The notes beneath the pieces are model-generated. The model saw only the letters and a program-made list of their open reading frames with translations, made no database searches and was not told the DNA's origin. Below are positions 1 to 64,000 of a stretch of 64,000 bases of DNA, one piece after another (positions within the stretch are counted from its first letter, which is position 1; every line of letters starts with the position of its first letter). The DNA lies in the NCBI RefSeq assembly GCF_014203955.1, contig NZ_JACHKA010000001.1, forward strand, positions 62,001 to 126,000, in the 5' to 3' direction. The position numbers and the translations under genes were made by a program. This stretch comes from Sphingobium lignivorans (GTDB lineage Bacteria > Pseudomonadota > Alphaproteobacteria > Sphingomonadales > Sphingomonadaceae).

Positions 1-35
1 GCCTGAGCCGCAGAAGAAATTCGAGGAGTTAGACC

Positions 36-305
36 ATGGCACATAAGAAAGCTGGCGGTTCGTCGCGCAACGGCCGCGATTCGGAATCCAAGCGCCTTGG
101 CGTGAAGAAGTTCGGTGGCCAGAGCGTCATCGGCGGCAACATTCTGGTCCGCCAGCGTGGCACGAAATTCTATCCCGGCCGCAATGTCGGCATCGGCAAG
201 GACCACACGCTGTTCGCGCTGACCGAGGGCCGCGTGGTTTTCCACGATGGCAAGCTCGGCCGGAAGTTCGTGTCCGTGGACGTGATGGCGGAAGCCGCGG
301 AATAA
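36..305 (+). CDS. rpmA: 50S ribosomal protein L27
   Basis: This 89-residue protein is bacterial ribosomal protein L27, which sits near the peptidyl-transferase centre of the large subunit. The N-terminal [20 protein letters not shown] stretch is the family signature, and the length is normal. A clear ribosome binding site (GAGGAG, 22-27) precedes the ATG. The first six bases of the window, GCC TGA, could be the last codon and stop of rplU, which normally precedes rpmA, but six bases cannot prove it. Two hairpins follow the gene, so the ribosomal transcript probably ends before 410. Confidence 0.98.
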
Positions 306-318
306 CCGGACGATCGGT

Positions 319-342
319 GGGATCGTCCAGCGGGACGATCCC
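319..342 (+). terminator. Perfect hairpin just after rpmA
   Basis: A 10-bp perfect inverted repeat (GGGATCGTCC with GGACGATCCC) flanks a 4-nt loop, 13 bases after the rpmA stop. There is no T run after it, so it may be an RNA 3'-end stabiliser or a first attenuator; the T-tailed hairpin downstream is the better terminator. Confidence 0.5.
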
Positions 343-375
343 TTGGTGGCCGGACAACCGGTTTACCTGAAAGCC

Positions 376-408
376 AAGGGAGAAGGGATCGCCCCTCCTC
401 CCTTTTTT
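376..408 (+). terminator. Rho-independent terminator of the L27 transcript
   Basis: AAGGGAG at 376-382 pairs with CTCCCTT at 398-404, with further GGG/CCC pairing inside, and is followed by a run of six T (403-408). This is the classic intrinsic terminator layout. It separates rpmA from the acetyltransferase gene that starts at 577; the rest of 409-576 shows nothing else recognisable. Confidence 0.75.
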
Positions 409-576
409 CATATCTCCCCTGGAGCGATTTTCCCGGCCGGCAGTTGCGTCAGGCCAGGGACATCGAGGCATCCAGCGAGCGCGCCGCTTGCGAACCCTGT
501 TCGCGGTGCCCGGTCAAAAGGCTGTCTCACAGGCGTCATCTCGGTGCGGCAGGGCCGTATCGACAGGAGTTGAGAT

Positions 577-1149
577 ATGTTCGCACGGACCCAAAGACTG
601 CTGCTGCGTCCCGGCTGGCCCGAGGATGCGGCAGCTCTACATGCAGCGATCGCCGACGAAGGCATTGTTCGCAACCTCGCCAAGGCACCGTGGCCCTACA
701 CGCTTGCAGATGCGCATGCCTTCCTCACGCGTGAGCGCGATCCGCGCCTGCCGGCGTTCCTGATCGTCAAGCGCACCAATGGCACGCCTCATCTGGTGGG
801 CGGATGCGGCATCGGCGTGCAGGAGGATGGCGAGCTCGAACTGGGCTACTGGATCGCGAGGCGCTACTGGGGGCTTGGCTTCGCCACGGAAGCGGCCGGC
901 GCCGTCATGCGCATCGCCCGCGCCGCAGGCCTGCGCAACATCGGTTGCAGCCATTTTCTCGACAATCCGGCGTCAGGCAAGGTCGCCCGCAAGCTCGGTT
1001 TCCGGCCGGTCGGTCGGCCGCGGCAACGCTACGGCCTTGGCCGCGGTCGCGCCGATCTTTGCCAGCTCTACGAGGATACAGGCGAAGGCGAGATGCGTGA
1101 CGATCCCGCGATGGAACTCTACGCGGACGTCGATTGTCTGGCCGCCTGA
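577..1149 (+). CDS. GNAT family N-acetyltransferase (RimJ/RimL-like)
   Basis: A 190-residue single-domain GNAT protein of the RimJ/RimL type. It begins with the usual beta1 pattern (RTQRLLLRPGWPEDAAALHAA), has ELGYWIARRYWGLGFATEA as the acetyl-CoA binding strand/loop (the pyrophosphate-binding R/Q-x-x-G-x-A equivalent), and DNPASGKVARKLGF as the conserved helix. The substrate (protein N-terminus, ribosomal protein or small amine) cannot be read from sequence. Its 3' end overlaps by 31 bp the 3' end of a second, paralogous GNAT gene on the other strand. A possible binding site, GGAG, precedes the ATG. Confidence 0.88.
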   Translation: MFARTQRLLLRPGWPEDAAALHAAIADEGIVRNLAKAPWPYTLADAHAFLTRERDPRLPAFLIVKRTNGTPHLVGGCGIGVQEDGELELGYWIARRYWGLGFATEAAGAVMRIARAAGLRNIGCSHFLDNPASGKVARKLGFRPVGRPRQRYGLGRGRADLCQLYEDTGEGEMRDDPAMELYADVDCLAA

Positions 1150-1679
1150 CGGGCCGGCGCCATCCGATGCATGAGGACGATCGGCTCGCCATGGAAAGGC
1201 GGCCGGTCGACTTCCTCGAAGCCGAGCTTTTCCGCGACCCGCAGCGAGGGCGTGTTGCCCGGCGCCACGATGCAACCGGTGCGCGGTGCGTCGAGCGCCT
1301 GGTCCGCCCAGGTCAGCACAGCCCGCATGGCTTCGGTCGCAATGCCGCGCCCGGCCGCTTCCGGCATGCAGGCCCAGCCCGCCTCGGGCATCCCGGCGAG
1401 TCCGTCGAGGCCGCGCATGGCGTCCAGCAGGCCGCCCTCGCCGAGATAGGCGCCCGTGGCCTTGTCCTCGAAGACCCAGAAGCCGAAGCCCAGCATCGGC
1501 CACATGCCGCCATAGCGCAGCAGGCGGAACCAGACCGCCTGATCGTCCTGCGCCACGCCACCGATGAAGCGGATCGTCTCGGGATGCTGCCAGAGCGCCC
1601 GGCAGTTGGCGAAATCCTCCCGCCGGTGTGCGCGAAGCCGCAAGCGCTCGGTGTGGATCAAGGGAGCGGATGGAAGCAT
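1119..1679 (-). CDS. GNAT family N-acetyltransferase
   Basis: A second RimJ/RimL-type acetyltransferase of about 186 residues when started at the ATG at 1679 (MLPSAPLIHTERLRLRAHR), where family similarity begins. An ATG at 1793 would add 38 arginine-rich residues that look non-coding. Conserved elements are AGWACMPEAAGRGIATEAM (acetyl-CoA loop) and NTPSLRVAEKLGFEEV. It is convergent with, and overlaps by 31 bp, the preceding GNAT gene, to which it is clearly related. The substrate is unknown. Confidence 0.87.
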   Translation of the reverse strand: MLPSAPLIHTERLRLRAHRREDFANCRALWQHPETIRFIGGVAQDDQAVWFRLLRYGGMWPMLGFGFWVFEDKATGAYLGEGGLLDAMRGLDGLAGMPEAGWACMPEAAGRGIATEAMRAVLTWADQALDAPRTGCIVAPGNTPSLRVAEKLGFEEVDRPPFHGEPIVLMHRMAPARQAARQSTSA

Positions 1680-1858
1680 GAACGCGGCTTGCCGCTCCGC
1701 TAAGCCAAACACAAGCGCAAAGGGATGGCGCGTCGCCCGCCTTGCAATGGCTCTCTTGAACGCGCGCCAGAAGATCGTTGCGTGCCGTGGCACCTGACTG
1801 CATGATCCGATTGCGCCTCCATGCGACCGCGCGGGGAGGCGCTACCCCGGGGGCTGAC

Positions 1859-2764
1859 ATGTCGAAGTGCATTTTCCACATGGGCTATGCGAAATGTGGT
1901 TCGACGCTGTTGCAGGAAAAGGTGTTTCCGACGGTCGAGGGCGCGGATCTTCGCCTGACGCCGACGGGGGATTTCTTCGAAGGCATGGGCAGCGCACCCG
2001 TCCGGCGGCGTCTGGTCTCACAGATTTTCACTTGCTCGCCCGACGTGTGGGACAATGAAGAGATCGTGGGGAGGCTGTTTCCATCCGATGCCTCGAGGGA
2101 TCTGCTGATCAGCGAGGAAGCCCTCTTCACCACCGATCCTTCCAACGCGCACATCGCGGCGCATGTCGCGGCCATGGCCCGGACAGCCCGCCGGCTGGGA
2201 TATGAGAGATTCGAGCTGCTCGCCATCCACAGGCGGCAGGATGAACGCATCGCCTCGGCATATGCGCAGAATAGCCGCCATCTCGACAAGGCTGGCCAGG
2301 AGGATTTCGAGGCGGACTGCCGCCGCCTCATCGATCCCGCGCGAGACCTGTATCGCCGTTCCCAGCGGTTCGACTATGCCGGGCTGGCGAGCCTGCTTAT
2401 CGATGCGCTCGGCAGGCAGGGTGTGAGCTTCATCCCTCTCGAACTGCTGGCGACCGACGCCCGGCGCTTCGCGGCGGACCTGGGTGCGGTGCTGGAGTGG
2501 GACATCGATCATGAGACGCTCGTGGATCGCAGCGTCAACGCCAAGCAGGCGGGGGCGGGGCGCTGGAAGATCTCGCCGCGCAAATATGAGCAGCGCGCCT
2601 CCGTTTATGATCGCCTTCGCGGCAGGCTGGCGCGCCGGCGCCGGCCGACCAGCTTCACGCTCTCCGAGACATTGGCGGGCGAGGTGCGCGCGGCATTCGA
2701 GCCCGGGAACCGGCGGCTCGCCGGGATCTTTGGGTATCCACTCGGCGAGCTTGGCTATTTCTGA
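1859..2764 (+). CDS. Sulfotransferase-like protein
   Basis: A 301-residue protein starting MSKCIFHMGYAKCGSTLLQ. The GYAKCGSTLLQ segment matches the 5'-phosphosulfate-binding loop of PAPS-dependent sulfotransferases (K-x-G-S-T-x-L), so a nucleotide-sulfate donor is likely; the acceptor (polysaccharide or lipid) is not predictable. The rest is divergent, with an Arg-rich segment (RLRGRLARRRRPTS) near the C terminus and no signal peptide. An upstream in-frame ATG at 1778 exists, but similarity starts at 1859. The gene is transcribed divergently from the GNAT gene and lies between rpmA and obgE, which are adjacent in most bacteria. Confidence 0.65.
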   Translation: MSKCIFHMGYAKCGSTLLQEKVFPTVEGADLRLTPTGDFFEGMGSAPVRRRLVSQIFTCSPDVWDNEEIVGRLFPSDASRDLLISEEALFTTDPSNAHIAAHVAAMARTARRLGYERFELLAIHRRQDERIASAYAQNSRHLDKAGQEDFEADCRRLIDPARDLYRRSQRFDYAGLASLLIDALGRQGVSFIPLELLATDARRFAADLGAVLEWDIDHETLVDRSVNAKQAGAGRWKISPRKYEQRASVYDRLRGRLARRRRPTSFTLSETLAGEVRAAFEPGNRRLAGIFGYPLGELGYF

Positions 2765-2866
2765 CGATTCGCCCCGGCATGGTTCATCGTGCCCGGATGG
2801 CGCCTGCTTCCCGCCGCATGTGCAGGGAGGGGAATCGCTCGGCCGTCCCTCTCCCCGGACCAGCCG

Positions 2867-4534
2867 CTAGCTGTCGATATTGCGCCGGAATGTTTCGGGC
2901 AGGAACAGCAGTCCGTTGATCACGGTCGCGACGGCGACGAGGACCGGATACCAGAGGCCATAATAGATGTTTCCCGTTGCCGCGACCATGGCGAAGGCCG
3001 TGGTAGGCAGGAAGCCGCCGAACCAGCCATTGCCGATGTGATAAGGCAGCGACATCGAGGTGTAGCGGATGCGGCTGGGGAAAAGCTCCACCAGCATGGC
3101 GGCGATCGGCCCGTAAACCATCGTCACCAGCAGAACGAGATAGAAGAGGATGGCGATCAGCTTCACCGTGTCGATCTGCGCCGGGTCGGCCTTTGCGGGA
3201 TATCCGGCGTCCGTGAGAGCCGTCTGCAGCGAGGCCTGATAAGCCGTGATCGCCTCGGCCCGGTCGGGTGCGGAAAGCGGTGCGGGGTCCGGCGCGCTCA
3301 GGGTCGTGCCGCCGATTGCGACCGAAGCGATCGTCCCGGCCGGTGCTGCTACATTGCTGTAGTCGATGCCGTTGCGCGCGAGATAGGCCTTCGCGATATC
3401 GCAGCTCGAGGTGTCGAACCTGTTCTTGCCGATCGGATCGAACTGGAAGGAACACTCATCCGGATAGGCCGTGACGGTCACCGGGGCATTCGCCACCGCG
3501 ACGGCCAGAGCCGGATTGGCCGCATTGGAAAGCGCGTGGAAAGCAGGGAAATAGGTGGCGGCAGCGAGAGCACAGCCACCCAGGATGATGTATTTCCGTC
3601 CGATCCTGTCCGACAGCCAGCCGAAGAACACGAAGAAAGGTGTCGCCATCGCGAGGGCAATGGCGATGTAGATGTTGGCTGTCGCGCCATCCACCTTGAG
3701 GATCTTCTCCAGGTAGAAGAGGGCGTAGAACTGGCCGGTATACCAGACCACGGCCTGACCGGCGACGGCACCGAACAGCGCGACGAGAACCCAGCGCAGG
3801 TTGGTCCACTGGCCGAAAGCTTCGGAAAGCGGCGCCTTGGAGGTTTTTCCCTCCTCCTTCATCTTCTGGAAAACGGGGCTCTCGTTGAGCTGCAGCCGGA
3901 TCCACATCGAAACGCCAAGCAGCAGGATGGAGATGAGGAACGGCAGGCGCCAGCCCCATGAGCCGAAGCTTTCCTCGCCCATGACGGTCCGGAATCCGAT
4001 TACGACCAGCAGCGCGGCGAACAGGCCGAAGGTCGCGGTGATCTGGATGAAGCTCGTGTAGAGGCCCCGCCTGTTGTTGGGCGCATGTTCCGCGACATAG
4101 GTCGCCGCGCCGCCATATTCGCCGCCAAGAGCCAGACCCTGGAGAATGCGCAGCAGCACCAGGATGATGGGCGCGGCAATGCCGATCGTGTCATAGCCGG
4201 GGAGGAGGCCGACCGCGAACGTCGAAAGGCCCATGATGCCCATCGTGACGAGGAACGTGTTCTTCCGTCCGACGATGTCCCCGATCCGGCCGAAGACGAT
4301 CGCGCCGAACGGCCGCACCGCAAAACCCGCCGCGAAGGCGCCGAGCGCAAGGATGAAGGCTGTGGTCTCGTTGACCCCGGCGAAGAAGACCCGGGAGATG
4401 AACACCGCTAGCAGGCCGTACAGATAGAAGTCGTACCACTCGAAGACGGTGCCGAGCGACGAAGCGGTGATGACCTTCTTCTCGCTCTGCTTGGCGCGGT
4501 GATGTTTGGGCTCTTCTTTATGGGCGCTCGCCAT
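2867..4534 (-). CDS. MFS transporter, metabolite:H+ symporter (ProP/MHS) type
   Basis: A 555-residue inner-membrane permease. The opening VITASSLGTVFEWYDFYLYG and the RPFGAIVFGRIGDIVGRK loop are signatures of the MHS branch (proline/betaine, citrate, alpha-ketoglutarate transporters). The start at 4534 (MASAHKEEPKHH) has a strong GAGGGAG ribosome binding site; a longer frame from 4672 lacks one. Roughly residues 335-452 form a non-membrane insertion with two cysteines between two transmembrane helices in the C-terminal half, so it is longer than ProP. This insertion is seen in a common proteobacterial subfamily. The substrate is unknown. Confidence 0.9.
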   Translation of the reverse strand: MASAHKEEPKHHRAKQSEKKVITASSLGTVFEWYDFYLYGLLAVFISRVFFAGVNETTAFILALGAFAAGFAVRPFGAIVFGRIGDIVGRKNTFLVTMGIMGLSTFAVGLLPGYDTIGIAAPIILVLLRILQGLALGGEYGGAATYVAEHAPNNRRGLYTSFIQITATFGLFAALLVVIGFRTVMGEESFGSWGWRLPFLISILLLGVSMWIRLQLNESPVFQKMKEEGKTSKAPLSEAFGQWTNLRWVLVALFGAVAGQAVVWYTGQFYALFYLEKILKVDGATANIYIAIALAMATPFFVFFGWLSDRIGRKYIILGGCALAAATYFPAFHALSNAANPALAVAVANAPVTVTAYPDECSFQFDPIGKNRFDTSSCDIAKAYLARNGIDYSNVAAPAGTIASVAIGGTTLSAPDPAPLSAPDRAEAITAYQASLQTALTDAGYPAKADPAQIDTVKLIAILFYLVLLVTMVYGPIAAMLVELFPSRIRYTSMSLPYHIGNGWFGGFLPTTAFAMVAATGNIYYGLWYPVLVAVATVINGLLFLPETFRRNIDS

Positions 4535-4728
4535 GCTTCTCTCTCCCTCGGGCGCTATAGCGCATATTTTTGCCGCGACTTCCATGTGGTCCATGGTGCC
4601 GTCACGGTCTCTCACGGTGCGATACGGCCGATGCCATGGATAAGCGCATGCAGATCCGCGGCCCATCCCCATGGGAGGCTATGATGCAGGCACCGGAGCC
4701 CAGACAGTCGTCAGTGCTTCACCTTTGA

Positions 4729-6982
<2,254 letters not shown>

Positions 6983-6986
<4 letters not shown>

Positions 6987-7933
6987 GCCGGCTCGCCGTC
7001 ACCGGGGGGACGGGGTTCGTCGGGTGCGCAACGCTGGATCGCGCGCTCGCGGCGGGCCACAGCGTCCGGGCCCTGGCGCGCCGTCCCCAGCCTCCGCGTG
7101 AAGGGCTTGAGTGGATCGCGGGGTCCCTGGAGGACCCTGATGCGCTCGACCGGCTGGTGGAAGACAGCGATGCCGTCATTCACATCGCCGGGGTCGTCAA
7201 CGCGCCGGACCGGAAGGGCTTCGAGGCCGGCAATGCCACCGGCACGGCCGCGGTCATTGCAGCGATGAAGCGGGCCGGGATCAGGCGTCTTGTCCACGTC
7301 TCTTCCCTCGCCGCGCGCGAGCCCCACCTATCCGACTACGGTTGGTCGAAGGCGGAAGCGGAGCGACATGTCGAAGCCTCGGGCCTCGACTGGACCATGG
7401 TCCGCCCGCCAGCCATTTTCGGCCCGGGCGACGCGGAACTGCTTGAGCTGTTCCAGATGGCCGTTCGCGGGTTCGTGCTGCTGCCCCCGGCGGGTCGCCT
7501 GTCGGTCATCCATGTCGACGATCTCGCGGACCTGCTGGTGCGGCTCGGCGGCGTGGAAAGCGCGGCGACGAAGGAAGCGATCTACGAAGTCGACGATGGC
7601 CGGCCGGACGGCTGGAGCCATGTCGCCTTCGCCAAGGCGATTGGCCATGCCGTCGGGCGCAAGGCCGTCCGCACGATATCCCTGCCCTCGGTCTGCGTCC
7701 GGTGGGGCGCCCGTATCGATCGGCTGCTTCGCGGCGATCGCGCCCGGCTTACGCCGGACCGGGCTGCCTATTTCTGCCATGCGGACTGGGTGTCGCGCGC
7801 GGACCTGCGCCCTCCCGCCGATCTCTGGACGCCGGGCATAGCGACGGAAACTGGGCTCGAGGCGACGGCGGCAGCCTATCGCGCGAAGGGATTGCTGCCG
7901 TCCTTGTCGTCCGAAGGGGTGCGCCGGGCCTGA
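6983..7933 (+). CDS. NAD(P)-dependent epimerase/reductase (extended SDR); candidate 3-ketoceramide reductase CerR
   Basis: An extended short-chain dehydrogenase of about 316 residues. The Rossmann motif LAVTGGTGFVG lies immediately after a CTG codon at 6983, whose last two bases form the proB TGA stop (CTGA). No ATG, GTG or TTG occurs in this frame until GTG at 7157, which would delete the cofactor site, so CTG is the probable start. The catalytic YGWSK (Y-x3-K) is present near residue 120. Downstream acp and spt make it a candidate for CerR, the epimerase-like 3-ketoceramide reductase known from Caulobacter, but a generic SDR cannot be excluded. Confidence 0.82.
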
Positions 7934-8634
7934 TTGGCGGCATTGTCGAGAAGCATCGCAACCTGACGAACCAGCCGGATGCGCTCATTATGGCGCGGGT
8001 CCAGACTGTCGGCCGCTTCATAGCCGGCCCGGTGGCGCAACTTCTCCGCGAGGCTATCGAGCTGGTCGGAAACGGGAGTCGCTGCCTCCTCGATGATCAC
8101 GTCGGCTACCCATTCCAGCCCTGCATCGTCCAGCCGGGGCCTCGCTCTCGCGGCGGCGAGGTTGGTGAGAGTGCGCGCGCTTCCGGCCGCCGCTCTTGCC
8201 CGCAGGTGGCGATGAAGCTGAAAGGCCAGATAGCCCCCGATCCACAGTCCGAAATAGCCGGACCAGAGCAGGACCCATCGGATATTCACTTCGACCGGCA
8301 ATGGTTCCGCTGCCACGACTGCGTCCCACAGCGTCCGGACCAGCAGGACGACCAGCGCCGCAGGCACGATCGTCGCGATCATCGTCCCCGGACTGGCCCA
8401 GCCTTTCTCGAACTCGCCCTTGCCATATTTGAGCGCCAGCCAGAATGTTGCTGCCCCCGCCGTCACGGCCACGAGACGCCGGCCCGTCAGCAAATTGAAT
8501 GCGTCGCCCATGGCGAGCTCGGAGCTCAAGGAGATTACAGCATAGGTGAACAGCCAGAAGAGCGCGGCCAGGATCAGGATATGATTGTCCGACGGGTGCC
8601 TTCTCTGGGCGGCGAAAAAGAGACTCTGGTCCAT
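7876..8634 (-). CDS. Membrane protein of unknown function
   Basis: A 252-residue protein with about four predicted membrane segments in the first 150 residues (ILILAALFWLFTYAVISL, VAVTAGAATFWLALKYG, IVPAALVVLLV, WVLLWSGYFGLWIGGYLAF), followed by a soluble, charged, probably helical C-terminal domain. I do not recognise a family. Its 3' end overlaps the convergent epimerase gene by 58 bp. It is transcribed away from acp-spt across a 257-bp intergenic region with no obvious regulatory motif. A role linked to the sphingolipid genes is possible only by position. Confidence 0.75.
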   Translation of the reverse strand: MDQSLFFAAQRRHPSDNHILILAALFWLFTYAVISLSSELAMGDAFNLLTGRRLVAVTAGAATFWLALKYGKGEFEKGWASPGTMIATIVPAALVVLLVRTLWDAVVAAEPLPVEVNIRWVLLWSGYFGLWIGGYLAFQLHRHLRARAAAGSARTLTNLAAARARPRLDDAGLEWVADVIIEEAATPVSDQLDSLAEKLRHRAGYEAADSLDPRHNERIRLVRQVAMLLDNAANQARRTPSDDKDGSNPFAR

Positions 8635-8891
8635 GCCGCCTCGCTAGGCCCGCTTGGTGAAAATTCCTAGGCCCTTGAAAGGATGGTGTAAGATCCGCGA
8701 CGGACCGTGCTGGTGGCGCGTCGAAACCTCTAGTAGCCACTCGCTCCGCCCTGTCTTCCCTCTGCTCTGGAGGCGACCGGCCGACCGACCGCGGCACCGT
8801 GCCCGAATGCCGCCTTATTCGCTTGCCATAGGACTGCCGGACGGGGCATGCCCCCGCGCAACGAACCGCTTCAGGAAGAAAGCCAGCACTC

Positions 8892-9140
8892 ATGTCGGAT
8901 CGCCAGGACATTTTCGGGCAGGTCGCCGCGCAGATCGAGCCTTTCAACAAGAAGGGCGTGGCACTGGACGAAACCACCACCTTTGCCGGGGACCTTGAGT
9001 GGGACAGCCTCACGGTCATGGATTTCGTGGCCGCCGTCGAGGATGAATTCGACATCATCATCACGATGAACATGCAGGCCGAGATCGAGACCGTAGGCCA
9101 GCTCGTCGATGCTGTCATGAAGCTCCGGGCGGAGGGCTGA
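8892..9140 (+). CDS. Acyl carrier protein dedicated to sphingolipid synthesis
   Basis: An 82-residue acyl carrier protein with the phosphopantetheine site EWDSLTVMDF; Ser39 is the expected attachment residue. It ends 3 bp before spt, so the two genes are co-transcribed and probably coupled. In Sphingomonadaceae and Caulobacter this dedicated ACP presents the acyl thioester to serine palmitoyltransferase, which is established for the family. The start has GAAGAAAG upstream. It is distinct in sequence from the housekeeping AcpP. Confidence 0.92.
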   Translation: MSDRQDIFGQVAAQIEPFNKKGVALDETTTFAGDLEWDSLTVMDFVAAVEDEFDIIITMNMQAEIETVGQLVDAVMKLRAEG

Positions 9141-9143
9141 GCG

Positions 9144-10403
9144 ATGACCGGGCTGACCGATGACAAGGCTGCAACCATGCGCGTGGCCGATGGCGACAGG
9201 GATCTGTTCTCGAAGTTCGACGCGCTGATCGCCGAACGCGAAGCGCTGCTGGCCACCGGTGTGCGCGATCCGTTCGCGATCGTGATGGACCAGGTGCTCT
9301 CGCCCACGCGCGCGATCATCAAGGGCAAGGAGACGATCCTGCTCGGCACCTATAACTACATGGGCATGACCTTCGATCCGGATGTGGTCGCGGCGGGCAA
9401 GCAGGCGCTCGACGAATATGGCGCCGGCACGACCGGCTCGCGCGTGCTCAACGGCACCTACCAGGGTCACAAGGCCTGCGAAGACGCGCTCAAGGATTTC
9501 TACGGCACCAAGCATGCCATGGTGTTCTCGACCGGCTATCAGGCCAATCTCGGCATGATCTCGACGATCGCAGGCAAGGGCGATTACGTCATCCTCGATG
9601 CGGACAGCCATGCCAGCATCTATGACGGCTGCTATCTCGGCAATGCCGAGATCGTGCGTTTCCGCCACAACAGCGTGGAGGATCTCGACAAGCGGCTCGG
9701 CCGCCTGCCCGCCGAAGCGCAGAAGCTGGTGGTGCTCGAAGGCGTCTATTCGATGCTCGGCGACGTGGCGCCGCTTCCCGAGATGGTCGCGGCCGTGCGC
9801 AAGCATCCCAATTGCATGATCCTCGTGGACGAGGCGCATGGCATGGGCTTCTTCGGTCCGAACGGCCGGGGAGTCTATGAGGAGCAGGGTGTCGAGAAGG
9901 AGATCGACTTCGTGGTCGGCACCTTCTCGAAGTCCGTCGGCACCGTGGGCGGGTTCTGCGTGTCGGATCACCCCAAGTTCGAGGTCATGCGGCTTGTCTG
10001 CCGGCCCTATGTGTTCACCGCCTCGCTGCCGCCCAGCGTGGTCGCAACGGCCGCGACGTCGATCCGCAAGCTCATGCATGCAAGCGAGAAGCGCGCCCAT
10101 CTGTGGGAAAACAGCAGGCGGCTGCACCAGGGCCTGCGGGACATGGGCTTCCGCCTCGGCACGGAAACGCCGCAGTCCGCGATCATCGCCGTCATCCTGA
10201 CCGACCAGACGCAGGCGGTCGCAATGTGGCAGGCGCTGCTGGAGCTTGGCCTCTACGTCAACATGGCACGCCCCCCGGCGACGCCTGCGGGTACGTTTCT
10301 TCTCCGCTGTTCGCTGTGCGCCGAGCACTCGAGCGAGCAGGTCGGGGAAATCCTCGAAATGTTCAGGCAGGCGGGGCGGCAGACCGGGGCCATCGCGGCC
10401 TGA
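9144..10403 (+). CDS. spt: Serine palmitoyltransferase
   Basis: This 419-residue soluble PLP enzyme of the alpha-oxoamine synthase family condenses L-serine with a long-chain acyl thioester to 3-ketodihydrosphingosine, the first committed step of sphingolipid synthesis. Visible are DADSH (substrate-stacking His near residue 157), LVDEAHGMGFFG (PLP-binding Asp/His near 229-232) and GTFSKSVGTVGGF (Schiff-base Lys near 263). The length matches the well-known Sphingomonas paucimobilis enzyme. Related 2-amino-3-ketobutyrate ligase or ALA synthase is unlikely given the sphingomonad context and the adjacent ACP. Confidence 0.95.
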   Translation: MTGLTDDKAATMRVADGDRDLFSKFDALIAEREALLATGVRDPFAIVMDQVLSPTRAIIKGKETILLGTYNYMGMTFDPDVVAAGKQALDEYGAGTTGSRVLNGTYQGHKACEDALKDFYGTKHAMVFSTGYQANLGMISTIAGKGDYVILDADSHASIYDGCYLGNAEIVRFRHNSVEDLDKRLGRLPAEAQKLVVLEGVYSMLGDVAPLPEMVAAVRKHPNCMILVDEAHGMGFFGPNGRGVYEEQGVEKEIDFVVGTFSKSVGTVGGFCVSDHPKFEVMRLVCRPYVFTASLPPSVVATAATSIRKLMHASEKRAHLWENSRRLHQGLRDMGFRLGTETPQSAIIAVILTDQTQAVAMWQALLELGLYVNMARPPATPAGTFLLRCSLCAEHSSEQVGEILEMFRQAGRQTGAIAA

Positions 10404-10473
10404 GGCGCGATCTCGGGCTCGTTCGCGAAAAAGGCTCCCCAGCCACGCTCTCCTGGTCTAACCTGGGTTAGAG

Positions 10474-12471
10474 ATGACAGAGGACGCAGAAGGCCTCGAC
10501 GACAGCGTCGATGAGCTGCCTCGCTGGCGGCGGTGGGTGCCTTTTGTGCTTGCCGTGGTCTTCGCGATCGCGCTGGGCTGCCTCATCTATCTCGCCGGCC
10601 ATGCGGCCGACCTGCGCGACCGGGCCATCGCGCTGCAGCGCCACAGCTACCAGGTCATGCTTCAGGCCAAGACGGTCGAAGCCCGGATCGGCAGCGCCGA
10701 GACGCTGCTGGCCCGCTACGTCATCAGCCATGATGCGGCGGTTGGCCGGCAGTTTCAGGACGAGTGGGGCACCGCCATGCGCGAGCTGGTGGCCCTGGAG
10801 CGCTCCACACGTGGCAACGCGCGCCAGAGCGCGGCCGTAGCGCGATTGCGCGCGGCGATGACCGATCGCGGATCGACCCTGACCGAGATCGCATTGCGGG
10901 TCCGCTATCAGCAGTCGCTCGGCGCGCTGGGGCAGCTGGAGGCAACCCGCAAGGAAGCATCGGTCCGCACCATCGCCGATGCGCTCAAGACGATCGCCGA
11001 TCTCGCGGAGGCCGAGCGCGCGCGTCACAATGTTCAAGTCGACCAGTCGCAGTCGCGCGTGAACCGCCTCAACGACAGCTACAGCGTGATCGGGCTGGGC
11101 CTGTTCCTCGCGGCGATCGGGGCGCTCTGGTTTGCCAACGCCGCGCTCAATGAGCGGCGTTATGCGCGTCGCCTTGCCGCCGCCGAAGCGGCCCGCGTCG
11201 ATAATCTTGAAGCGGCAGTTCTCCAGCGGACAGAAGAGCTGCGCGAGGCCAATGCCAAGCTCTACCGGGAAATGGAGGAGCGCATACAGGCCGAGCAGAG
11301 CCTGCGCCAGCTTCAGAAAATGGAAGCTCTCGGCAAGCTCACTGGCGGCATCGCGCATGATTTCAACAATATGCTCGCGGTCGTCGTCGGCGGGATCGAT
11401 GTCGCCCGGCGGCAGATGGGCAAGGATCCGGAAAAGGCGATCACGCATCTGGACAGCGCGATCGAGGGCGCCAACCATGCCGCGGCTCTGATCGAGCGCT
11501 TGCTTGCCTTCGCCCGCGCGGAACCCCTGCTTCCCGATCAGGTGGACATCGACAGGCTGATCGCGGGAATGGAAGACCTGCTCGCGCGTGCCATCGGCGG
11601 CGGCGTTCGGGTCGAGCTCGCGCTCGATGCCGGGGACTGGCCTGTCTGGGTGGACCGGGCCCAGCTGGAAAGTGCGCTCGTCAACATGGCGATCAATGCG
11701 CGCGACGCCATGGACGGGCGCGGCACGCTGACGATCGCGACCGAACGCCTCACGCTGAAGGAGCAGGAGATCGGCCAGTGCACGGCGGGCGATCATGTCT
11801 GCCTCAGCGTGACCGACACCGGCACGGGCATGACCCCGGACGTGCTGGAGCGGATATTCGAGCCGTTTTTCACGACCAAGGCGATCGGTAAGGGCACCGG
11901 GCTGGGCATGAGCCAGATATTCGGCTTCGTCAGTCAGTGCAGGGGCGCGATCGACATTCGCAGCGCGCCGGGAGAAGGCACCTGCGTCCGGCTCCTGCTG
12001 CCCCGCCTGGCGGAGGGCCAGGGGTTCGGGGCGACATCGCCGAGCGTCGGAGCGTTCGCGCCAGCCGATGCGGCGGGTCCGGCCGGAGGCGGGCTGACCA
12101 TCCTTGTCGTCGAGGATGATCCGCGCGTGCTGCGGTCCACGCTCGCCGCGCTTGCCGCGCTCGGCCATGCGAGCCTGCCCTGCGACCATCCAGGCAAAGC
12201 GGCAGAGCTTCTGGAAGCGCATCCAGACATCGATCTCATCCTGTCGGACGTTCTGATGCCCGACATGTCGGGGCCCGAAATGATCGAGACGCTGGGCGCC
12301 GTCCTGGCCCAACGGCCAGTGATCTTCGTCACCGGCTTTGCCGGCGACAAAGGCATGACCGCGCAGCTTGCGGGCTTCCCCATTCTCCGGAAGCCGTTCA
12401 CCGTGGCTCAGCTTGCGCAAGCCATAGCCGATGCGGCGGCGTCTCCTCACGATGGCAAGGCAGCAGCCTAG
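10474..12471 (+). CDS. Hybrid sensor histidine kinase with C-terminal receiver
   Basis: A 665-residue membrane sensor. Order: TM1 (about 17-41), a periplasmic helical sensor of the CHASE3 kind, TM2 (about 203-225), a coiled coil (about 230-280), a HisKA domain with the phosphoacceptor in GGIAHDFNNMLAVV (about 292-300), an HATPase with NMAINARDAM (N box) and DTGTGM (G1 box), then a receiver with LVVEDD and the phosphoacceptor Asp in LSDVLMPDMSG. No DNA-binding output is fused. It starts 70 bp after spt and precedes lptF, so it may monitor or control envelope lipid status, an inference from position. The partner regulator is not in the window. Confidence 0.9.
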   Translation: MTEDAEGLDDSVDELPRWRRWVPFVLAVVFAIALGCLIYLAGHAADLRDRAIALQRHSYQVMLQAKTVEARIGSAETLLARYVISHDAAVGRQFQDEWGTAMRELVALERSTRGNARQSAAVARLRAAMTDRGSTLTEIALRVRYQQSLGALGQLEATRKEASVRTIADALKTIADLAEAERARHNVQVDQSQSRVNRLNDSYSVIGLGLFLAAIGALWFANAALNERRYARRLAAAEAARVDNLEAAVLQRTEELREANAKLYREMEERIQAEQSLRQLQKMEALGKLTGGIAHDFNNMLAVVVGGIDVARRQMGKDPEKAITHLDSAIEGANHAAALIERLLAFARAEPLLPDQVDIDRLIAGMEDLLARAIGGGVRVELALDAGDWPVWVDRAQLESALVNMAINARDAMDGRGTLTIATERLTLKEQEIGQCTAGDHVCLSVTDTGTGMTPDVLERIFEPFFTTKAIGKGTGLGMSQIFGFVSQCRGAIDIRSAPGEGTCVRLLLPRLAEGQGFGATSPSVGAFAPADAAGPAGGGLTILVVEDDPRVLRSTLAALAALGHASLPCDHPGKAAELLEAHPDIDLILSDVLMPDMSGPEMIETLGAVLAQRPVIFVTGFAGDKGMTAQLAGFPILRKPFTVAQLAQAIADAAASPHDGKAAA

Positions 12472-12699
12472 GATTGATGTGAAATCACCGATTGTCGGCA
12501 ACAGGGCTGGGCCGCGCACTTTCCTCCCGGAACGGGGGAGTGGTTGCGCGCCTTGCCGGCGCGATCCGTCGCGTCGAACCGCCCTGTGGGCCTTTTACGC
12601 GGCATTCGGAGGTTGCGACCTTGCCGGAAGCGCCTTACGGCCAAGGGCCATGTCCGCAGGCCCGCTGGACGAAACAAGAAGGTTTCTGCGAGACTGCCC

Positions 12700-13914
12700 A
12701 TGCTGACCGCACTGGATCGCTACATGGCGCGGTTGATCGCCGTCCCGCTGATCGCGAGCCTGATGATCGCCGCCATGCTGCTCGTGCTGGACAGGATGCA
12801 GCGGCTGTTCGTCTTCGTCGCGACGGAGGGCGGGCCGGTCAGCGTGGTCTGGCGGATGCTGGCCAATCTCCTGCCGGAATATCTTGGGCTCGGTATTCCC
12901 ATCGGCCTCATGCTCGGCATCCTGCTCGCCTTCCGGCGTCTTGCCCTGTCTTCGGAGCTGGACATCCTGCGCGGGGTGGGCCTGTCCTACACCCGCCTCC
13001 TCAAAGTGCCGTACATGTACGCCATCGTGCTGGCGGTTCTCAATCTGGCCATTGTCGGCTTCATTCAGCCGCACAGCAAATATGCCTATGAACGCCTGCG
13101 GTTCGAGTTGCGCTCCGGCGCGCTTGGCGCTTCCATCAAGGTCGGCGAGTTCAATAATCTGGGGGACGGCTTCACGATCCGCATCGAGCAGAGCGCGGAG
13201 GAGGGCAGGCGGCTCACCGGCATTTTCGCGCGGATGCAGAGCGGGAGCGGGCAGTCGCTCGCGGTCACGGCCGCGCGCGGGCAGTTTCTCGCGACGGATG
13301 ACCCGGATACGATCATCCTGCGCCTGACCGAAGGGGTTCTGGTTCACGATTCGCCGAGCTACAATGAGCCGCGAATCCTGTCCTTCTCATCGCACGACCT
13401 GCCGATAGACCTGCCGAAGATCGAGCAGTTCCGCACGCGTGGAGACGGTGACGTGGAGCTGAGCCTGCCGGAGTTGTTCAAGGCAGGCCTTTCCAGCGCC
13501 AATACACCCCTCGACCGGGCCAAGGCCTGGTCCAATTTCAATTTCCGGGTGGTGGAAGTGGCGATGATGCTGCTGCTGCCCCTTGCGGCTGTCGCTTTTG
13601 CGATTCCACCTAAGCGGTCCACGTCGGCGCTTGGCGTCTTCCTGTCGATCGTCTTCATCGTGACTTATCACAAGATCAACCAGTATGCGGAATCCGTGGG
13701 CGCGTTGGGCCGGCTCGATCCCTTCCTCGCACTCTGGGGACCCTTTCTCGTCTTCGCCGGCATCATCGGCTGGATGTATTATCAGACGGCTTATGTGCCC
13801 GGCGGCCAGCCCATCGGTGCCCTCGAGCGTCAGTTCGCCAAGCTGCTCGGCCTGTTCAAGGCCCTCTTCAAGCGGATAGGCAATCGCCGGTACCGCAAGG
13901 CGCACGAGAGTTGA
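12700..13914 (+). CDS. lptF: LPS export system permease LptF
   Basis: A 404-residue inner-membrane permease of the YjgP/YjgQ family. With LptG and the ATPase LptB it extracts a lipid from the inner membrane and feeds it to the periplasmic Lpt bridge. Two or three N-terminal helices are followed by a periplasmic beta-jellyroll (about 130-260) and further helices at the C terminus. The start at 12700 (MLTALDRYMARLIAVPLIA) fits the family; a longer frame from 12544 does not. lptG starts 4 bp after it. In sphingomonads, where glycosphingolipids replace much or all LPS, the cargo may be different. Confidence 0.93.
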   Translation: MLTALDRYMARLIAVPLIASLMIAAMLLVLDRMQRLFVFVATEGGPVSVVWRMLANLLPEYLGLGIPIGLMLGILLAFRRLALSSELDILRGVGLSYTRLLKVPYMYAIVLAVLNLAIVGFIQPHSKYAYERLRFELRSGALGASIKVGEFNNLGDGFTIRIEQSAEEGRRLTGIFARMQSGSGQSLAVTAARGQFLATDDPDTIILRLTEGVLVHDSPSYNEPRILSFSSHDLPIDLPKIEQFRTRGDGDVELSLPELFKAGLSSANTPLDRAKAWSNFNFRVVEVAMMLLLPLAAVAFAIPPKRSTSALGVFLSIVFIVTYHKINQYAESVGALGRLDPFLALWGPFLVFAGIIGWMYYQTAYVPGGQPIGALERQFAKLLGLFKALFKRIGNRRYRKAHES

Positions 13915-13918
13915 CGCC

Positions 13919-15013
13919 ATGTTCCTGAACTTCTTCCCCTCGCGCACGCTCGCCATCTATCTTGTCCGCACCTTCCTGTGGCGATGCTTCGCCATGCTGG
14001 CGATGCTGGTGCTCGTCCTGCAGATGCTCGATCTGTTGAGCGAGGCGGGCGCGGTGCTGGCCTATCCGGGCAATGGCGACGCGGAATTATGGCGTTATGT
14101 CAGCTTGCGCGCGCCGCAGATCATTTCGCGCTTCCTGCCCTTTTCGGTGCTTCTCGGCACGATCATCATGCTTACCACGCTCAACGCCAACAGCGAGGTG
14201 GTGGCCATGAAATCCGGCGGCCTCTCGGCGCACCAGATTCTCGCGCCGCTCATGCTGGCGAGCCTGGGTGTCGCCGCCATCAGCTTCGTGTTCAACGAGC
14301 GGGTCGTGGTGCGGGCCACCGCAACGCTGACCGCGTGGGAGCATGCGAAGTTCGGCCCGATTCCGGCAGATCGCGGCATCAAGTCCAACATCTGGGTTCG
14401 CGACGGCGAGGATCTGATGCGCGCCGGCACCATCACCGGCCGCGGCCGCGCCGTGCGGCTCCAGGACATCGACATCTATGATAGACACGGAGACAAGCTG
14501 ATTTCCGTCATGAATGCCAAGCGCGGCGCCTACACCGGATCGGGCTGGCGGCTGGAGGACGTGCGCGTTTTTGACGTCGTGCGCGGCACCAGCCACGACG
14601 TGGCGACGATGACGGTGGGCAAGGACATCACGCCGGATCAGTTCACACTTTCCTCCGTCGATGCCGACGGCCTCTCCTTCTTGGAACTGCGCGAGTCGAT
14701 CGACACCCTGCGGGAAGCGGGGCGGCCGGTGACTTCGCTGGAAGGCTCGCTCTGGCACAAGATCACCGGCCCGCTGTCCGCGCTGCTCATGCCGCTGCTG
14801 GGCTCGGTCGCGGCGTTCGGCATCGCACGATCGGGCAAGCTGTTCGTGCGCGCGGTCATCGGCATGGCGCTCGGCTTCGCTTTCTTCGTCGCCGATAATT
14901 TCGCGCTCTCGATGGGCAATCTGGGCGTCTATCCGCCGATGCTCGCCGCCTGGGCGCCCTTCCTGCTGTTCCTCTTCGTCGGCGAGGCGGTGCTCATCAC
15001 GACTGAGGAATAG
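13919..15013 (+). CDS. lptG: LPS export system permease LptG
   Basis: A 364-residue partner of LptF, same family and topology: TIYLVRTFLWR-type N-terminal helix, LLGTIIMLTTLNANSEVVAMKSGG (conserved coupling-helix region), a periplasmic jellyroll, and C-terminal helices ending ALGFAFFVADNFALSMGNLGVYPP. The TLNANSEVVA element near residue 83-92 is typical of the site contacting LptB. It lies 4 bp after lptF and is certainly in the same operon. A GC hairpin follows the stop. Confidence 0.93.
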   Translation: MFLNFFPSRTLAIYLVRTFLWRCFAMLAMLVLVLQMLDLLSEAGAVLAYPGNGDAELWRYVSLRAPQIISRFLPFSVLLGTIIMLTTLNANSEVVAMKSGGLSAHQILAPLMLASLGVAAISFVFNERVVVRATATLTAWEHAKFGPIPADRGIKSNIWVRDGEDLMRAGTITGRGRAVRLQDIDIYDRHGDKLISVMNAKRGAYTGSGWRLEDVRVFDVVRGTSHDVATMTVGKDITPDQFTLSSVDADGLSFLELRESIDTLREAGRPVTSLEGSLWHKITGPLSALLMPLLGSVAAFGIARSGKLFVRAVIGMALGFAFFVADNFALSMGNLGVYPPMLAAWAPFLLFLFVGEAVLITTEE

Positions 15014-15030
15014 CCCCCCGGGCGGGGGCT
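15012..15030 (+). terminator. GC hairpin at the lptG stop
   Basis: AGCCCCC at 15012-15018 and GGGGGCT at 15024-15030 form a 7-bp stem with a 5-nt loop that overlaps the lptG TAG stop. There is no T tract, so termination efficiency is doubtful. The remaining 15031-15221 region shows nothing else recognisable. Confidence 0.4.
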
Positions 15031-15221
15031 GACGGCACTCAAGCGGCCCCGCCGGGTTTCCGGCATGACAGATGGAAGGCTTCGCCCCGCCTTCGGCATC
15101 CTCCCTCATCCCAGGGCGTTTTCACTCCACTGGGATAGAGGCTGGAGCCTGTCAACGCAGGCTCAGGCATCGCGCAGGGTGCCTCGAGGCGCGCCTTTGG
15201 ACCGGGGGTGCGGGGAAAGCT

Positions 15222-16313
15222 TTACCCGGCCCGCATGGTGCTGCGCGCGATCTTCGCAACCAGCGGTGCCATGCCGCCATAGCTTGCCTTGCCATAGGTC
15301 GAGCCGTCGCCAAGATGCGCGACGAGGCGGCGATGCGTCTCGCCGAGCGAATGATAAGGCATGCTCGGCAGCAGGTGGTGAAGGGCGTGATAGCGCAGGC
15401 CCACCGGTGCCCAGAGCGCGGCCAGCGGCGCGGGCGGCGGCACGTTGACCGAATCGAGGAACTGCCCCGTCACCGTCATCGGCTCGCCTTCATTCTCCCA
15501 GAGATGGGCGACCAGCGTGCGAAGCTGATTGACCACGGCCACGCACGCGAAGATGACCATTCCGGTCAGCAGCGGGCGCCATCCGAGCAGGAAGATGCTG
15601 GCGACCAGCGTGATGGCCCACAGGCTCGCGCCGGCTTCCTGCCAGGCCCACATGCGGGCGAAATCGCCCTCCGGGGCGCGCCGGCGATAGGCCGGGTTGA
15701 TCGACAGGGCCGAATAGCGCTCCACCACGATCCGCCGCAGCGGCGGAATGATGACGCTCAGCGGCGTCAACACCGCGAAGCGGAAGATCAGTGCCAGCGG
15801 CGCAAGCATCGCCGCGATGATGAAAAGGGGCAGCGACCATGGCTTCATCAGTGCGAGCGGCAGATATTCAGGATCGTCCGCCGTCCCATAGCGCGTCTTG
15901 GCATGATGTTGGGTATGCACGCCTTCATACATGAAGGATGGCACGAGCAGCGGAATGCCGACCATCAGGTTCCACGCCAGCCGGAAACCGGGGAGCGCGC
16001 CCTTGCGGATATGCGTCAGCTCATGGATGAAGCCGACCGCACGGTAAAGCGCGAGCGCGGCGATCACCCCGCCGAGCACGACCGCCCAGCGCTGATCGGC
16101 GAGAATCGCGACCGCAAGGCCGGCATAGCCAGCGAAGGCCGAAGCGAGGAAGTCGGGCCAGTAGATGGCAGCGCGGGCGGTGCCCAGGTCGCGCGTGAGC
16201 TCCACCGCGGCACGCAGCATGGCACTGTCTTCCGGCGTTCTGGCCAATCCCCCGGCAGAGAGCGGGGAAGATGCGGCGTTGCGAGCGTCCATTCTGTTGT
16301 CCATTGCGGTCAT
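15222..16313 (-). CDS. Membrane fatty acid desaturase/hydroxylase family protein
   Basis: A 363-residue integral-membrane di-iron enzyme. Three histidine clusters are visible: FIHELTH, EGVHTQHH, and YHALHHLLPSMPYHSLGETH, the iron ligands of the desaturase/hydroxylase superfamily. About four to six hydrophobic helices lie between them. The substrate and regiochemistry cannot be assigned. It lies between lptG and the ceramide synthase candidate and is divergent from the latter (142 bp apart), which suggests but does not prove a role in modifying sphingoid bases or amide-linked acyl chains, which in sphingomonads can be unsaturated or hydroxylated. Confidence 0.85.
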   Translation of the reverse strand: MTAMDNRMDARNAASSPLSAGGLARTPEDSAMLRAAVELTRDLGTARAAIYWPDFLASAFAGYAGLAVAILADQRWAVVLGGVIAALALYRAVGFIHELTHIRKGALPGFRLAWNLMVGIPLLVPSFMYEGVHTQHHAKTRYGTADDPEYLPLALMKPWSLPLFIIAAMLAPLALIFRFAVLTPLSVIIPPLRRIVVERYSALSINPAYRRRAPEGDFARMWAWQEAGASLWAITLVASIFLLGWRPLLTGMVIFACVAVVNQLRTLVAHLWENEGEPMTVTGQFLDSVNVPPPAPLAALWAPVGLRYHALHHLLPSMPYHSLGETHRRLVAHLGDGSTYGKASYGGMAPLVAKIARSTMRAG

Positions 16314-16455
16314 GACGTCTTCCTATAGGGCAAATGCGAGCAGATCATGGCAGCAATGTGGTTCGTTCCGTCCCGGGCTGGAGAGGTTCGTCCGGCGCGG
16401 GTTGACAAGTCGTCCGCCAGCCCCTCTGTGCTGATCCTTTCAGATTGAGCGTCCG

Positions 16456-17643
16456 ATGCGGGCGCAGGACAAGGGCACGGCCGTGGCGAATGCCGATCTA
16501 GTCATCACACCCGTCTCGGGCAAGGCGGACCTTAAAGATTTCATCGATCTTCCATGGGCGATCTATGCCGATGATCCCAATTGGGTGCCGCCGCTCAAGG
16601 ATGAAGTGCGCAAGCTGCTGACGCCGGGCCACAACCCCTTCCACGAGCATGCGGAGCATTGCTATTTCCTCGCCCGCCGGGGCCGGGAAGTGACCGGGCG
16701 CATCAGCGCGCATATCGATCATCTCGCCCTGTCCATGCCGCCTGAGCAGGGCATGGGGCCGGGTACCGGCAATTTCGGACTGTTCGAGGCGAAGGATGCC
16801 GCGAGCGCGGCCGCACTGATCGGCGCGGCGGAAGGCTGGCTGCGCGCGCAGGGCATGTCCCGCGTGCTCGGGCCGATTTCCCTTTCCATCTGGGAAGAGC
16901 CGGGGCTGCTTGTGAAAGGCTTCGATCATCCTCCCACGGTGATGATGGGCCACGCCAGGCCGGTCTATCAGGAGTGGATCCAGGCCGCCGGCTACACGCC
17001 CGCCAAGACGCTCAACACGTTCGAGCTGGACATCACCCAGGATTTTCCGCCGCTCATCCAGCGCATCGTCCAGTCCGGGGAGCGCAACGAGCGCATCAAT
17101 ATTCGCAAGGTCGACAAGTCGCGCTTCGATTCGGAAGCGGCCATCATCCTTTCGATTCTCAACGACGCCTGGGACCGGAACTGGGGCTTCGTGCCGATCA
17201 CCGACCATGAGGTCGCCCATTTCGGCAAGGAACTGAAGCCGATCGTCCGGGAGGATCTCATCCGCATCGCGGAGCTGGACGGCGAGCCCGTCGCTTTCAT
17301 GATGACCCTGCCCGATCTCAACGAGGCGCTGGCGCCGCTCAACGGCTCGCTGTTGCCCTTCGGTTGGGCGAAGCTGCTCTGGTGGCTGCGCCGGCCGCGG
17401 TGCCGCACGATGCGCGTGCCGCTGATGGGCGTGGTCCAGCGCCTGCAATCATCGCGCATGGCAAGCCAGCTCGCCTTCATGATGATCGAATATATCCGCC
17501 GCGACGCTGTCGTCGAATATGGATCGAGCCGGGGCGAGATCGGCTGGATTCTGGACGACAATCAGGGAATGGTGGCCATCGCCGAGGCGATCGACAGCCG
17601 CATCAACAAGAGCTACGTGATCTACGAGAAGCCACTGGGCTGA
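16456..17643 (+). CDS. GNAT-like acyltransferase; candidate bacterial ceramide synthase (bCerS)
   Basis: A 395-residue soluble protein of the large GNAT-related family marked by FIDLPWAIYADDPNWVPPL near the N terminus, GRISAHID, and VLGPISLSIWEEPGLLVKGF in the middle; the C terminus ends SRINKSYVIYEKPLG. Caulobacter bCerS, which N-acylates 3-ketosphinganine, belongs to the GNAT superfamily and is encoded near spt; this protein fits that description by family and by its position about 6 kb downstream of spt. Direct sequence comparison was not possible here, so the assignment is an inference. An alternative GTG start lies at 16483. Confidence 0.72.
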   Translation: MRAQDKGTAVANADLVITPVSGKADLKDFIDLPWAIYADDPNWVPPLKDEVRKLLTPGHNPFHEHAEHCYFLARRGREVTGRISAHIDHLALSMPPEQGMGPGTGNFGLFEAKDAASAAALIGAAEGWLRAQGMSRVLGPISLSIWEEPGLLVKGFDHPPTVMMGHARPVYQEWIQAAGYTPAKTLNTFELDITQDFPPLIQRIVQSGERNERINIRKVDKSRFDSEAAIILSILNDAWDRNWGFVPITDHEVAHFGKELKPIVREDLIRIAELDGEPVAFMMTLPDLNEALAPLNGSLLPFGWAKLLWWLRRPRCRTMRVPLMGVVQRLQSSRMASQLAFMMIEYIRRDAVVEYGSSRGEIGWILDDNQGMVAIAEAIDSRINKSYVIYEKPLG

Positions 17644-17791
17644 CGGGCGCAGGAGCGGCCCGGTCTGCCGGACCCGTTCACGACGCTTGAGGGGGCCAGC
17701 TTGCTCCCCCGGGTTGCCTTGTGCCGGGGGCTGCCTTGCGCCGGAGGGTGCAGGCAGCGTAGGGATGCCGGTCTCATCAGGGAGTGCCGCG

Positions 17792-18226
17792 ATGCTCAAG
17801 CGACTGACGCCGTCCATTTTCGTCTCGCCCCAGATCGATGTCGGGACCGTCGAGGAAGCCAGGGCGCTGGGTGTCACGCTCATCGTCAACAACCGGCCGG
17901 AAGGCGAATCGCCCGACCAGACGCCGGGTGCGCAGATCGAAGCCGCGGCGCAGGCGGCCGGCATGGACTATGTGGCCATTCCCGTGTCGCACAGCGGCTT
18001 CGCGCCCTGGCAGCTCGATGCGCTGGATGAGGCGCTGGGCGCCAGCGGCGAGGGCAAGGTGCTTTGCTACTGCCGGTCAGGCACGCGCAGCACGCTGCTC
18101 TGGGCCCTTGCCCGGGCGCGGGCCGGCGATGAGCCCGATGCGATCGCGGCGATGGCTCTGGACGCCGGCTATGATGTGACGCCGATCCGCGAGATGATGC
18201 ACGCGCTGGCGGCCGGCACCATCTGA
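17792..18226 (+). CDS. TIGR01244-type sulfur transferase/phosphatase-like protein (DUF442)
   Basis: A 144-residue protein beginning MLKRLTPSIFVSPQIDVGTVEE, with IVNNRPEGESPDQTP and the active-site loop CYCRSGTRSTLLW. The six-residue loop from Cys94 to Arg99 (CRSGTR) has rhodanese geometry (C-x4-R) on a phosphatase-like fold, as in the DUF442 family often linked to sulfide or beta-lactamase-like hydrolases. The start at 17792 has GGGAG 7 bases upstream. It lies alone in the same direction as the bCerS candidate. Physiological substrate unknown. Confidence 0.82.
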   Translation: MLKRLTPSIFVSPQIDVGTVEEARALGVTLIVNNRPEGESPDQTPGAQIEAAAQAAGMDYVAIPVSHSGFAPWQLDALDEALGASGEGKVLCYCRSGTRSTLLWALARARAGDEPDAIAAMALDAGYDVTPIREMMHALAAGTI

Positions 18227-18382
18227 CCTCCGCACACCGGCGGAATCAGCACGAAGTCCCGCAGTCCCGAGGGGTCTGTCGAACGGCGCCTGTGCGCACG
18301 TCGATTGAGGCAGGGTGCGCGAGGATGGTCTTCCCCACGCTCTTCGTGGATCTCAGCAGGATGCCGGCCTGCCGCGCCGGGC

Positions 18383-18784
18383 TCAGAGCGTGGCGCGCAG
18401 GGCGGGCCAGAGCAGCATCGCGATGCCGATGATGCTGACACCGAAGGCCAGCGTGCGGACCACGGGCACGCCAGCCGCGTAGAGCGGCAGGTAGACAATG
18501 CGGGCGCCCAGCCAGAAGACGGCGCCCCATGTCGTCCCGTTGCCCAGCAGGCCGGCAGCCCAGTCGATCAGGATCGCGACCGCGACGATCGGAAAAGTCT
18601 CGAAGAAGTTGGATTGCGCCCGGACCAGACGTCCCACGACAGGGTCGGCGGGCGGCAGCGCTTCATCGCGCGCGCTCATGTTCCACGTCGTGCCATATTG
18701 CCGGGTCTTCACATGCGCGGCCGCGAAGATGTGGATGAGCCCCAGCACGCAGCCCCAGGCGAGTATGGCAAGTTCGATCGGCAT
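18383..18784 (-). CDS. MAPEG family membrane protein
   Basis: A 133-residue protein with four hydrophobic helices and the MAPEG hallmark segments (VKTRQYGTTWNMSARDEA after helix 1, VGRLVRAQSNFFETFPIVAVAILI, GARIVYLPLYAAGVPVVRTLAF). The family includes glutathione-dependent membrane enzymes, but bacterial members like this are uncharacterised. It is monocistronic; the 155-bp gap on its 3' side and the 287-bp gap 18785-19071 between its 5' end and the amtB 3' end contain nothing recognisable. Confidence 0.88.
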   Translation of the reverse strand: MPIELAILAWGCVLGLIHIFAAAHVKTRQYGTTWNMSARDEALPPADPVVGRLVRAQSNFFETFPIVAVAILIDWAAGLLGNGTTWGAVFWLGARIVYLPLYAAGVPVVRTLAFGVSIIGIAMLLWPALRATL

Positions 18785-19071
18785 GAGCAGCTCTCCCGAT
18801 GGCGGTTATGCGCTTCCGGCGGCCACAATGCAAAGCCGGTTCGCATCGCGACCGATGCATCGGCCGACATGTGGTGGCGCAGGTGATCCGGCCGCAGGGC
18901 GCCTTCGCATATGCATGCGCCAGCCCCGGGCCTGAGGCGCAGCGCACGCTCGTAGCAGGAACATCGAATCAAAAAGAGGCCGATGCGCATGGCACCGGCC
19001 CCAGGACTGTTCGCAGGAGGAACATCGTCGGGCCGGGCGGCGCCCCCCGCGGGCCGCCCGGCCAAGTTTGA

Positions 19072-20373
19072 TCAGTTGTAGGCGCGCTCGCCGTGCTCGC
19101 CGAGGTCGAGGCCTTCCTGCTCGACTTCCGGCGTGACACGCAGGCCCACCGTGAACTTGGCGATCGTGAAGGCGATTGCGGCACCGACGGCGGCCCAGAT
19201 GACCGCGACGGCCGTCGCGAACAACTGCGTGCCGAGCTGGGCACCGATCGCGTAGTCGGCATCACCCGGCCCGCCGAAGCCCGGCGCGTAAGTGAATGCC
19301 ACACCGATCGAGCCGAGGATGCCCGCAATGCCGTGAATGCCGAACACGTCTGCCGTATCGTCAAAGCCCAGCGCCGGCTTGATCTTCGTGACGAAGACGT
19401 AGCAGAGCACCGAAGCGATCGCGCCGAGGATGATGGCGCCGAACGGACCGCTGTTGCCCGCGGCAGGCGTAATCGCGACGAGACCGGCGATCACGCCCGA
19501 GCAGGCGCCCAGCAGGCTCGACTTGTGACCGGCGACCTTCTCCACGACGAGCCAGGCAACCGCCGCCGCCGCCGTGGCGGTGAAGGTGTTGATCATGGCA
19601 AGTCCGGCCGCGCCATTGGCACCGAGCGCCGAACCGGCATTGAAGCCGAACCAGCCGACCCACAGCAGGCCGGTGCCGATCAGCGTCATCGTCATCGAGT
19701 GCGGCGGCATCGGCTCCTTGGGAAAGCCGATACGCTTGCCGAGGATGAGGCAGCCGACCAGGCCCGACACGCCGGCATTGATGTGCACGACCGTGCCACC
19801 GGCGAAATCCAGCGCGCCCCGCTCGAAGAAGAAGCCACCGGCCGACCACACCATGTGCGCCAGCGGGAAATAGACGATCGTCAGCCACACAACGGCGAAG
19901 ATCATCAGGCCCGAGAACTTCACGCGCTCCGCCGTCGCACCGACGACGAGCGCCGCGGTGATGGCCGCGAAGGTCATCTGGAAGCTGATGAACACATATT
20001 CGGGAATGGTGCCGGACAGCGTGTCAGGCGTGATGCCGGCGAGGAAAAGCTTGCCGCCATCGCCGATGAACGTGCCCTCGCCGCTGAATGCAAGGCTGTA
20101 GCCCCAGCTCACCCAGACCAGCATCGCCACGCAGGCAATGCCAAGCACCTGAGTCAGCATGGACAGCATGTTCTTGGCCCGCAACAGGCCGCCATAGAAA
20201 AGCGCCAGACCGGGCACGATCATGGCGAGAACAAGCACGGTGGAGACGAGCATCCAGCCCGTGTCACCGGTGTCGAGCGTCGGGACCTCTTCCTGTGCCC
20301 ATGCGGGCACCGCGGCGAAGAGCGAAAGGGCCGTTGCCCCCGCCACGCCGCAGATCTTCTTGATCGGTGTCAT
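19072..20373 (-). CDS. amtB: Ammonium transporter AmtB
   Basis: A 433-residue trimeric ammonium channel with a cleavable-looking N-terminal signal (SLFAAVPAWA followed by Q), as in E. coli AmtB. Eleven membrane helices are expected; GLALFYGGLLRAKN, FAGGTVVHINAGVSGLVG (conserved pore His) and FGIHGIAGILGSIGVAF (second pore-His helix) are family landmarks. It lies 15 bp downstream of glnK in one operon, the standard arrangement allowing PII to plug the channel when nitrogen is plentiful. Transcription is likely sigma-54/NtrC dependent through the promoter upstream of glnK. Confidence 0.97.
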   Translation of the reverse strand: MTPIKKICGVAGATALSLFAAVPAWAQEEVPTLDTGDTGWMLVSTVLVLAMIVPGLALFYGGLLRAKNMLSMLTQVLGIACVAMLVWVSWGYSLAFSGEGTFIGDGGKLFLAGITPDTLSGTIPEYVFISFQMTFAAITAALVVGATAERVKFSGLMIFAVVWLTIVYFPLAHMVWSAGGFFFERGALDFAGGTVVHINAGVSGLVGCLILGKRIGFPKEPMPPHSMTMTLIGTGLLWVGWFGFNAGSALGANGAAGLAMINTFTATAAAAVAWLVVEKVAGHKSSLLGACSGVIAGLVAITPAAGNSGPFGAIILGAIASVLCYVFVTKIKPALGFDDTADVFGIHGIAGILGSIGVAFTYAPGFGGPGDADYAIGAQLGTQLFATAVAVIWAAVGAAIAFTIAKFTVGLRVTPEVEQEGLDLGEHGERAYN

Positions 20374-20388
20374 GCGTTACCCCCTTTG

Positions 20389-20757
<369 letters not shown>

Positions 20758-20759
20758 TC

Positions 20760-20776
20760 AAGCAAGCACCGTGCCA
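20760..20776 (-). promoter_or_regulatory. Sigma-54 promoter of glnK-amtB
   Basis: On the minus strand the sequence TGGCACGGTGCTTGCTT matches the RpoN consensus TGGCACG-N4-TTGCWT fully, with the invariant GG and GC separated by exactly 10 nt (GG at 20775-20774, GC at 20763-20762). The predicted transcription start is near 20750, about 22 bases before the glnK ATG. An imperfect dyad GTGCATCGGCGCAC (20806-20819) upstream could be part of an NtrC site, but this is weak. Confidence 0.92.
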
Positions 20777-20935
20777 ATCGATTAACGGAGCATTAAAGCG
20801 GGACCGTGCATCGGCGCACCTCGCTGCGACGCACAATTTTTAAGCAGCGGTTCCGGCCTGCTCAAAAAACAGGCAGCAGAAGAGCGGTTATTGTCCGGGA
20901 ACTGGTCGGCTTAGGGAGTATGCGCGAGGGCGCGC

Positions 20936-21286
20936 GCCCGTTCCCATCAGCATTGCTTTTTTCCCTGTCCTACATCCCTTCCCTTGTGGCAGCCCCTGCC
21001 GCACGCCTCCTTCTGGAAACAGGCAGGCAAGGCACGGCTCATTCTCAATCAGGGACCTTCATCGTCCGTCGGGTCGCGCAGGCTTGCTGGAACAGACACT
21101 GGCGTCCGCCGCATCGAAAGGTGATGGAAGCGGAAGATGACACGGACGGGTCGTCATCTTTGTGAACTTCCAGACCGCAATGCCATGTTGGACCGGTATG
21201 GCCGAGCCTCGCGCCGTCCGCGCTTTCCATCCTGTCCGCATGATCACCGGTCTTGTCAGGGCTCCGCGAATCATCCTGCCCAGCCC
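20936..21286 (-). repeat. Dispersed repeat of about 350 bp, copy A
   Basis: This stretch, read on the minus strand, aligns along its whole length with 30555-30905 on the plus strand. Shared blocks include GATTCGCGGAG, GTTGGACCGG, GGAAGCGGAAGATGACACG, GAGCCGTGCCTTGCCTGCC and GTAGGACAGGG. A small frame from ATG 21241 to 21059 (60 codons, MRTGW... TRPCHLPLP) is shared with copy B; the differences between the copies include several synonymous changes and a 12-base (4-codon) indel, as expected of a translated peptide. With the sigma-54 promoter it accounts for most of the 20728-21314 gap. Confidence 0.8.
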
Positions 21287-21314
21287 TTGAGCGCCATCTC
21301 CAAGCGAGGGGAGA

Positions 21315-22211
21315 TCAGCCGTGGAGGGATCGCGGACGGGCCTGGCGGTAGCTGCCGAGCAGACGCACCCATTTGCTATGGAAGCTCAGCTCCTCGAGTG
21401 CACGATCCACGGCCGGATCGCCCGGCATGCCTTCGATGTCCGCATAGAATTCGGTCGCGGAGAAGCTGGCGCCGCGCTGGTAGCTCTCCAGCTTGGTCAT
21501 GTTCACCCCATTGGTGGCAAAGCCGCCCATCGCCTTGTAGAGCGCCGCGGGCACATTCTTCACCTCGAACAGGAAGCTCGTCATCACCGGCTCATCGCGC
21601 GAGGGCAGTTCGGGGTCGCGAGCCAGGACGACGAACCGCGTCACATTGTCTTCGCTGTCCTCGATATTCTCCTCATGGATCACGAGGTCGTAGAGCTCGG
21701 CTGCCAGCGTGGGCGCAATGGCGGCCGCCCCCGGTTCGCGCACCTCGGCTACCAGAGCGGCAGCGCCGGCGGTGTCGGCATAGACGATGGGCCGGATCCC
21801 GTGCGCACGCAGATATTTCCGGCATTGGCCAAGGGCCTGCACATGGCTAAGCGCGCTGACGGGAGGCGTGGTATCCGCGCTCATCAGCGTGTGCCGAATG
21901 GGGAGGAAGAATTCGTCGGTGATATGGAGCCCGGACTCGGGCAGCAGGAAATGCATGTCCGCCACGCGTCCGTGCAGCGAATTCTCGATCGGGATCATGG
22001 CCCGGTCCGCTCGCCCTTCCCGCACCGCATCCAGCGCATCCTCGAAGCTGAAGCAGGGCAGCGGAAGCGCCTCGGGCGCGTATTTCATGACTGCGAGATG
22101 CGAGTTGGCCCCGGGCGCGCCCTGGAATGTGATGGCGCGCGCGGGAACGCCCGCAGCGGCGTCCATCATCTCGGCGACCAGGCGGCGTGCGGGGAGGGGA
22201 TAATTGTCCAT
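21315..22211 (-). CDS. pheA: Prephenate dehydratase
   Basis: A 298-residue monofunctional enzyme converting prephenate to phenylpyruvate in phenylalanine synthesis. The catalytic domain shows ITFQGAPGANSHLAV, MIPIENSLHGRVADMHFLL and EDNVTRFVVL (the conserved TRF motif); the C-terminal ACT domain (about 190-285) has FLFEVKNVPAALYKAMGGFATNGVNMTKLES and should bind Phe for feedback control. There is no chorismate mutase domain. The start at 22211 (MDNYPLPARRLVAEMMDAAAG) is preferred to a 40-residue longer form of non-coding character. It is divergent from the cytochrome gene, 181 bp away. Confidence 0.95.
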   Translation of the reverse strand: MDNYPLPARRLVAEMMDAAAGVPARAITFQGAPGANSHLAVMKYAPEALPLPCFSFEDALDAVREGRADRAMIPIENSLHGRVADMHFLLPESGLHITDEFFLPIRHTLMSADTTPPVSALSHVQALGQCRKYLRAHGIRPIVYADTAGAAALVAEVREPGAAAIAPTLAAELYDLVIHEENIEDSEDNVTRFVVLARDPELPSRDEPVMTSFLFEVKNVPAALYKAMGGFATNGVNMTKLESYQRGASFSATEFYADIEGMPGDPAVDRALEELSFHSKWVRLLGSYRQARPRSLHG

Positions 22212-22392
22212 GTCGGCCGCAGCGCTTAGGACTTCGGGCCGAGCCGCGCAAGGCGCGGTCGCGGCGGGGCGGGGGCGAGGGCCTTTCCCGGACTTGCACC
22301 CACGCGGCGCAGTCATTAAGGGAGCGCGCACAAGGGGCGCCGGAGCATCGCGGTCGGAGGGTCGCGCCGGTCAATTCGGAGACAGAAACCGC

Positions 22393-23022
22393 ATGAGCGA
22401 TCGTTTCAACACCATTGCGGGCTGGGCACTGTTCGCCGGCATCATTGCGCTGGGCAGTGGCATTATCAGCAGCAAGCTGTTCCACGGTGAGCGGCCCGAG
22501 CCGATGGGCTACGCCATCGAGGGCGTCGAGGCAGAAGGCGCCGGCGGTGCCTCCGGGCCGTCGCTCAACACGCTGCTCGCGAGTGCTGACGTTGCGGCCG
22601 GCGAAAAGGTTTTCGCCAAGTGCGTGGCGTGCCACACGATCAATCAGGGTGGCGCCAACGGCATCGGTCCCAACCTCTGGGGCGTGGTCGGCGAGGAAAT
22701 TGCTCACGGCCGTGGTGGCTTCGCCTTCTCCAACGCGCTCAAGGAAGTGGGCGGAAGCTGGACATTTGAACAGCTCGATCATTGGCTGGCCTCTCCCCGG
22801 GCATTCGCCAATGGCACGAAGATGAGCTTTGCCGGTCTCAGCAAGCCGGAAGACCGGGCGAATGTCATCGCCTACATGAATGCGCAGGGCACCAACCTGC
22901 CACTCCCGGCTGCCGATGCCGAAGCAGCTCCGGCAGAAGGCGACAACGCAGCGGCGCCCGCCGAAGGCGAGAATGCCGCAGCACCTGCCGAAGCCGGGAA
23001 CGCCGCCGCGCCGGCCGAGTAA
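22393..23022 (+). CDS. Membrane-anchored class I cytochrome c
   Basis: A 209-residue protein: one N-terminal anchor helix (FNTIAGWALFAGIIALGSGIIS), a class I cytochrome c domain with haem motif CVACH and the axial Met in TKMSFAGL, and an Ala/Pro/Glu-rich C-terminal tail made of repeats of the form AAPAEGxN. It resembles the CycM/cyt c552 type that shuttles electrons between the bc1 complex and terminal oxidases while tethered on the periplasmic face. The ATG at 22393 is chosen because the anchor begins there. A strong terminator follows. Confidence 0.93.
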   Translation: MSDRFNTIAGWALFAGIIALGSGIISSKLFHGERPEPMGYAIEGVEAEGAGGASGPSLNTLLASADVAAGEKVFAKCVACHTINQGGANGIGPNLWGVVGEEIAHGRGGFAFSNALKEVGGSWTFEQLDHWLASPRAFANGTKMSFAGLSKPEDRANVIAYMNAQGTNLPLPAADAEAAPAEGDNAAAPAEGENAAAPAEAGNAAAPAE

Positions 23023-23051
23023 AATCGCATCTACCGTTGAATGCGGTCACG

Positions 23052-23077
23052 AAGGCGGGTGCTTGCACCCGCCTTTT
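23052..23077. terminator. Bidirectional terminator between cytochrome c and LOG-family genes
   Basis: AAGGCGGGTGC (23052-23062) is perfectly complementary to GCACCCGCCTT (23065-23075), followed by TTTT on the plus side. It sits 30 bp after the cytochrome stop and just before the stop of the convergent gene. Confidence 0.85.
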
Positions 23078-23082
23078 GCGTA

Positions 23083-23964
23083 TCAGCAACCCGGATCCGC
23101 GCCGCTTTCCCCATAGAATTCGTCGACCACGCGCCACGCCTCTTCCGCCGTCTCGACCCAGTTGATGAGATCCAGGTCGTGAGGGCTGATGACGCCTTCC
23201 TCAGCCAGCGCGTCGAAGTTGACGACACGCGTCCAGAACTCCCGTCCGAACAGGAGGATGGGGATTGGCTTCATCTTGCCGGTCTGCACCAGGGTCAGCA
23301 GCTCGAAGAACTCGTCAAACGTGCCGAAACCGCCCGGGAAGACGGCCAGAGCCCGTGCCCGCAGCGTGAAGTGCATCTTGCGCAGCGCGAAATAGTGGAA
23401 CTGGAACGAGAGGTCCGGCGTCACATAGGGATTGGGATTCTGCTCGTGCGGCAGCACGATGTTGAGGCCGATGGTCTGCGCACCCACATCCGCCGCACCG
23501 CGATTGGCAGCCTCCATGATCGAGGGACCACCGCCGGAACACACGACGAAATTGCGGCAACCCGCGGCGTTCACCGGAAACTGGGCCGCGATGCGCGCGA
23601 GCTTGCGCGCTTCCTCATAATAGCGGGCTTTGGCCGCCAGCCGCTCGGCGACCTTGCGTTCCTGAGGCGTCCTGGCAGCCTCGATCCGCGCCTGCGCCGC
23701 TTCCGGCTCGGGGATGCGTGCTGAACCGTAGAAGACGAAGGTGGACGCGATCCTGGCCTCGTCCAGCAGCAGCTCCGGCTTGAGCAGCTCGAGCTGAAAA
23801 CGCACCGGCCGCAGGTCGGGGCGCAGCAGGAACTCCGGGTCCTGAAATGCCAGCGTGTAGGATTTGCTTTCGGTCTGCGGCGTCGGAATGGCGCGCCGCG
23901 CATCCCGCGCTTCCTCGATGGCCGGGCGGAACTTGCTTTCGTTTACGGAACCATGCTCACTCAT
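23083..23964 (-). CDS. LOG-family (TIGR00730) nucleotide phosphoribohydrolase-like protein
   Basis: A 293-residue Rossmann-fold protein with the two LOG signatures, GGGPSIMEAANRGA and PGGFGTFDEFFE, which bind nucleotide monophosphate and supply catalytic Arg/Glu. Related enzymes hydrolyse AMP or cytokinin riboside monophosphates to the free base. It has an N-terminal extension of about 90 residues before the core, as in the larger bacterial subgroup. The true substrate is not known. Confidence 0.88.
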   Translation of the reverse strand: MSEHGSVNESKFRPAIEEARDARRAIPTPQTESKSYTLAFQDPEFLLRPDLRPVRFQLELLKPELLLDEARIASTFVFYGSARIPEPEAAQARIEAARTPQERKVAERLAAKARYYEEARKLARIAAQFPVNAAGCRNFVVCSGGGPSIMEAANRGAADVGAQTIGLNIVLPHEQNPNPYVTPDLSFQFHYFALRKMHFTLRARALAVFPGGFGTFDEFFELLTLVQTGKMKPIPILLFGREFWTRVVNFDALAEEGVISPHDLDLINWVETAEEAWRVVDEFYGESGADPGC

Positions 23965-24006
23965 GCGCGGGCGCTAGACGATTTCCGGCGGGAAGGAAAC
24001 GCCGGA

Positions 24007-24693
24007 CTAGCGGCAGAAGCTGCGGCCGCTGCTTCCGGCGTTCGCCATGTCGAGATGAAAATGATCGCGGTGCGCAGCATTATAGTCGGGCCCCAGCACC
24101 GTGCGGAAGCGTTTGCAGGCGCTCTGGTGCAACACGCGGAGGAACTGTGCCGAGGGGCCGTCCCCGCGCCAGTCGTCCACGAGGCTGATTCGCCGGCCGT
24201 CGGCGAGAACGAACGCCGCCACGTCCACGGCATTTGCTTGGGCGTGCTCGCTGCGCTTGCCCGCGATCGTGCCGCCCGTGCCGCGCACGTCCCGGCAGGC
24301 ATAAGTGCCGAAAGTCTCGATGCGGACCACTTCGCTGCCGAGATAGAGCCGCGCAGCGGGACGCACTGCATAGCGCGCCCAGGCTGCGAAATGGGCCGCA
24401 AGGGGGCAAGTCATCGGGCCGAGATTGGCTGTGGGCGTGCCGATATCCATGAGCTTGATGGTATCGATCGTCGCGCAGCCGCCGCCGCGGTCCTGATTGG
24501 GCAGGGGCTGGTAGCGCACCTTGGCGGCGTCGAGCTTGGCCGCGCACATGCGAAAGCTCTCGCTGTTCGGCATGGCCGAAGGCGGCGCGGCTGGTCGGGT
24601 CACCCTGCCCTGCCGCACGACGCTATGGTCCGCGCACGCGGCAACACTCGCGATCGCGACCAGCGCGGCGAGCCTGACAGACAAAGACGTCAT
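24007..24693 (-). CDS. Extensin-like family lipoprotein
   Basis: A 228-residue protein starting MTSLSVRLAALVAIASVAAC; VAAC is a lipobox, so a lipoprotein is likely. The rest matches the bacterial extensin-like C-terminal family: GGGCATIDTIKL, FGTYACRDVRGTGGTIAGKRSEHAQANAVDV and HRDHFHLD. The conserved His/Asp pattern (SEHA..AVDVA...HRDHFH) resembles the D-Ala-D-Ala carboxypeptidase (MEROPS M15-like) fold, suggesting a peptidoglycan-related metal enzyme; this is an inference. An ATG at 24708 would add five residues. Confidence 0.88.
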   Translation of the reverse strand: MTSLSVRLAALVAIASVAACADHSVVRQGRVTRPAAPPSAMPNSESFRMCAAKLDAAKVRYQPLPNQDRGGGCATIDTIKLMDIGTPTANLGPMTCPLAAHFAAWARYAVRPAARLYLGSEVVRIETFGTYACRDVRGTGGTIAGKRSEHAQANAVDVAAFVLADGRRISLVDDWRGDGPSAQFLRVLHQSACKRFRTVLGPDYNAAHRDHFHLDMANAGSSGRSFCR

Positions 24694-24982
24694 TCCCGTC
24701 CCGACCATGACGCGAGCATCAGCATGGACATGGTTAACAAAGGGTTAAGCGCCCCGGCAGAGCGAGCCCAGCCGAGTCGAAACCGGGGCAGGCTGCCGTC
24801 GACGCTTCCTGGCGCCGGGCGTTCAGGCGCAGAGCGTGCCTCCTCCTGGGTCGGGGCTCGCGCGCCCATGAATGCGTGCGGAGGCCACAACGCGGCTTGA
24901 CTTTGGCGTGGCTGAGCGTAGGGCCGCCGACGGGCCACGCGGTCCCAACGCCGCGCGTGCTCTCTGCAAGGAGACGCAACAC

Positions 24983-26131
24983 ATGACTGAGGTTACCAAG
25001 CCGGGCGTCAAGCCCGCGCGCCCCCATTTCTCGTCCGGACCCTGCGCCAAGCCGCCGGGCTACAGCCCCGACAAGCTGGCCACTGCCGTCCTTGGACGTT
25101 CCCATCGCTCGAAACTCGGCAAGGATCGCCTCGCATATTGCATCTCCCTGATGCGCGAGCTGCTGAACCTGCCCGAGACGCATCGCATCGGCATCGTGCC
25201 CGGCTCGGACACCGGCGCCTTCGAGATGGCGATGTGGACGATGCTTGGTGCCCGCCCGGTCACGACGCTCGCTTGGGAGAGCTTCGGTGAAGGTTGGGTC
25301 ACCGATGCCGCCAAGCAGCTCAAGCTCGATCCCACGGTGATCCGTGCCGATTACGGCCAGCTCCCCGATCTTGCACAGGTCGACTGGTCGAACGACGTGC
25401 TGTTCACCTGGAACGGCACCACGAGCGGCGTGCGTGTGCCTGACGGCGACTGGATCGCTGACGATCGCGAAGGCCTCTGCTTCGCGGATGCGACCAGCGC
25501 GGTTTTCGCCTACGACCTTCCCTGGGACAAGATCGACGTCGCCACCTTCTCCTGGCAGAAGGTGCTGGGCGGCGAAGGCGGCCATGGCGTTCTGATCCTC
25601 GGCCCCCGCGCGGTCGAGCGGCTGGAAAGCTACACGCCGAGCTGGCCGCTGCCCAAAGTGTTCCGCCTCATGTCCAAGGGCAGGCTCGCCGAGGGCGTGT
25701 TCAAGGGCGAGACGATCAATACGCCGTCCATGCTTGCGGTCGAGGACGCGATCTTCGCGCTCGAATGGGCGAAGACAATTGGCGGCGCGCAGGGCCTCAT
25801 CGCTCGCGCGCAGGCCAATGCCGATGCGCTCAATGCCATCGTGGAATCGCGCGACTGGCTCGGGCACCTGGCTGCCGATCCGGCGACCCGCTCGATCACC
25901 AGCGTCTGCCTGACCGTCGAGGGCGCCGATGCCGACTTCATCAAGAAGATGGCCTCGCTGCTCGAGAAGGCCGACGCCGCTTATGACGTCGCGGGCTATC
26001 GCGATGCACCGGCTGGCCTGCGCATCTGGTGCGGCGCCACGGTCGACACGGCGGATATCGAGGCGCTCGGCCCGTGGCTCGACTGGGCCTATGCCGAGAC
26101 CAGGGCCGCGCTGAGCGCGACGGCCGCCTGA
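24983..26131 (+). CDS. serC: Phosphoserine aminotransferase
   Basis: A 382-residue PLP enzyme making phosphoserine from 3-phosphohydroxypyruvate and glutamate. The opening ARPHFSSGPCAKPPGY and the PLP-lysine segment ATFSWQKVLGGEGGHGVL identify the alphaproteobacterial SerC type. The start at 24983 has a strong AAGGAGA site (24968-24974); a longer frame from 24872 is rejected. serA follows 109 bp downstream in the same direction, with an inverted-repeat element between them. Confidence 0.95.
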   Translation: MTEVTKPGVKPARPHFSSGPCAKPPGYSPDKLATAVLGRSHRSKLGKDRLAYCISLMRELLNLPETHRIGIVPGSDTGAFEMAMWTMLGARPVTTLAWESFGEGWVTDAAKQLKLDPTVIRADYGQLPDLAQVDWSNDVLFTWNGTTSGVRVPDGDWIADDREGLCFADATSAVFAYDLPWDKIDVATFSWQKVLGGEGGHGVLILGPRAVERLESYTPSWPLPKVFRLMSKGRLAEGVFKGETINTPSMLAVEDAIFALEWAKTIGGAQGLIARAQANADALNAIVESRDWLGHLAADPATRSITSVCLTVEGADADFIKKMASLLEKADAAYDVAGYRDAPAGLRIWCGATVDTADIEALGPWLDWAYAETRAALSATAA

Positions 26132-26141
26132 TCCCATCCCT

Positions 26142-26220
26142 CGTCATTCCCGCGAACGCGGGAATCCAGACCACAGCAGCGCTTCATCGCCTCTGGATCC
26201 CCGCGTTCGCGGGGATGACG
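26142..26220. repeat. Long inverted repeat of the CGTCATTCCCGCG intergenic type
   Basis: Two 28-bp arms (26142-26169 and 26193-26220) are reverse complements at 26 of 28 positions and flank a 23-nt loop. The arms begin CGTCATTCCCGCGAACGC, a sequence widespread as an intergenic palindromic element in proteobacteria. In the serC-serA transcript it would fold into a very stable stem, so it could attenuate or protect mRNA. No transposase or target duplication is visible. Confidence 0.85.
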
Positions 26221-26240
26221 AAATTCCAAGGACAAGACAC

Positions 26241-27824
26241 ATGACCAAGCCCAAAGTTCTCATTTCCGACAAGATGGACCCTCAGGCCGCGCAGATCTTC
26301 CGCGAGCGGGGCTGCGAGGTGGACGAGATCACTGGCCTGAAGCCCGAGGAACTGATCGAGATCATCGGCAAATATGATGGCCTTGCCATCCGCTCCTCGA
26401 CCAAGGTGACCAAGGAGATCATCGACGCCGCCACCAATCTCAAGGTGATCGGTCGCGCCGGCATCGGTGTCGACAATGTCGACATCCCCTATGCTTCGGC
26501 CAAGGGCATCGTCGTCATGAACACCCCGTTCGGCAACTCGATCACCACCGCCGAGCACGCCATCGCGCTCATGTTCGCGCTCGCTCGCCAACTGCCGGAG
26601 GCGGATGCCAGCACCCAGGCCGGCAAATGGGAAAAGAACCGCTTCATGGGTGTCGAGGTGACGGGCAAGACGCTCGGTCTGATCGGCGCGGGCAATATCG
26701 GGTCCATCGTCGCCAGCCGCGCCCTTGGCCTGCGCATGAAGGTCGTGGCGTTCGATCCCTTCCTTACCCCGGAACGCGCGATCGAGATGGGCGCGGAGAA
26801 AGTCGATCTGGAGACGCTGCTGGCGAAGGCGGATTTCATCACCCTGCACACGCCGCTCACGGACCAGACCCGCAACATTCTTTCCGCCGAGAATCTGGCG
26901 AAGACCAAGAAGGGCGTGCGCATCATCAATTGCGCGCGCGGCGGCCTGATCGACGAGGCGGCGCTCAAGGAAGGCCTGGAGAGCGGTCATATCGCCGGTG
27001 CCGCGCTGGACGTGTTCGCGGTTGAACCTGCCAAGGAGAACCCGCTGTTCGGCACGCCCAATTTCATCTCCACGCCGCATCTGGGCGCTTCCACCAGCGA
27101 GGCGCAGGTGAACGTGGCGTTGCAGGTGGCCGAGCAGCTCAGCGATTATCTCATCTCCGGCGGCGTCACCAACGCGCTGAACATGCCGAGCCTCTCGGCG
27201 GAAGAAGCGCCCAAGCTGCGGCCCTATATGGCGCTGGCCGAAAAGCTCGGCAGCATGATCGGCCAGCTCTCGCATGACGTCATCCCGCGCATCTCGATCC
27301 ACACCGAGGGCGCGGCCGCCGAGCTCAACCAGAAGCCCATCGTCTCGGCCGTGCTCGCCGGTTTCCTGCGCACGCAGACGGACACGGTGAACATGGTGAA
27401 CGCGCCCTTCCTCGCCCGCGAGCGCGGCATCGAAGTACGCGAGATCAAGACCGAGCGCGAAGGTGACTATCACACGCTGGTGCGCGTCTCGGTCAAGACC
27501 TCGCAGGGCGAGCGCTCGGTGGCGGGAACGCTGTTCGGCAATGCTGCGCCGCGCCTCGTCGAGCTGTTCGGCATCAAGGTCGAGGCCGATCTCGATGGCA
27601 ACATGCTCTACATCGCCAACACGGATGCGCCCGGCTTCATCGGCGCGGTGGGCACCACGCTGGGCGAGGCCGGCATCAATATCGGCACGTTCCATCTGGG
27701 CCGGCGGGAAGCAGGCGGGGAGGCGATCCTGCTGCTTTCGGTCGACGGGTCCGTGCCGCAGGAACTGCTGTGCAAGATCGACGCGCTGCCGAGCGTGCGC
27801 CGCGTGACGCCGCTCAAATTCTGA
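26241..27824 (+). CDS. serA: D-3-phosphoglycerate dehydrogenase
   Basis: A 527-residue enzyme oxidising 3-phosphoglycerate, the first step of serine synthesis. The catalytic and NAD domains show GLIGAGNIGSIVASRALGL, NCARGGLIDEAAL (active-site Arg region) and STPHLGASTSEAQ (catalytic His). An allosteric-substrate-binding domain (about 325-450) and a C-terminal ACT domain (MLYIANTDAPGFIGAVGTTLG) make it the long type I form. It follows serC, giving two of the three pathway enzymes in one locus. Confidence 0.97.
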   Translation: MTKPKVLISDKMDPQAAQIFRERGCEVDEITGLKPEELIEIIGKYDGLAIRSSTKVTKEIIDAATNLKVIGRAGIGVDNVDIPYASAKGIVVMNTPFGNSITTAEHAIALMFALARQLPEADASTQAGKWEKNRFMGVEVTGKTLGLIGAGNIGSIVASRALGLRMKVVAFDPFLTPERAIEMGAEKVDLETLLAKADFITLHTPLTDQTRNILSAENLAKTKKGVRIINCARGGLIDEAALKEGLESGHIAGAALDVFAVEPAKENPLFGTPNFISTPHLGASTSEAQVNVALQVAEQLSDYLISGGVTNALNMPSLSAEEAPKLRPYMALAEKLGSMIGQLSHDVIPRISIHTEGAAAELNQKPIVSAVLAGFLRTQTDTVNMVNAPFLARERGIEVREIKTEREGDYHTLVRVSVKTSQGERSVAGTLFGNAAPRLVELFGIKVEADLDGNMLYIANTDAPGFIGAVGTTLGEAGINIGTFHLGRREAGGEAILLLSVDGSVPQELLCKIDALPSVRRVTPLKF

Positions 27825-27937
27825 ACCATGAGGCGCACGCTTCCGGCTCCCCGGGGGCGTGCGTCTGGCGGTCGTTTCAGGACGGATGCGATGAATTTCT
27901 CCTCGCCTGCGCGCCCAAATCGACTAAATGCCCGGCC

Positions 27938-29074
27938 ATGACCGACGCGATTGCTCCAGGCCTGCTACCGGAAGGTCTTGCCGACCGTCTTCCCCCGAAG
28001 GCGGAAGCTTCCGCGCGCCTTGTGCGCGAAGTGCTCGATACTGTCGCGGGGCATGGCTACCGGCGCGTGATGCCGGCGCTTGCCGAGTTCGAGGAAACCC
28101 TCGTCGCGCGTCTCCAGTCGGCGGCTGCCGAGGACCTGCTGCGCGCGGTCGACCCGGTTTCGCAGCGCACGCTGGCCATCCGGCCGGACATGACCGCGCA
28201 GGTCGGCCGCATCGCCGCGACGCGCATGGCATCGACGCCACGCCCCCTGCGCCTGTGCTATGGCGGGCCGGTGATGAAGCTGCGCGCGGACCAGCTTCGC
28301 CCGGAGCGCGAGCGCATGCAGGTGGGCGCCGAGATCATCGGCACGGACAGTGTCGCTGCCGCCGTGGAGATCGTGAACGTCGCCATCGAGGCGCTGCAGC
28401 GTGCGGGCGTGCAGGGCATCACCATCGATTTCACCCTGCCTGACCTGGTGCCGACGCTTGCCGCGGGACCGATGCCGCTGGCGTCATCGGAGGTCGAGGC
28501 GGTGCAGGCGCGGCTGGATGCCAAGGATGCCGGCTCTCTGGTGGAGCTTGGCGAAGGCGCGCGCGCTTATCTGGGCCTGATCGAGGCCACCGGACCCTTT
28601 CATGCCGCCATGGAGCGGCTGGAGGCTTTCGATACCGGGCCCGCTCAAGGCGCGCTTGTCGACCGGATCGCTGCGCTGCGCGCCATTGCAAAACCGATTG
28701 GCTGGGACATCACCCTGACCCTCGACCCGACCGAGCGCCACGGCTTCGAATATCAGAGCTGGTTCGGCTTCTCCGTTTTCGCGGAAGGGTTCATTGGCGA
28801 GATCGGGCGGGGCGGTGCCTATCAGGTTGCACGGCCGGATGGCACGAGCGAACCGGCGATGGGATTCTCGCTCTATCCCGATCCCCTGATCGATGCCGGC
28901 TTCGGAGCCGAATCGGCGCGGCGCCTTTTTCTGCCGCTCGATCACGATCCGGTTCGCGCCGCGGAATTGCGCAGGGAGGGCTGGGTGACGGTGGCCGCGC
29001 TCTCGCGGGACGACGATCCGCAGGTGCTGGGATGCGAGGCGCTGCTGGCGGGCCAAGACATTCGCGCTCTTTGA
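27938..29074 (+). CDS. hisZ: ATP phosphoribosyltransferase regulatory subunit
   Basis: A 378-residue class II aminoacyl-tRNA synthetase-like paralogue without the HisRS anticodon domain. Segments LAIRPDMTAQVGRIAATRM, RLCYGGPVMKL and MQVGAEIIGTD match HisZ, which partners short HisG in the first step of histidine synthesis. The start ATG at 27938 gives the family N terminus; a longer frame from 27770 is not supported. It is 113 bp after serA, an arrangement common in alphaproteobacteria; hisG is not in the window. Confidence 0.92.
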   Translation: MTDAIAPGLLPEGLADRLPPKAEASARLVREVLDTVAGHGYRRVMPALAEFEETLVARLQSAAAEDLLRAVDPVSQRTLAIRPDMTAQVGRIAATRMASTPRPLRLCYGGPVMKLRADQLRPERERMQVGAEIIGTDSVAAAVEIVNVAIEALQRAGVQGITIDFTLPDLVPTLAAGPMPLASSEVEAVQARLDAKDAGSLVELGEGARAYLGLIEATGPFHAAMERLEAFDTGPAQGALVDRIAALRAIAKPIGWDITLTLDPTERHGFEYQSWFGFSVFAEGFIGEIGRGGAYQVARPDGTSEPAMGFSLYPDPLIDAGFGAESARRLFLPLDHDPVRAAELRREGWVTVAALSRDDDPQVLGCEALLAGQDIRAL

Positions 29075-29180
29075 GCCCGCCTGCGGGGCGCCTGCAGGGC
29101 GAGAATCAGGCGGCCGGCAGTGATCCGCCACGGTTCCCTAGTATTATTCCTTATTTCGGGAAGAGCTTGCCAGGAGCACA

Positions 29181-29194
29181 ATGATCTAAGTCAA
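29181..29194 (+). promoter_or_regulatory. Candidate FNR box upstream of fnr
   Basis: ATGATCTAAGTCAA matches the FNR/FixK consensus TTGAT-N4-ATCAA at 8 of 10 positions and lies 17 bases before the fnr ATG. So close to the start it would most likely mediate autorepression. The gene has a strong CGGAGG ribosome binding site at 29201-29206. Confidence 0.5.
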
Positions 29195-29211
29195 ACAGAT
29201 CGGAGGTTTCC

Positions 29212-29970
29212 ATGGCGCGAATGGACGTGCTGCCCGTCGCTCGAGCCTATAGCGACATCGCAGGCCTAGTTGCCGCTCCCCCTCGCTGCCGCAATTGCGC
29301 CGTGCGCGACTCGGCGCTTTGCTCGAGTCTGGACAATCGTGAGCTGAGCGCGCTCAGCGACATCGGCCGACGGCGGACCATCCCCGCAGGCCAGGTCGTC
29401 AGCTGGGCTGGTGATGCCAGCAGCAGCTGCGCCAATGTCGTGAACGGGACCCTGAAGGTCACTGCGACCATGGCGGACGGACGCGAACAGATCGTCGGCC
29501 TGCTGTTCCCGGGCGATTTCGTCGGCCAGCTTTTCTCCGACGAGACTTCGCTGACGGTGACCGCGCTTACCGACACGGATATCTGCAGCTATTCTCGCAC
29601 GGCATTCGAGGGCCTGCTGGACGATCTGCCGCGGATGGAGCGGATGCTTCTCAAGCGCACCATGGCTTCGCTCAACGAAGCGCGCGACCGCATGCTGTCG
29701 CTGGGGCGCAAGAACGCGCAGGAGCGCGTGGCAGGCTTCATTCTCGATCTCGCCGATCGTTCCGGTCGCGAGGAGCATGATGGCAGCATCCATGTCCATC
29801 TGCCGATCAGCCGCGGCGGCATGGCGGACTATCTGGGCCTCACCATCGAGACAGTGAGCCGTCAGCTCACCAACCTCAAGTCCGCGGGCATCATCAGCTT
29901 CGCCAAGGGCGATCGGGAATGCCGCATCCTGGATCGTGACCAGCTGGAGGACATCGTCAATCCGGCGTGA
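29212..29970 (+). CDS. FNR/FixK-type oxygen-responsive transcriptional regulator
   Basis: A 252-residue Crp/Fnr family regulator. Cysteines at 26, 29 and 37 (C-x2-C-x7-C) plus Cys73 give the four ligands of an oxygen-labile [4Fe-4S] cluster, as in FnrN/FnrL of alphaproteobacteria. The cyclic-nucleotide-like sensor domain is followed by a long dimer helix and a helix-turn-helix, LPISRGGMADYLGLTIETVS, whose E-x2-S-R recognition helix predicts TTGAT-N4-ATCAA. Such a site is found before the neighbouring hemerythrin-like gene and a weaker one before fnr itself. It is convergent with that gene, 7 bp apart. Confidence 0.93.
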   Translation: MARMDVLPVARAYSDIAGLVAAPPRCRNCAVRDSALCSSLDNRELSALSDIGRRRTIPAGQVVSWAGDASSSCANVVNGTLKVTATMADGREQIVGLLFPGDFVGQLFSDETSLTVTALTDTDICSYSRTAFEGLLDDLPRMERMLLKRTMASLNEARDRMLSLGRKNAQERVAGFILDLADRSGREEHDGSIHVHLPISRGGMADYLGLTIETVSRQLTNLKSAGIISFAKGDRECRILDRDQLEDIVNPA

Positions 29971-29977
29971 GGGGAGC

Positions 29978-30418
29978 CTAGGGCGCCATCCAGCTTTCTT
30001 TCAGCGCGATGGCGCGGCGGCTTCCGTCGAAAAAGCAGCGAAGCATGTATGCCAGCTGGCCGACCTGGTCCCGGTCACCTTGTCGTGATTGCTGGAGGAG
30101 CGCGTTCACCAGGTCCTGCGCGTGCATTTCATCGAGTTCGTGCATCCGGCGTAGCGCGGCCAGCGCGGCATCGTTGGGACGCACGGCCGGCGGCAGGGCG
30201 GCGAAATATTGTTCCGCACGCTTGAAATGCGTGGCGGTGACATGCTCGATCCGCTCGCACAGATGCTGGATCTCCTGAGCGGCCGGAAGTGCGGGCAAGC
30301 CATCGGCCAGCGTTTCAAGGTCGCGGCAGAGCATACGCTGCACAATATGATCCTCCCGGATCGCATCGTAGCTGGGCGGCTCGGGCAGAAGGGAAGGGGG
30401 GAGGCTTGGGGGGGGCAT
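29978..30418 (-). CDS. Hemerythrin-like (HHE) domain protein
   Basis: A 146-residue, mostly helical protein with a pattern of histidines and acids typical of the hemerythrin HHE fold: REDHIVQRML, IEHVTATHFKRAEQYF and MHELDEMHAQDLVNAL. A non-haem di-iron site that senses or buffers oxygen or NO is likely. The Pro-rich first 15 residues are unusual; a later start is possible but no better ATG is close. An almost perfect FNR box lies about 60 bp upstream, so expression under low oxygen is predicted. Not every iron ligand could be matched by eye. Confidence 0.65.
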   Translation of the reverse strand: MPPPSLPPSLLPEPPSYDAIREDHIVQRMLCRDLETLADGLPALPAAQEIQHLCERIEHVTATHFKRAEQYFAALPPAVRPNDAALAALRRMHELDEMHAQDLVNALLQQSRQGDRDQVGQLAYMLRCFFDGSRRAIALKESWMAP

Positions 30419-30475
30419 CCGTCAGGTCTCCTCTCGCGAATGTCGCTCATCATGAGCGAGCGGCGACAAAAGACC

Positions 30476-30489
30476 TTGATCCCGGTCAA
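30476..30489 (-). promoter_or_regulatory. FNR box upstream of the hemerythrin-like gene
   Basis: TTGATCCCGGTCAA matches TTGAT-N4-ATCAA at 9 of 10 positions and is nearly symmetric. Its centre is about 64 bp upstream of the ATG at 30418, a distance compatible with class II activation from about -41 if the transcript leader is around 20-25 nt. The FNR-type regulator is encoded on the other side of the target gene. Confidence 0.75.
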
Positions 30490-30554
30490 GGGCGAGGAAG
30501 CCGATGAGAAGGTCCTCTCCGGGATCGGCATTCTCTCCTGAGGAGAAGTGGAAC

Positions 30555-30905
30555 GAGGCCGAACAGGCCGATTCGCGGAGTTGTGGCGAGACCGGGCCCA
30601 TGAGGACCGGATGGAGGCGACGGCCTGCAATGCCGGTCCAACACGACGCTACGCTCTGGAAGTTCATAAAGATGAGGACACGTCCGTGTCATCTTCCGCT
30701 TCCCTGAACTTTGCGGCGAGATCAATCAGGCGGACGCCAGCGCCTGTTCCGGCAAGCCTGCGTGGCCCGACCGGATGATGGAACCCTCCAATGAGAAAGA
30801 GCCGTGCCTTGCCTGCCCCTGTCCACAGGGGCAGGCGTCGAGGATGGCTGCCACGGCAGAGGGCCTGTAGGACAGGGGAAAAGCGAGGCTGAGGTGGGAG
30901 CGGCG
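30555..30905 (+). repeat. Dispersed repeat of about 350 bp, copy B
   Basis: The plus strand here matches the minus strand of 20936-21286. The shared small frame starts at ATG 30600 (MRTGWRRRPAMPVQHDATLW), keeps WKFxKMxTRPCHLPLP, and stops at 30707 after 35 codons, 25 codons earlier than in copy A because of a frame difference. The similarity continues for about 200 bp beyond the stop, so the repeat is more than the peptide frame. The remainder of 30906-31038 shows nothing recognisable. Confidence 0.8.
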
Positions 30906-31038
30906 AGCCGCTATGCAGCGCGCTTCTCCGTCCCCCCAATGGGAATGGCGCGGGCCCCTGCATCAGCGCCATCTTCTGAGGGTGACCGAGCCCATAAAGG
31001 CACAAATTTTCCCCAGACCGCCTCGACGCGCATGTCCG

Positions 31039-31062
31039 TTGCGCATTGTCTATTGCGCATTG
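31039..31062 (+). repeat. Short direct repeat in the leader of the transglutaminase operon
   Basis: TTGCGCATTG occurs at 31039-31048 and again at 31053-31062, a 14-bp period, just 26 bases before the start codon at 31088. This relatively AT-rich patch may hold the promoter or a regulator site; no clear -35/-10 pair was identified. Confidence 0.4.
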
Positions 31063-31087
31063 CACAATATTTGCGTTGATTGCCCGG

Positions 31088-34000
31088 ATGCTCAAAGCCG
31101 CCGTCTATCACCGCACCGCCTATCACTACAGCCGGCCGGTCCGCCTTGGCCCCCAGATGGTGCGCCTGCGGCCTGCCCCGCATAGCCGGACGAAGGTGCC
31201 GAACTATGCTCTGCGCATCGAGCCGGACAACCACTTCATCAACTGGCAGCAGGATCCCCATGGCAACTGGCAGGCCCGGCTGGTGTTTCCCGAGCCTGTC
31301 GACCGTTTCGTGGTCGAAGTGGACCTGCTGGCCGACCTCGACGTCATCAATCCGTTCGATTTCTTCGTCGAACCTTATGCTGAAAATTACCCGTTCACAT
31401 ATGAGGCGGCGCTTGCCAGTGATCTTGCTGCCTATTTCGATCTCGAAGCGCAGGGGCCGCTGTTTGAGTCACTGGTCGCGCAGCATGCCGGGCATCAGGG
31501 CCGCACCATTGATTTCCTCGTCGACATCAATCGCCAGCTCGAACAGCGCGTCGGCTATGTGATCCGCATGGAGACGGGCGTGCAGACGCCCGAGGAGACA
31601 TTGCGGGTCGGCACCGGCTCCTGCCGGGACAGCGCGTGGCTGCTGGTGCAGCTGCTGCGCCGCCTCGGCTTCGCCGCGCGATTCGTTTCGGGTTACTCGA
31701 TCCAGCTCGTGGCGGATGTCGAGCCGGTCGAGGGGCCCAAGGGCGTGAGCCAGGATGTGGTGGACCTTCATGCCTGGGCGGAAGTCTATGTGCCCGGCGC
31801 CGGCTGGATCGCGCTCGACGCCACCTCCGGCATGTTCGCCGGCGAAGGGCATATCCCGCTCTGCGCCACGCCGCATTATCGTTCGGCCGCGCCGATCGAA
31901 GGCATGGCCGAGCCGGCCGAGGTCGACTTCCGGTTCGAGATGCGCGTCTCCCGCATCGCGGAAGCGGTCCGCATCACAAAGCCATTCACGGACGAGCGCT
32001 GGTCGGCGGTACAGGCGCTCGGCGAGCAGGTGGATGCCGATCTCGCCGCGCAGGACGTGCGTCTCACCACGGGGGGCGAACCCACCTTCGTGGCGGTGGA
32101 CGGCGGACAGGAAGACGAGTGGAATGGCGGCGCCGTCGGCCCAACCAAGCAAGGCTATGCCGACAGGCTGACCCGCGCCTTGCGCGAGAAATTCGCGCCC
32201 GGCGGCATGCTCCATCACGGGCAGGGCAAATGGTATCCGGGCGAAAGTCTGCCGCGCTGGGCCTATGCCATCTACTGGCGCAAGGACGGCGCGCCGGTGT
32301 GGCGCGACGCCACTCTCATTGCGCAGGAGGATGGCGAAGGCAAGGCGCCCGCCACGCCCGCCATGGCGGAACGCTTCATGGCCGGGCTGGCCGCCGGGCT
32401 GGGCGTGGGGCCAAGCTATGTGCTGCCGGTGTTCGAGGACGAGGAGGAATGGGCGAAGAAGGAAGAAGCGCTTCCCCTCAACGTCACGCCCGAGGACAAC
32501 AAGCTCGACGACATCGAAGCGCGTGAACGCATGCGCAAAGCCTATGAGCATGGGCTCTCCAACGCCATCGGCTACGCGCTGCCGATCCAGCGCTGGCAGG
32601 CTGCGCAACCCGCGCCGCGCTGGATGAGCGAAGTGTGGAGCGTGCGCCGGGGCCGGCTCCGCGCGGTGCCGGGCGACAGTTCGCTGGGCTATCGCCTGCC
32701 GCTCGGGGCGCTGCCCTATGTCCCGCCGGCCGCCTTCCCCTATATCCACCCGCGCGACACCAGCGAACCACGTGAGCCGCTGGCCGATTTCCATGTCCAG
32801 CGCACCGAGCGCGCGGCCCGGTCCGATCCGCGCGAGCAGATGGTCGCCTCGCGCAGCGAAGCGCCGGACACCGCGGCGCAGGAGCGCGTCGAGCAGGAAT
32901 TCATCGAAGGCGCGGTCCGCACTGCCATCACGGTGGAACCCAAGGCGCATTATCTCTCCGTGTTCCTGCCGCCGGTCCGCGCGCTGGAGGATTATCTGGA
33001 GCTGGTGGCGGAAGTGGAAGCGGTGGCGTCCGCGCTGCAGGTGGAAGTGCGGATCGAAGGCTATGCCCCGCCGCCGGACCCCCGCTTGCAGGTGCTGAAG
33101 ATCACGCCCGATCCTGGGGTCATCGAAGTCAACATCCAGCCCGTCGCGACATGGGCGGAGACGGTGGACCTCACCGAATCGCTGTATGACATCGCGCGCG
33201 AGCACGGGCTCACCGCAGACAAGTTCATGATCGATGGCCGGGCGGTGGGCACCGGCGGGGGCAACCACATCGTGCTGGGCGGGCCGAGCCTTGAGGATTC
33301 GCCGTTCATCCGCCGGCCGGACCTGCTCAAGAGCTTCGTCCTTTACTGGCAGCGCCACCCCTCGCTCAGCTATCTCTTCTCCGGCCTTTTCATCGGGCCG
33401 ACAAGCCAGGCGCCCCGCATCGACGAGGCGCGGCATGACGGCCTCTACGAGCTGGAAGTCGCGCTGGCGCAGGTGCCCGTGCCGGGGGCAGGCGAGATGC
33501 CGCCGCCATGGCTGGTGGACCGGCTGTTCCGCAACCTGCTGGTCGACGTGACCGGAAACACGCATCGCACCGAGATCTGCATCGACAAGCTCTTCTCGCC
33601 CGACGGCCCGACCGGCCGCCTCGGTTTGGTGGAATTCCGCGGGTTCGAGATGCCGCCGGATGCGCGGATGAGCCTGGCGCAGCAACTCCTGCTGCGTGCC
33701 CTCACCGCCTGGTTCTGGCGCGCGCCGCAGGATGGCGGGCTCGTGCGCTGGGGAACCCGCCTCCACGACCGCTTCATGCTGCCGCATTTCGTATGGAGCG
33801 ATTTCCTCGACGTGCTCGCGGACCTGCGACATGCCGGCTATGTGTTCGACCCCGCCTGGTTCGAGGCGCAGCGCCAGTTCCGCTTTCCGGTCCATGGCAC
33901 GGTGCGCGCCGGTGGCGTAGAACTGGAGATCGCCCATGCGCTGGAGCCATGGCATGTGCTGGGCGAAACCGGCGCGATCGGCGGCACGGTGCGCTATGTC

Positions 34001-34432
34001 GACAGCTCGACGGAGCGGCTTCAGGTGCGGGTCAGCGGCCTTGTGGAAGGGCGCCATGTCGTCGCCTGCAATGGGCGACGCGTGCCGATGACGCCGACCG
34101 GCGTGGTGGGCGAGGCAGTGGGCGGCGTGCGCTACAAGGCTTGGGCGCCCTCGGACTGCCTGCATCCGCGCCTGCCCGTGAATGCGCCGCTGACCTTCGA
34201 CATATTCGACCAGTGGAGCGGTCGGTCGCTCGGCGGCTGCGTCTATCATGTGGCGCATCCGGGCGGTCGCAACTATGATGACGTACCGATCAATGCCTAT
34301 GAGGCAGAAGCGCGGCGCAAGGCGCGGTTCCAGGATCATGGCCATACGCCGGGATCGATGGCGCTGCCGCTCGAGGAGAAGACAGGGGAATTCCCATTGA
34401 CGCTTGACCTGCGCCGCCCCCCGAACTTGTGA
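31088..34432 (+). CDS. Transglutaminase-like/DUF2126 protein
   Basis: A 1114-residue protein. Residues about 1-300 are a bacterial transglutaminase-like domain with an N-terminal beta region ([20 protein letters not shown]), the catalytic Cys in [20 protein letters not shown], His in [15 protein letters not shown] and Asp in ALDATSG. The remainder is DUF2126 (for example [57 protein letters not shown]). No signal peptide is visible. It overlaps the next gene by 4 bp (GTGA) and belongs to a three-gene operon predicted to synthesise or attach peptides. The substrate is unknown. Start at 31088 is preferred to 31046. Confidence 0.93.
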
Positions 34433-36930
34433 CACGGATGGCAGGCGCCACAGTGACCATGGAAGATTTCGATCCCGCCCTGCAGCGTTACCGGCGGGAA
34501 GCCAGCCGCAGCGACCTGATGCTGAGCGCGCAGGGCGATCCGCGCATGGCCGCATGCTGGCAGTCCATGCTGGCCACGCTCGCCGGGCCGGACCGGGGCG
34601 GCCTTTCCGGCCTGCAGGAGCGTACGGCCCAGCAGGTGCTCGATCTGGGCATGGCCTTTCGGCTGACCGGCGAAGTGGAGGAGCGGGTCTGGCCGCTCAG
34701 CCCGGTTCCCATATTGCTCCACGCGACCGAATGGCGCGGAATCGAGGATGGCCTGGCGCAACGGGCCGACCTGCTCGAAGCCGTGCTGGACGATGTCTAT
34801 GGAGCGGGACGCCTCGTGCAGGAAGGCGCGCTGCCTGCCGCCATCGTGACCGGCAGTCCCGACTACTGGCGCCAGATGCAGGCCATCCCGCCGCCGCATG
34901 GACATCGGCTGCAATTCTATGCCGCCGACATGGCGCGCGGGCCCGGCGGGGAATGGCGCGTGCTGGCCGATTATGTCCGCTCGCCGGTGGGGGCCGGATA
35001 CGCGCTGGAAAACCGGCTGGCGATGACCAGAGCGACGGACGATGCGCTGGGCGCCATGAACTTCGTCCGGCTGGCGCCTTTCTTTGCCAGCTTCCGGCAG
35101 GGACTGGCGGCGATCTGCGCCCGCCCGGATCCGCGCATCGCCCTGCTTACGCAGGGGCGGTACAATCAGAGCTATCCCGAGCAGGCGCATCTGGCCCGCT
35201 ATCTGGGCATATTGCTGGTGGAGGGCGATGACCTGACCGTCCGCGACGGGCAGCTGTTCGTCCGCACAATCGAAGGCGTCAAGCGCGTGGACGGTGTCTG
35301 GCGGCGCATGGGCACCGATCTGCTGGATCCCCTGGCATTCGACGCGCGCTCGACCATCGGCGTGCCCGATCTGTTCGAGGCGATCCGGACGGGTGGCCTC
35401 GCCATGGCGAACTGGCCGGGTGCCGGGCTGGTGGAAACGCCTGCCCTTGCCGCTTTCCTGCCGCGCCTGAGCAAGCTCCTGCGGAGCGAAGCGCTGCGCA
35501 TCCCCAATGTGGCGACTTGGTGGTGCGGCCAGAAGAGCGAGCGCGAGCATGTGCGCGCGCATGTCGATACGCTGGCCATCGGTTCCGCCTTCGGCCTGCC
35601 GGTGCCTGCCATCCCGCACGGCCGCGCCCGGCTCGCCGCGCGGCTGAGCAGCTCAGAGCGCGCCGCCTTCCTGGCAGAGCTGGATCAGCGGCCCGTCGAC
35701 TATATCGGGCAGGAGTTGGTGCGGCTCTCGACGACGCCGGCGCTGGTGGGTGGCGAACTCCTCCCCCGCCCCTTCATCCTTCGGACTTTCCTGGCGCGGG
35801 ACGCGCAGGGCAACTGGTGCGCCATGCCGGGAGGCTTCGCACGCCTCGCCGCCCATGACGACATGCGCGCGGTGCTGATGGGCGAGGGCGACATGTCCGC
35901 CGATGTCTGCATCGTCGCCGACGAGCCGCAGCCGGCCATGACGCTGCTGGAAACCGGCAAGGCGATCAGCATCCGGCGCGTGGCGGGCACGCTGCCCAGC
36001 AAGGCGGCCGACAATTTCTTCTGGCTGGCGCGCTATCTGGAGCGCGGCGAAATGGTGCTGCGCATGGTACGCGTGCTCATCGGCGGCAGCATCGAGGCGG
36101 AAACCGCGTCCTCGCTCGATCAGCCGACCTTGCGCCGCGTCGCGGACGTGCTGATCGCCTGGGGCGCGGCGACAAACGCCGCCGTGACGGGCGGCATCCA
36201 CCCGCTATGCGTTCATGCCCTGAGCGATCCGAAGATGCCCGGCAGCGTGCATGCGCTTTTCGAGGCGGCCGAGGCCATCGGGCGGGGCCTGCGCGAGAGG
36301 CTCGCGATCGATTTCTGGCGGCTGCTCAACCGGGGGCTGGGCGATGTCGCCGCGATGCAGGGCTCGCAGCTCATGGCGCATGTCGCTCGCCTCCTCGATC
36401 GCTGCGCGTCGCTTTCCGGCCTTTCTGCGGAAAACATGATGCGCGGGGCCGGCTGGCGCTTCCTCGACATGGGCCGGCGGCTCGAGCGCGCGGTGCACAT
36501 CTGTCGGCTGGTCAAGACCTTTGCGGGCGACAATGCCAGCGCACACGATCTCAACCTCCTGCTGGACCTCTCCGACTGCCAGATCGGCTATCGCACCCGC
36601 TATCTCGCTGGCCTTGCGCTTGCCCCAGTGCGTGACATGCTGGTGCTGGAGCCGGGCAATCCACGGTCTCTCGCATTTCAGGCCGATGCCCTGCTGGAGC
36701 ATCTCTCGGCGCTGCCCCCTCTGCGCGATGATGGCATGCCCGAGCGGCCGGTGCAGATCGCCAATGCCATCGCCGCGCGGCTGCGCGCCACGACGGCCGA
36801 GACGCTTGCCGCAGGCGATCTCGACTTCATCGAGCGGCAGCTTCTCGATCTGTCCGACAGCATCAATGACCGCTTCTTCCTCAAGGGGGAGGATGCCCCG
36901 CGCGCGTCGGGCATGACCCGGCTCGCATGA
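34429..36930 (+). CDS. Circularly permuted ATP-grasp fused to alpha-E domain protein
   Basis: An 833-residue fusion. The N-terminal part (about 70-480) is the circularly permuted type 2 ATP-grasp family (DUF404/407) with [35 protein letters not shown], and [19 protein letters not shown]-grasps of this kind form amide bonds. The C-terminal part (about 520-820) is the all-helical alpha-E domain (DUF403), starting [20 protein letters not shown] and containing [20 protein letters not shown]. In many genomes these are two genes. The GTG start overlaps the stop of the upstream gene; an ATG three codons on (34438) is the alternative. Confidence 0.92.
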
Positions 36931-36940
36931 AGGTGCCTGC

Positions 36941-37837
36941 ATGAGATACAAGGTCAGCCACATCATCCGGGTCAATTATAATCCGCTCGTGCGCCTGGCG
37001 CATTTCAACCTGCGCCTGGCACCGATTCCCTGGCCCGGGCAGCAGGTCGATCAATACGAGCTCGCCGTTGATCCGCTGCCGGATCGGCGGGAGGAGCGGC
37101 CGGGCGCCTATCCTTTCAAGCTCGTGCGCGTCGAGATCATGAAGCCTATATCGACGCTTGAAGTGCGCTCGACATTCATCGCCGAGGTCGGCGATGCGGA
37201 ACTGGATTTCGCGGCCTCAGGGCTGACCATCGCGCAGGTAGCCAAGGCGGCCCTTGAGGTGCGGAGGCTGGATGCCATGGCGCCGCCCCATTATCTTTTC
37301 CCGTCCCGCCTGCTGCCTGCCACGCCGCAGATCGCGCAATGGGCAAGACCCCTCCTGCCGCCGGATGCGGACTGCCTGAGCAGCGCTCTCGCCTTGGCGC
37401 AGACCATCCGCTCCAGCTTCCAGTATGACACGAGCGCGACGCAGGCGGATACGCCGGTCGCCGACGCCTTCGCCATCAGGCGTGGGGTCTGCCAGGATTT
37501 CGCCCATGTGCTGATCGTGGCCCTGCGGTCGGTGGGGCTGCCTGCGGCCTATGTGAGCGGCTATCTGCGCACTTATCCGCCCCCGGGTCAGCCGCGACTG
37601 GTCGGCGCTGACGCGATGCACGCCTGGGTCGCCCTCTGGTGCGGGCCGCAACGGGGCTGGGTCGGCATTGATCCCACCAACGGCGTGTTGGCCAATGCCG
37701 ATCATCTGGTCGTGGCCATGGGGCGCGATTATTCAGACATCTCGCCGATCGACGGGGTGTTCGTGGGCGGCGCCTCGCAGAAGACCTATAATTCGGTCGA
37801 CGTCTCGCCGATCGATACGCGGACGATGGCGAGCTGA
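36941..37837 (+). CDS. Transglutaminase family protein
   Basis: A 298-residue cytoplasmic transglutaminase-like cysteine protein. It has the N-terminal beta domain (MRYKVSHIIRVNYNPLVRL) and the catalytic core with Cys in RRGVCQDFAHVLIVALRSVG, His in DAMHAWVALWCG and Asp in GIDPTNG. It follows the ATP-grasp/alpha-E gene by 10 bp, ending the operon before a terminator. It may act as peptidase, amidase or transferase on the peptide bond made by the ATP-grasp partner; none of this has been shown directly. Confidence 0.92.
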   Translation: MRYKVSHIIRVNYNPLVRLAHFNLRLAPIPWPGQQVDQYELAVDPLPDRREERPGAYPFKLVRVEIMKPISTLEVRSTFIAEVGDAELDFAASGLTIAQVAKAALEVRRLDAMAPPHYLFPSRLLPATPQIAQWARPLLPPDADCLSSALALAQTIRSSFQYDTSATQADTPVADAFAIRRGVCQDFAHVLIVALRSVGLPAAYVSGYLRTYPPPGQPRLVGADAMHAWVALWCGPQRGWVGIDPTNGVLANADHLVVAMGRDYSDISPIDGVFVGGASQKTYNSVDVSPIDTRTMAS

Positions 37838-37847
37838 CGCAACAAAA

Positions 37848-37872
37848 ACGGCGCCGAACCCGTCGGCGCCGT
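37848..37872. terminator. Bidirectional terminator between transglutaminase operon and rpsT
   Basis: ACGGCGCCGA (37848-37857) pairs perfectly with TCGGCGCCGT (37863-37872) around a 5-nt loop. Five A residues at 37844-37848 give a T run on the minus strand, making a strong intrinsic terminator for rpsT; it can also stop the plus-strand operon. Confidence 0.85.
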
Positions 37873-37896
37873 CTTCAATATCCCGAAGGAATGAAT

Positions 37897-38160
37897 TCAG
37901 CCGAGCGCTGCGACGCGCTTCGTCAGGCGACCGAACTTGCGGGCCGCCGTGTTCTTGTGCATCACGCCGCGCGCCACGCCGCGCGCCATCTCGGGCTGCG
38001 CAGAGCTCAGCGCTTCCTGAGCGGCCGACTTGTCACCCGCTGCCAGAGCCGCCTCGACCTTCTTCACGAGGGTCCGGATGCGGCTGAGCCGGCTACCGTT
38101 GATCTCGGCGCGACGCGCGTTGCGACGGATGCGCTTCTTTGCCTGAGGCGTATTGGCCAT
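37897..38160 (-). CDS. rpsT: 30S ribosomal protein S20
   Basis: An 87-residue basic helical protein starting [21 protein letters not shown], the S20 signature, and ending [19 protein letters not shown]. It binds 16S rRNA in the body of the small subunit. The ATG at 38160 is the family start; a longer frame from 38247 is not real. It is monocistronic with its own terminator. Confidence 0.97.
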
Positions 38161-38298
38161 TGAATTCCTCGAACTCGAAACTGTTGCATGGAACGCGGCG
38201 CGAATCCCGGGAGGGAGCCAGCGAGCCCGCGTGGAAGGCCGGGCCATTAGCTGCCATTGGCTCGATCGTCAACCGCCTTATGGCAAAAGACGGTCGGT

Positions 38299-38865
38299 TC
38301 AGGCGGCTGTGCTCGTCGAAACCTTCCGCAGGCCGAGGCCCAGAAGGACGAGAAACAGACCCCTGAACAGGAAGCTGATTCCGACGATGATGGCGAGGAA
38401 CGCCAGACTCGGCACGGGGCCCGAGAGGAGCAGGATCGCGCCCAGCACCAGATCGAGCAGGCCGAGGAACAGCCGCCACCAGCGGTCCACCGGAAAGCGC
38501 GCGGCCGTGACCAGTTGCATGACGCCGGACACCACCAGCCAGAAACCGATCGCCCAGACGAGCGACAGCGCGCCGAGAAGAGGTGCGAAGAGGATGCTGG
38601 CGCCGGCAAGAAGTGCGAGGATGCCCAGGATGAGTTCAATCCACCGTCCGCGCCGGGACAGCGACGAAATGGCGGACGCGATGGCGGCGACGCCATAGAC
38701 GATCAGGACGAGCGCGAGGATGATGCCCGTTGCCAGGCCCGTGGCGATCGGATTGGTGAGCGCGAGAACGCCGATCAGGATCACGAGGACACCATATGCC
38801 ACGATCCAGCCCCAGCCGGTGCGCAGGGGAGGATCACCGGGAATGGGCGATTCGTTGGTTGCCAT
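38299..38865 (-). CDS. HdeD family membrane protein (DUF308)
   Basis: A 188-residue protein with six hydrophobic helices arranged as repeated pairs (GWGWIVAYGVLVILIGVLAL, ILALLAGASILFAPLLGALS, FLGLLDLVLGAILLLSG), characteristic of HdeD, an acid-resistance membrane protein in E. coli. Function outside enterobacteria is not established. It is followed upstream, on the same strand and 21 bp away, by an AI-2E family permease gene, so they may be cotranscribed. Confidence 0.9.
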   Translation of the reverse strand: MATNESPIPGDPPLRTGWGWIVAYGVLVILIGVLALTNPIATGLATGIILALVLIVYGVAAIASAISSLSRRGRWIELILGILALLAGASILFAPLLGALSLVWAIGFWLVVSGVMQLVTAARFPVDRWWRLFLGLLDLVLGAILLLSGPVPSLAFLAIIVGISFLFRGLFLVLLGLGLRKVSTSTAA

Positions 38866-38886
38866 GAACCTGTTTCCTCCGTGCGC

Positions 38887-40020
38887 TCAGAGTGTATCGA
38901 CTGGTCGAGACCCCGCTGACGACTCGGCGGCGTCGCCCGGCACCATAGCGCTTTGCTCGGGCGCGCGCATGTCCGACACGATCGTCCATGTCGCGATGAA
39001 CAGGGCCGCGATGACAGGGCCGATCACGACACCGCTGAAGCCGAACAACTCGATGCCGCCCAGCGTCGAGATGAGCACGACATAATCGGGAAGGCGCGTG
39101 TCCCTGCCGACGAGAATGGGGCGCAGGAGATTGTCGACCAGTCCGATCACGAACAGGCCGCACAGGACCAGGATGATCGACTTGACGATGGCGCCGCTCA
39201 CGAAAAGATAGATCGATACCGGGACCCAGACGAGGCCGGTGCCGATCGCCGGAAGCAGCGAAAAGAACCCCATGAGGACGCCCCAGAGAAGCGCGCCTTC
39301 CACCCCGAGCACCCAGAAGACGAGCCCCCCGATCAGCCCCTGAAGGATGGCGACGACGATGCTTCCCTTGATCGTCGCGCGGATGACCAGCACGAACTGC
39401 TTCAACAGCGCTTCGCGCTGGGCGAGGCGCAGCGGTGTGCTGTTCATCAGCCGTCGCGACAGATCGTCGCCATCCCGCAGGAGGAAGAAGGTGAGGTAGA
39501 GCATCACGCTGAGCGCGATGAGGAAGCTGAAGGCACCCTGGCCGATCACCACCGCCTGCGCCGCCAGAACGCGCAATATGTCGGCGATGCCGGCATTGAG
39601 CCTCGCGCGGGCGGCTTCGAAGTCGGCGAAGCCGAGCCGTTCGAGCACACCCACTGCCCAGTCGGGGAGATTGTCACGCAGGCGCGAGAACAGCATCGCA
39701 AAGTCGATCTCGCCAGATTGGATGCGCCCATAGAACAAGGTCGCTTCCTGGATCAGCGCCATGCTGAGCAGGATCGCCGGCACGATCACCATGGCCACGA
39801 TCAGCACAAGCGTGATGGCCGCGCTGGTGTTCGGCCGGCGCGGGAAAGCCGCAAGCAGGCGGTGATAGACCGGCGTGAAGAGGATGGCAGCGATCACGCC
39901 CCAGAGAATCGCCACGAAGAAGGGCTCGATGAGCAAGGCGAATGCAACAGTGACGAGCAGGACAAGGCCCAGGAAGAAGCCGTCCTCTACGCGCATTCCG
40001 GGGCGGGCCTGAGGCTCCAT
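38887..40020 (-). CDS. AI-2E family transporter (PerM/TqsA-like)
   Basis: A 377-residue inner-membrane protein with the family layout: two N-terminal helices (GLVLLVTVAFALLIEPFFVAILWG), a helical cytoplasmic segment, then a C-terminal helix bundle with GLIGGLVFWVLGVEGALLWGVLMG, SLLPAIGTGLVWVPVSIYL and STLGGIELFGFSGVVIGPVIAAL. Family members are variously reported as AI-2 exporters or Na+/H+ antiporters; the role here is unassigned. It precedes the HdeD-like gene by 21 bp. Confidence 0.9.
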   Translation of the reverse strand: MEPQARPGMRVEDGFFLGLVLLVTVAFALLIEPFFVAILWGVIAAILFTPVYHRLLAAFPRRPNTSAAITLVLIVAMVIVPAILLSMALIQEATLFYGRIQSGEIDFAMLFSRLRDNLPDWAVGVLERLGFADFEAARARLNAGIADILRVLAAQAVVIGQGAFSFLIALSVMLYLTFFLLRDGDDLSRRLMNSTPLRLAQREALLKQFVLVIRATIKGSIVVAILQGLIGGLVFWVLGVEGALLWGVLMGFFSLLPAIGTGLVWVPVSIYLFVSGAIVKSIILVLCGLFVIGLVDNLLRPILVGRDTRLPDYVVLISTLGGIELFGFSGVVIGPVIAALFIATWTIVSDMRAPEQSAMVPGDAAESSAGSRPVDTL

Positions 40021-40169
40021 GGGCTCACTTTCAATCCGTTCCTGCCGGGAACCGGATGGGCTCCTGCGGCGACATCATCCCAAACGCGCATAAAAGGCAA
40101 TCGGCTTCCGGGCGAAGCGATCTTCCCGGACATGACAGCGGGAAGGCCGCGCGCATCACCGCGTCATGC

Positions 40170-40520
40170 TCAGGATGCCAGTTCGCGCTCCCAGATCGCC
40201 GGCCCGAACCCGACCAGCAGGTGATCCAGCCCCGTCACCACCGGCCGCTTGATGAGGGACGGGCGCGCCACCATCAGGGCGATGGCCTTCGCTTCGTCGA
40301 TGGCTTCCCTGTCTTCCTCGGGCAGCTTGCGGAACGTCGTGCCGGCCCGGTTGAGAAGGGCCTCCCACCCGGCCTGCTCGACCCAGCCCCGCAGTTCCGC
40401 GGGTTCAGGCGGCGCTTTCTTGTAGTCGCGAAAACTATAGGCAATGCCCTTCCCGGCCAGCCATGCGCGGGCCTTCTTCACGGTGTCGCAGTTGGGAATG
40501 CCATGCAGGGTGATCGTCAT
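40170..40520 (-). CDS. ArsC/Spx-family thioredoxin-fold protein (YffB-like)
   Basis: A 116-residue ArsC-family protein beginning MTITLHGIPNCDTVKKARAWL, with a single N-terminal Cys in GIPNCDTVKKA and the C-terminal RPSLIKRPV loop. This is the YffB/Spx-related branch, a glutathione-dependent thiol reductase by inference rather than true arsenate reductase. The ATG at 40520 overlaps the upstream stop as ATGA, which decides against the ATG at 40532. It is the last gene of a three-gene overlapping operon. Confidence 0.88.
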   Translation of the reverse strand: MTITLHGIPNCDTVKKARAWLAGKGIAYSFRDYKKAPPEPAELRGWVEQAGWEALLNRAGTTFRKLPEEDREAIDEAKAIALMVARPSLIKRPVVTGLDHLLVGFGPAIWERELAS

Positions 40521-41005
40521 GGGGCCGGCCATTGCTCCGTATCGTGGTCGGGATGCTGGTGATTGCTGGCGCGGATGATCGGCGCTTCCTCGACCATGTC
40601 GTCCTCGGTCGCGCCGTGGTCCGGCAGCGTGGCGAGATGATCGATGAAGGGAAGGCGCCCTTCCATGCCGACTTGCGTCCGGGGCGGGGCCAGCGCGGGA
40701 TCGTCGAGCGATCCGAGCGTGAGGGCGGTGCGCCCGCTGGTCTTGCCGCGATAGAAAAGCGGCGTGCCGCAGCGCGCGCAGAAGCCTCGTTCCGCGAGAT
40801 CGGACGACGCGAAGACCGCAGGGGTGCCGCGCGTCCAGGTGAGACTGTCATTAGGGGCGCCGACCAGAGCGGCGAAGACATTGCCCACCGCCTTCTGGCA
40901 CATGCGGCAATGGCAGATATGGGAATTGTCCAGCAATTGCCCGGCGCGGTAGCGCACCGCGCCGCACTGGCATCCTCCGGTCGCGATGATGTCGAGGCGC
41001 TTCAT
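40517..41005 (-). CDS. GFA (glutathione-dependent formaldehyde-activating) family protein
   Basis: A 162-residue zinc protein of the GFA/DUF636 family: GGCQCGAVRY, CHCRMCQKAVGN and RGFCARCGTPLFY supply the zinc-binding cysteines. The family includes a protein speeding the formaldehyde-glutathione adduct, but most members are untested. It overlaps both neighbours by 4 bp (Rrf2 regulator upstream, ArsC-like gene downstream), so the three are one transcription unit. Confidence 0.9.
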   Translation of the reverse strand: MKRLDIIATGGCQCGAVRYRAGQLLDNSHICHCRMCQKAVGNVFAALVGAPNDSLTWTRGTPAVFASSDLAERGFCARCGTPLFYRGKTSGRTALTLGSLDDPALAPPRTQVGMEGRLPFIDHLATLPDHGATEDDMVEEAPIIRASNHQHPDHDTEQWPAP

Positions 41006-41436
41006 GCGAGCGCATCGGTGCTGACATCCTCGAACTTGTCGGCCAGCGTCAGCCTGTCGAGGATCGCGGCCGTCTCGTCACGGACCTTGAGCATGATCCG
41101 CCGCAGTTCGCATTCGTCTTCCGGCAGGCAGTTCTTGCAAGGCTGGTGCGCATAGCGGCTGGCGCAGGGGACAAGGGCGAGCGCACCGTCGGTCAGGCGG
41201 AAGATGTCGCCATAGCGGATATCGATCGGCGCGAGGGCGAGCCAGTAGCCGCCGTCACGCCCCCGGCGCGTCGCGACCAGCCCGGCCCGGCTCAGCTCGG
41301 AGAGAATGACGGTGAGAAACTTGGCGGGTATGTTCTGCGCCGCGGCGATGTCCGCAAGCTGGATCGGCCCCTCGCCATAGTGCCGCGCAAGATGCTGAAG
41401 CGCGCGGATCGAGTAGCGAGTGCGTTGCGAAAGCAT
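41002..41436 (-). CDS. Rrf2-family transcriptional regulator with cysteine cluster
   Basis: A 144-residue Rrf2/IscR-family winged-helix regulator (MLSQRTRYSIRALQHLARHY, ADIAAAQNIPAKFLTVILSELSRAGLV). Cysteines at 91, 100, 103 and 109 lie where IscR carries its Fe-S ligands, so a cluster or thiol switch is likely. It is the first gene of the operon with the GFA and ArsC-like proteins, and probably controls them in response to redox or electrophile stress. The cysteine spacing differs from IscR (92, 98, 104 with His107). Confidence 0.9.
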   Translation of the reverse strand: MLSQRTRYSIRALQHLARHYGEGPIQLADIAAAQNIPAKFLTVILSELSRAGLVATRRGRDGGYWLALAPIDIRYGDIFRLTDGALALVPCASRYAHQPCKNCLPEDECELRRIMLKVRDETAAILDRLTLADKFEDVSTDALA

Positions 41437-41632
41437 ACCAACCTATTTGGCAGAGAATGCGTCCGGTGCAAGGGGTTTGGCCGAATTTCAGCCATCATGC
41501 GCGCGCGGAGTGCCCTGTGGCCGCCCCGCTTCGCTTGCCCGAAAACGTGCTGAGCGCCTTCCGTTGGCTCGGACGATCCGCCTGACGGGCGCTATCGCGT
41601 ACGAAGCGCCCGTCAGGCGTCCGGATCTGTTC

Positions 41633-43006
41633 TCAGGCGGCCTGCTTGCGCCGCTCGGCCAGTTCGTCGTTCAGCATCTCTGCCAGCAGGAACGCCAGTT
41701 CGAGGCTTTGCGCCGCGTTGAGGCGGGGATCGCAATGCGTATGGTAGCGATCGGCCAGGCTCTGCTCCGTCACGTCGACGGCGCCACCGGTGCATTCCGT
41801 GACATTCTGGCCGGTCATTTCCGCATGGATGCCGCCGCCGAAGCTGCCTTCCGCGCGATGCACGGCGAAGAAGCCGCGCACTTCGGCGAGAATCCGCTCG
41901 AAGGGGCGCGTCTTGTAGCCGGTCGCGGCCTTGATGACATTGCCGTGCATCGGATCGCAGGACCAGACCACCGGATGCCCCTCCCGCATCACAGCGCGCA
42001 CGAGCGGGGGCAGGCCGGCCTCGATCTTGTCATGGCCATAGCGCGTGATGAGCGTGATCCGGCCCGCTTCGCGCGCGGGATTGAGCAGGTCGAGCAGGCG
42101 CAGCAGCACGTCGGGCTGCAGGCTGGGGCCGACCTTCATGCCGATCGGATTGCCGATGCCGCGCAGATACTCGACATGTGCCGAGCCCTCGAAGCGCGTG
42201 CGATCGCCGATCCACAGCATGTGCGCGCTGGTATCGTACCAGTCGCCCGTGAGCGAATCCTGCCGGGTCAGCGCCTGCTCATAGGGCAGGAGCAAGGCTT
42301 CGTGGCTGGTATAGAAGCTGGTGCCGCCAAGCTGCGGCACCGTCTCGGGTGACAGACCGCAAGCCTTCATGAAATCCAGCGTTTCGCCAATGCGATCCGC
42401 CATTTCCCGGAACTTCTTCGCCCAGGGACTGCGGCCCATGAAATCGAGCATCCAGCCATGCACCCGGTCGAGGCTGGCATAGCCGCCGGTGGAGAAGGCG
42501 CGCAGCAGATTGAGCGTCGCGGCCGACTGGTTGTAGGCGCGAATCATGCGCGCCGGGTCCGGCTCGCGGCCCTCGGCCGTGAAAGCGATGTCGTTCACAT
42601 TGTCGCCGCGATAGCTGGGCAGCTCCACGCCACCCACGGACTCGGTCGCGGACGAACGGGGCTTGGCGAACTGCCCGGCCATGCGGCCGACCTTCACCAC
42701 CGGCAGCTTGCTGGCAAAAGTGAGCACCACCGCCATCTGCAGCAACACGCGGAACGTATCGCGGATATTGTTCGGGTGGAACTCGGCGAAGCTCTCCGCG
42801 CAATCGCCGCCCTGCAGCAGAAACGCCTCGCCATTGGCGACTTTCGCCAGATCCGCGGTGAGATGACGCGCCTCTCCGGCGAAGACCAGCGGCGGGAAAT
42901 TGCCAAGCTGAGCCTCGGCCGCGGCCAGTGCCGCGGCGTCGCGATAGTCGGGCATTTGCAGCCCCTCATGATCCCGCCAGCTTGCGGGGTTCCAGTTCGC
43001 CGTCAT
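41633..43006 (-). CDS. aroG: Class II 3-deoxy-7-phosphoheptulonate (DAHP) synthase
   Basis: A 457-residue class II (plant/Mycobacterium-like) DAHP synthase, the first enzyme of the shikimate pathway, joining PEP and erythrose 4-phosphate. Recognisable segments are [57 protein letters not shown] and WSCDPMHGN. The start at 43006 ([21 protein letters not shown]) begins the family alignment; the 31-residue longer frame is Arg-rich and discarded. With pheA in the same window it contributes to aromatic synthesis, though the genes are unlinked. Confidence 0.95.
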
Positions 43007-43197
43007 CGCCGAAAAAACTCCGTGCACGGTGCCGAGCGCCCAAGATGGGGCGCGCCGGACCGGGGGCAAGCCCCTACGCCTTCGGCGTGTCGGAAGCAAG
43101 GATGCTGCTGCGCACCCGCAGCATGGCGAGCGGGCAGGGCCAAGCGCCGCCCGGAGCCATGCGTCAACTGCAAGACCGCACTCCAGAATTGCAAACT

Positions 43198-43212
43198 GAT
43201 ATTCTGGATATC
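43198..43212. promoter_or_regulatory. Palindromic candidate operator before the HTH-SulP operon
   Basis: GATAT-TCTGG-ATATC is a perfect 5-bp inverted repeat with a 5-nt spacer, lying 29 bases before the HTH gene start. A second overlapping dyad, CCAGAAT (43183-43189) with ATTCTGG (43201-43207), shares its right arm. The patch is AT-rich compared with its surroundings. Autoregulation by the HTH protein is the natural guess. Confidence 0.5.
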
Positions 43213-43240
43213 AATTGTCTGTCTTGATACATGAAGCGTC

Positions 43241-43507
43241 ATGATGACGTCTGCCCAGATGCGCGCGGCTCGTGCCTTGCTCGGCATGGATCAGCGCCAG
43301 CTTGCCCAGCTCTCCGGGGTTTCGCTGCCGACGATCCGGCGCATGGAAGCCAGCGATGGCAATGTGCGCGGCAATGTCGACAGCCTCGTCAAGGTGGTGG
43401 ACGCGCTCAGCGCGGCCGGGGTGGATCTCATCGGTGACGGCGCGCCGAGCCCCGATGGCGGTCGCGGCGTCCGGCTGAAGCCTCGCAAGGGAGCAAACGG
43501 ATCATGA
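43241..43507 (+). CDS. Small XRE-type helix-turn-helix regulator
   Basis: An 88-residue DNA-binding protein: MRAARALLGMDQRQLAQLSGVSLPTIRRME is a Cro/CI-type helix-turn-helix, and the rest is a short C-terminal extension rich in Gly, Lys and Arg. It overlaps the SulP gene by 4 bp (ATGA), and a palindrome lies just upstream, so it probably controls its own operon. Two adjacent ATG codons (43241 and 43244) are possible starts. Many alphaproteobacterial SulP genes are preceded by such a regulator. Confidence 0.85.
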   Translation: MMTSAQMRAARALLGMDQRQLAQLSGVSLPTIRRMEASDGNVRGNVDSLVKVVDALSAAGVDLIGDGAPSPDGGRGVRLKPRKGANGS

Positions 43508-45228
43508 AGCCCAGCGTGGCCGCCCCCAGCTTTGCGGAACTCTTCACGCCCAAGCTCGTCACCGTGCTGCGGGAAGGCTATGATGCGCGCGGCCTCAAAG
43601 CGGACGCGGTCGCGGGCCTGACGGTCGCCATCGTCGCCCTGCCGCTCTCCATGGCCATTGCTATCGCATCTGGTGTCGGCCCCGAGCGCGGCCTCTACAC
43701 CGCGATCATCGGCGGGTTCATCGTCTCGATGCTGGGGGGCAGCCGTTTCCAGATCGGCGGCCCGGCGGGCGCCTTCATCGTTCTCATCGCCGCCACGGTC
43801 GCGCGGCATGGCGTGGACGGCCTGCTGATCGCGACCTTCCTGTCCGGCCTCATGCTCATGGCGGCGGGCTGGCTGCGGCTCGGCACGTTCGTGAAGTTCA
43901 TACCTTATCCCGTGACGGTAGGCTTCACGGCCGGGATCGGCATCATCATCCTGGCCAGCCAGCTCAAGGACCTGATGGGCCTCACGCTCGCGGGACCGGA
44001 GCCCGGCGAACTGCTGCCCAAGCTGCAGGCACTGGGCGCGGCCCTGCCCACGGTGAACGCGGCGGCGCTCGGCCTTGCTCTGGCGGCCATCGCCATCATC
44101 CTCGCCTGCCGGAAATGGCGGCCGCACTGGCCGGCCTATCTCATCGCCGTGGTCGCAACCGCCCTGCTGGCCACGCTCGTGAACCTGCCGGTGGAAACCA
44201 TCGGCTCCCGGTTCGGCGAAATCCCGCGCGGCCTGCCCGCGCCGGGATTGCCCGATCTTTCCCTGAGTCGCGTGGTGGAGCTTCTGCCGACGGCCCTGTC
44301 CTTCACGCTGCTGGGCGCGATCGAGAGCCTGCTCTCCGCCGTGGTGGCGGACAGCATGAGCGGGCGGCGGCACCGGTCCAATTGCGAGCTGGTGGCGCAG
44401 GGTGCGGCCAATTGCGCCAGTGCGCTGTTCGGCGGGATGTGCGTGACGGGCACGATCGCGCGCACGGCCACCAATGTCCGGGCAGGGGCGCGGGGCCCGG
44501 TGTCGGGCATGCTGCACGCGGTGTTCCTGCTCGTCTTCATGCTCGTCGCCGCCCCGCTCGCAAGCTACATTCCGCTTGCTGCCCTCGCCGGCCTGCTGGC
44601 GACGGTCGCTTGGAACATGGTCGAGCGCGATCATATCGCCACGCTCGTGCGCGCCTCGCGCGGGGATGCGCTGGTGCTGGCGGTCACTTTCCTGCTGGTG
44701 GTGCTCGAGGATCTCAGCCTCGGCATTCTCGTGGGCTTCAGTCTCGGTACGCTGATCTTCCTCAACCGCATGGCGCAGGCAGTGGAAGTGGAGACCGGCA
44801 GTCCCCTCGTGGAAACCGACCGCGCGGACGATGAACGGACCGGCGGGCGATCAGGCTATGAGCCCGCCCCGATCGCCGATCAGGACATCGCCCTTTGCCG
44901 CATCTCGGGCGCCTTCTTCTTCGGCGCGGCCGGCGCGGTCTCCGCCATGCTGGACCGGCTAGACGAGCATCCGCGTGCCTATGTCATCAACATGGCAGAC
45001 GTGCCGATGCTCGATTCGACCGGCGCCGCGACCATGGAGGCCTTTGCGCGCAAGGCGGCTCAGCGCGGCGCGGCGCTCTACATCGCCGGTGCGCGCCCGG
45101 CCGTCCGCCGCGCTCTTCTGAGCCATGGCATCCGCCCGCCCCATGTCCACTATCGCGCGAACATGAAGGACGCCATCGAAGCGGCCCGACTGGCGAAAGT
45201 GAGCGGCGAAGAAGAAACGCTGCATTGA
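43504..45228 (+). CDS. SulP family anion transporter with STAS domain
   Basis: A 574-residue permease. The SulP membrane domain runs from about 20 to 430, with AIVALPLSMAIAIASGVGPERGLYTAIIGG and GGSRFQIGGPAGAFIVLIA as the signature helices 1 and 3, and a conserved GGMCVTGTIARTATNVRAGARGPVSG segment. A C-terminal STAS domain (about 455-560) carries VINMADVPMLDSTGAATMEAF. Family members move sulfate, bicarbonate or dicarboxylates; the substrate here is not predictable. It is coupled to the HTH regulator. Confidence 0.93.
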   Translation: MKPSVAAPSFAELFTPKLVTVLREGYDARGLKADAVAGLTVAIVALPLSMAIAIASGVGPERGLYTAIIGGFIVSMLGGSRFQIGGPAGAFIVLIAATVARHGVDGLLIATFLSGLMLMAAGWLRLGTFVKFIPYPVTVGFTAGIGIIILASQLKDLMGLTLAGPEPGELLPKLQALGAALPTVNAAALGLALAAIAIILACRKWRPHWPAYLIAVVATALLATLVNLPVETIGSRFGEIPRGLPAPGLPDLSLSRVVELLPTALSFTLLGAIESLLSAVVADSMSGRRHRSNCELVAQGAANCASALFGGMCVTGTIARTATNVRAGARGPVSGMLHAVFLLVFMLVAAPLASYIPLAALAGLLATVAWNMVERDHIATLVRASRGDALVLAVTFLLVVLEDLSLGILVGFSLGTLIFLNRMAQAVEVETGSPLVETDRADDERTGGRSGYEPAPIADQDIALCRISGAFFFGAAGAVSAMLDRLDEHPRAYVINMADVPMLDSTGAATMEAFARKAAQRGAALYIAGARPAVRRALLSHGIRPPHVHYRANMKDAIEAARLAKVSGEEETLH

Positions 45229-45253
45229 TGAGGCGGGGTGCGCCCGCCAGCCC

Positions 45254-46213
45254 TCAGTATCCCCGGCTCAGGTCAACGACATGCTCGAGCGGCTCGCCGG
45301 CGAGATAATGGCGCAGATTCTTCAGAAAGCGCTGGGCACCCCGGCGGAAAGCGCTGGTCTGGCTCTGGCCGGACAGGTGCATGGTGACAAGCAGGTTCGG
45401 CGCATCCCATAGCGGGTCTTCCGGAGGCAGCGGCTCCGGCGTGGTCACGTCGAGGAAGGCGCTGCCGATCGCGCCGGACCGCAACGCCTCGATCAGCGCG
45501 GGCTGATCGACAAGTTCGCCCCGGGCGATGTTGATGAGCCGGGCATCGGCCTTCATGGTGGCGATCTCCGCCGCGCCGATCATCGCGTGTGTCTCGTCCG
45601 TGCTGGGGGCTGCAAGGATCACGATGTCGAATTCGCCAAGGCGGGGGCGCCAGTCGTCCGGCCCGATCACGCCGGGATCGCCGGAGTCCGCGGACCGCCG
45701 TACGCCAGTCACGTCGACGCCGAAGGCCCGCAGCCGCGTGCCGATCTCGCGTCCGATCGCGCCATAGCCGATGATGAGCGCCTTCGCGCCCAGCAGCTCG
45801 AACGAACCGGGCGGCCCGCTGCGGATCCAAGCCTTGCGATCATGGGCGCGGACCACCTCGTCCAGCCGCTTGGCGAGGGTGAGCACGCCAAGCACGGCAT
45901 AATCGGCAATGACATCGGGCATGAGGCCATTGCCATTGGTGAAGATCTGCCCGCGCTCGCGGATTTCCTTCACCGGAAAAGCGTCGAGTCCGACGGTGAC
46001 GGTGTTGATCCACCGGGCAGACGTCGCGGCGCGAGGGCCCTGGACATAGGCGCCCGATGCCCAGTCGTCGAACCAGCCGATCTCGGCTTCCGGCGCAAGC
46101 GCGAGGCATTCCTCGAGCGTCGAGAAGCCCCTGATCTCCACGCCCTCCGGCAGCATGGCCGAAAGCTGGGCGCGATAGCGCTCGGGAAAGACGATCAGAG
46201 GCTTATGTGCCAT
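45254..46213 (-). CDS. D-2-hydroxyacid dehydrogenase family protein
   Basis: A 319-residue NAD(P)-dependent dehydrogenase with a Rossmann motif in LIIGYGAIGREIGTRLRAFG, the catalytic Arg in INIARGELVDQPAL, Glu in TTPEPLPPEDPLW and His in VTMHLSGQSQ. The classical H-x-G/S appears as HLSG. It probably reduces a 2-keto acid or glyoxylate. The start at 46213 overlaps the end of cysS by 11 bp, so it is translationally tied to cysS, an unusual pairing with no metabolic explanation visible. Confidence 0.87.
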   Translation of the reverse strand: MAHKPLIVFPERYRAQLSAMLPEGVEIRGFSTLEECLALAPEAEIGWFDDWASGAYVQGPRAATSARWINTVTVGLDAFPVKEIRERGQIFTNGNGLMPDVIADYAVLGVLTLAKRLDEVVRAHDRKAWIRSGPPGSFELLGAKALIIGYGAIGREIGTRLRAFGVDVTGVRRSADSGDPGVIGPDDWRPRLGEFDIVILAAPSTDETHAMIGAAEIATMKADARLINIARGELVDQPALIEALRSGAIGSAFLDVTTPEPLPPEDPLWDAPNLLVTMHLSGQSQTSAFRRGAQRFLKNLRHYLAGEPLEHVVDLSRGY

Positions 46214-47678
46214 GCTCCAGCTTCCACTCCCATCCCAGCGGATCGCCATCCATCACCTCGACTCCGGACGCGATGAGCGAATCGCGGATCGAATCGGATG
46301 TGGCGAAATCCTTTGCCGCGCGCGCCTCTTTCCGCTGCGCCAGAGCCGCATCGATGTCGGCTTCCGCGATGGTAGCGGCTGTGGGGCGCAACCGCAGCGC
46401 CGTGCGGTCGAGCGTGAGAAGATCGAGCCCGAACACCGCGTCCATCCGCTCGATCAGCGCGCGCTTTTCCTCGGCCGGCACTTTCTTCATCGCGATCGCT
46501 TCCTCGACGACGATGAGCGCGGCCGGCGTGTTCAGATCATCGCTCAGCGCCTCGTCGAACCGCGCCAGCAGGGGCGCCAGGCGGGGATGCGTCACGGCGT
46601 CCGCCGCGTCCACGCCCCGGAGCGGTCCGACCGCCATCAGCATACGCTTCAGGCGCGTGAGGGCCGCCGCGAGATTGTCCCAGCTGAATTCCAGTTCCGA
46701 TCGGTAATGCGCCTGCAGGCACAGCAGCCGGTAGGCCAGCGGGTGATAGCCCCGGTCGACGAGCAACTGCAGCCGCAGGAACTCGCCCGAGGACTTGCTC
46801 ATCTTGCCGCCGCGATCGATCAGGAAATTATTGTGCATCCAGATGCGGGCGCCGCTGTTCTGGGCGCAATCGAGATGGCCATGATGAGCATCGAAGCCCT
46901 GGATCGCCTGATTCTGCGCGATCTCGTTGGGATGATGAATCTCGCGGTGATCGATGCCGCCGGTGTGGATGTCGAACGGCAGGCCGAGCTCGGCCCGGCT
47001 CATCACGGAGCATTCGAGATGCCAGCCTGGCGCGCCGCGGCCCCAGGGCGAATCCCATTCCATCTGGCGTGTCTCGCCCGGCGGGGTCCGGCGCCAGATG
47101 GCGAAATCCGCGCCATGGCGCTTGCCTTCCACCTGCTCGATCCGGCCCTCGCCTTCTTCCGTGGCCGCGCGCGCCAGCCGGCCATAATCGGCGACGGTCG
47201 ACACGTCGAAATAGAGGCCCGAGGGCAGCTCGTAGCAATGCGTATCGGCGATGGCTTTCGCCGCCTCGATCATCTGCGGCACATAATCGGTCGCCACCGT
47301 CCATTGCGCGGGATCAGACACATTCAGCCATTTGAGGTCGCGTTTGAACTCGGCCGTGTAGAAGGCGGCGATATCCCAGGCCGACTTGCCCTGGCTCGCG
47401 GCGGCCTTCTCCATCTTGTCATCGCCCGCATCGGCATCCGACGTGAGATGGCCGACATCGGTGATGTTGATGACATGACGCAGGAGATAGCCTTTGAACC
47501 GCAGCGTACGGCCCAGCGTATCCGCGAAGACATAGGCCCGCATGTTGCCGATATGCTGGTAGTTATAGACGGTCGGCCCGCAGCTGTAGACGCGCGCCTC
47601 GCCGGGATGGACGGACTCGAACGGCTGCATCGCGCGCGTCAGGCTGTTGAACAGGCGCAGGGGCGTGGCTTGGGTCAT
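46203..47678 (-). CDS. cysS: Cysteinyl-tRNA synthetase
   Basis: A 491-residue class I synthetase. It shows the HIGN variant of the HIGH signature in CGPTVYNYQHIGNMRAYVF, the zinc-site Cys in CGPTVY, and GGKMSKSSGEFLRL (KMSKS). Total length is normal. The start at 47678 (MTQATPLRLFNSLTR) is preferred to a 12-residue longer frame. The next gene begins within its final codons. Confidence 0.96.
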   Translation of the reverse strand: MTQATPLRLFNSLTRAMQPFESVHPGEARVYSCGPTVYNYQHIGNMRAYVFADTLGRTLRFKGYLLRHVINITDVGHLTSDADAGDDKMEKAAASQGKSAWDIAAFYTAEFKRDLKWLNVSDPAQWTVATDYVPQMIEAAKAIADTHCYELPSGLYFDVSTVADYGRLARAATEEGEGRIEQVEGKRHGADFAIWRRTPPGETRQMEWDSPWGRGAPGWHLECSVMSRAELGLPFDIHTGGIDHREIHHPNEIAQNQAIQGFDAHHGHLDCAQNSGARIWMHNNFLIDRGGKMSKSSGEFLRLQLLVDRGYHPLAYRLLCLQAHYRSELEFSWDNLAAALTRLKRMLMAVGPLRGVDAADAVTHPRLAPLLARFDEALSDDLNTPAALIVVEEAIAMKKVPAEEKRALIERMDAVFGLDLLTLDRTALRLRPTAATIAEADIDAALAQRKEARAAKDFATSDSIRDSLIASGVEVMDGDPLGWEWKLEHGT

Positions 47679-47747
47679 GGCGGGCCATGTGAGCGTTGCC
47701 GGCGCCAGGGTCAACTCCCGCCCGCAGCGCAGGATGCAGCGACTCCG

Positions 47748-47777
47748 AAAAGGAAGGCGGCGGCCTGTCCGGCCGCC
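47748..47777 (-). terminator. Terminator of the PEP-CTERM gene
   Basis: GGCGGCC (47759-47765) and GGCCGCC (47771-47777) form a 7-bp stem with a 5-nt loop; on the minus strand it is followed by CCTTCCTTTTC. It lies 55 bp past the stop of the PEP-CTERM gene and upstream of cysS. Confidence 0.6.
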
Positions 47778-47831
47778 ACCTTCTTCGCCTTCCCGCGCCC
47801 GGCTGCGCCAGTCGCGAGCGGGCGCTTTCCT

Positions 47832-48542
47832 TCAGGCGAAGCTGAGACGGACGCGACGGCGACGGAGCGCACTGCCGACTACGCCCAACCCCGCGATCAT
47901 CATGGCCCAGCTGGCCGGTTCCGGAACGGCTGCCGGGGGCGGCACATCCTCGATCGCCCGCACGTCGAAGCGGATGTTGTCGAGGCCGACGTCATAAGCA
48001 TCCGGTCCCCAAACAAGCTTGATGCCATCGGAGAACCAGCCGCTGTCGACGGCGAGCGTGCCGTGGGTGGGATAGAGCGTCGGCGCCGAGCCGGCCGCGA
48101 TCACCGTGCCGCCCAGCGAGCTGATGTCATAATTGATCGTCTGGCAGCTGCTGCGATTCTGATAGCAACCAAAATCGAGGGAAATCAGCGACACTTCATA
48201 GCCGGCCGCTGCGGTGAAGATGATCTCGCTGGCGTGGACCGTCGGCCCCGAGCCGCCCCAGACGATGTTCAGCAGATCGCCGTAGCCGGCCGCCCAGTGC
48301 TTGAGGAAGCTCTCATAAGTGACCCCAGTGCTGCTGTTGAAGGACCGGTAGGACACGTCCACCTGCCCGGCGATATCCCCGTAATTCTGGCCAATGGCCG
48401 AGCCGTTACCGCAGGCTTCGTTGCCAGCAGCGCCGCAGATATTTCCGCTGAAATCGAGAACCGACACCGCGCCCGCGGCGGAGGGCAGTGCCATCAGGCT
48501 GGTGCCTGCCATCGCCGCGAGGACAAAGTTTTTCACAAACAT
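47832..48542 (-). CDS. PEP-CTERM sorting domain protein
   Basis: A 236-residue exported protein. A signal peptide (KNFVLAAMAGTSLMALPSAAGA) is followed by a mature domain of unknown function containing several cysteines (NICGAAGNEACGNG, DFGCYQNRSSCQT), then the sorting tail VPEPASWAMMIAGLGVVGSALRRRR: PEP motif, hydrophobic helix and basic cluster. Exosortase should cleave this tail; no exosortase gene is in the window. The start at 48542 has a GGGAG site. It sits between infC and cysS on the same strand but has its own leader and terminator. Confidence 0.9.
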   Translation of the reverse strand: MFVKNFVLAAMAGTSLMALPSAAGAVSVLDFSGNICGAAGNEACGNGSAIGQNYGDIAGQVDVSYRSFNSSTGVTYESFLKHWAAGYGDLLNIVWGGSGPTVHASEIIFTAAAGYEVSLISLDFGCYQNRSSCQTINYDISSLGGTVIAAGSAPTLYPTHGTLAVDSGWFSDGIKLVWGPDAYDVGLDNIRFDVRAIEDVPPPAAVPEPASWAMMIAGLGVVGSALRRRRVRLSFA

Positions 48543-48698
48543 ATCAATCTCCCACATCATCAATCTGGAAGGCGCGCATGCACCCCTCCGACAGATCAAG
48601 CGGGAAATCGCCGCGAATCGGACCAGCGGTTCCGCACGGACCGCCGTCCCGAATCGAGATTGCGCAAATTTCTGGTGGCCGGCGCGGCGAATGGCGCC

Positions 48699-49247
48699 TT
48701 ATTTGGGCGCCAGCACCATGAGCATCTGGCGACCTTCCATGCGGGGATAGGCCTCGACCTTGGCAATCTCGGTCACGTTCTCGGCAACGCGCTGAAGCAG
48801 CGCCATCCCGAGTTGCTGGTGCGCCAGCTCACGGCCGCGAAACCGCAGCGTGATCTTGACCTTGTCGCCCTCGCCGATGAAGTCGTGGACCTTCTTCATC
48901 TTCGTATCATAATCATGATCGTCGATGTTCGGACGCATCTTGATCTCTTTGAGTTCCTGCGTCTTCTGGGTCTTGCGAGCGATATTGGCCTTTTTCTGGG
49001 CCTCATATTTGTACTTGCCGATGTCGAGAAACTTGCAGACCGGCGGATCCGCCGTCGGCGAGACCTCGACGAGGTCGAGGCCAACATCGGCTGCCTGCTC
49101 CATCGCCTCGCGCGTGAACATCACGCCGAGATTTTCACCATTCTCATCAATGACGCGCACCTTGGGCACATTGATGAATTCATTGTAGCGCGGGCCGTTG
49201 AGCGGCGGGGGCGGCGCCATCGGGCGGCGCATCATTGGGGGACGTAT
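48699..49247 (-). CDS. infC: Translation initiation factor IF-3
   Basis: IF-3 keeps the ribosomal subunits apart and proofreads start codons. [42 protein letters not shown] and [12 protein letters not shown] are family segments. The first ATG in frame (49235) lies about 20 nt from the strong Shine-Dalgarno AAAGGAGA (around 49256-49263), too far to be used, whereas the in-frame ATA at 49247 sits 8 nt after it. Start codons other than ATG/GTG/TTG are a known property of infC, allowing IF-3 to repress its own translation, so ATA is taken as the start, giving 182 residues. It lies downstream of thrS. Confidence 0.95.
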
Positions 49248-49516
49248 AGCCAGTTCTCCTTTAATGACAGTTCGAGGCCTCTTAACTTAACGATTTTCGA
49301 TGGCAACTGAAAGAGGCGTGCTACGCAAGGCACGCCGGTGCGGCGCGATAGCAACAGTGCGTTAATGAGCCGCCAAGATGCCGCGCGCCATCTCCCCATA
49401 TAGGAATGATGGCGCGCGATTGCGAGACATCCGGCGGACATGCCGGCGTGGCGCCGATCGCCCGCGATCCTTCGATGACGTCCGGCGCCGGACGAGGCTC
49501 GCCGGCGCGCGGACGC

Positions 49517-51520
49517 CTATCGCAGATCGGGCGGCGTCGCTTCGGCGACGAGCATGGCGATGAGATCGTCCACCTTCATGACCTTCTGATGCTCGTCTGA
49601 GCCGAGTCGGCGCAGGGCCACGGTCCCTTCCTCAGCCTCGCGGCGGCCCACGACCAGCAGGTTGGGAACCTTGGCAAGGCTGTGCTCACGCACCTTGTAA
49701 TTGATCTTCTCGTTGCGCAGGTCCGTCTCGACGCGCAGGCCCGCCGCCTGCATCCTGGCGGCGACGTCCTTGGCATAGTCGTCCGCATCCGAGACGATGG
49801 TGGCGACAACGGCCTGCACCGGGGCAAGCCACATCGGGAACTTGCCGGCATGGTGCTCGATGAGAATGCCGATGAAGCGTTCATAGCTGCCCAGGATGGC
49901 GCGGTGGAGCATTACCGGGCGATGGCGCTCGCCATCCTCGCCGACATAGCTGGCGTCGAGCCGCTCGGGCAGCACCGTGTCCGTCTGGATGGTGCCGACC
50001 TGCCATGTGCGTCCGATCGCGTCGGTCAGGTGGAACTCGAGCTTGGGCGCATAGAAGGCGCCTTCGCCGGGCATTTCCTCCCAGCCCCATTCCGCCGTGT
50101 TACGGCCGGTCGCGGCGACTGCGTCCCGCAGGCTCTGCTCGGACCAGTCCCACATCTCGTCCGAACCGAAGCGCTTCTCCGGGCGCAGGGCGAGCTTGAT
50201 GGCGTAATCCGAGAAGCCGAGGTCCTTGTAGACCACATCGAGCAGGTCGCAGAAGGCGGCCACCTCGCTCACGAGCTGATCCTCTCGGCAGAAGATATGC
50301 GCGTCGTCCTGCGTGAACTGGCGCACCCGCATCAGGCCGTGCAGCGCGCCGTGCGGTTCGTTGCGGTGGCAGCAGCCGAACTCGGCCAGGCGCAGCGGCA
50401 GGTCGCGATAGGATTTGATGCCCTGCCGGAAGATCAGCACATGCGCCGGGCAGTTCATGGGCTTGAGCGCCATCCATTCCGCGTCCTGCGAGACGACGGG
50501 GCCTTCATCCTCGGTATTCGGCGTCTCGTCGGGGATGACGAACATGTTTTCGCGATACTTGCCCCAGTGGCCGCTCTGCTCCCACTGGCGCGCATCCATG
50601 ATCTGCGGCGTCTTCACTTCCTGATAGCCCGCCGCGTCCAGCCGACGGCGCATATAGGCCTCGAGCTGCCTCCAGATGAGATAGCCCTTGGGGTGCCAGA
50701 AGACACTGCCATGCGCTTCCTGCTGGAGATGGAACAGGTCCATCTCCTGCCCGATCTTGCGATGATCGCGCTTCGCCGCTTCCTCCAGCCGATGGAGATG
50801 CGCGTCGAGCTGCTTCTTGTTCAGCCAGCCCGTGCCATAGATGCGCGAGAGCATGGCATTGCGCTGGTCGCCGCGCCAGTAAGCGCCGGAGACGCGCGTC
50901 AGCTTGAAAGCATTGGGATCGACCTTGCCCGTGGAAGCGAGATGCGGCCCTCGGCACATGTCGAGCCACTCGCCGCCGGACCAGTAGACGGTCAGATCCT
51001 CATCGCCCGGCAACTCGGCTGCCCATTCGGCCTTGAAGGATTCGCCCTGCGCGGTCCAGCGCTCGATCAGCGCCTCGCGGCTCCAGACCTCGCGGCGCAG
51101 CGGCTTGTCGGCCAGGATGATCTCGCGCATCTTCGCTTCGATGGCGGGCAGGTCGTCCTCCGTGAACGGGCCGTGATCGGCTGGCGGCGCGACGTCGTAA
51201 TAGAAGCCGTCGTCGGTCGCCGGACCGAAAGTGATCTGCGTGCCGGGGAACAGCGCCTGAACGGCCTCGGCCAGGATATGCGCATAATCGTGGCGCGCGA
51301 GCTCCAGCGCATCCTTCTCGTCCTTCGCAGTGACCAGCGCGAGATTGGCGTCCGCCTCTAGGGGGCGCGTGATGTCGACCAGTTCGCCGTCCACCCGGGC
51401 CGCGAGAGCTGCCTTTGCGAGCCCCGGACCGATGGCCGCCGCGATCTCCGCCGGCGTCGTGCCCCGCGCCACCTCGCGCTGCGAGCCATCAGGGAGCGTG
51501 ATCTTCACTAGTTCCGTCAT
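49517..51520 (-). CDS. thrS: Threonyl-tRNA synthetase
   Basis: A 667-residue class II synthetase: TGS domain (about 1-60), editing domain with [10 protein letters not shown] and [17 protein letters not shown] (zinc/editing His and Cys), catalytic core with [32 protein letters not shown] (zinc Cys) and [22 protein letters not shown] (motif 2), and a C-terminal anticodon-binding domain. Full length. The thrS-infC gene order is conserved in many bacteria. The 269-bp gap to infC shows no obvious terminator. Confidence 0.97.
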
Positions 51521-51852
51521 CGGTTTTGTTCCTGTCTGCGGCGATGCGCTTAGGGAAGCGCGGCCGTATTGAAAAGAGGCAGGAAAGGGAGGACGCCGTC
51601 CGCTTGCCCATTCCCCCGTCGGATGGGCCTCTGGCGACGTGCGTCAGCGGCGAAGCATGACGCGCGTGCCGAGGCCCCCGGTAGTGGTCCGGGTGATCGT
51701 CGTCGACCTGATGAGCGCGAACGGTCTCGGCATGGCCCACAACATAAGGGGAGCACGCCGGTTTGTCACGCCTCCGGCTCCCCTGCGTGGACAGCGACCA
51801 CGCCGGATGCGCGCCGGTCGGGTCCACGAGGGGCGCAACCTGACAAGGGTGC
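51521..51852. other. Intergenic region without recognisable features
   Basis: This 330-bp stretch upstream of thrS (divergent) and of the small membrane-protein operon carries no frame with family similarity, no RNA motif and no clear repeat. It must contain the thrS promoter, which I could not point to. Confidence 0.5.
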
Positions 51853-51881
51853 TTGACATCAAGCATCTAATAGTCAACTAT
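51853..51881 (+). promoter_or_regulatory. Promoter with overlapping palindromic operator
   Basis: TTGACA (51853-51858) is a perfect -35 hexamer; 17 nt later AACTAT (51876-51881) is a moderate -10. The palindrome ATAGT-CA-ACTAT (51870-51881) overlaps the -10, where binding would block RNA polymerase. The operon it precedes ends in an XRE regulator gene, the natural candidate repressor. Confidence 0.65.
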
Positions 51882-51910
51882 CCTTTACATAGATTCAATG
51901 GAGCTTGACT

Positions 51911-52090
51911 ATGACCATTCTGTTCAAGGCGCTTTGCTGGGCGGCCGCGCTGATACTCCTGGCTGTCGGTGCACGGCTCGGCGTCGTGTCCGAGCGTGCG
52001 ATGCGAGTGCTCATGATCGTCCTGCCGATTATCGCCGTGCTCGCCTTGCGCGGCGGGCGGTGCAGCCATGCCGCTCGCGAAAGGGCCTGA
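51911..52090 (+). CDS. Small membrane protein
   Basis: A 59-residue protein with two hydrophobic helices (FKALCWAAALILLAVGARLG and AMRVLMIVLPIIAVLAL) and a short basic tail. No family is recognised. ATG at 51911 has GGAG at 51900-51903; an upstream TTG at 51905 is less likely. It is the first gene of a three-gene unit (3 bp to the next gene) ending in an XRE regulator. Confidence 0.65.
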   Translation: MTILFKALCWAAALILLAVGARLGVVSERAMRVLMIVLPIIAVLALRGGRCSHAARERA

Positions 52091-52093
52091 GCC

Positions 52094-52513
52094 ATGGCAC
52101 GCGCATCCACGAACATCGCCTACCGGCGCTATCTGCGGCGCATGGTGCCGATCAGCCTCGCTTATGTGGCGAGTGTCGCACTCGCCACGCGGCTCATTCC
52201 GGATGACGCGCCCGCCGATACCGTCACCATCCTGATCGCGCTGGTGCCCGGCCTTGCCGTCTTCGGCTGGATCTGGGCCATGGCCCGGCTGCTCATCGAG
52301 CTGGACGACGAGTATTTGCGTCTGCTCGAAGTGCGCAAATTCCTCGTGGCGACCGGCGTGACTCTCGCGGGCACCAGCATCTGGGGCATGGTGGAACTCT
52401 ATGCCGACGTGCCCCGCCTGCCGGTCTTCTTTGTCTTCCCGCTCTGGTGCGTGGGCCTTGTCATCGGCCAGATCGTCAATCGCCTGACGCTGGGCGACGG
52501 AGGCTGCGCGTGA
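52094..52513 (+). CDS. Membrane protein of unknown function
   Basis: A 139-residue protein with four hydrophobic helices (ISLAYVASVALATRLI, TILIALVPGLAVFGWIWAMARLL, FLVATGVTLAGTSIWGMVEL, FFVFPLWCVGLVIGQIV) and a short acidic loop LIELDDEYLRLLEVRK. Comparable proteins are found next to small XRE regulators in sphingomonads, but no function is known. Its stop overlaps the GTG start of the regulator gene by 4 bp. Confidence 0.8.
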   Translation: MARASTNIAYRRYLRRMVPISLAYVASVALATRLIPDDAPADTVTILIALVPGLAVFGWIWAMARLLIELDDEYLRLLEVRKFLVATGVTLAGTSIWGMVELYADVPRLPVFFVFPLWCVGLVIGQIVNRLTLGDGGCA

Positions 52514-52701
52514 GAAATCGCCTGAAAGTCCTGCGTGCCGAGCGGGACTGGACGCAGGGCGATCTGGCCGACCGGCTGGCAATCAGCCGACAAAGCGTGA
52601 ATGCCATCGAGACGGGGAAATATGATCCTTCCCTGCCGCTGGCATTCCGCATCGCCGATCTGTTCGGTCTGCGGATCGAGGAGATCTTCCTGCGCGATTG
52701 A
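52510..52701 (+). CDS. Small XRE/Cro-CI family regulator
   Basis: A 63-residue protein that is little more than a helix-turn-helix: NRLKVLRAERDWTQGDLADR, AISRQSVNAIETGKYDPSLP, LAFRIADLFGLRIEEIF. It belongs to the compact XRE group that ends just after the fifth helix. The GTG start at 52510 overlaps the preceding stop (GTGA), ensuring coupled translation. The palindrome at 51870-51881 is its probable operator. Confidence 0.9.
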   Translation: MRNRLKVLRAERDWTQGDLADRLAISRQSVNAIETGKYDPSLPLAFRIADLFGLRIEEIFLRD

Positions 52702-52726
52702 AAAGGATGAGCCGCCAGCGGCGGCA

Positions 52727-53464
52727 TCAGTTCTTCTCGAGCACCAGCACATAGCCCATCGGCATGACATCGTGCATGCGCCGGCTGAGCGGCGCCAGTG
52801 GCGCGAAGAGCGCGCCGGTCATATAGTGCACGATCCAGGCCGGGAGCGGGAAGCGGCGCGTGTAGACGATCTTGGTGAGCAGATCGCGCACGACATCCAG
52901 CCCGCCGGCATAAGCGCGACCCTCCACCACCGCGAAGCCATGACGCGCCGCGAAGTCGCGCAGCTTGTGAATGGTGTAGCGATGATGATCGTGCGGCTCC
53001 TCGTGCAGCCAGTAAAGAAACGGCACGCCGATGATCGCTCGCCCACCGGGACGCAGGACGCGCGCCACCTCGGCAAGCAGCCGGTCAGGCTCGCGCAGAT
53101 GCTCCAGCACGTCGGTGAGCAGCACGGTGTCGAGCGAACCACTGCCGATACGCAGTGGCTCTTCCAGATCCTGCGCGACATCGGGTGCGATGAGCCTGTG
53201 TGGTCCGTCCGGGCGATCCACCCACAGCATCGACGTGACGTGCGGCGCGTAGATGCCCGCCAGCGGCGCGTTGCCGCAGCCCAGGTCGGCAAGCGCGCCG
53301 CAGGCATATGCACGGATCGCGGCGACATAGCTTTCCAGCGCCTTGTCCGCGGACAGGCGCGAAGCGATGCCGACATGACTGACGGCGCTGCGCCATCGGC
53401 CGCGCCGCTCGACGAACTTGCTTGGCCGCCAGCCTCTGGCGACCAGTTCTTCCAACTGGACCAT
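52727..53464 (-). CDS. Class I SAM-dependent methyltransferase
   Basis: A 245-residue methyltransferase with motif I ALADLGCGNAPLAGIYA, LLTDVLEHLREPDRLLAEVARVLRPGG (motifs II-III) and a C-terminal region of hydrophobic character (LPAWIVHYMTGALFAPLAPLSRRM) that may touch the membrane. The start at 53464 (MVQLEELVARGWRPSKF) is chosen since upstream codons look non-coding. The substrate is unknown; such proteins often act on lipids or glycans. Confidence 0.85.
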   Translation of the reverse strand: MVQLEELVARGWRPSKFVERRGRWRSAVSHVGIASRLSADKALESYVAAIRAYACGALADLGCGNAPLAGIYAPHVTSMLWVDRPDGPHRLIAPDVAQDLEEPLRIGSGSLDTVLLTDVLEHLREPDRLLAEVARVLRPGGRAIIGVPFLYWLHEEPHDHHRYTIHKLRDFAARHGFAVVEGRAYAGGLDVVRDLLTKIVYTRRFPLPAWIVHYMTGALFAPLAPLSRRMHDVMPMGYVLVLEKN

Positions 53465-53590
53465 ATACCGCCTGATCTGCCCCCTGCGGTCGATTCGTCT
53501 GCCGGGCCCCCACCCGACTCTTCCGATATAGCGTCCAAAGCTTAATTGTCGCTGCTTGACAGCGCGCGGGCCGGCGGTGTTCTTCCGCTC

Positions 53591-53636
53591 GAGGATGCGG
53601 CGTCGAGGATGCGGCGTCGAGGATGCGGCGTCGAGG
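53591..53636 (+). repeat. Tandem repeat, 14-bp unit
   Basis: The unit GAGGATGCGGCGTC occurs three times without mismatch at 53591, 53605 and 53619, followed by a partial fourth copy (GAGG). It lies in the leader of the DUF898 gene, between it and the methyltransferase start. Confidence 0.9.
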
Positions 53637-53663
53637 GGGCGGGCGCAGGGGGAAGGACATATC

Positions 53664-54722
53664 ATGGAGGAACCGGACGCCGGCGCGTTCGCATTCACCG
53701 GCGACTGGCGAGATTATGCGCCGATCGCCTTCACCAATCTGCTGCTGACCATCGTCACGCTGGGGGTCTATCGCTTCTGGGCGACCACGCGCACCCGGCG
53801 CTATCTGTGGAGCCGAACGCGGTTCATCGACGAGCCGCTGGAATGGACGGGCACCGGCATGGAGCTGTTCATCGGCTTCCTGCTGGTGCTGGCGCTGTTC
53901 GGCATCCCCCTGCTGTTCCTTCAGTTCGGCATGCAGACGCTCATCTTCAACGGGCAGGCGCGGCTGGCCTTCAGTCTTGCCTTTCTCGCCTTCGCCATGA
54001 TCTTTTACCTCAGCGGCGTCGCGCGTTTCCGCATGCTGCGTTACCGGCTGAGTCGGACCTGGTGGCACGGCATCCGTGGCGGCAGTGACGAGAAAGGCTG
54101 GGCTTATGGCTGGTCCTATGTCTGGCGCTATGTGGTGGCCGCCTTCTCGCTCTACCTGCTGATACCCTGGGCCATGATGTCCCTGTGGAACGACCGCTGG
54201 AGCGCGATGAGCTTCGGCCCGTTCCCGTTCCGCGCCAAGGCAGGACCGGGGGCCGTCTTCAAGCGCTTCCTGCTCTTCTATCTGTTGCCTCTCGCCCTGT
54301 TCGTCCTGCTGACGATCGCCGGCATCGGCATGCGGGAAGGAGAGACGGCGCTCGATCCCGCGGCTGCGGCGATGATGGGCTTTCTGTTCCTCTTCATCTA
54401 CGCCGGACTCGGCGTCATCGCGCTCGTCTTCTACGCCAAGTTCTTTCGCGTCGCGGTCGGGGGCATGTCGCTCTCCGGACTGCATTTTCATTTTCGAGCG
54501 CGTTCGCGGGACTGGCTCATGCTCATCCTGGGCGACATCGCGCTGGTGGTGCTGACGCTCGGGATCGGGGCGATCTTCCTGTCCTATCGTCACTGGAAGT
54601 TCTTCATCACGCATCTCGACGCCACCGGTGAGATCAGCCTGTCCGAGCTCACCCAGTCCACCACGGCGGCACCGAGGCAGGGCGAAGGCCTCGCCGATGC
54701 CTTCGACATCGGGGCGATCTGA
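53664..54722 (+). CDS. DUF898 (YjgN) family membrane protein
   Basis: A 352-residue inner-membrane protein. The opening AFAFTGDWRDYAPIAFTNLLLTIVTLGVYRFWATTRTRRYLWSRT pattern and the repeated GAxFLxYRHWKF-type ends define the DUF898/YjgN family; about six to seven helices. Its function is unknown. The start at 53664 has GGGGGAAGGA upstream. An M48 metallopeptidase gene follows 78 bp later; these two families often occur together, pointing to a membrane quality-control partnership, which is inference. Confidence 0.9.
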   Translation: MEEPDAGAFAFTGDWRDYAPIAFTNLLLTIVTLGVYRFWATTRTRRYLWSRTRFIDEPLEWTGTGMELFIGFLLVLALFGIPLLFLQFGMQTLIFNGQARLAFSLAFLAFAMIFYLSGVARFRMLRYRLSRTWWHGIRGGSDEKGWAYGWSYVWRYVVAAFSLYLLIPWAMMSLWNDRWSAMSFGPFPFRAKAGPGAVFKRFLLFYLLPLALFVLLTIAGIGMREGETALDPAAAAMMGFLFLFIYAGLGVIALVFYAKFFRVAVGGMSLSGLHFHFRARSRDWLMLILGDIALVVLTLGIGAIFLSYRHWKFFITHLDATGEISLSELTQSTTAAPRQGEGLADAFDIGAI

Positions 54723-54800
54723 CAAGGGGGTGGGCATGGGATCATCCCGTTCCGGCAATGCATCGCAGGCGGCGCCCGGTGGGCGGAGGGCGCGCGCATC

Positions 54801-55880
54801 ATGACGAGCGCCGGGCCTGACGAGCGCATCTGGCATTATGACGGGCAGGACGCCACGCGCCACCATCCCAGGATCGACTGGCATGCGGAGGGTTTCTCGC
54901 TCGTCTGGCCCGGCGGCACGAGCGGACCGCATCGGTGGAGCGATCTGGTGCCGCAGGGCAATGCGGGCGGCCGCTCGGTCTATGGTTTGCGCGGGCAAGG
55001 CGGCTGGCGGCTGGTCTTCGCGGGCCTGCCGCCTCATGATTTTGCCGTGCATCTGCCGCTCCCGGCTCGCTATGGCCGCTGGATCGACCGCATCGGCCTG
55101 TGGCCGGCCATCGGCCTCTTTGCCCTGATCGCCGCGATCCTCCTCTTCGTCGTCCTGCGCGCGCCCGCCTGGGTTGCGCCGCTGATCCCGCGAAGCTGGG
55201 AAGACCGGCTCGGGGACACGATGATCGGCGATTTCGGCGGCAGGCTGTGCGAAACGCCCGAGAGCCGCGCTGCGCTCGAGAAACTGCGGCGCGAACTGGG
55301 CGACGCCGTGCCGATCCGCCGCATCGCCATCGCCAATATCAAGATGGTCAATGCCGTGGCGCTGCCTGGCGGACATATCATCATTTTCAGGGATCTCATC
55401 GAAGAAGCCAAGTCGCCCGACGAACTGGCCGGGGTGCTCGCGCATGAAATCGGCCATGTGCGCAATCGCGACACGATGACGGCGCTGGTGCGCCAGCTCG
55501 GCCTCAGCGTCCTGCTGGGCGGCTTCAATGGCCAGGTAGGCGGCACCATCAATGGACTGCTCGCGCTCAGCTATGGCCGCGATGCCGAGCGGGAGGCGGA
55601 CCGCTATTCCATCGAGGCCCTGCGGGCCGCCGATATCTCGCCGCTACCGACCGCGGCCTTCTTCGAACGGATGGAGAAGCGCTCCGGCGGCGAAAGCATC
55701 GAGCGAGCGATGAGCTGGATGGCGTCTCACCCCGTGTCCGCCGAGCGCAAGGCCGCGTTCGAGGATTCAGCCGTGAAGGGCGGACATTACAAGCCGGCGC
55801 TCAGTGCCGCTGAATGGAAAGCCCTCGTCGATGCCTGCGCCCATGACAAGGATGTCGCCCCGCCGCCGTTCGACTTCTAG
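54801..55880 (+). CDS. M48 family metallopeptidase
   Basis: A 359-residue protein with a soluble N-terminal domain (about 1-105), one transmembrane helix (PAIGLFALIAAILLFVVLRAPA) and a C-terminal zinc protease domain bearing HEIGH at residues 215-219, the distal Glu in RDAEREADRYS, and a conserved ALPGGHIIIFRDL strand. The protease domain is probably periplasmic. It follows the DUF898 gene. Substrates are unknown; family relatives (HtpX, BepA) handle misfolded envelope proteins. Confidence 0.92.
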   Translation: MTSAGPDERIWHYDGQDATRHHPRIDWHAEGFSLVWPGGTSGPHRWSDLVPQGNAGGRSVYGLRGQGGWRLVFAGLPPHDFAVHLPLPARYGRWIDRIGLWPAIGLFALIAAILLFVVLRAPAWVAPLIPRSWEDRLGDTMIGDFGGRLCETPESRAALEKLRRELGDAVPIRRIAIANIKMVNAVALPGGHIIIFRDLIEEAKSPDELAGVLAHEIGHVRNRDTMTALVRQLGLSVLLGGFNGQVGGTINGLLALSYGRDAEREADRYSIEALRAADISPLPTAAFFERMEKRSGGESIERAMSWMASHPVSAERKAAFEDSAVKGGHYKPALSAAEWKALVDACAHDKDVAPPPFDF

Positions 55881-55887
55881 GCAAGGG

Positions 55888-57024
55888 TCAGGCGGTGATC
55901 TCTTCCAGCGGTGCGCGCATCTTGAGCGAGAAACCGGTCGGCGCGTAGCGCCGGACCACGTCGCTGCGACTGCCGAGGCCCCTGTCGATCAACCGGGAGC
56001 CGAAGCCCGATTGTCCGGGCCCGGCAATTTCCGGCCCGCCGCTTTCCTCCCACGCGAGGCGGAACATGCCATCCTCGATGGTCCAGAGCAGGCGGATGCG
56101 TCCCTCCGGACAGGAGAGCGCGCCATATTTGACCGCGTTGGTCGCAAGCTCGTTGAGCATGAGCGACAAGGCGAGCGTGGCATGGGAGCCGATGGGGCAG
56201 TCAGGCCCCTCCAGATCGATCTGCCCCAGCCCGTCATGCGGGGCAAGCGAATCGCTGATGACGCGGCGCAGCGAGACCGCAGACCAGCCCTGCCGCAGCA
56301 GGATGTCATGCGCATGGCCCAGCGCCGTGAGCCGCTCGCCGAAGGCATCGAGCGCAGCGGCAGGCGTCGCGTGGCGCAGCGTCTGGAATGCGATTCCCTG
56401 CACAACCGCCAGCGTGTTCTTGAGGCGATGCGCCAGCTCCTGGTTCACCGCGGCCAGGTCCGCCTGGGCGCGCACCGTGTTGCTGGTCTCGATCACGGTA
56501 TCGAGCATGCCCGCAATCGTTCCGTCCGCGAGGCGCAGCGGGCTGTAGCAGAATGTGAACCATGCCTGCTCGGGGCCACCGGAGCGATGAATGACGAGTG
56601 GAAAATCCTCGATATAGGTCGGCGTTCCGGCGAAGGCGCGCTTCACGATCGGTTCGATATCGGGCCAGACTTCCGACCAGATGTCCGCAAAGGAGCGTCC
56701 CAGCGCATCCGCCTTGCCGCGAAGAATGGGCAGGAAAGCGTCATTATGGATCGTCGTGAGCTGAGGGCCCCATATGACCGCCTTGGGAAAACTCGAATCC
56801 AGAATCTGGCGCGTGATGATCTTGAGCTCGGATGGCCAGTCAGCCTGGGGGCCGAGCGGCGTCGTTGCCCAATCGAAGCGGTCGATCCGTTCGCTCATCG
56901 GCTGGGAGGATCGACTTGTGGGATCCCCGGTTCCTTCAGATGTCGTGGAAGCCGAGCATGCGTATCCCGCCGCCTCTGGCCTGTTGGTTCCATCCATCGC
57001 TTTGCTCCGCTTGCGCAAGCCCAC
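55888..57024 (-). CDS. HWE-type sensor histidine kinase with PAS domain
   Basis: A 378-residue soluble kinase. An N-terminal PAS/GAF-like sensor (about 45-170) precedes an HWE kinase core: phosphoacceptor His in NQELAHRLKNTLAVVQG, N box in LSLMLNELATNAVKYGAL, the WEE (W-x-E) element in LAWEESGGP, and a short G region GFGSRLIDRG. HWE kinases in alphaproteobacteria commonly feed the PhyR/NepR/EcfG general stress response, but none of those partners is nearby. Starts at 57024, 56997 or 56898 are all possible. Its 3' end is 7 bp from the M48 gene, convergent. Confidence 0.9.
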   Translation of the reverse strand: MGLRKRSKAMDGTNRPEAAGYACSASTTSEGTGDPTSRSSQPMSERIDRFDWATTPLGPQADWPSELKIITRQILDSSFPKAVIWGPQLTTIHNDAFLPILRGKADALGRSFADIWSEVWPDIEPIVKRAFAGTPTYIEDFPLVIHRSGGPEQAWFTFCYSPLRLADGTIAGMLDTVIETSNTVRAQADLAAVNQELAHRLKNTLAVVQGIAFQTLRHATPAAALDAFGERLTALGHAHDILLRQGWSAVSLRRVISDSLAPHDGLGQIDLEGPDCPIGSHATLALSLMLNELATNAVKYGALSCPEGRIRLLWTIEDGMFRLAWEESGGPEIAGPGQSGFGSRLIDRGLGSRSDVVRRYAPTGFSLKMRAPLEEITA

Positions 57025-57201
57025 CTTCGGATGGTTTTTCGGCCGAACGCGTGTTCGAATCCGGACCGGTTGCCGGATCGTTCCTGCTTATTGTCCCGAT
57101 TTAGGCCCGTCCAACCGATTCCGATGAACTGAACAGATGGTCGGACCGGAGACACGGTCTCGTCAGTTCAATCTCGCAGCAAAGCAGGCTAGGACAAGGC
57201 G

Positions 57202-57957
57202 ATGAGCGATATGCCCCTGGAGCCGCCGACCTTCCTCTCTCGTCCGGACCAGCCTCGGCTGGCTTACCGGCACCGGACCGGAGCCGGACCGACAACCGTG
57301 TTCCTCCCCGGCTACATGTCCGACATGCTGGGGGGCAAGGCTGCCGCGCTGGACAGCTGGGCTGCGGCGCGGGGGCAGACGATGCTGCGGCTGGACTATG
57401 CCGGCTGTGGCGAAAGCGACGGCACCTTCGAGGATGGGACGCTGGCGAACTGGCGTGACGATGCGCATGCCGTCATCGACCACGCCGCACCCGACGGGCC
57501 GCTGGTGCTGGTGGGATCGTCCATGGGGGGATGGCTTGCGCTGTTGCTTGCACAGGCGCTCGGTCGGCGCGTGGTCGGGCTGGTCGGCATCGCCGCCGCG
57601 CCGGACTTCACCGACTGGGGCTTCGACGCCGCGCAGAAGGACGCGATCCGGCGCGAAGGGCGCCTGGTGGAGCCCACGCCTTATGGCGACCAGCCTTATG
57701 TGACCACGCGCGCCTTCTGGGAGTCCGGGCAGGCGCTGCGGCTGCTGGAGGGCGAGATCGCCATCGATTGCCCAGTGCGGCTGATCCAGGGGCAGGCCGA
57801 TCCCGACGTGCCATGGCAGACGGCGTTGCGGATTGCGGACCGGCTCCGTTCAGCGGACGTGCAGACGATTCTCGTCAAGGACGGCGACCATCGCCTCTCC
57901 CGCCCGCAGGACATAGCCCTGCTCTGCGGGACGGTGGCGACCCTGACGGAGCTCTGA
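57202..57957 (+). CDS. Alpha/beta hydrolase
   Basis: A 251-residue hydrolase with the nucleophile elbow in VLVGSSMGGWLALLLA (Ser of G-x-S-x-G), LRLDYAGCGESDG after strand 4, and a catalytic Asp/His pair in GQADPDVPW and GDHRLSRPQD. This arrangement resembles the ABHD10-type thioesterase/esterase group. Substrate unknown. It is followed after 7 bp by a TPR-like gene in the same direction, so the two are likely cotranscribed. Confidence 0.9.
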   Translation: MSDMPLEPPTFLSRPDQPRLAYRHRTGAGPTTVFLPGYMSDMLGGKAAALDSWAAARGQTMLRLDYAGCGESDGTFEDGTLANWRDDAHAVIDHAAPDGPLVLVGSSMGGWLALLLAQALGRRVVGLVGIAAAPDFTDWGFDAAQKDAIRREGRLVEPTPYGDQPYVTTRAFWESGQALRLLEGEIAIDCPVRLIQGQADPDVPWQTALRIADRLRSADVQTILVKDGDHRLSRPQDIALLCGTVATLTEL

Positions 57958-57964
57958 TCCCCGC

Positions 57965-58882
57965 ATGTTCCTGCCCATCGCGCTCGCCCTTGCCCAGCTC
58001 GCCCAGCCCGCGCAGCACGATCCCGAGATCGAGGCGCTGCTGCGGCGACGTGACGAGCGCAGGCGCAGCGAAGCGCTGGAACAGCCCGTGCAGCGAAGCG
58101 GCGCGGATGCGGAAACGAGTGACGATGCCGGACTGGGCCAGGTCCTCCCGCCGCAGATTGCCGAGCGGCTGGCGGCATGCCTCGCGAAAGCCGATGGCGA
58201 TCCCGATGCCGGGCTTGCGGACGCTGCAGCGTGGGCGAAGGCGGGCGGGGGTGCCTATGCGGCGCATTGCGAGGGTTATGCATTGGGGCAGGCCGGGCGC
58301 TGGACGGAAGCGGCCGATGCTTTCGCGCGCGGTGCCGGGACGAGCGGGCTCGATGTCGAGACGCGCGCGCGGCTCTGGTCGCAGGCCGGCAACGCCGCTC
58401 TGGTGGCGGGTGATGTTCCGCGAGCGATCCGTGATCTCGATACGGCATTGGCGAATCCGCTGCCCCGCACCCTTTCCACCGGCGAAATCCATCTCGATCG
58501 CGCCCGGGCGCGCGTTGCGGCCGGCGACCTTCCAGGCGCGCGCGCCGACCTTAATGAAGCCGTGGTGCTCGCGGCTTCCGATCCGCTCGCATGGCTGCTG
58601 TCCGCCACGCTGGCGCGGCGCATGGACGACTTGCCGCTGGCGCGCCTTCATATCGGCGAAGCCGCAAAGCGCGCGGGCAATGATGCAGCCGTGGCTCTGG
58701 AGCAGGGCATCATTCTGGCGCTTTCCGGCGAGCGGGACGATGCAGCCCGTGCCGCCTTCTCACGCGCACAGGAGCTGGCGGGGCCGGACAGCGCGATCGG
58801 CAAGCAGGCGGCGGACTATCTGGCACAGCTGGGCGCGGAGCCCGAGGCGCCGAAAGAACCAGCTGTCGAACCGGGGCGGTAA
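57965..58882 (+). CDS. TPR-like helical repeat protein
   Basis: A 305-residue protein starting with a short hydrophobic stretch (MFLPIALALAQLAQPAQ) that could be a signal peptide. Ala/Leu-rich helical repeats follow (for example AAHCEGYALGQAGRWTEAADAFARGAG, LWSQAGNAALVAGDVPRAIRDLDTAL), i.e. tetratricopeptide-like pairs. A scaffold role in the envelope is possible. It is coupled by position to the alpha/beta hydrolase. Confidence 0.82.
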   Translation: MFLPIALALAQLAQPAQHDPEIEALLRRRDERRRSEALEQPVQRSGADAETSDDAGLGQVLPPQIAERLAACLAKADGDPDAGLADAAAWAKAGGGAYAAHCEGYALGQAGRWTEAADAFARGAGTSGLDVETRARLWSQAGNAALVAGDVPRAIRDLDTALANPLPRTLSTGEIHLDRARARVAAGDLPGARADLNEAVVLAASDPLAWLLSATLARRMDDLPLARLHIGEAAKRAGNDAAVALEQGIILALSGERDDAARAAFSRAQELAGPDSAIGKQAADYLAQLGAEPEAPKEPAVEPGR

Positions 58883-58934
58883 CCGCCCTTTTTCGTGACT
58901 GATCCGGAGCAGGGTCAGGAAAGACCCGGCCTGC

Positions 58935-60740
58935 TCAATCCTGCGCCTTGCCGCCGTACAGGGCATCCAGCTGCGACTGGTACTTCGCCCGGATCACATG
59001 CCGGCGGATTGATTGCTTGGGCGTCAGCATCTCATTCTCGATGGTGAAGGGCTCGTCGGCCAGTGCGAACCGCCGGATCTTCTCGATGACGGAAAGGTCG
59101 GCGTTCACCCGATCGACCGCCGCGCGAATGGCGGCGAGAAAGGCGGGGTCCTCGCGCAAGGCGATGAGCTCCGGGGATTTGTGCCGCGTCGTTGCCCATT
59201 GCGCTGTCCATTCCGGATCGGGCACGATCAGCGCCACGATATGCGGGCGCCGGTCGCCATGGACCATGACCTGGCCGATCTCCGGCTGGAGCGTGAGCAT
59301 GCCTTCCAGCTTCGCCGGCGCGACATTGTCGCCCTTGTCATTGACGATGAGGTCCTTCTTGCGATCCGTGATGCGCAGCCGGCCGCCCTCGTCGAATTCG
59401 CCGATGTCTCCAGTGTGCAGCCAGCCGTCGCGAATGGCGCGCGCGGTCTCGGCCGGGTTGTTCCAGTAGCCTTTCATCACCAGTTCGCCGCGCACGAGGA
59501 TTTCGCCATCGTCCGCGATTCGCACTTCGACATCCTTGAGCGGTGGCCCCACGCTATCCATGCGGAGGCCGCGCGAGGGGCGATTGCAGCTGACCACCGG
59601 CCCCGCCTCGGTCTGGCCATAGCCTTGCAGCAGCGTCAGTCCCAGCGCGTCGAAGAAGGCGCCAACATCGGGATTGAGCGGTGCGCCGCCCGAGACCAGC
59701 GCCTTCATCCGTCCTCCAAACCGGCTGCGGACCTTGGGAATGATCGTGCGATTGAGCACGGCCTGGAGCGGCCGGTCGAGCAGGGGAAGCCGGCCGCCAT
59801 GCGCGCTCCGCTTGCCCCCAAGGCGCTGGGCCTGCTCCAGCAGCAGCGCCGGCAGCCGCCCCTGCTTCTCGACCGCCCGGGATACGCGCATGCGCAGCAG
59901 CTCGAACAGGCGGGGGACGACGACCATGATCGTCGGGCGCACCTCGGCAATGTTCGCGCCGAGCTTCTCGAGGCTCTCGGCATAATAGATCTGCCCGCCA
60001 AGGCCGATGGGCAGGAACTGGCCTCCGGAATGCTCATAGGCATGGCTGATCGGCAGGAAGGAGAGGAAAACCTCCTCGTCCCAGGCGAAATCGCCCGCGA
60101 TAATGTCCACGCAGCCCTCGACATTGCAGAGGATCGCGCCGTGATGCTGGACAACGCCGCGGGGCGCGCCGCCAGTTCCGCTGGTGTAGATGATGCAGGC
60201 GGTGTCCTCGCGCGTGGCGGTGAGCGCGTCTGCGCAGGCCCGCGGGTCGGCGGGGTGGAGCGCCAGCAGCGCGTCCCAATCATGGATGGCGACGGCACTG
60301 CTCTGCATGGACTTCACCGGCTCGATGGCGACCGCGAACTCGATCGGCGAGCGCATCACAGCGGGCATGAGAGTCTTCGCGATCTTGGCGGTCGAGAAGA
60401 TGACCGCGCGTGCCCCGCTATTGGCGATGATATGCTCATGGTCGCGGATGGTATTGGTGGTGTAGGTGGGCACGGTGATGGCGCCGGCGGCCATGATCGC
60501 GAGATCGGCGATGCAGAATTCGGGCCGGTTCTCGCTCACCAGCATCACCCGGTCGCCCGGTTCGATGCCGAGCGATTGCAGCGCCTTTGCCATCGATGCG
60601 ACCTGTCGTGATGCCTGGGACCAACTCGTCGATTGCCAGTCATCCTCGTTCTTTGCCCAGAGGAAAGGGCGATCACCGCCCTCGGCCGCCCGCGCGAAGA
60701 ACATGGCGGTGAGGCTCGGGAAATGTTCGAAAGCGCGCAA
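58935..60740 (-). CDS. Long-chain acyl-CoA synthetase (AMP-forming)
   Basis: A 601-residue ANL-superfamily enzyme activating fatty acids via acyl-AMP. The P-loop CIIYTSGTGGAPRGVVQHH (K replaced by R), GYGQTEAGPVVS, HTGDIGEFDEGG and RKKDLIVNDKGDNVAP are the family motifs. No upstream ATG exists in a plausible position; TTG at 60740 is preceded by GAGGGAGAGG with 5-nt spacing and is taken as the start (ATG at 60704 would trim 12 residues). It could supply acyl groups for sphingolipids, as an acyl-CoA/ACP synthetase does in Caulobacter, but it is 43 kb from spt here. Confidence 0.92.
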   Translation of the reverse strand: MRAFEHFPSLTAMFFARAAEGGDRPFLWAKNEDDWQSTSWSQASRQVASMAKALQSLGIEPGDRVMLVSENRPEFCIADLAIMAAGAITVPTYTTNTIRDHEHIIANSGARAVIFSTAKIAKTLMPAVMRSPIEFAVAIEPVKSMQSSAVAIHDWDALLALHPADPRACADALTATREDTACIIYTSGTGGAPRGVVQHHGAILCNVEGCVDIIAGDFAWDEEVFLSFLPISHAYEHSGGQFLPIGLGGQIYYAESLEKLGANIAEVRPTIMVVVPRLFELLRMRVSRAVEKQGRLPALLLEQAQRLGGKRSAHGGRLPLLDRPLQAVLNRTIIPKVRSRFGGRMKALVSGGAPLNPDVGAFFDALGLTLLQGYGQTEAGPVVSCNRPSRGLRMDSVGPPLKDVEVRIADDGEILVRGELVMKGYWNNPAETARAIRDGWLHTGDIGEFDEGGRLRITDRKKDLIVNDKGDNVAPAKLEGMLTLQPEIGQVMVHGDRRPHIVALIVPDPEWTAQWATTRHKSPELIALREDPAFLAAIRAAVDRVNADLSVIEKIRRFALADEPFTIENEMLTPKQSIRRHVIRAKYQSQLDALYGGKAQD

Positions 60741-60941
60741 GCAGGCCTCTCCCTCGATATGATATCGCCGTCTGACGCGGCATGAACGCGCCGTATAGGC
60801 TGGCCGTTCCGTAAGGGCCAGAGCCAAGCACGCCAGTCCATGCGGTGCGAGACTGGGCATGCGGCCCTTGCCTTGTCGGCATCGCTCTCCCACTGTGCGG
60901 GGATATGCATGTCTTGCACGGCCTGAAGGGAATACCGCCGC

Positions 60942-62678
60942 ATGAGTTTTCTCCGTCCGCTCGTCAGCTTCCTTGCCGCTCTCGCGCTCGGCGCATGCGG
61001 TGCGGGCACGGGCACAGCGCCGCAAAGCGCCTCCGCTCCGCCGCCGTCTGCCAGTCCGCAGCCGCGCCACTTCGCCATCGCGTCCAATCCGCTGGCCGTG
61101 GAAGCGGGACTGGCGGTGCTGCGTAGAGGCGGCAGCGCTGCGGATGCCGCGATCGCGGTGCAGGCCATGCTCTCGCTGGTCGAGCCGCAAAGCTCAGGGC
61201 TCGGCGGCGGCGCGTTCATGACATGGTTCGATGGCGCGCGCGGCACCGTCACGGTCTATGACGGCCGGGAGACAGCCCCCGCCGGCGCCAGCGAGACGAT
61301 GTTCCTGGATGCCGCGGGCAAGCCGCTGCCCTTTGGCGACGCCGTGACCAGCGGCCGGGCGACCGGCGTGCCCGGCGCGGTGAGGATGCTCGCCATGGTG
61401 CATGGCGAACATGGCAAGCTGCCCTGGGCATCGCTGTTCGACGATGCGGAGCGGACGGCGCGCGAAGGCTTCGTCATCACGCCCCGGCTCGGACGTTTCC
61501 TGGGCGGGCGTTTCCCGCAGCTCGGCGTGGCGGACGCCCGTGCCTATTTCTCGAATGCCGACGGCACGATGAAGAAACCGGGCGACCGGCTGGTCAACAC
61601 GCCTTATGCCGATTTTCTGTTGCGGCTCGCGGCGCAGGGGCCGGACGCGCTCTATACCGGAGAGACCGCACGGCGCATCGTGGAAAAGACCACGTCAGGG
61701 ACCTTGCCGGGCACCATGACGGTGGCGGACCTTGCTGCCTATCGGCCAGTGAAGCGCGAGGCGCTGTGCAACCCCTATCGTGTCTATCTGGTCTGCGTGC
61801 CGCCGCCGCCCTCCAGTGGCGTTGGTTTCCTCGAATTGCTGGCGCTGCTCGAGCGCACGGATATCGACAAGCGCGGGCCGGACGATCCGCAGGCATGGTT
61901 CCTCTTCGCGCAGGCCAGCCGCATCATGTATGCCGACCGTGATCGCTATGTGGGCGACCCTGCCTTCGCACAGGTGCCCATCAAGGGCCTGATCGACCCG
62001 GCCTATGTCGCGGAGCGGGCACGGCTGATCGGCACGACGGCGGGTGCACCGCCGGTCGCGGGCATTCCCCCAGGCGCTGCGCTCGCCGGGGTGGATGCCA
62101 CGGTCGAACCGGGCGGCACCTCGCATTTCATCGTGGGCGATGCGCAGGGCAATGTCGTTTCCATGACGACCACGGTCGAATCGATCTTCGGCACGGGCCG
62201 GATGGTGGATGGCTTCTTCCTCAACAACCAGATGACCGATTTCTCCTTCGTGCCGCGCGATGCGGAAGGGCGGCCGGTCGCCAATGCCGTGGCGCCGGGC
62301 AAGCGCCCCCGCTCGTCCATGATCCCGCTCGTGCTCATCGATGAGGCAGGCCGGTTCGCCGGCGCTTTCGGATCGGCGGGCGGCAACGCGATCCTTGCCT
62401 ATGTGGGCAAGTCGCTGGTCGCGGCCATCGACTGGCAGCTGCCTGTTCAGGAGGCGCTGGCATTGCCCAATCTCGTCGCGCGTGGCGCCGCCTTCCAGGG
62501 AGAAGTCGACAAATTTCCTCCCGATGTGATCGAGGGACTTAAGGCCCGCGGCATCGATCTGCGGCCGGGGCAAGGCGAGGATTCGGGTGTCCATGCGGTC
62601 ATGATCCGCGAGGGGGACCGGTTCGATGGCGGCTACGATCCCCGGCGCGAGGGGCGCGCCATCGCCGAGCCGAAGTGA
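60942..62678 (+). CDS. ggt: Gamma-glutamyltransferase
   Basis: A 578-residue N-terminal-nucleophile hydrolase acting on glutathione and other gamma-glutamyl compounds. A lipobox (LALGACGAG) suggests a lipoprotein anchored in the envelope. The propeptide ends at EPGG, and Thr393 in GGTSHFIVGDAQGNVVSMTT is the predicted autocleavage nucleophile; LGGGAFMTWFDG and GSAGGNAILAYV are further conserved parts. The family length is normal. It is divergent from the acyl-CoA synthetase. Confidence 0.93.
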   Translation: MSFLRPLVSFLAALALGACGAGTGTAPQSASAPPPSASPQPRHFAIASNPLAVEAGLAVLRRGGSAADAAIAVQAMLSLVEPQSSGLGGGAFMTWFDGARGTVTVYDGRETAPAGASETMFLDAAGKPLPFGDAVTSGRATGVPGAVRMLAMVHGEHGKLPWASLFDDAERTAREGFVITPRLGRFLGGRFPQLGVADARAYFSNADGTMKKPGDRLVNTPYADFLLRLAAQGPDALYTGETARRIVEKTTSGTLPGTMTVADLAAYRPVKREALCNPYRVYLVCVPPPPSSGVGFLELLALLERTDIDKRGPDDPQAWFLFAQASRIMYADRDRYVGDPAFAQVPIKGLIDPAYVAERARLIGTTAGAPPVAGIPPGAALAGVDATVEPGGTSHFIVGDAQGNVVSMTTTVESIFGTGRMVDGFFLNNQMTDFSFVPRDAEGRPVANAVAPGKRPRSSMIPLVLIDEAGRFAGAFGSAGGNAILAYVGKSLVAAIDWQLPVQEALALPNLVARGAAFQGEVDKFPPDVIEGLKARGIDLRPGQGEDSGVHAVMIREGDRFDGGYDPRREGRAIAEPK

Positions 62679-62793
62679 CCCAAGCGCCCCCGGAGCCAGG
62701 TCGAGCCTCCCCGCTGTGCCCGATTTGCCGACCGGAAACGGGAAGCCGCGATCCGCATCCTGACGCGGCTCTCCCTCAGCGCGAGCGTGCGGC

Positions 62794-63459
62794 ATGATCC
62801 TTTCCGCCCTGTTCCGGGCTCTTCCGCAGATCGCCCTGCCGGACATCCGGGCGGTGCTCTGGCGCAGCCTGGCGCTCACGCTCCTGGCGTTTGCCGGACT
62901 GGGTGTGGCGGTCTGGTGGGGCTTGCGGACCCTTTTCATGCGAACGGGCTGGCTCGCGGCGGACGGTTTCGCCGGCGCGGCGCTGGCGGGGCTGATCGCG
63001 GCGCTCTGTGCCTGGCTTCTGTTCCGCGCCGTGGCCATCGCGGTGGTCGGCCTCCATGCCGACCGGATCGTGGCAGCCGTGGAACGGGCGAGCTATCCCG
63101 GCCGGCATGCCGCCGCCCGGATCGTGCCGGTGACGCAGGGTGCGGCCGGCGCGATCCGCTCCGTGGCGCGCACAATCGGCTGGAATCTTCTCGTGCTGCC
63201 GCTCTATCTCCTCCTGCTTGCCACCGGGATTGGCGCGCCGCTGCTGTTCTTCGCGATGAATGCCTGGCTGCTCGGCCGCGATCTCGCCGAGCAGGTCGAG
63301 GGACGTCATCCCGACCTGCCGCCTCTCAGCGCCGGTCAGCGATCGCAGATCGGTCTCGTTTCGGCTCTGATGTTCCTGTTGCCTGTCCTGAACCTGCTTG
63401 CGCCTGTGCTGAGCGTGGCTATGGCAACCCACATGTTTCTAGGGCGCAGGGCGGACTGA
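62794..63459 (+). CDS. EI24 domain (CysZ-like) membrane protein
   Basis: A 221-residue membrane protein of the EI24 family, to which the sulfate channel CysZ belongs. Hydrophobic segments SLALTLLAFAGLGVAVWWG, AALAGLIAALCAWLLFRAVAIAVVG and LVLPLYLLLLATGIGAPLLFFAMNAWLLGRDL are the family core, ending with LVSALMFLLPVLNLLAPVLSVAMATHMF. A sulfate role is not demonstrated for such alphaproteobacterial members. The downstream lipoprotein gene begins 4 bp later. Confidence 0.87.
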   Translation: MILSALFRALPQIALPDIRAVLWRSLALTLLAFAGLGVAVWWGLRTLFMRTGWLAADGFAGAALAGLIAALCAWLLFRAVAIAVVGLHADRIVAAVERASYPGRHAAARIVPVTQGAAGAIRSVARTIGWNLLVLPLYLLLLATGIGAPLLFFAMNAWLLGRDLAEQVEGRHPDLPPLSAGQRSQIGLVSALMFLLPVLNLLAPVLSVAMATHMFLGRRAD

Positions 63460-63463
63460 CGGC

Positions 63464-63856
63464 ATGGTCCGCGCATTCATCATCCGGCATGGCGGCGCGG
63501 CAGCACTGATGCTCGGCCTGCTGCCCGCGCTGGCAGCCTGCGGTGCCGGCGTCGTTCCTCCGGGCGATGCCGCGCGGCCGGCGGTGGGGTTCACGCCGGC
63601 CAGGAAGTCGCAGCCTGGCGGCCTGATGGGGGCCGATGCGCGGGGACTGACGCGCCTCTTCGGCGAGCCGCGCCTCGACATCCGCGATCCGGCCGCGCGC
63701 AAGCTCCAGTTCGCGAACGGGCGGTGTGTGCTCGATGCCTATCTCTATGCACCCGCCGCCAATCGCGAACCTGTCGTCACGCATGTCGACGCGCGCGACG
63801 GCAACGGGGCGGACATGGACTGGAACGCCTGCGCGAAGATGTTGCGCGACCGCTAG
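63464..63856 (+). CDS. Small lipoprotein of unknown function
   Basis: A 130-residue protein with a signal peptide ending in the lipobox LPALAACGAG. The mature part has LMGADARGLTRLFGEPRLDI and RKLQFANGRCVLDAYLYAP, a pattern like small BamE/SmpA-type lipoproteins (G-x-L..FG-P-x-x..); similarity was judged by eye only. It follows the EI24 gene by 4 bp. Confidence 0.72.
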   Translation: MVRAFIIRHGGAAALMLGLLPALAACGAGVVPPGDAARPAVGFTPARKSQPGGLMGADARGLTRLFGEPRLDIRDPAARKLQFANGRCVLDAYLYAPAANREPVVTHVDARDGNGADMDWNACAKMLRDR

Positions 63857-63861
63857 GCGGA

Positions 63862-64000
63862 TCAGCCGGTCTGGTCGCCCGTTGCCGTGATTTGCGTGGC
63901 GAGCCGCTCCAAGGCCCAGCGCGCCGCTTCCGCCACGACAGCGTCATCATCGTCCACCAGCCGTTGCAGCGCAGGCACCAGTGCGGGATCGGCGCTGTTG
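63862..64000 (-). CDS. queG: Partial gene, probable C terminus of epoxyqueuosine reductase
   Basis: The last 45 codons of a minus-strand gene that runs off the window end. They read NSADPALVPALQRLVDDDDA, then VVAEAARWALERLATQ, ending TGDQTG. This HEAT-like pair of helices with RWALERL matches the C-terminal repeat of QueG, which reduces epoxyqueuosine in tRNA. With so little sequence the name is tentative; any HEAT-repeat protein would fit. Confidence 0.5.
   Translation of the reverse strand, partial: NSADPALVPALQRLVDDDDAVVAEAARWALERLATQITATGDQTG

Follow-up and report, generated by a model that had tools for sequence, protein, structure and literature searches.

A dispersed, hairpin-bearing intergenic repeat in Sphingobium lignivorans and its relatives in other sphingomonads

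The element beside known intergenic repeats

The closest described systems are the REP, BIME and REPIN sequences with their RAYT (TnpA-REP) transposases, MITEs, and the ERIC/IRU-type repeats of enterobacteria, which are of medium length, contain palindromic parts, lie between genes and have an unknown host role. In this study, an intergenic element of Sphingobium lignivorans was characterised from two copies in a stretch of 64,000 nt (hereafter the window; genome positions 62001-126000), and the rest of the genome, a single contig of 4.207 Mb, was searched for others. In behaviour the element comes closest to intergenic repeats of the REP/BIME or MITE type, and it lacks the defining features of REP/RAYT that were tested.

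With REP, BIME and REPIN sequences the element shares tens of dispersed intergenic copies, a hairpin, a non-autonomous character, lineage-specific sequence variants, long retention and a possible host function. However, a REP sequence is a hairpin of 20-40 nt that carries a GTAG foot, or two such hairpins in inverted arrangement, whereas the core of the element measures ~260 nt and includes a distal right box. Its hairpin starts with GGAAG instead of a REP-type 5′ GTAG/GGAG foot, and GTAG is present only in the distal right box. The Y1 transposase domain (PF01797) had no match in the genome of the window or in Sphingobium sp. SYK-6, while the control genomes include matches; mobilisation by RAYT was rejected because neither genome contains a RAYT-type transposase. 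PF01797 matches were found in two genomes with relatives of the element, G028 and Sphingomonas jejuensis, but also in an element-poor genome.

MITEs resemble the element in being non-autonomous, dispersed and two-ended, and its left GTCCAACA and right TGTAGGAC form an imperfect inverted repeat. It appears to differ from MITEs in that only 9/12 terminal bases match (CCGGTCCAACA versus CCTGTCCTACA), in that the left box was not seen in the relatives present in S. jejuensis and G028, and in that neither a target-site duplication nor a parent transposon was seen. The likeness to ERIC/IRU repeats lies in a medium length, an intergenic position and palindromic parts, but in the element palindromic sequence is confined to the hairpin of 46 nt, most of the core being non-palindromic; we know of no sequence relation between the two. 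Open full-text literature on the element, on sphingomonad repeats and on the motif letters yielded nothing relevant, most subscription papers lying outside this scope, and the element is apparently undescribed.

Copies, coordinates and anatomy

Copy A is located on the minus strand between pheA and glnB. Its whole match to the family consensus spans 20902..21286 of the window (genome 82902-83286), with the 5′ end of the element at 21286. The flanking genes lie outside the element on the same strand, namely, the prephenate dehydratase gene pheA (21315..22331) and a glnB/glnK-type P-II gene (20389..20727), identified in part from the P-II sequence itself. Copy B matches the consensus at 30557..30908 on the plus strand (genome 92557-92908), between a hemerythrin-like gene and a transglutaminase-like gene. 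The original prediction had paired the minus strand of 20936-21286 with the plus strand of 30555-30905 as repeats of about 350 bp beside unrelated genes. Their full-length alignment was borne out (74% identity over 359 nt with gaps allowed, E 3e-50, and four ungapped arms of 37-96 nt that are 78-85% identical), as were the unrelated neighbours. The pair is thus real, but the genome holds 25 copies rather than two and the homology extends further than was supposed.

The core of ~260 nt is complete in every copy and contains, in the aligned copies, a left box GTCCAACA, a hairpin and a right box TGTAGGACAG. It starts with GCCGGTCCAACA, followed after ~20 nt by GGAAGTTtACaAAGATGACgacaCGTCcgtgTCATCTTCCGCTTCC; a moderately conserved middle of ~150 nt includes GGCGGACGCCAGAGCC, GTCCCGGCAAGCC and AATGAGAAAGAGCC, and the core closes with GGGCTGCCATGGCGGAGGGGGTGTAGGACAGGGGAAAA. 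At the left end, two tandem half-sites and an inverted third fold into the hairpin, and the right end reads TGCCATGG...GG(C/T)TGTAGGACAG. In copy A (minus strand), the conserved core occupies approximately 20944..21187, the left box 21186..21193, the hairpin 21126..21174 (tandem half-sites GGAAGTTCAC and AAAGATGAC, and inverted arm GTCATCTT..CTTCC) and the right box 20965..20974, 186 nt from the inner stem. In copy B (plus strand), the left box is at 30636..30643, the hairpin at 30655..30703 and the right box at 30866..30875, 197 nt from the inner stem; the spacing varies between 185 and 220 nt in SYK-6. The window has a third occurrence of CTGTCCTACA (12982), which falls within an lptF-like coding sequence and was attributed to chance.

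The whole-genome search retrieved 25 full-length or nearly full-length copies (E < 1e-19), scattered, intergenic and in both orientations, with a copy-to-copy identity of ~73%. Sphingobium sp. SYK-6, which is ~96% identical to the window genome over the flanks and is counted as the same species, carries 27. Homology among copies runs from ~130 nt before to ~460 nt after GTCCAACA; it is weaker beyond the core, present there in part of the copies, and passes both boxes in about half of them. All 25 cores are complete and none is truncated while the outer parts are eroded, and the core is therefore the part that is kept. A non-autonomous repeat, one of the two original suggestions, agrees with these dispersed copies, with the lack of a transposase inside them and with the lack of a Y1/RAYT transposase in either genome. 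A pattern derived from the hairpin, scanned against 84,980 species genomes, matched only SYK-6 (25 stretches) and S. jejuensis (1), the latter with a diverged version; no match to the element was found in the plasmids, phages and viral contigs searched.

The copies neighbour genes of every kind in all four neighbour arrangements. A leader or promoter of one gene class was accordingly rejected, and the element is unlikely to act in a single type of transcript.

Structure was supported for the hairpin alone. Across copies, 93% of its cells are paired and three pairs have changed on both sides, and its covariation score of 0.096 exceeds that of shuffles (0.048 ± 0.012) and is far above slid controls. 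RNAalifold and pairwise covariation over the whole core detected no other helix on either strand, so that a suggested covariation check succeeded for the hairpin and for nothing else. These results bear on the reading that the copies are paralogous small RNA genes whose transcribed core contains an RNA hairpin. The compensatory changes and the completeness of every core amid eroding outer parts would suit such genes, but a small RNA family would be expected to have conserved structure throughout, the middle of the core is freely divergent in S. jejuensis, neither promoter nor terminator was seen by eye, and there is no Rfam match; we consider this reading improbable. The Rfam search covered the window, the element and ten relatives, with no match at the gathering score and only unrelated or chance matches at laxer limits.

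Two further repeats were observed in the window. A near-perfect inverted repeat of 30 nt (TCGTCATTCCCGCGAACGCGGGAATCCAGA) with a loop of 21 nt lies between two genes at 26141-26221 and resembles common proteobacterial extragenic palindromes, and a short tandem array with a 14-nt unit (TCGAGGATGCGGCG) occupies 53589-53642.

Coding potential, selection and history

The other original suggestion was a family of tiny genes. It was based on a frame that contains ATG CCG GTC CAA CA... and reads as a 25-codon peptide (MPVQHGAAVWKFTKMTTRPCHLPLP), and on differences between the two copies that seemed typical of translated DNA. The peptide words PVQH, WKF and TRPCHLPLP are indeed readable in copies A and B, but the frame is open with both start and stop in only 9 of the 25 copies and in 11 of the 27 of SYK-6 (20/52 in all). 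A start codon occupies the proper place in about two thirds of copies, start or stop is missing in most, and the core contains frame-breaking indels that are not multiples of three, such as a 10-nt block that is present or absent. Changes in the hairpin loop are non-synonymous. Heterozygosity at the three codon positions was 0.165, 0.149 and 0.215, and third positions were not significantly more variable in a column permutation that took the best of three phases (p = 0.31). The outcome that had been named beforehand as refuting the suggestion, a lack of codon-position bias across many copies, was thus obtained. The pooled pN/pS between orthologues (0.47 in the 25-codon frame), the ratio by which the frame was to be checked, is the only hint of coding; the reverse frame, with the same wobble columns, gave 0.52, and the signal is not significant at column level. 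Conserved starts and stops and codon-position bias, which define a small protein family, were not found; the indels, absent starts and stops, and lack of significant codon periodicity argue against a peptide. The relatives in S. jejuensis keep the hairpin but not the frame. Despite the 20 intact frames and the pN/pS of 0.47, a family of 25-codon genes is therefore highly improbable, and for the hairpin block, coding was likewise rejected in each of the six frames.

All 25 copies are located at orthologous sites in SYK-6, and no gain of sites since the split was seen among the 25 and 27 copies compared. The two copies present only in SYK-6 appear to have been lost or replaced in the window genome. 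At one of these sites (L098) the window genome keeps a remnant of the 3′ half, which therefore indicates loss; the other (L080) holds ~60 other nucleotides. Selection was evaluated by a leave-one-out test, in which each locus was scored with the conservation of the other loci only and then compared between SYK-6 and the window genome. Orthologues differed by 12.5% at columns that vary in the other copies and by 1.9% at columns at least 95% conserved among them, while four-fold degenerate sites of neighbouring genes differed by 9.7% (840/8617), with Fisher p 3e-36. Conserved columns thus change 5-fold more slowly than four-fold sites, and the copies are therefore taken to be under selection. 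Purifying selection is the simplest reading, and orthologous copies in two near genomes reveal it directly in a class of sequences, dispersed bacterial repeats, that is often treated as selfish debris. Gene conversion could raise the differences at variable columns, but it is an unlikely cause of conserved columns 5-fold below neutral among copies ~25% apart. L008 and L009, two copies 0.5 Mb apart, share 96% identity that stops precisely at the limits of the core; copying or conversion can therefore act on the core as one unit.

Another reading takes the copies as neutral relics of a formerly mobile element, and the identity of ~73%, the two apparent losses and the missing Y1 transposase are compatible with that. 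The slow conserved columns and the lack of any truncated core among the 25 speak against it, and this reading, already disfavoured, is very doubtful. With moderate confidence, we regard the element instead as a once-mobile, non-autonomous, noncoding element with two ends, now immobile in this species and retained for a function at the DNA or RNA level. It would have spread earlier through the action of a trans-acting enzyme on both ends, and the mobilising activity would since have been lost in the window species, because no new sites are seen since the SYK-6 split. The copies may be retained because their hairpin and right box continue to serve as nucleic-acid sites, through binding or folding, and not as translated genes. 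Three points may count against the mobile origin: the inverted repeat formed by the left and right boxes is imperfect; no insertion was detected that has both a proven empty counterpart and a target duplication, both differences between SYK-6 and the window genome looking like losses or replacements; and no autonomous partner was found, RAYT-type transposases being the enzyme class searched. The strong constraint on individual copies would be unusual for a merely selfish repeat.

Relatives in other sphingomonads

G028 is the nearest sister genome reached (PheA 85% identical). It has pheA and glnB in the same order with 259 nt between them and no element, although these flanks are too diverged for base-level alignment or for defining borders. 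Elsewhere, G028 carries 46 CTGTAGGACAG sites against 0 for the reversed pattern (e.g. L237-L266), and a TGSCA box precedes CTGTAGGACAG by 8-32 nt in 21 of the 30 sites read (background 4%). Its left modules are of at least three kinds, each with two tandem half-sites: AACTTCGCTAACTTCCC (~150 nt away), CGAAGGTTCGGAAAGTTCGGGGGTCG (~105 nt) and GGTCACACGAAGGTCACACTATCG (~112 nt). In two copies, the distance from module to tail is reduced to ~55-65 nt.

Sphingomonas jejuensis contains seven hairpins of a diverged version (GAAGTTGACGAAGTTGACGACACGTC...GTCAACTTC), five of which are followed after 118-120 nt by TGTAGGACAG, with intervening sequence that is not alike. Most of these copies precede a start codon, a bias that SYK-6 does not have. 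The element was also observed directly upstream of coaBC in S. jejuensis (L136), the window genome (L016, 3795599-3795881) and SYK-6. In many genomes of the same genus, ubiB and coaBC nearly touch and no element is present, so strict vertical ancestry at coaBC was rejected. A lone hairpin with no right box occurs in S. jejuensis (L115), the window genome (L026, 316111-316155) and SYK-6 (L101), at the 3′ end of what seems to be the same gene, and apparently supplies its stop codon. One or two S. jejuensis sites thus match SYK-6 sites (upstream of coaBC, and the 3′ end shared by L115 and L026), and old fixed functional sites fit this better than random jumping.

In further genera, the right box outnumbered its reversed control by 21 to 2, 20 to 2 and 13 to 5. 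One locus per genome was sampled in 30 genomes with right-box enrichment. Tandem repeats of period 9 were located 90-140 nt upstream of the right box in 6 of the 30 loci (1.5 expected), and TGSCA preceded it in 10 (background 4%); many of the remaining right-box sites are surely chance matches in genes. Grouping these relatives with the SYK-6 family is a hypothesis drawn from a shared right end and layout, as opposed to full-length homology. It is possible, and we propose it tentatively, that a superfamily extends across the sphingomonads, with a fixed end TGSCA...GGG-CTGTAGGACAG and another end, built from two tandem half-sites and in many cases an inverted third, that is re-invented from one lineage to the next. 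Such a family, with tens of copies per genome under selection, would form a repeat class not yet described, served by a mobilising enzyme or a host binding protein of its own.

The copies might also be chromosomal binding sites, at which a host protein or nucleoid factor reads the tandem and inverted half-sites and the CTGT-AGG-ACAG palindrome, dispersal being only the way in which the sites arose. Constraint on copies at most loci, the presence of all four neighbour arrangements, which implies no dependence on flanking mRNAs, and other genera with the same layout of tandem half-sites in different sequence beside the same palindromic right box are in keeping with this. On the other hand, the constraint in SYK-6 spans much of the 260 nt and so exceeds what a pair of short sites would require, the spacing there is variable, and no candidate protein is at hand; binding sites of this kind are unlikely.

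With the wider family, each end can be tested on its own. If these findings are confirmed, the element would add to the sphingomonads, bacteria used for lignin and pollutant breakdown, a layer of chromosomal sites or RNA genes that has gone unrecognised, and would supply element ends with a mobilising enzyme yet to be found.

Downstream of pheA in four genomes of the same genus (L187, L192, L193 and L194), another intergenic repeat was observed, CAGGGTCAC...GCGAAGTTCACAGTGTCGTGACGCGA, whose half-sites resemble the left modules of the relatives of the element.
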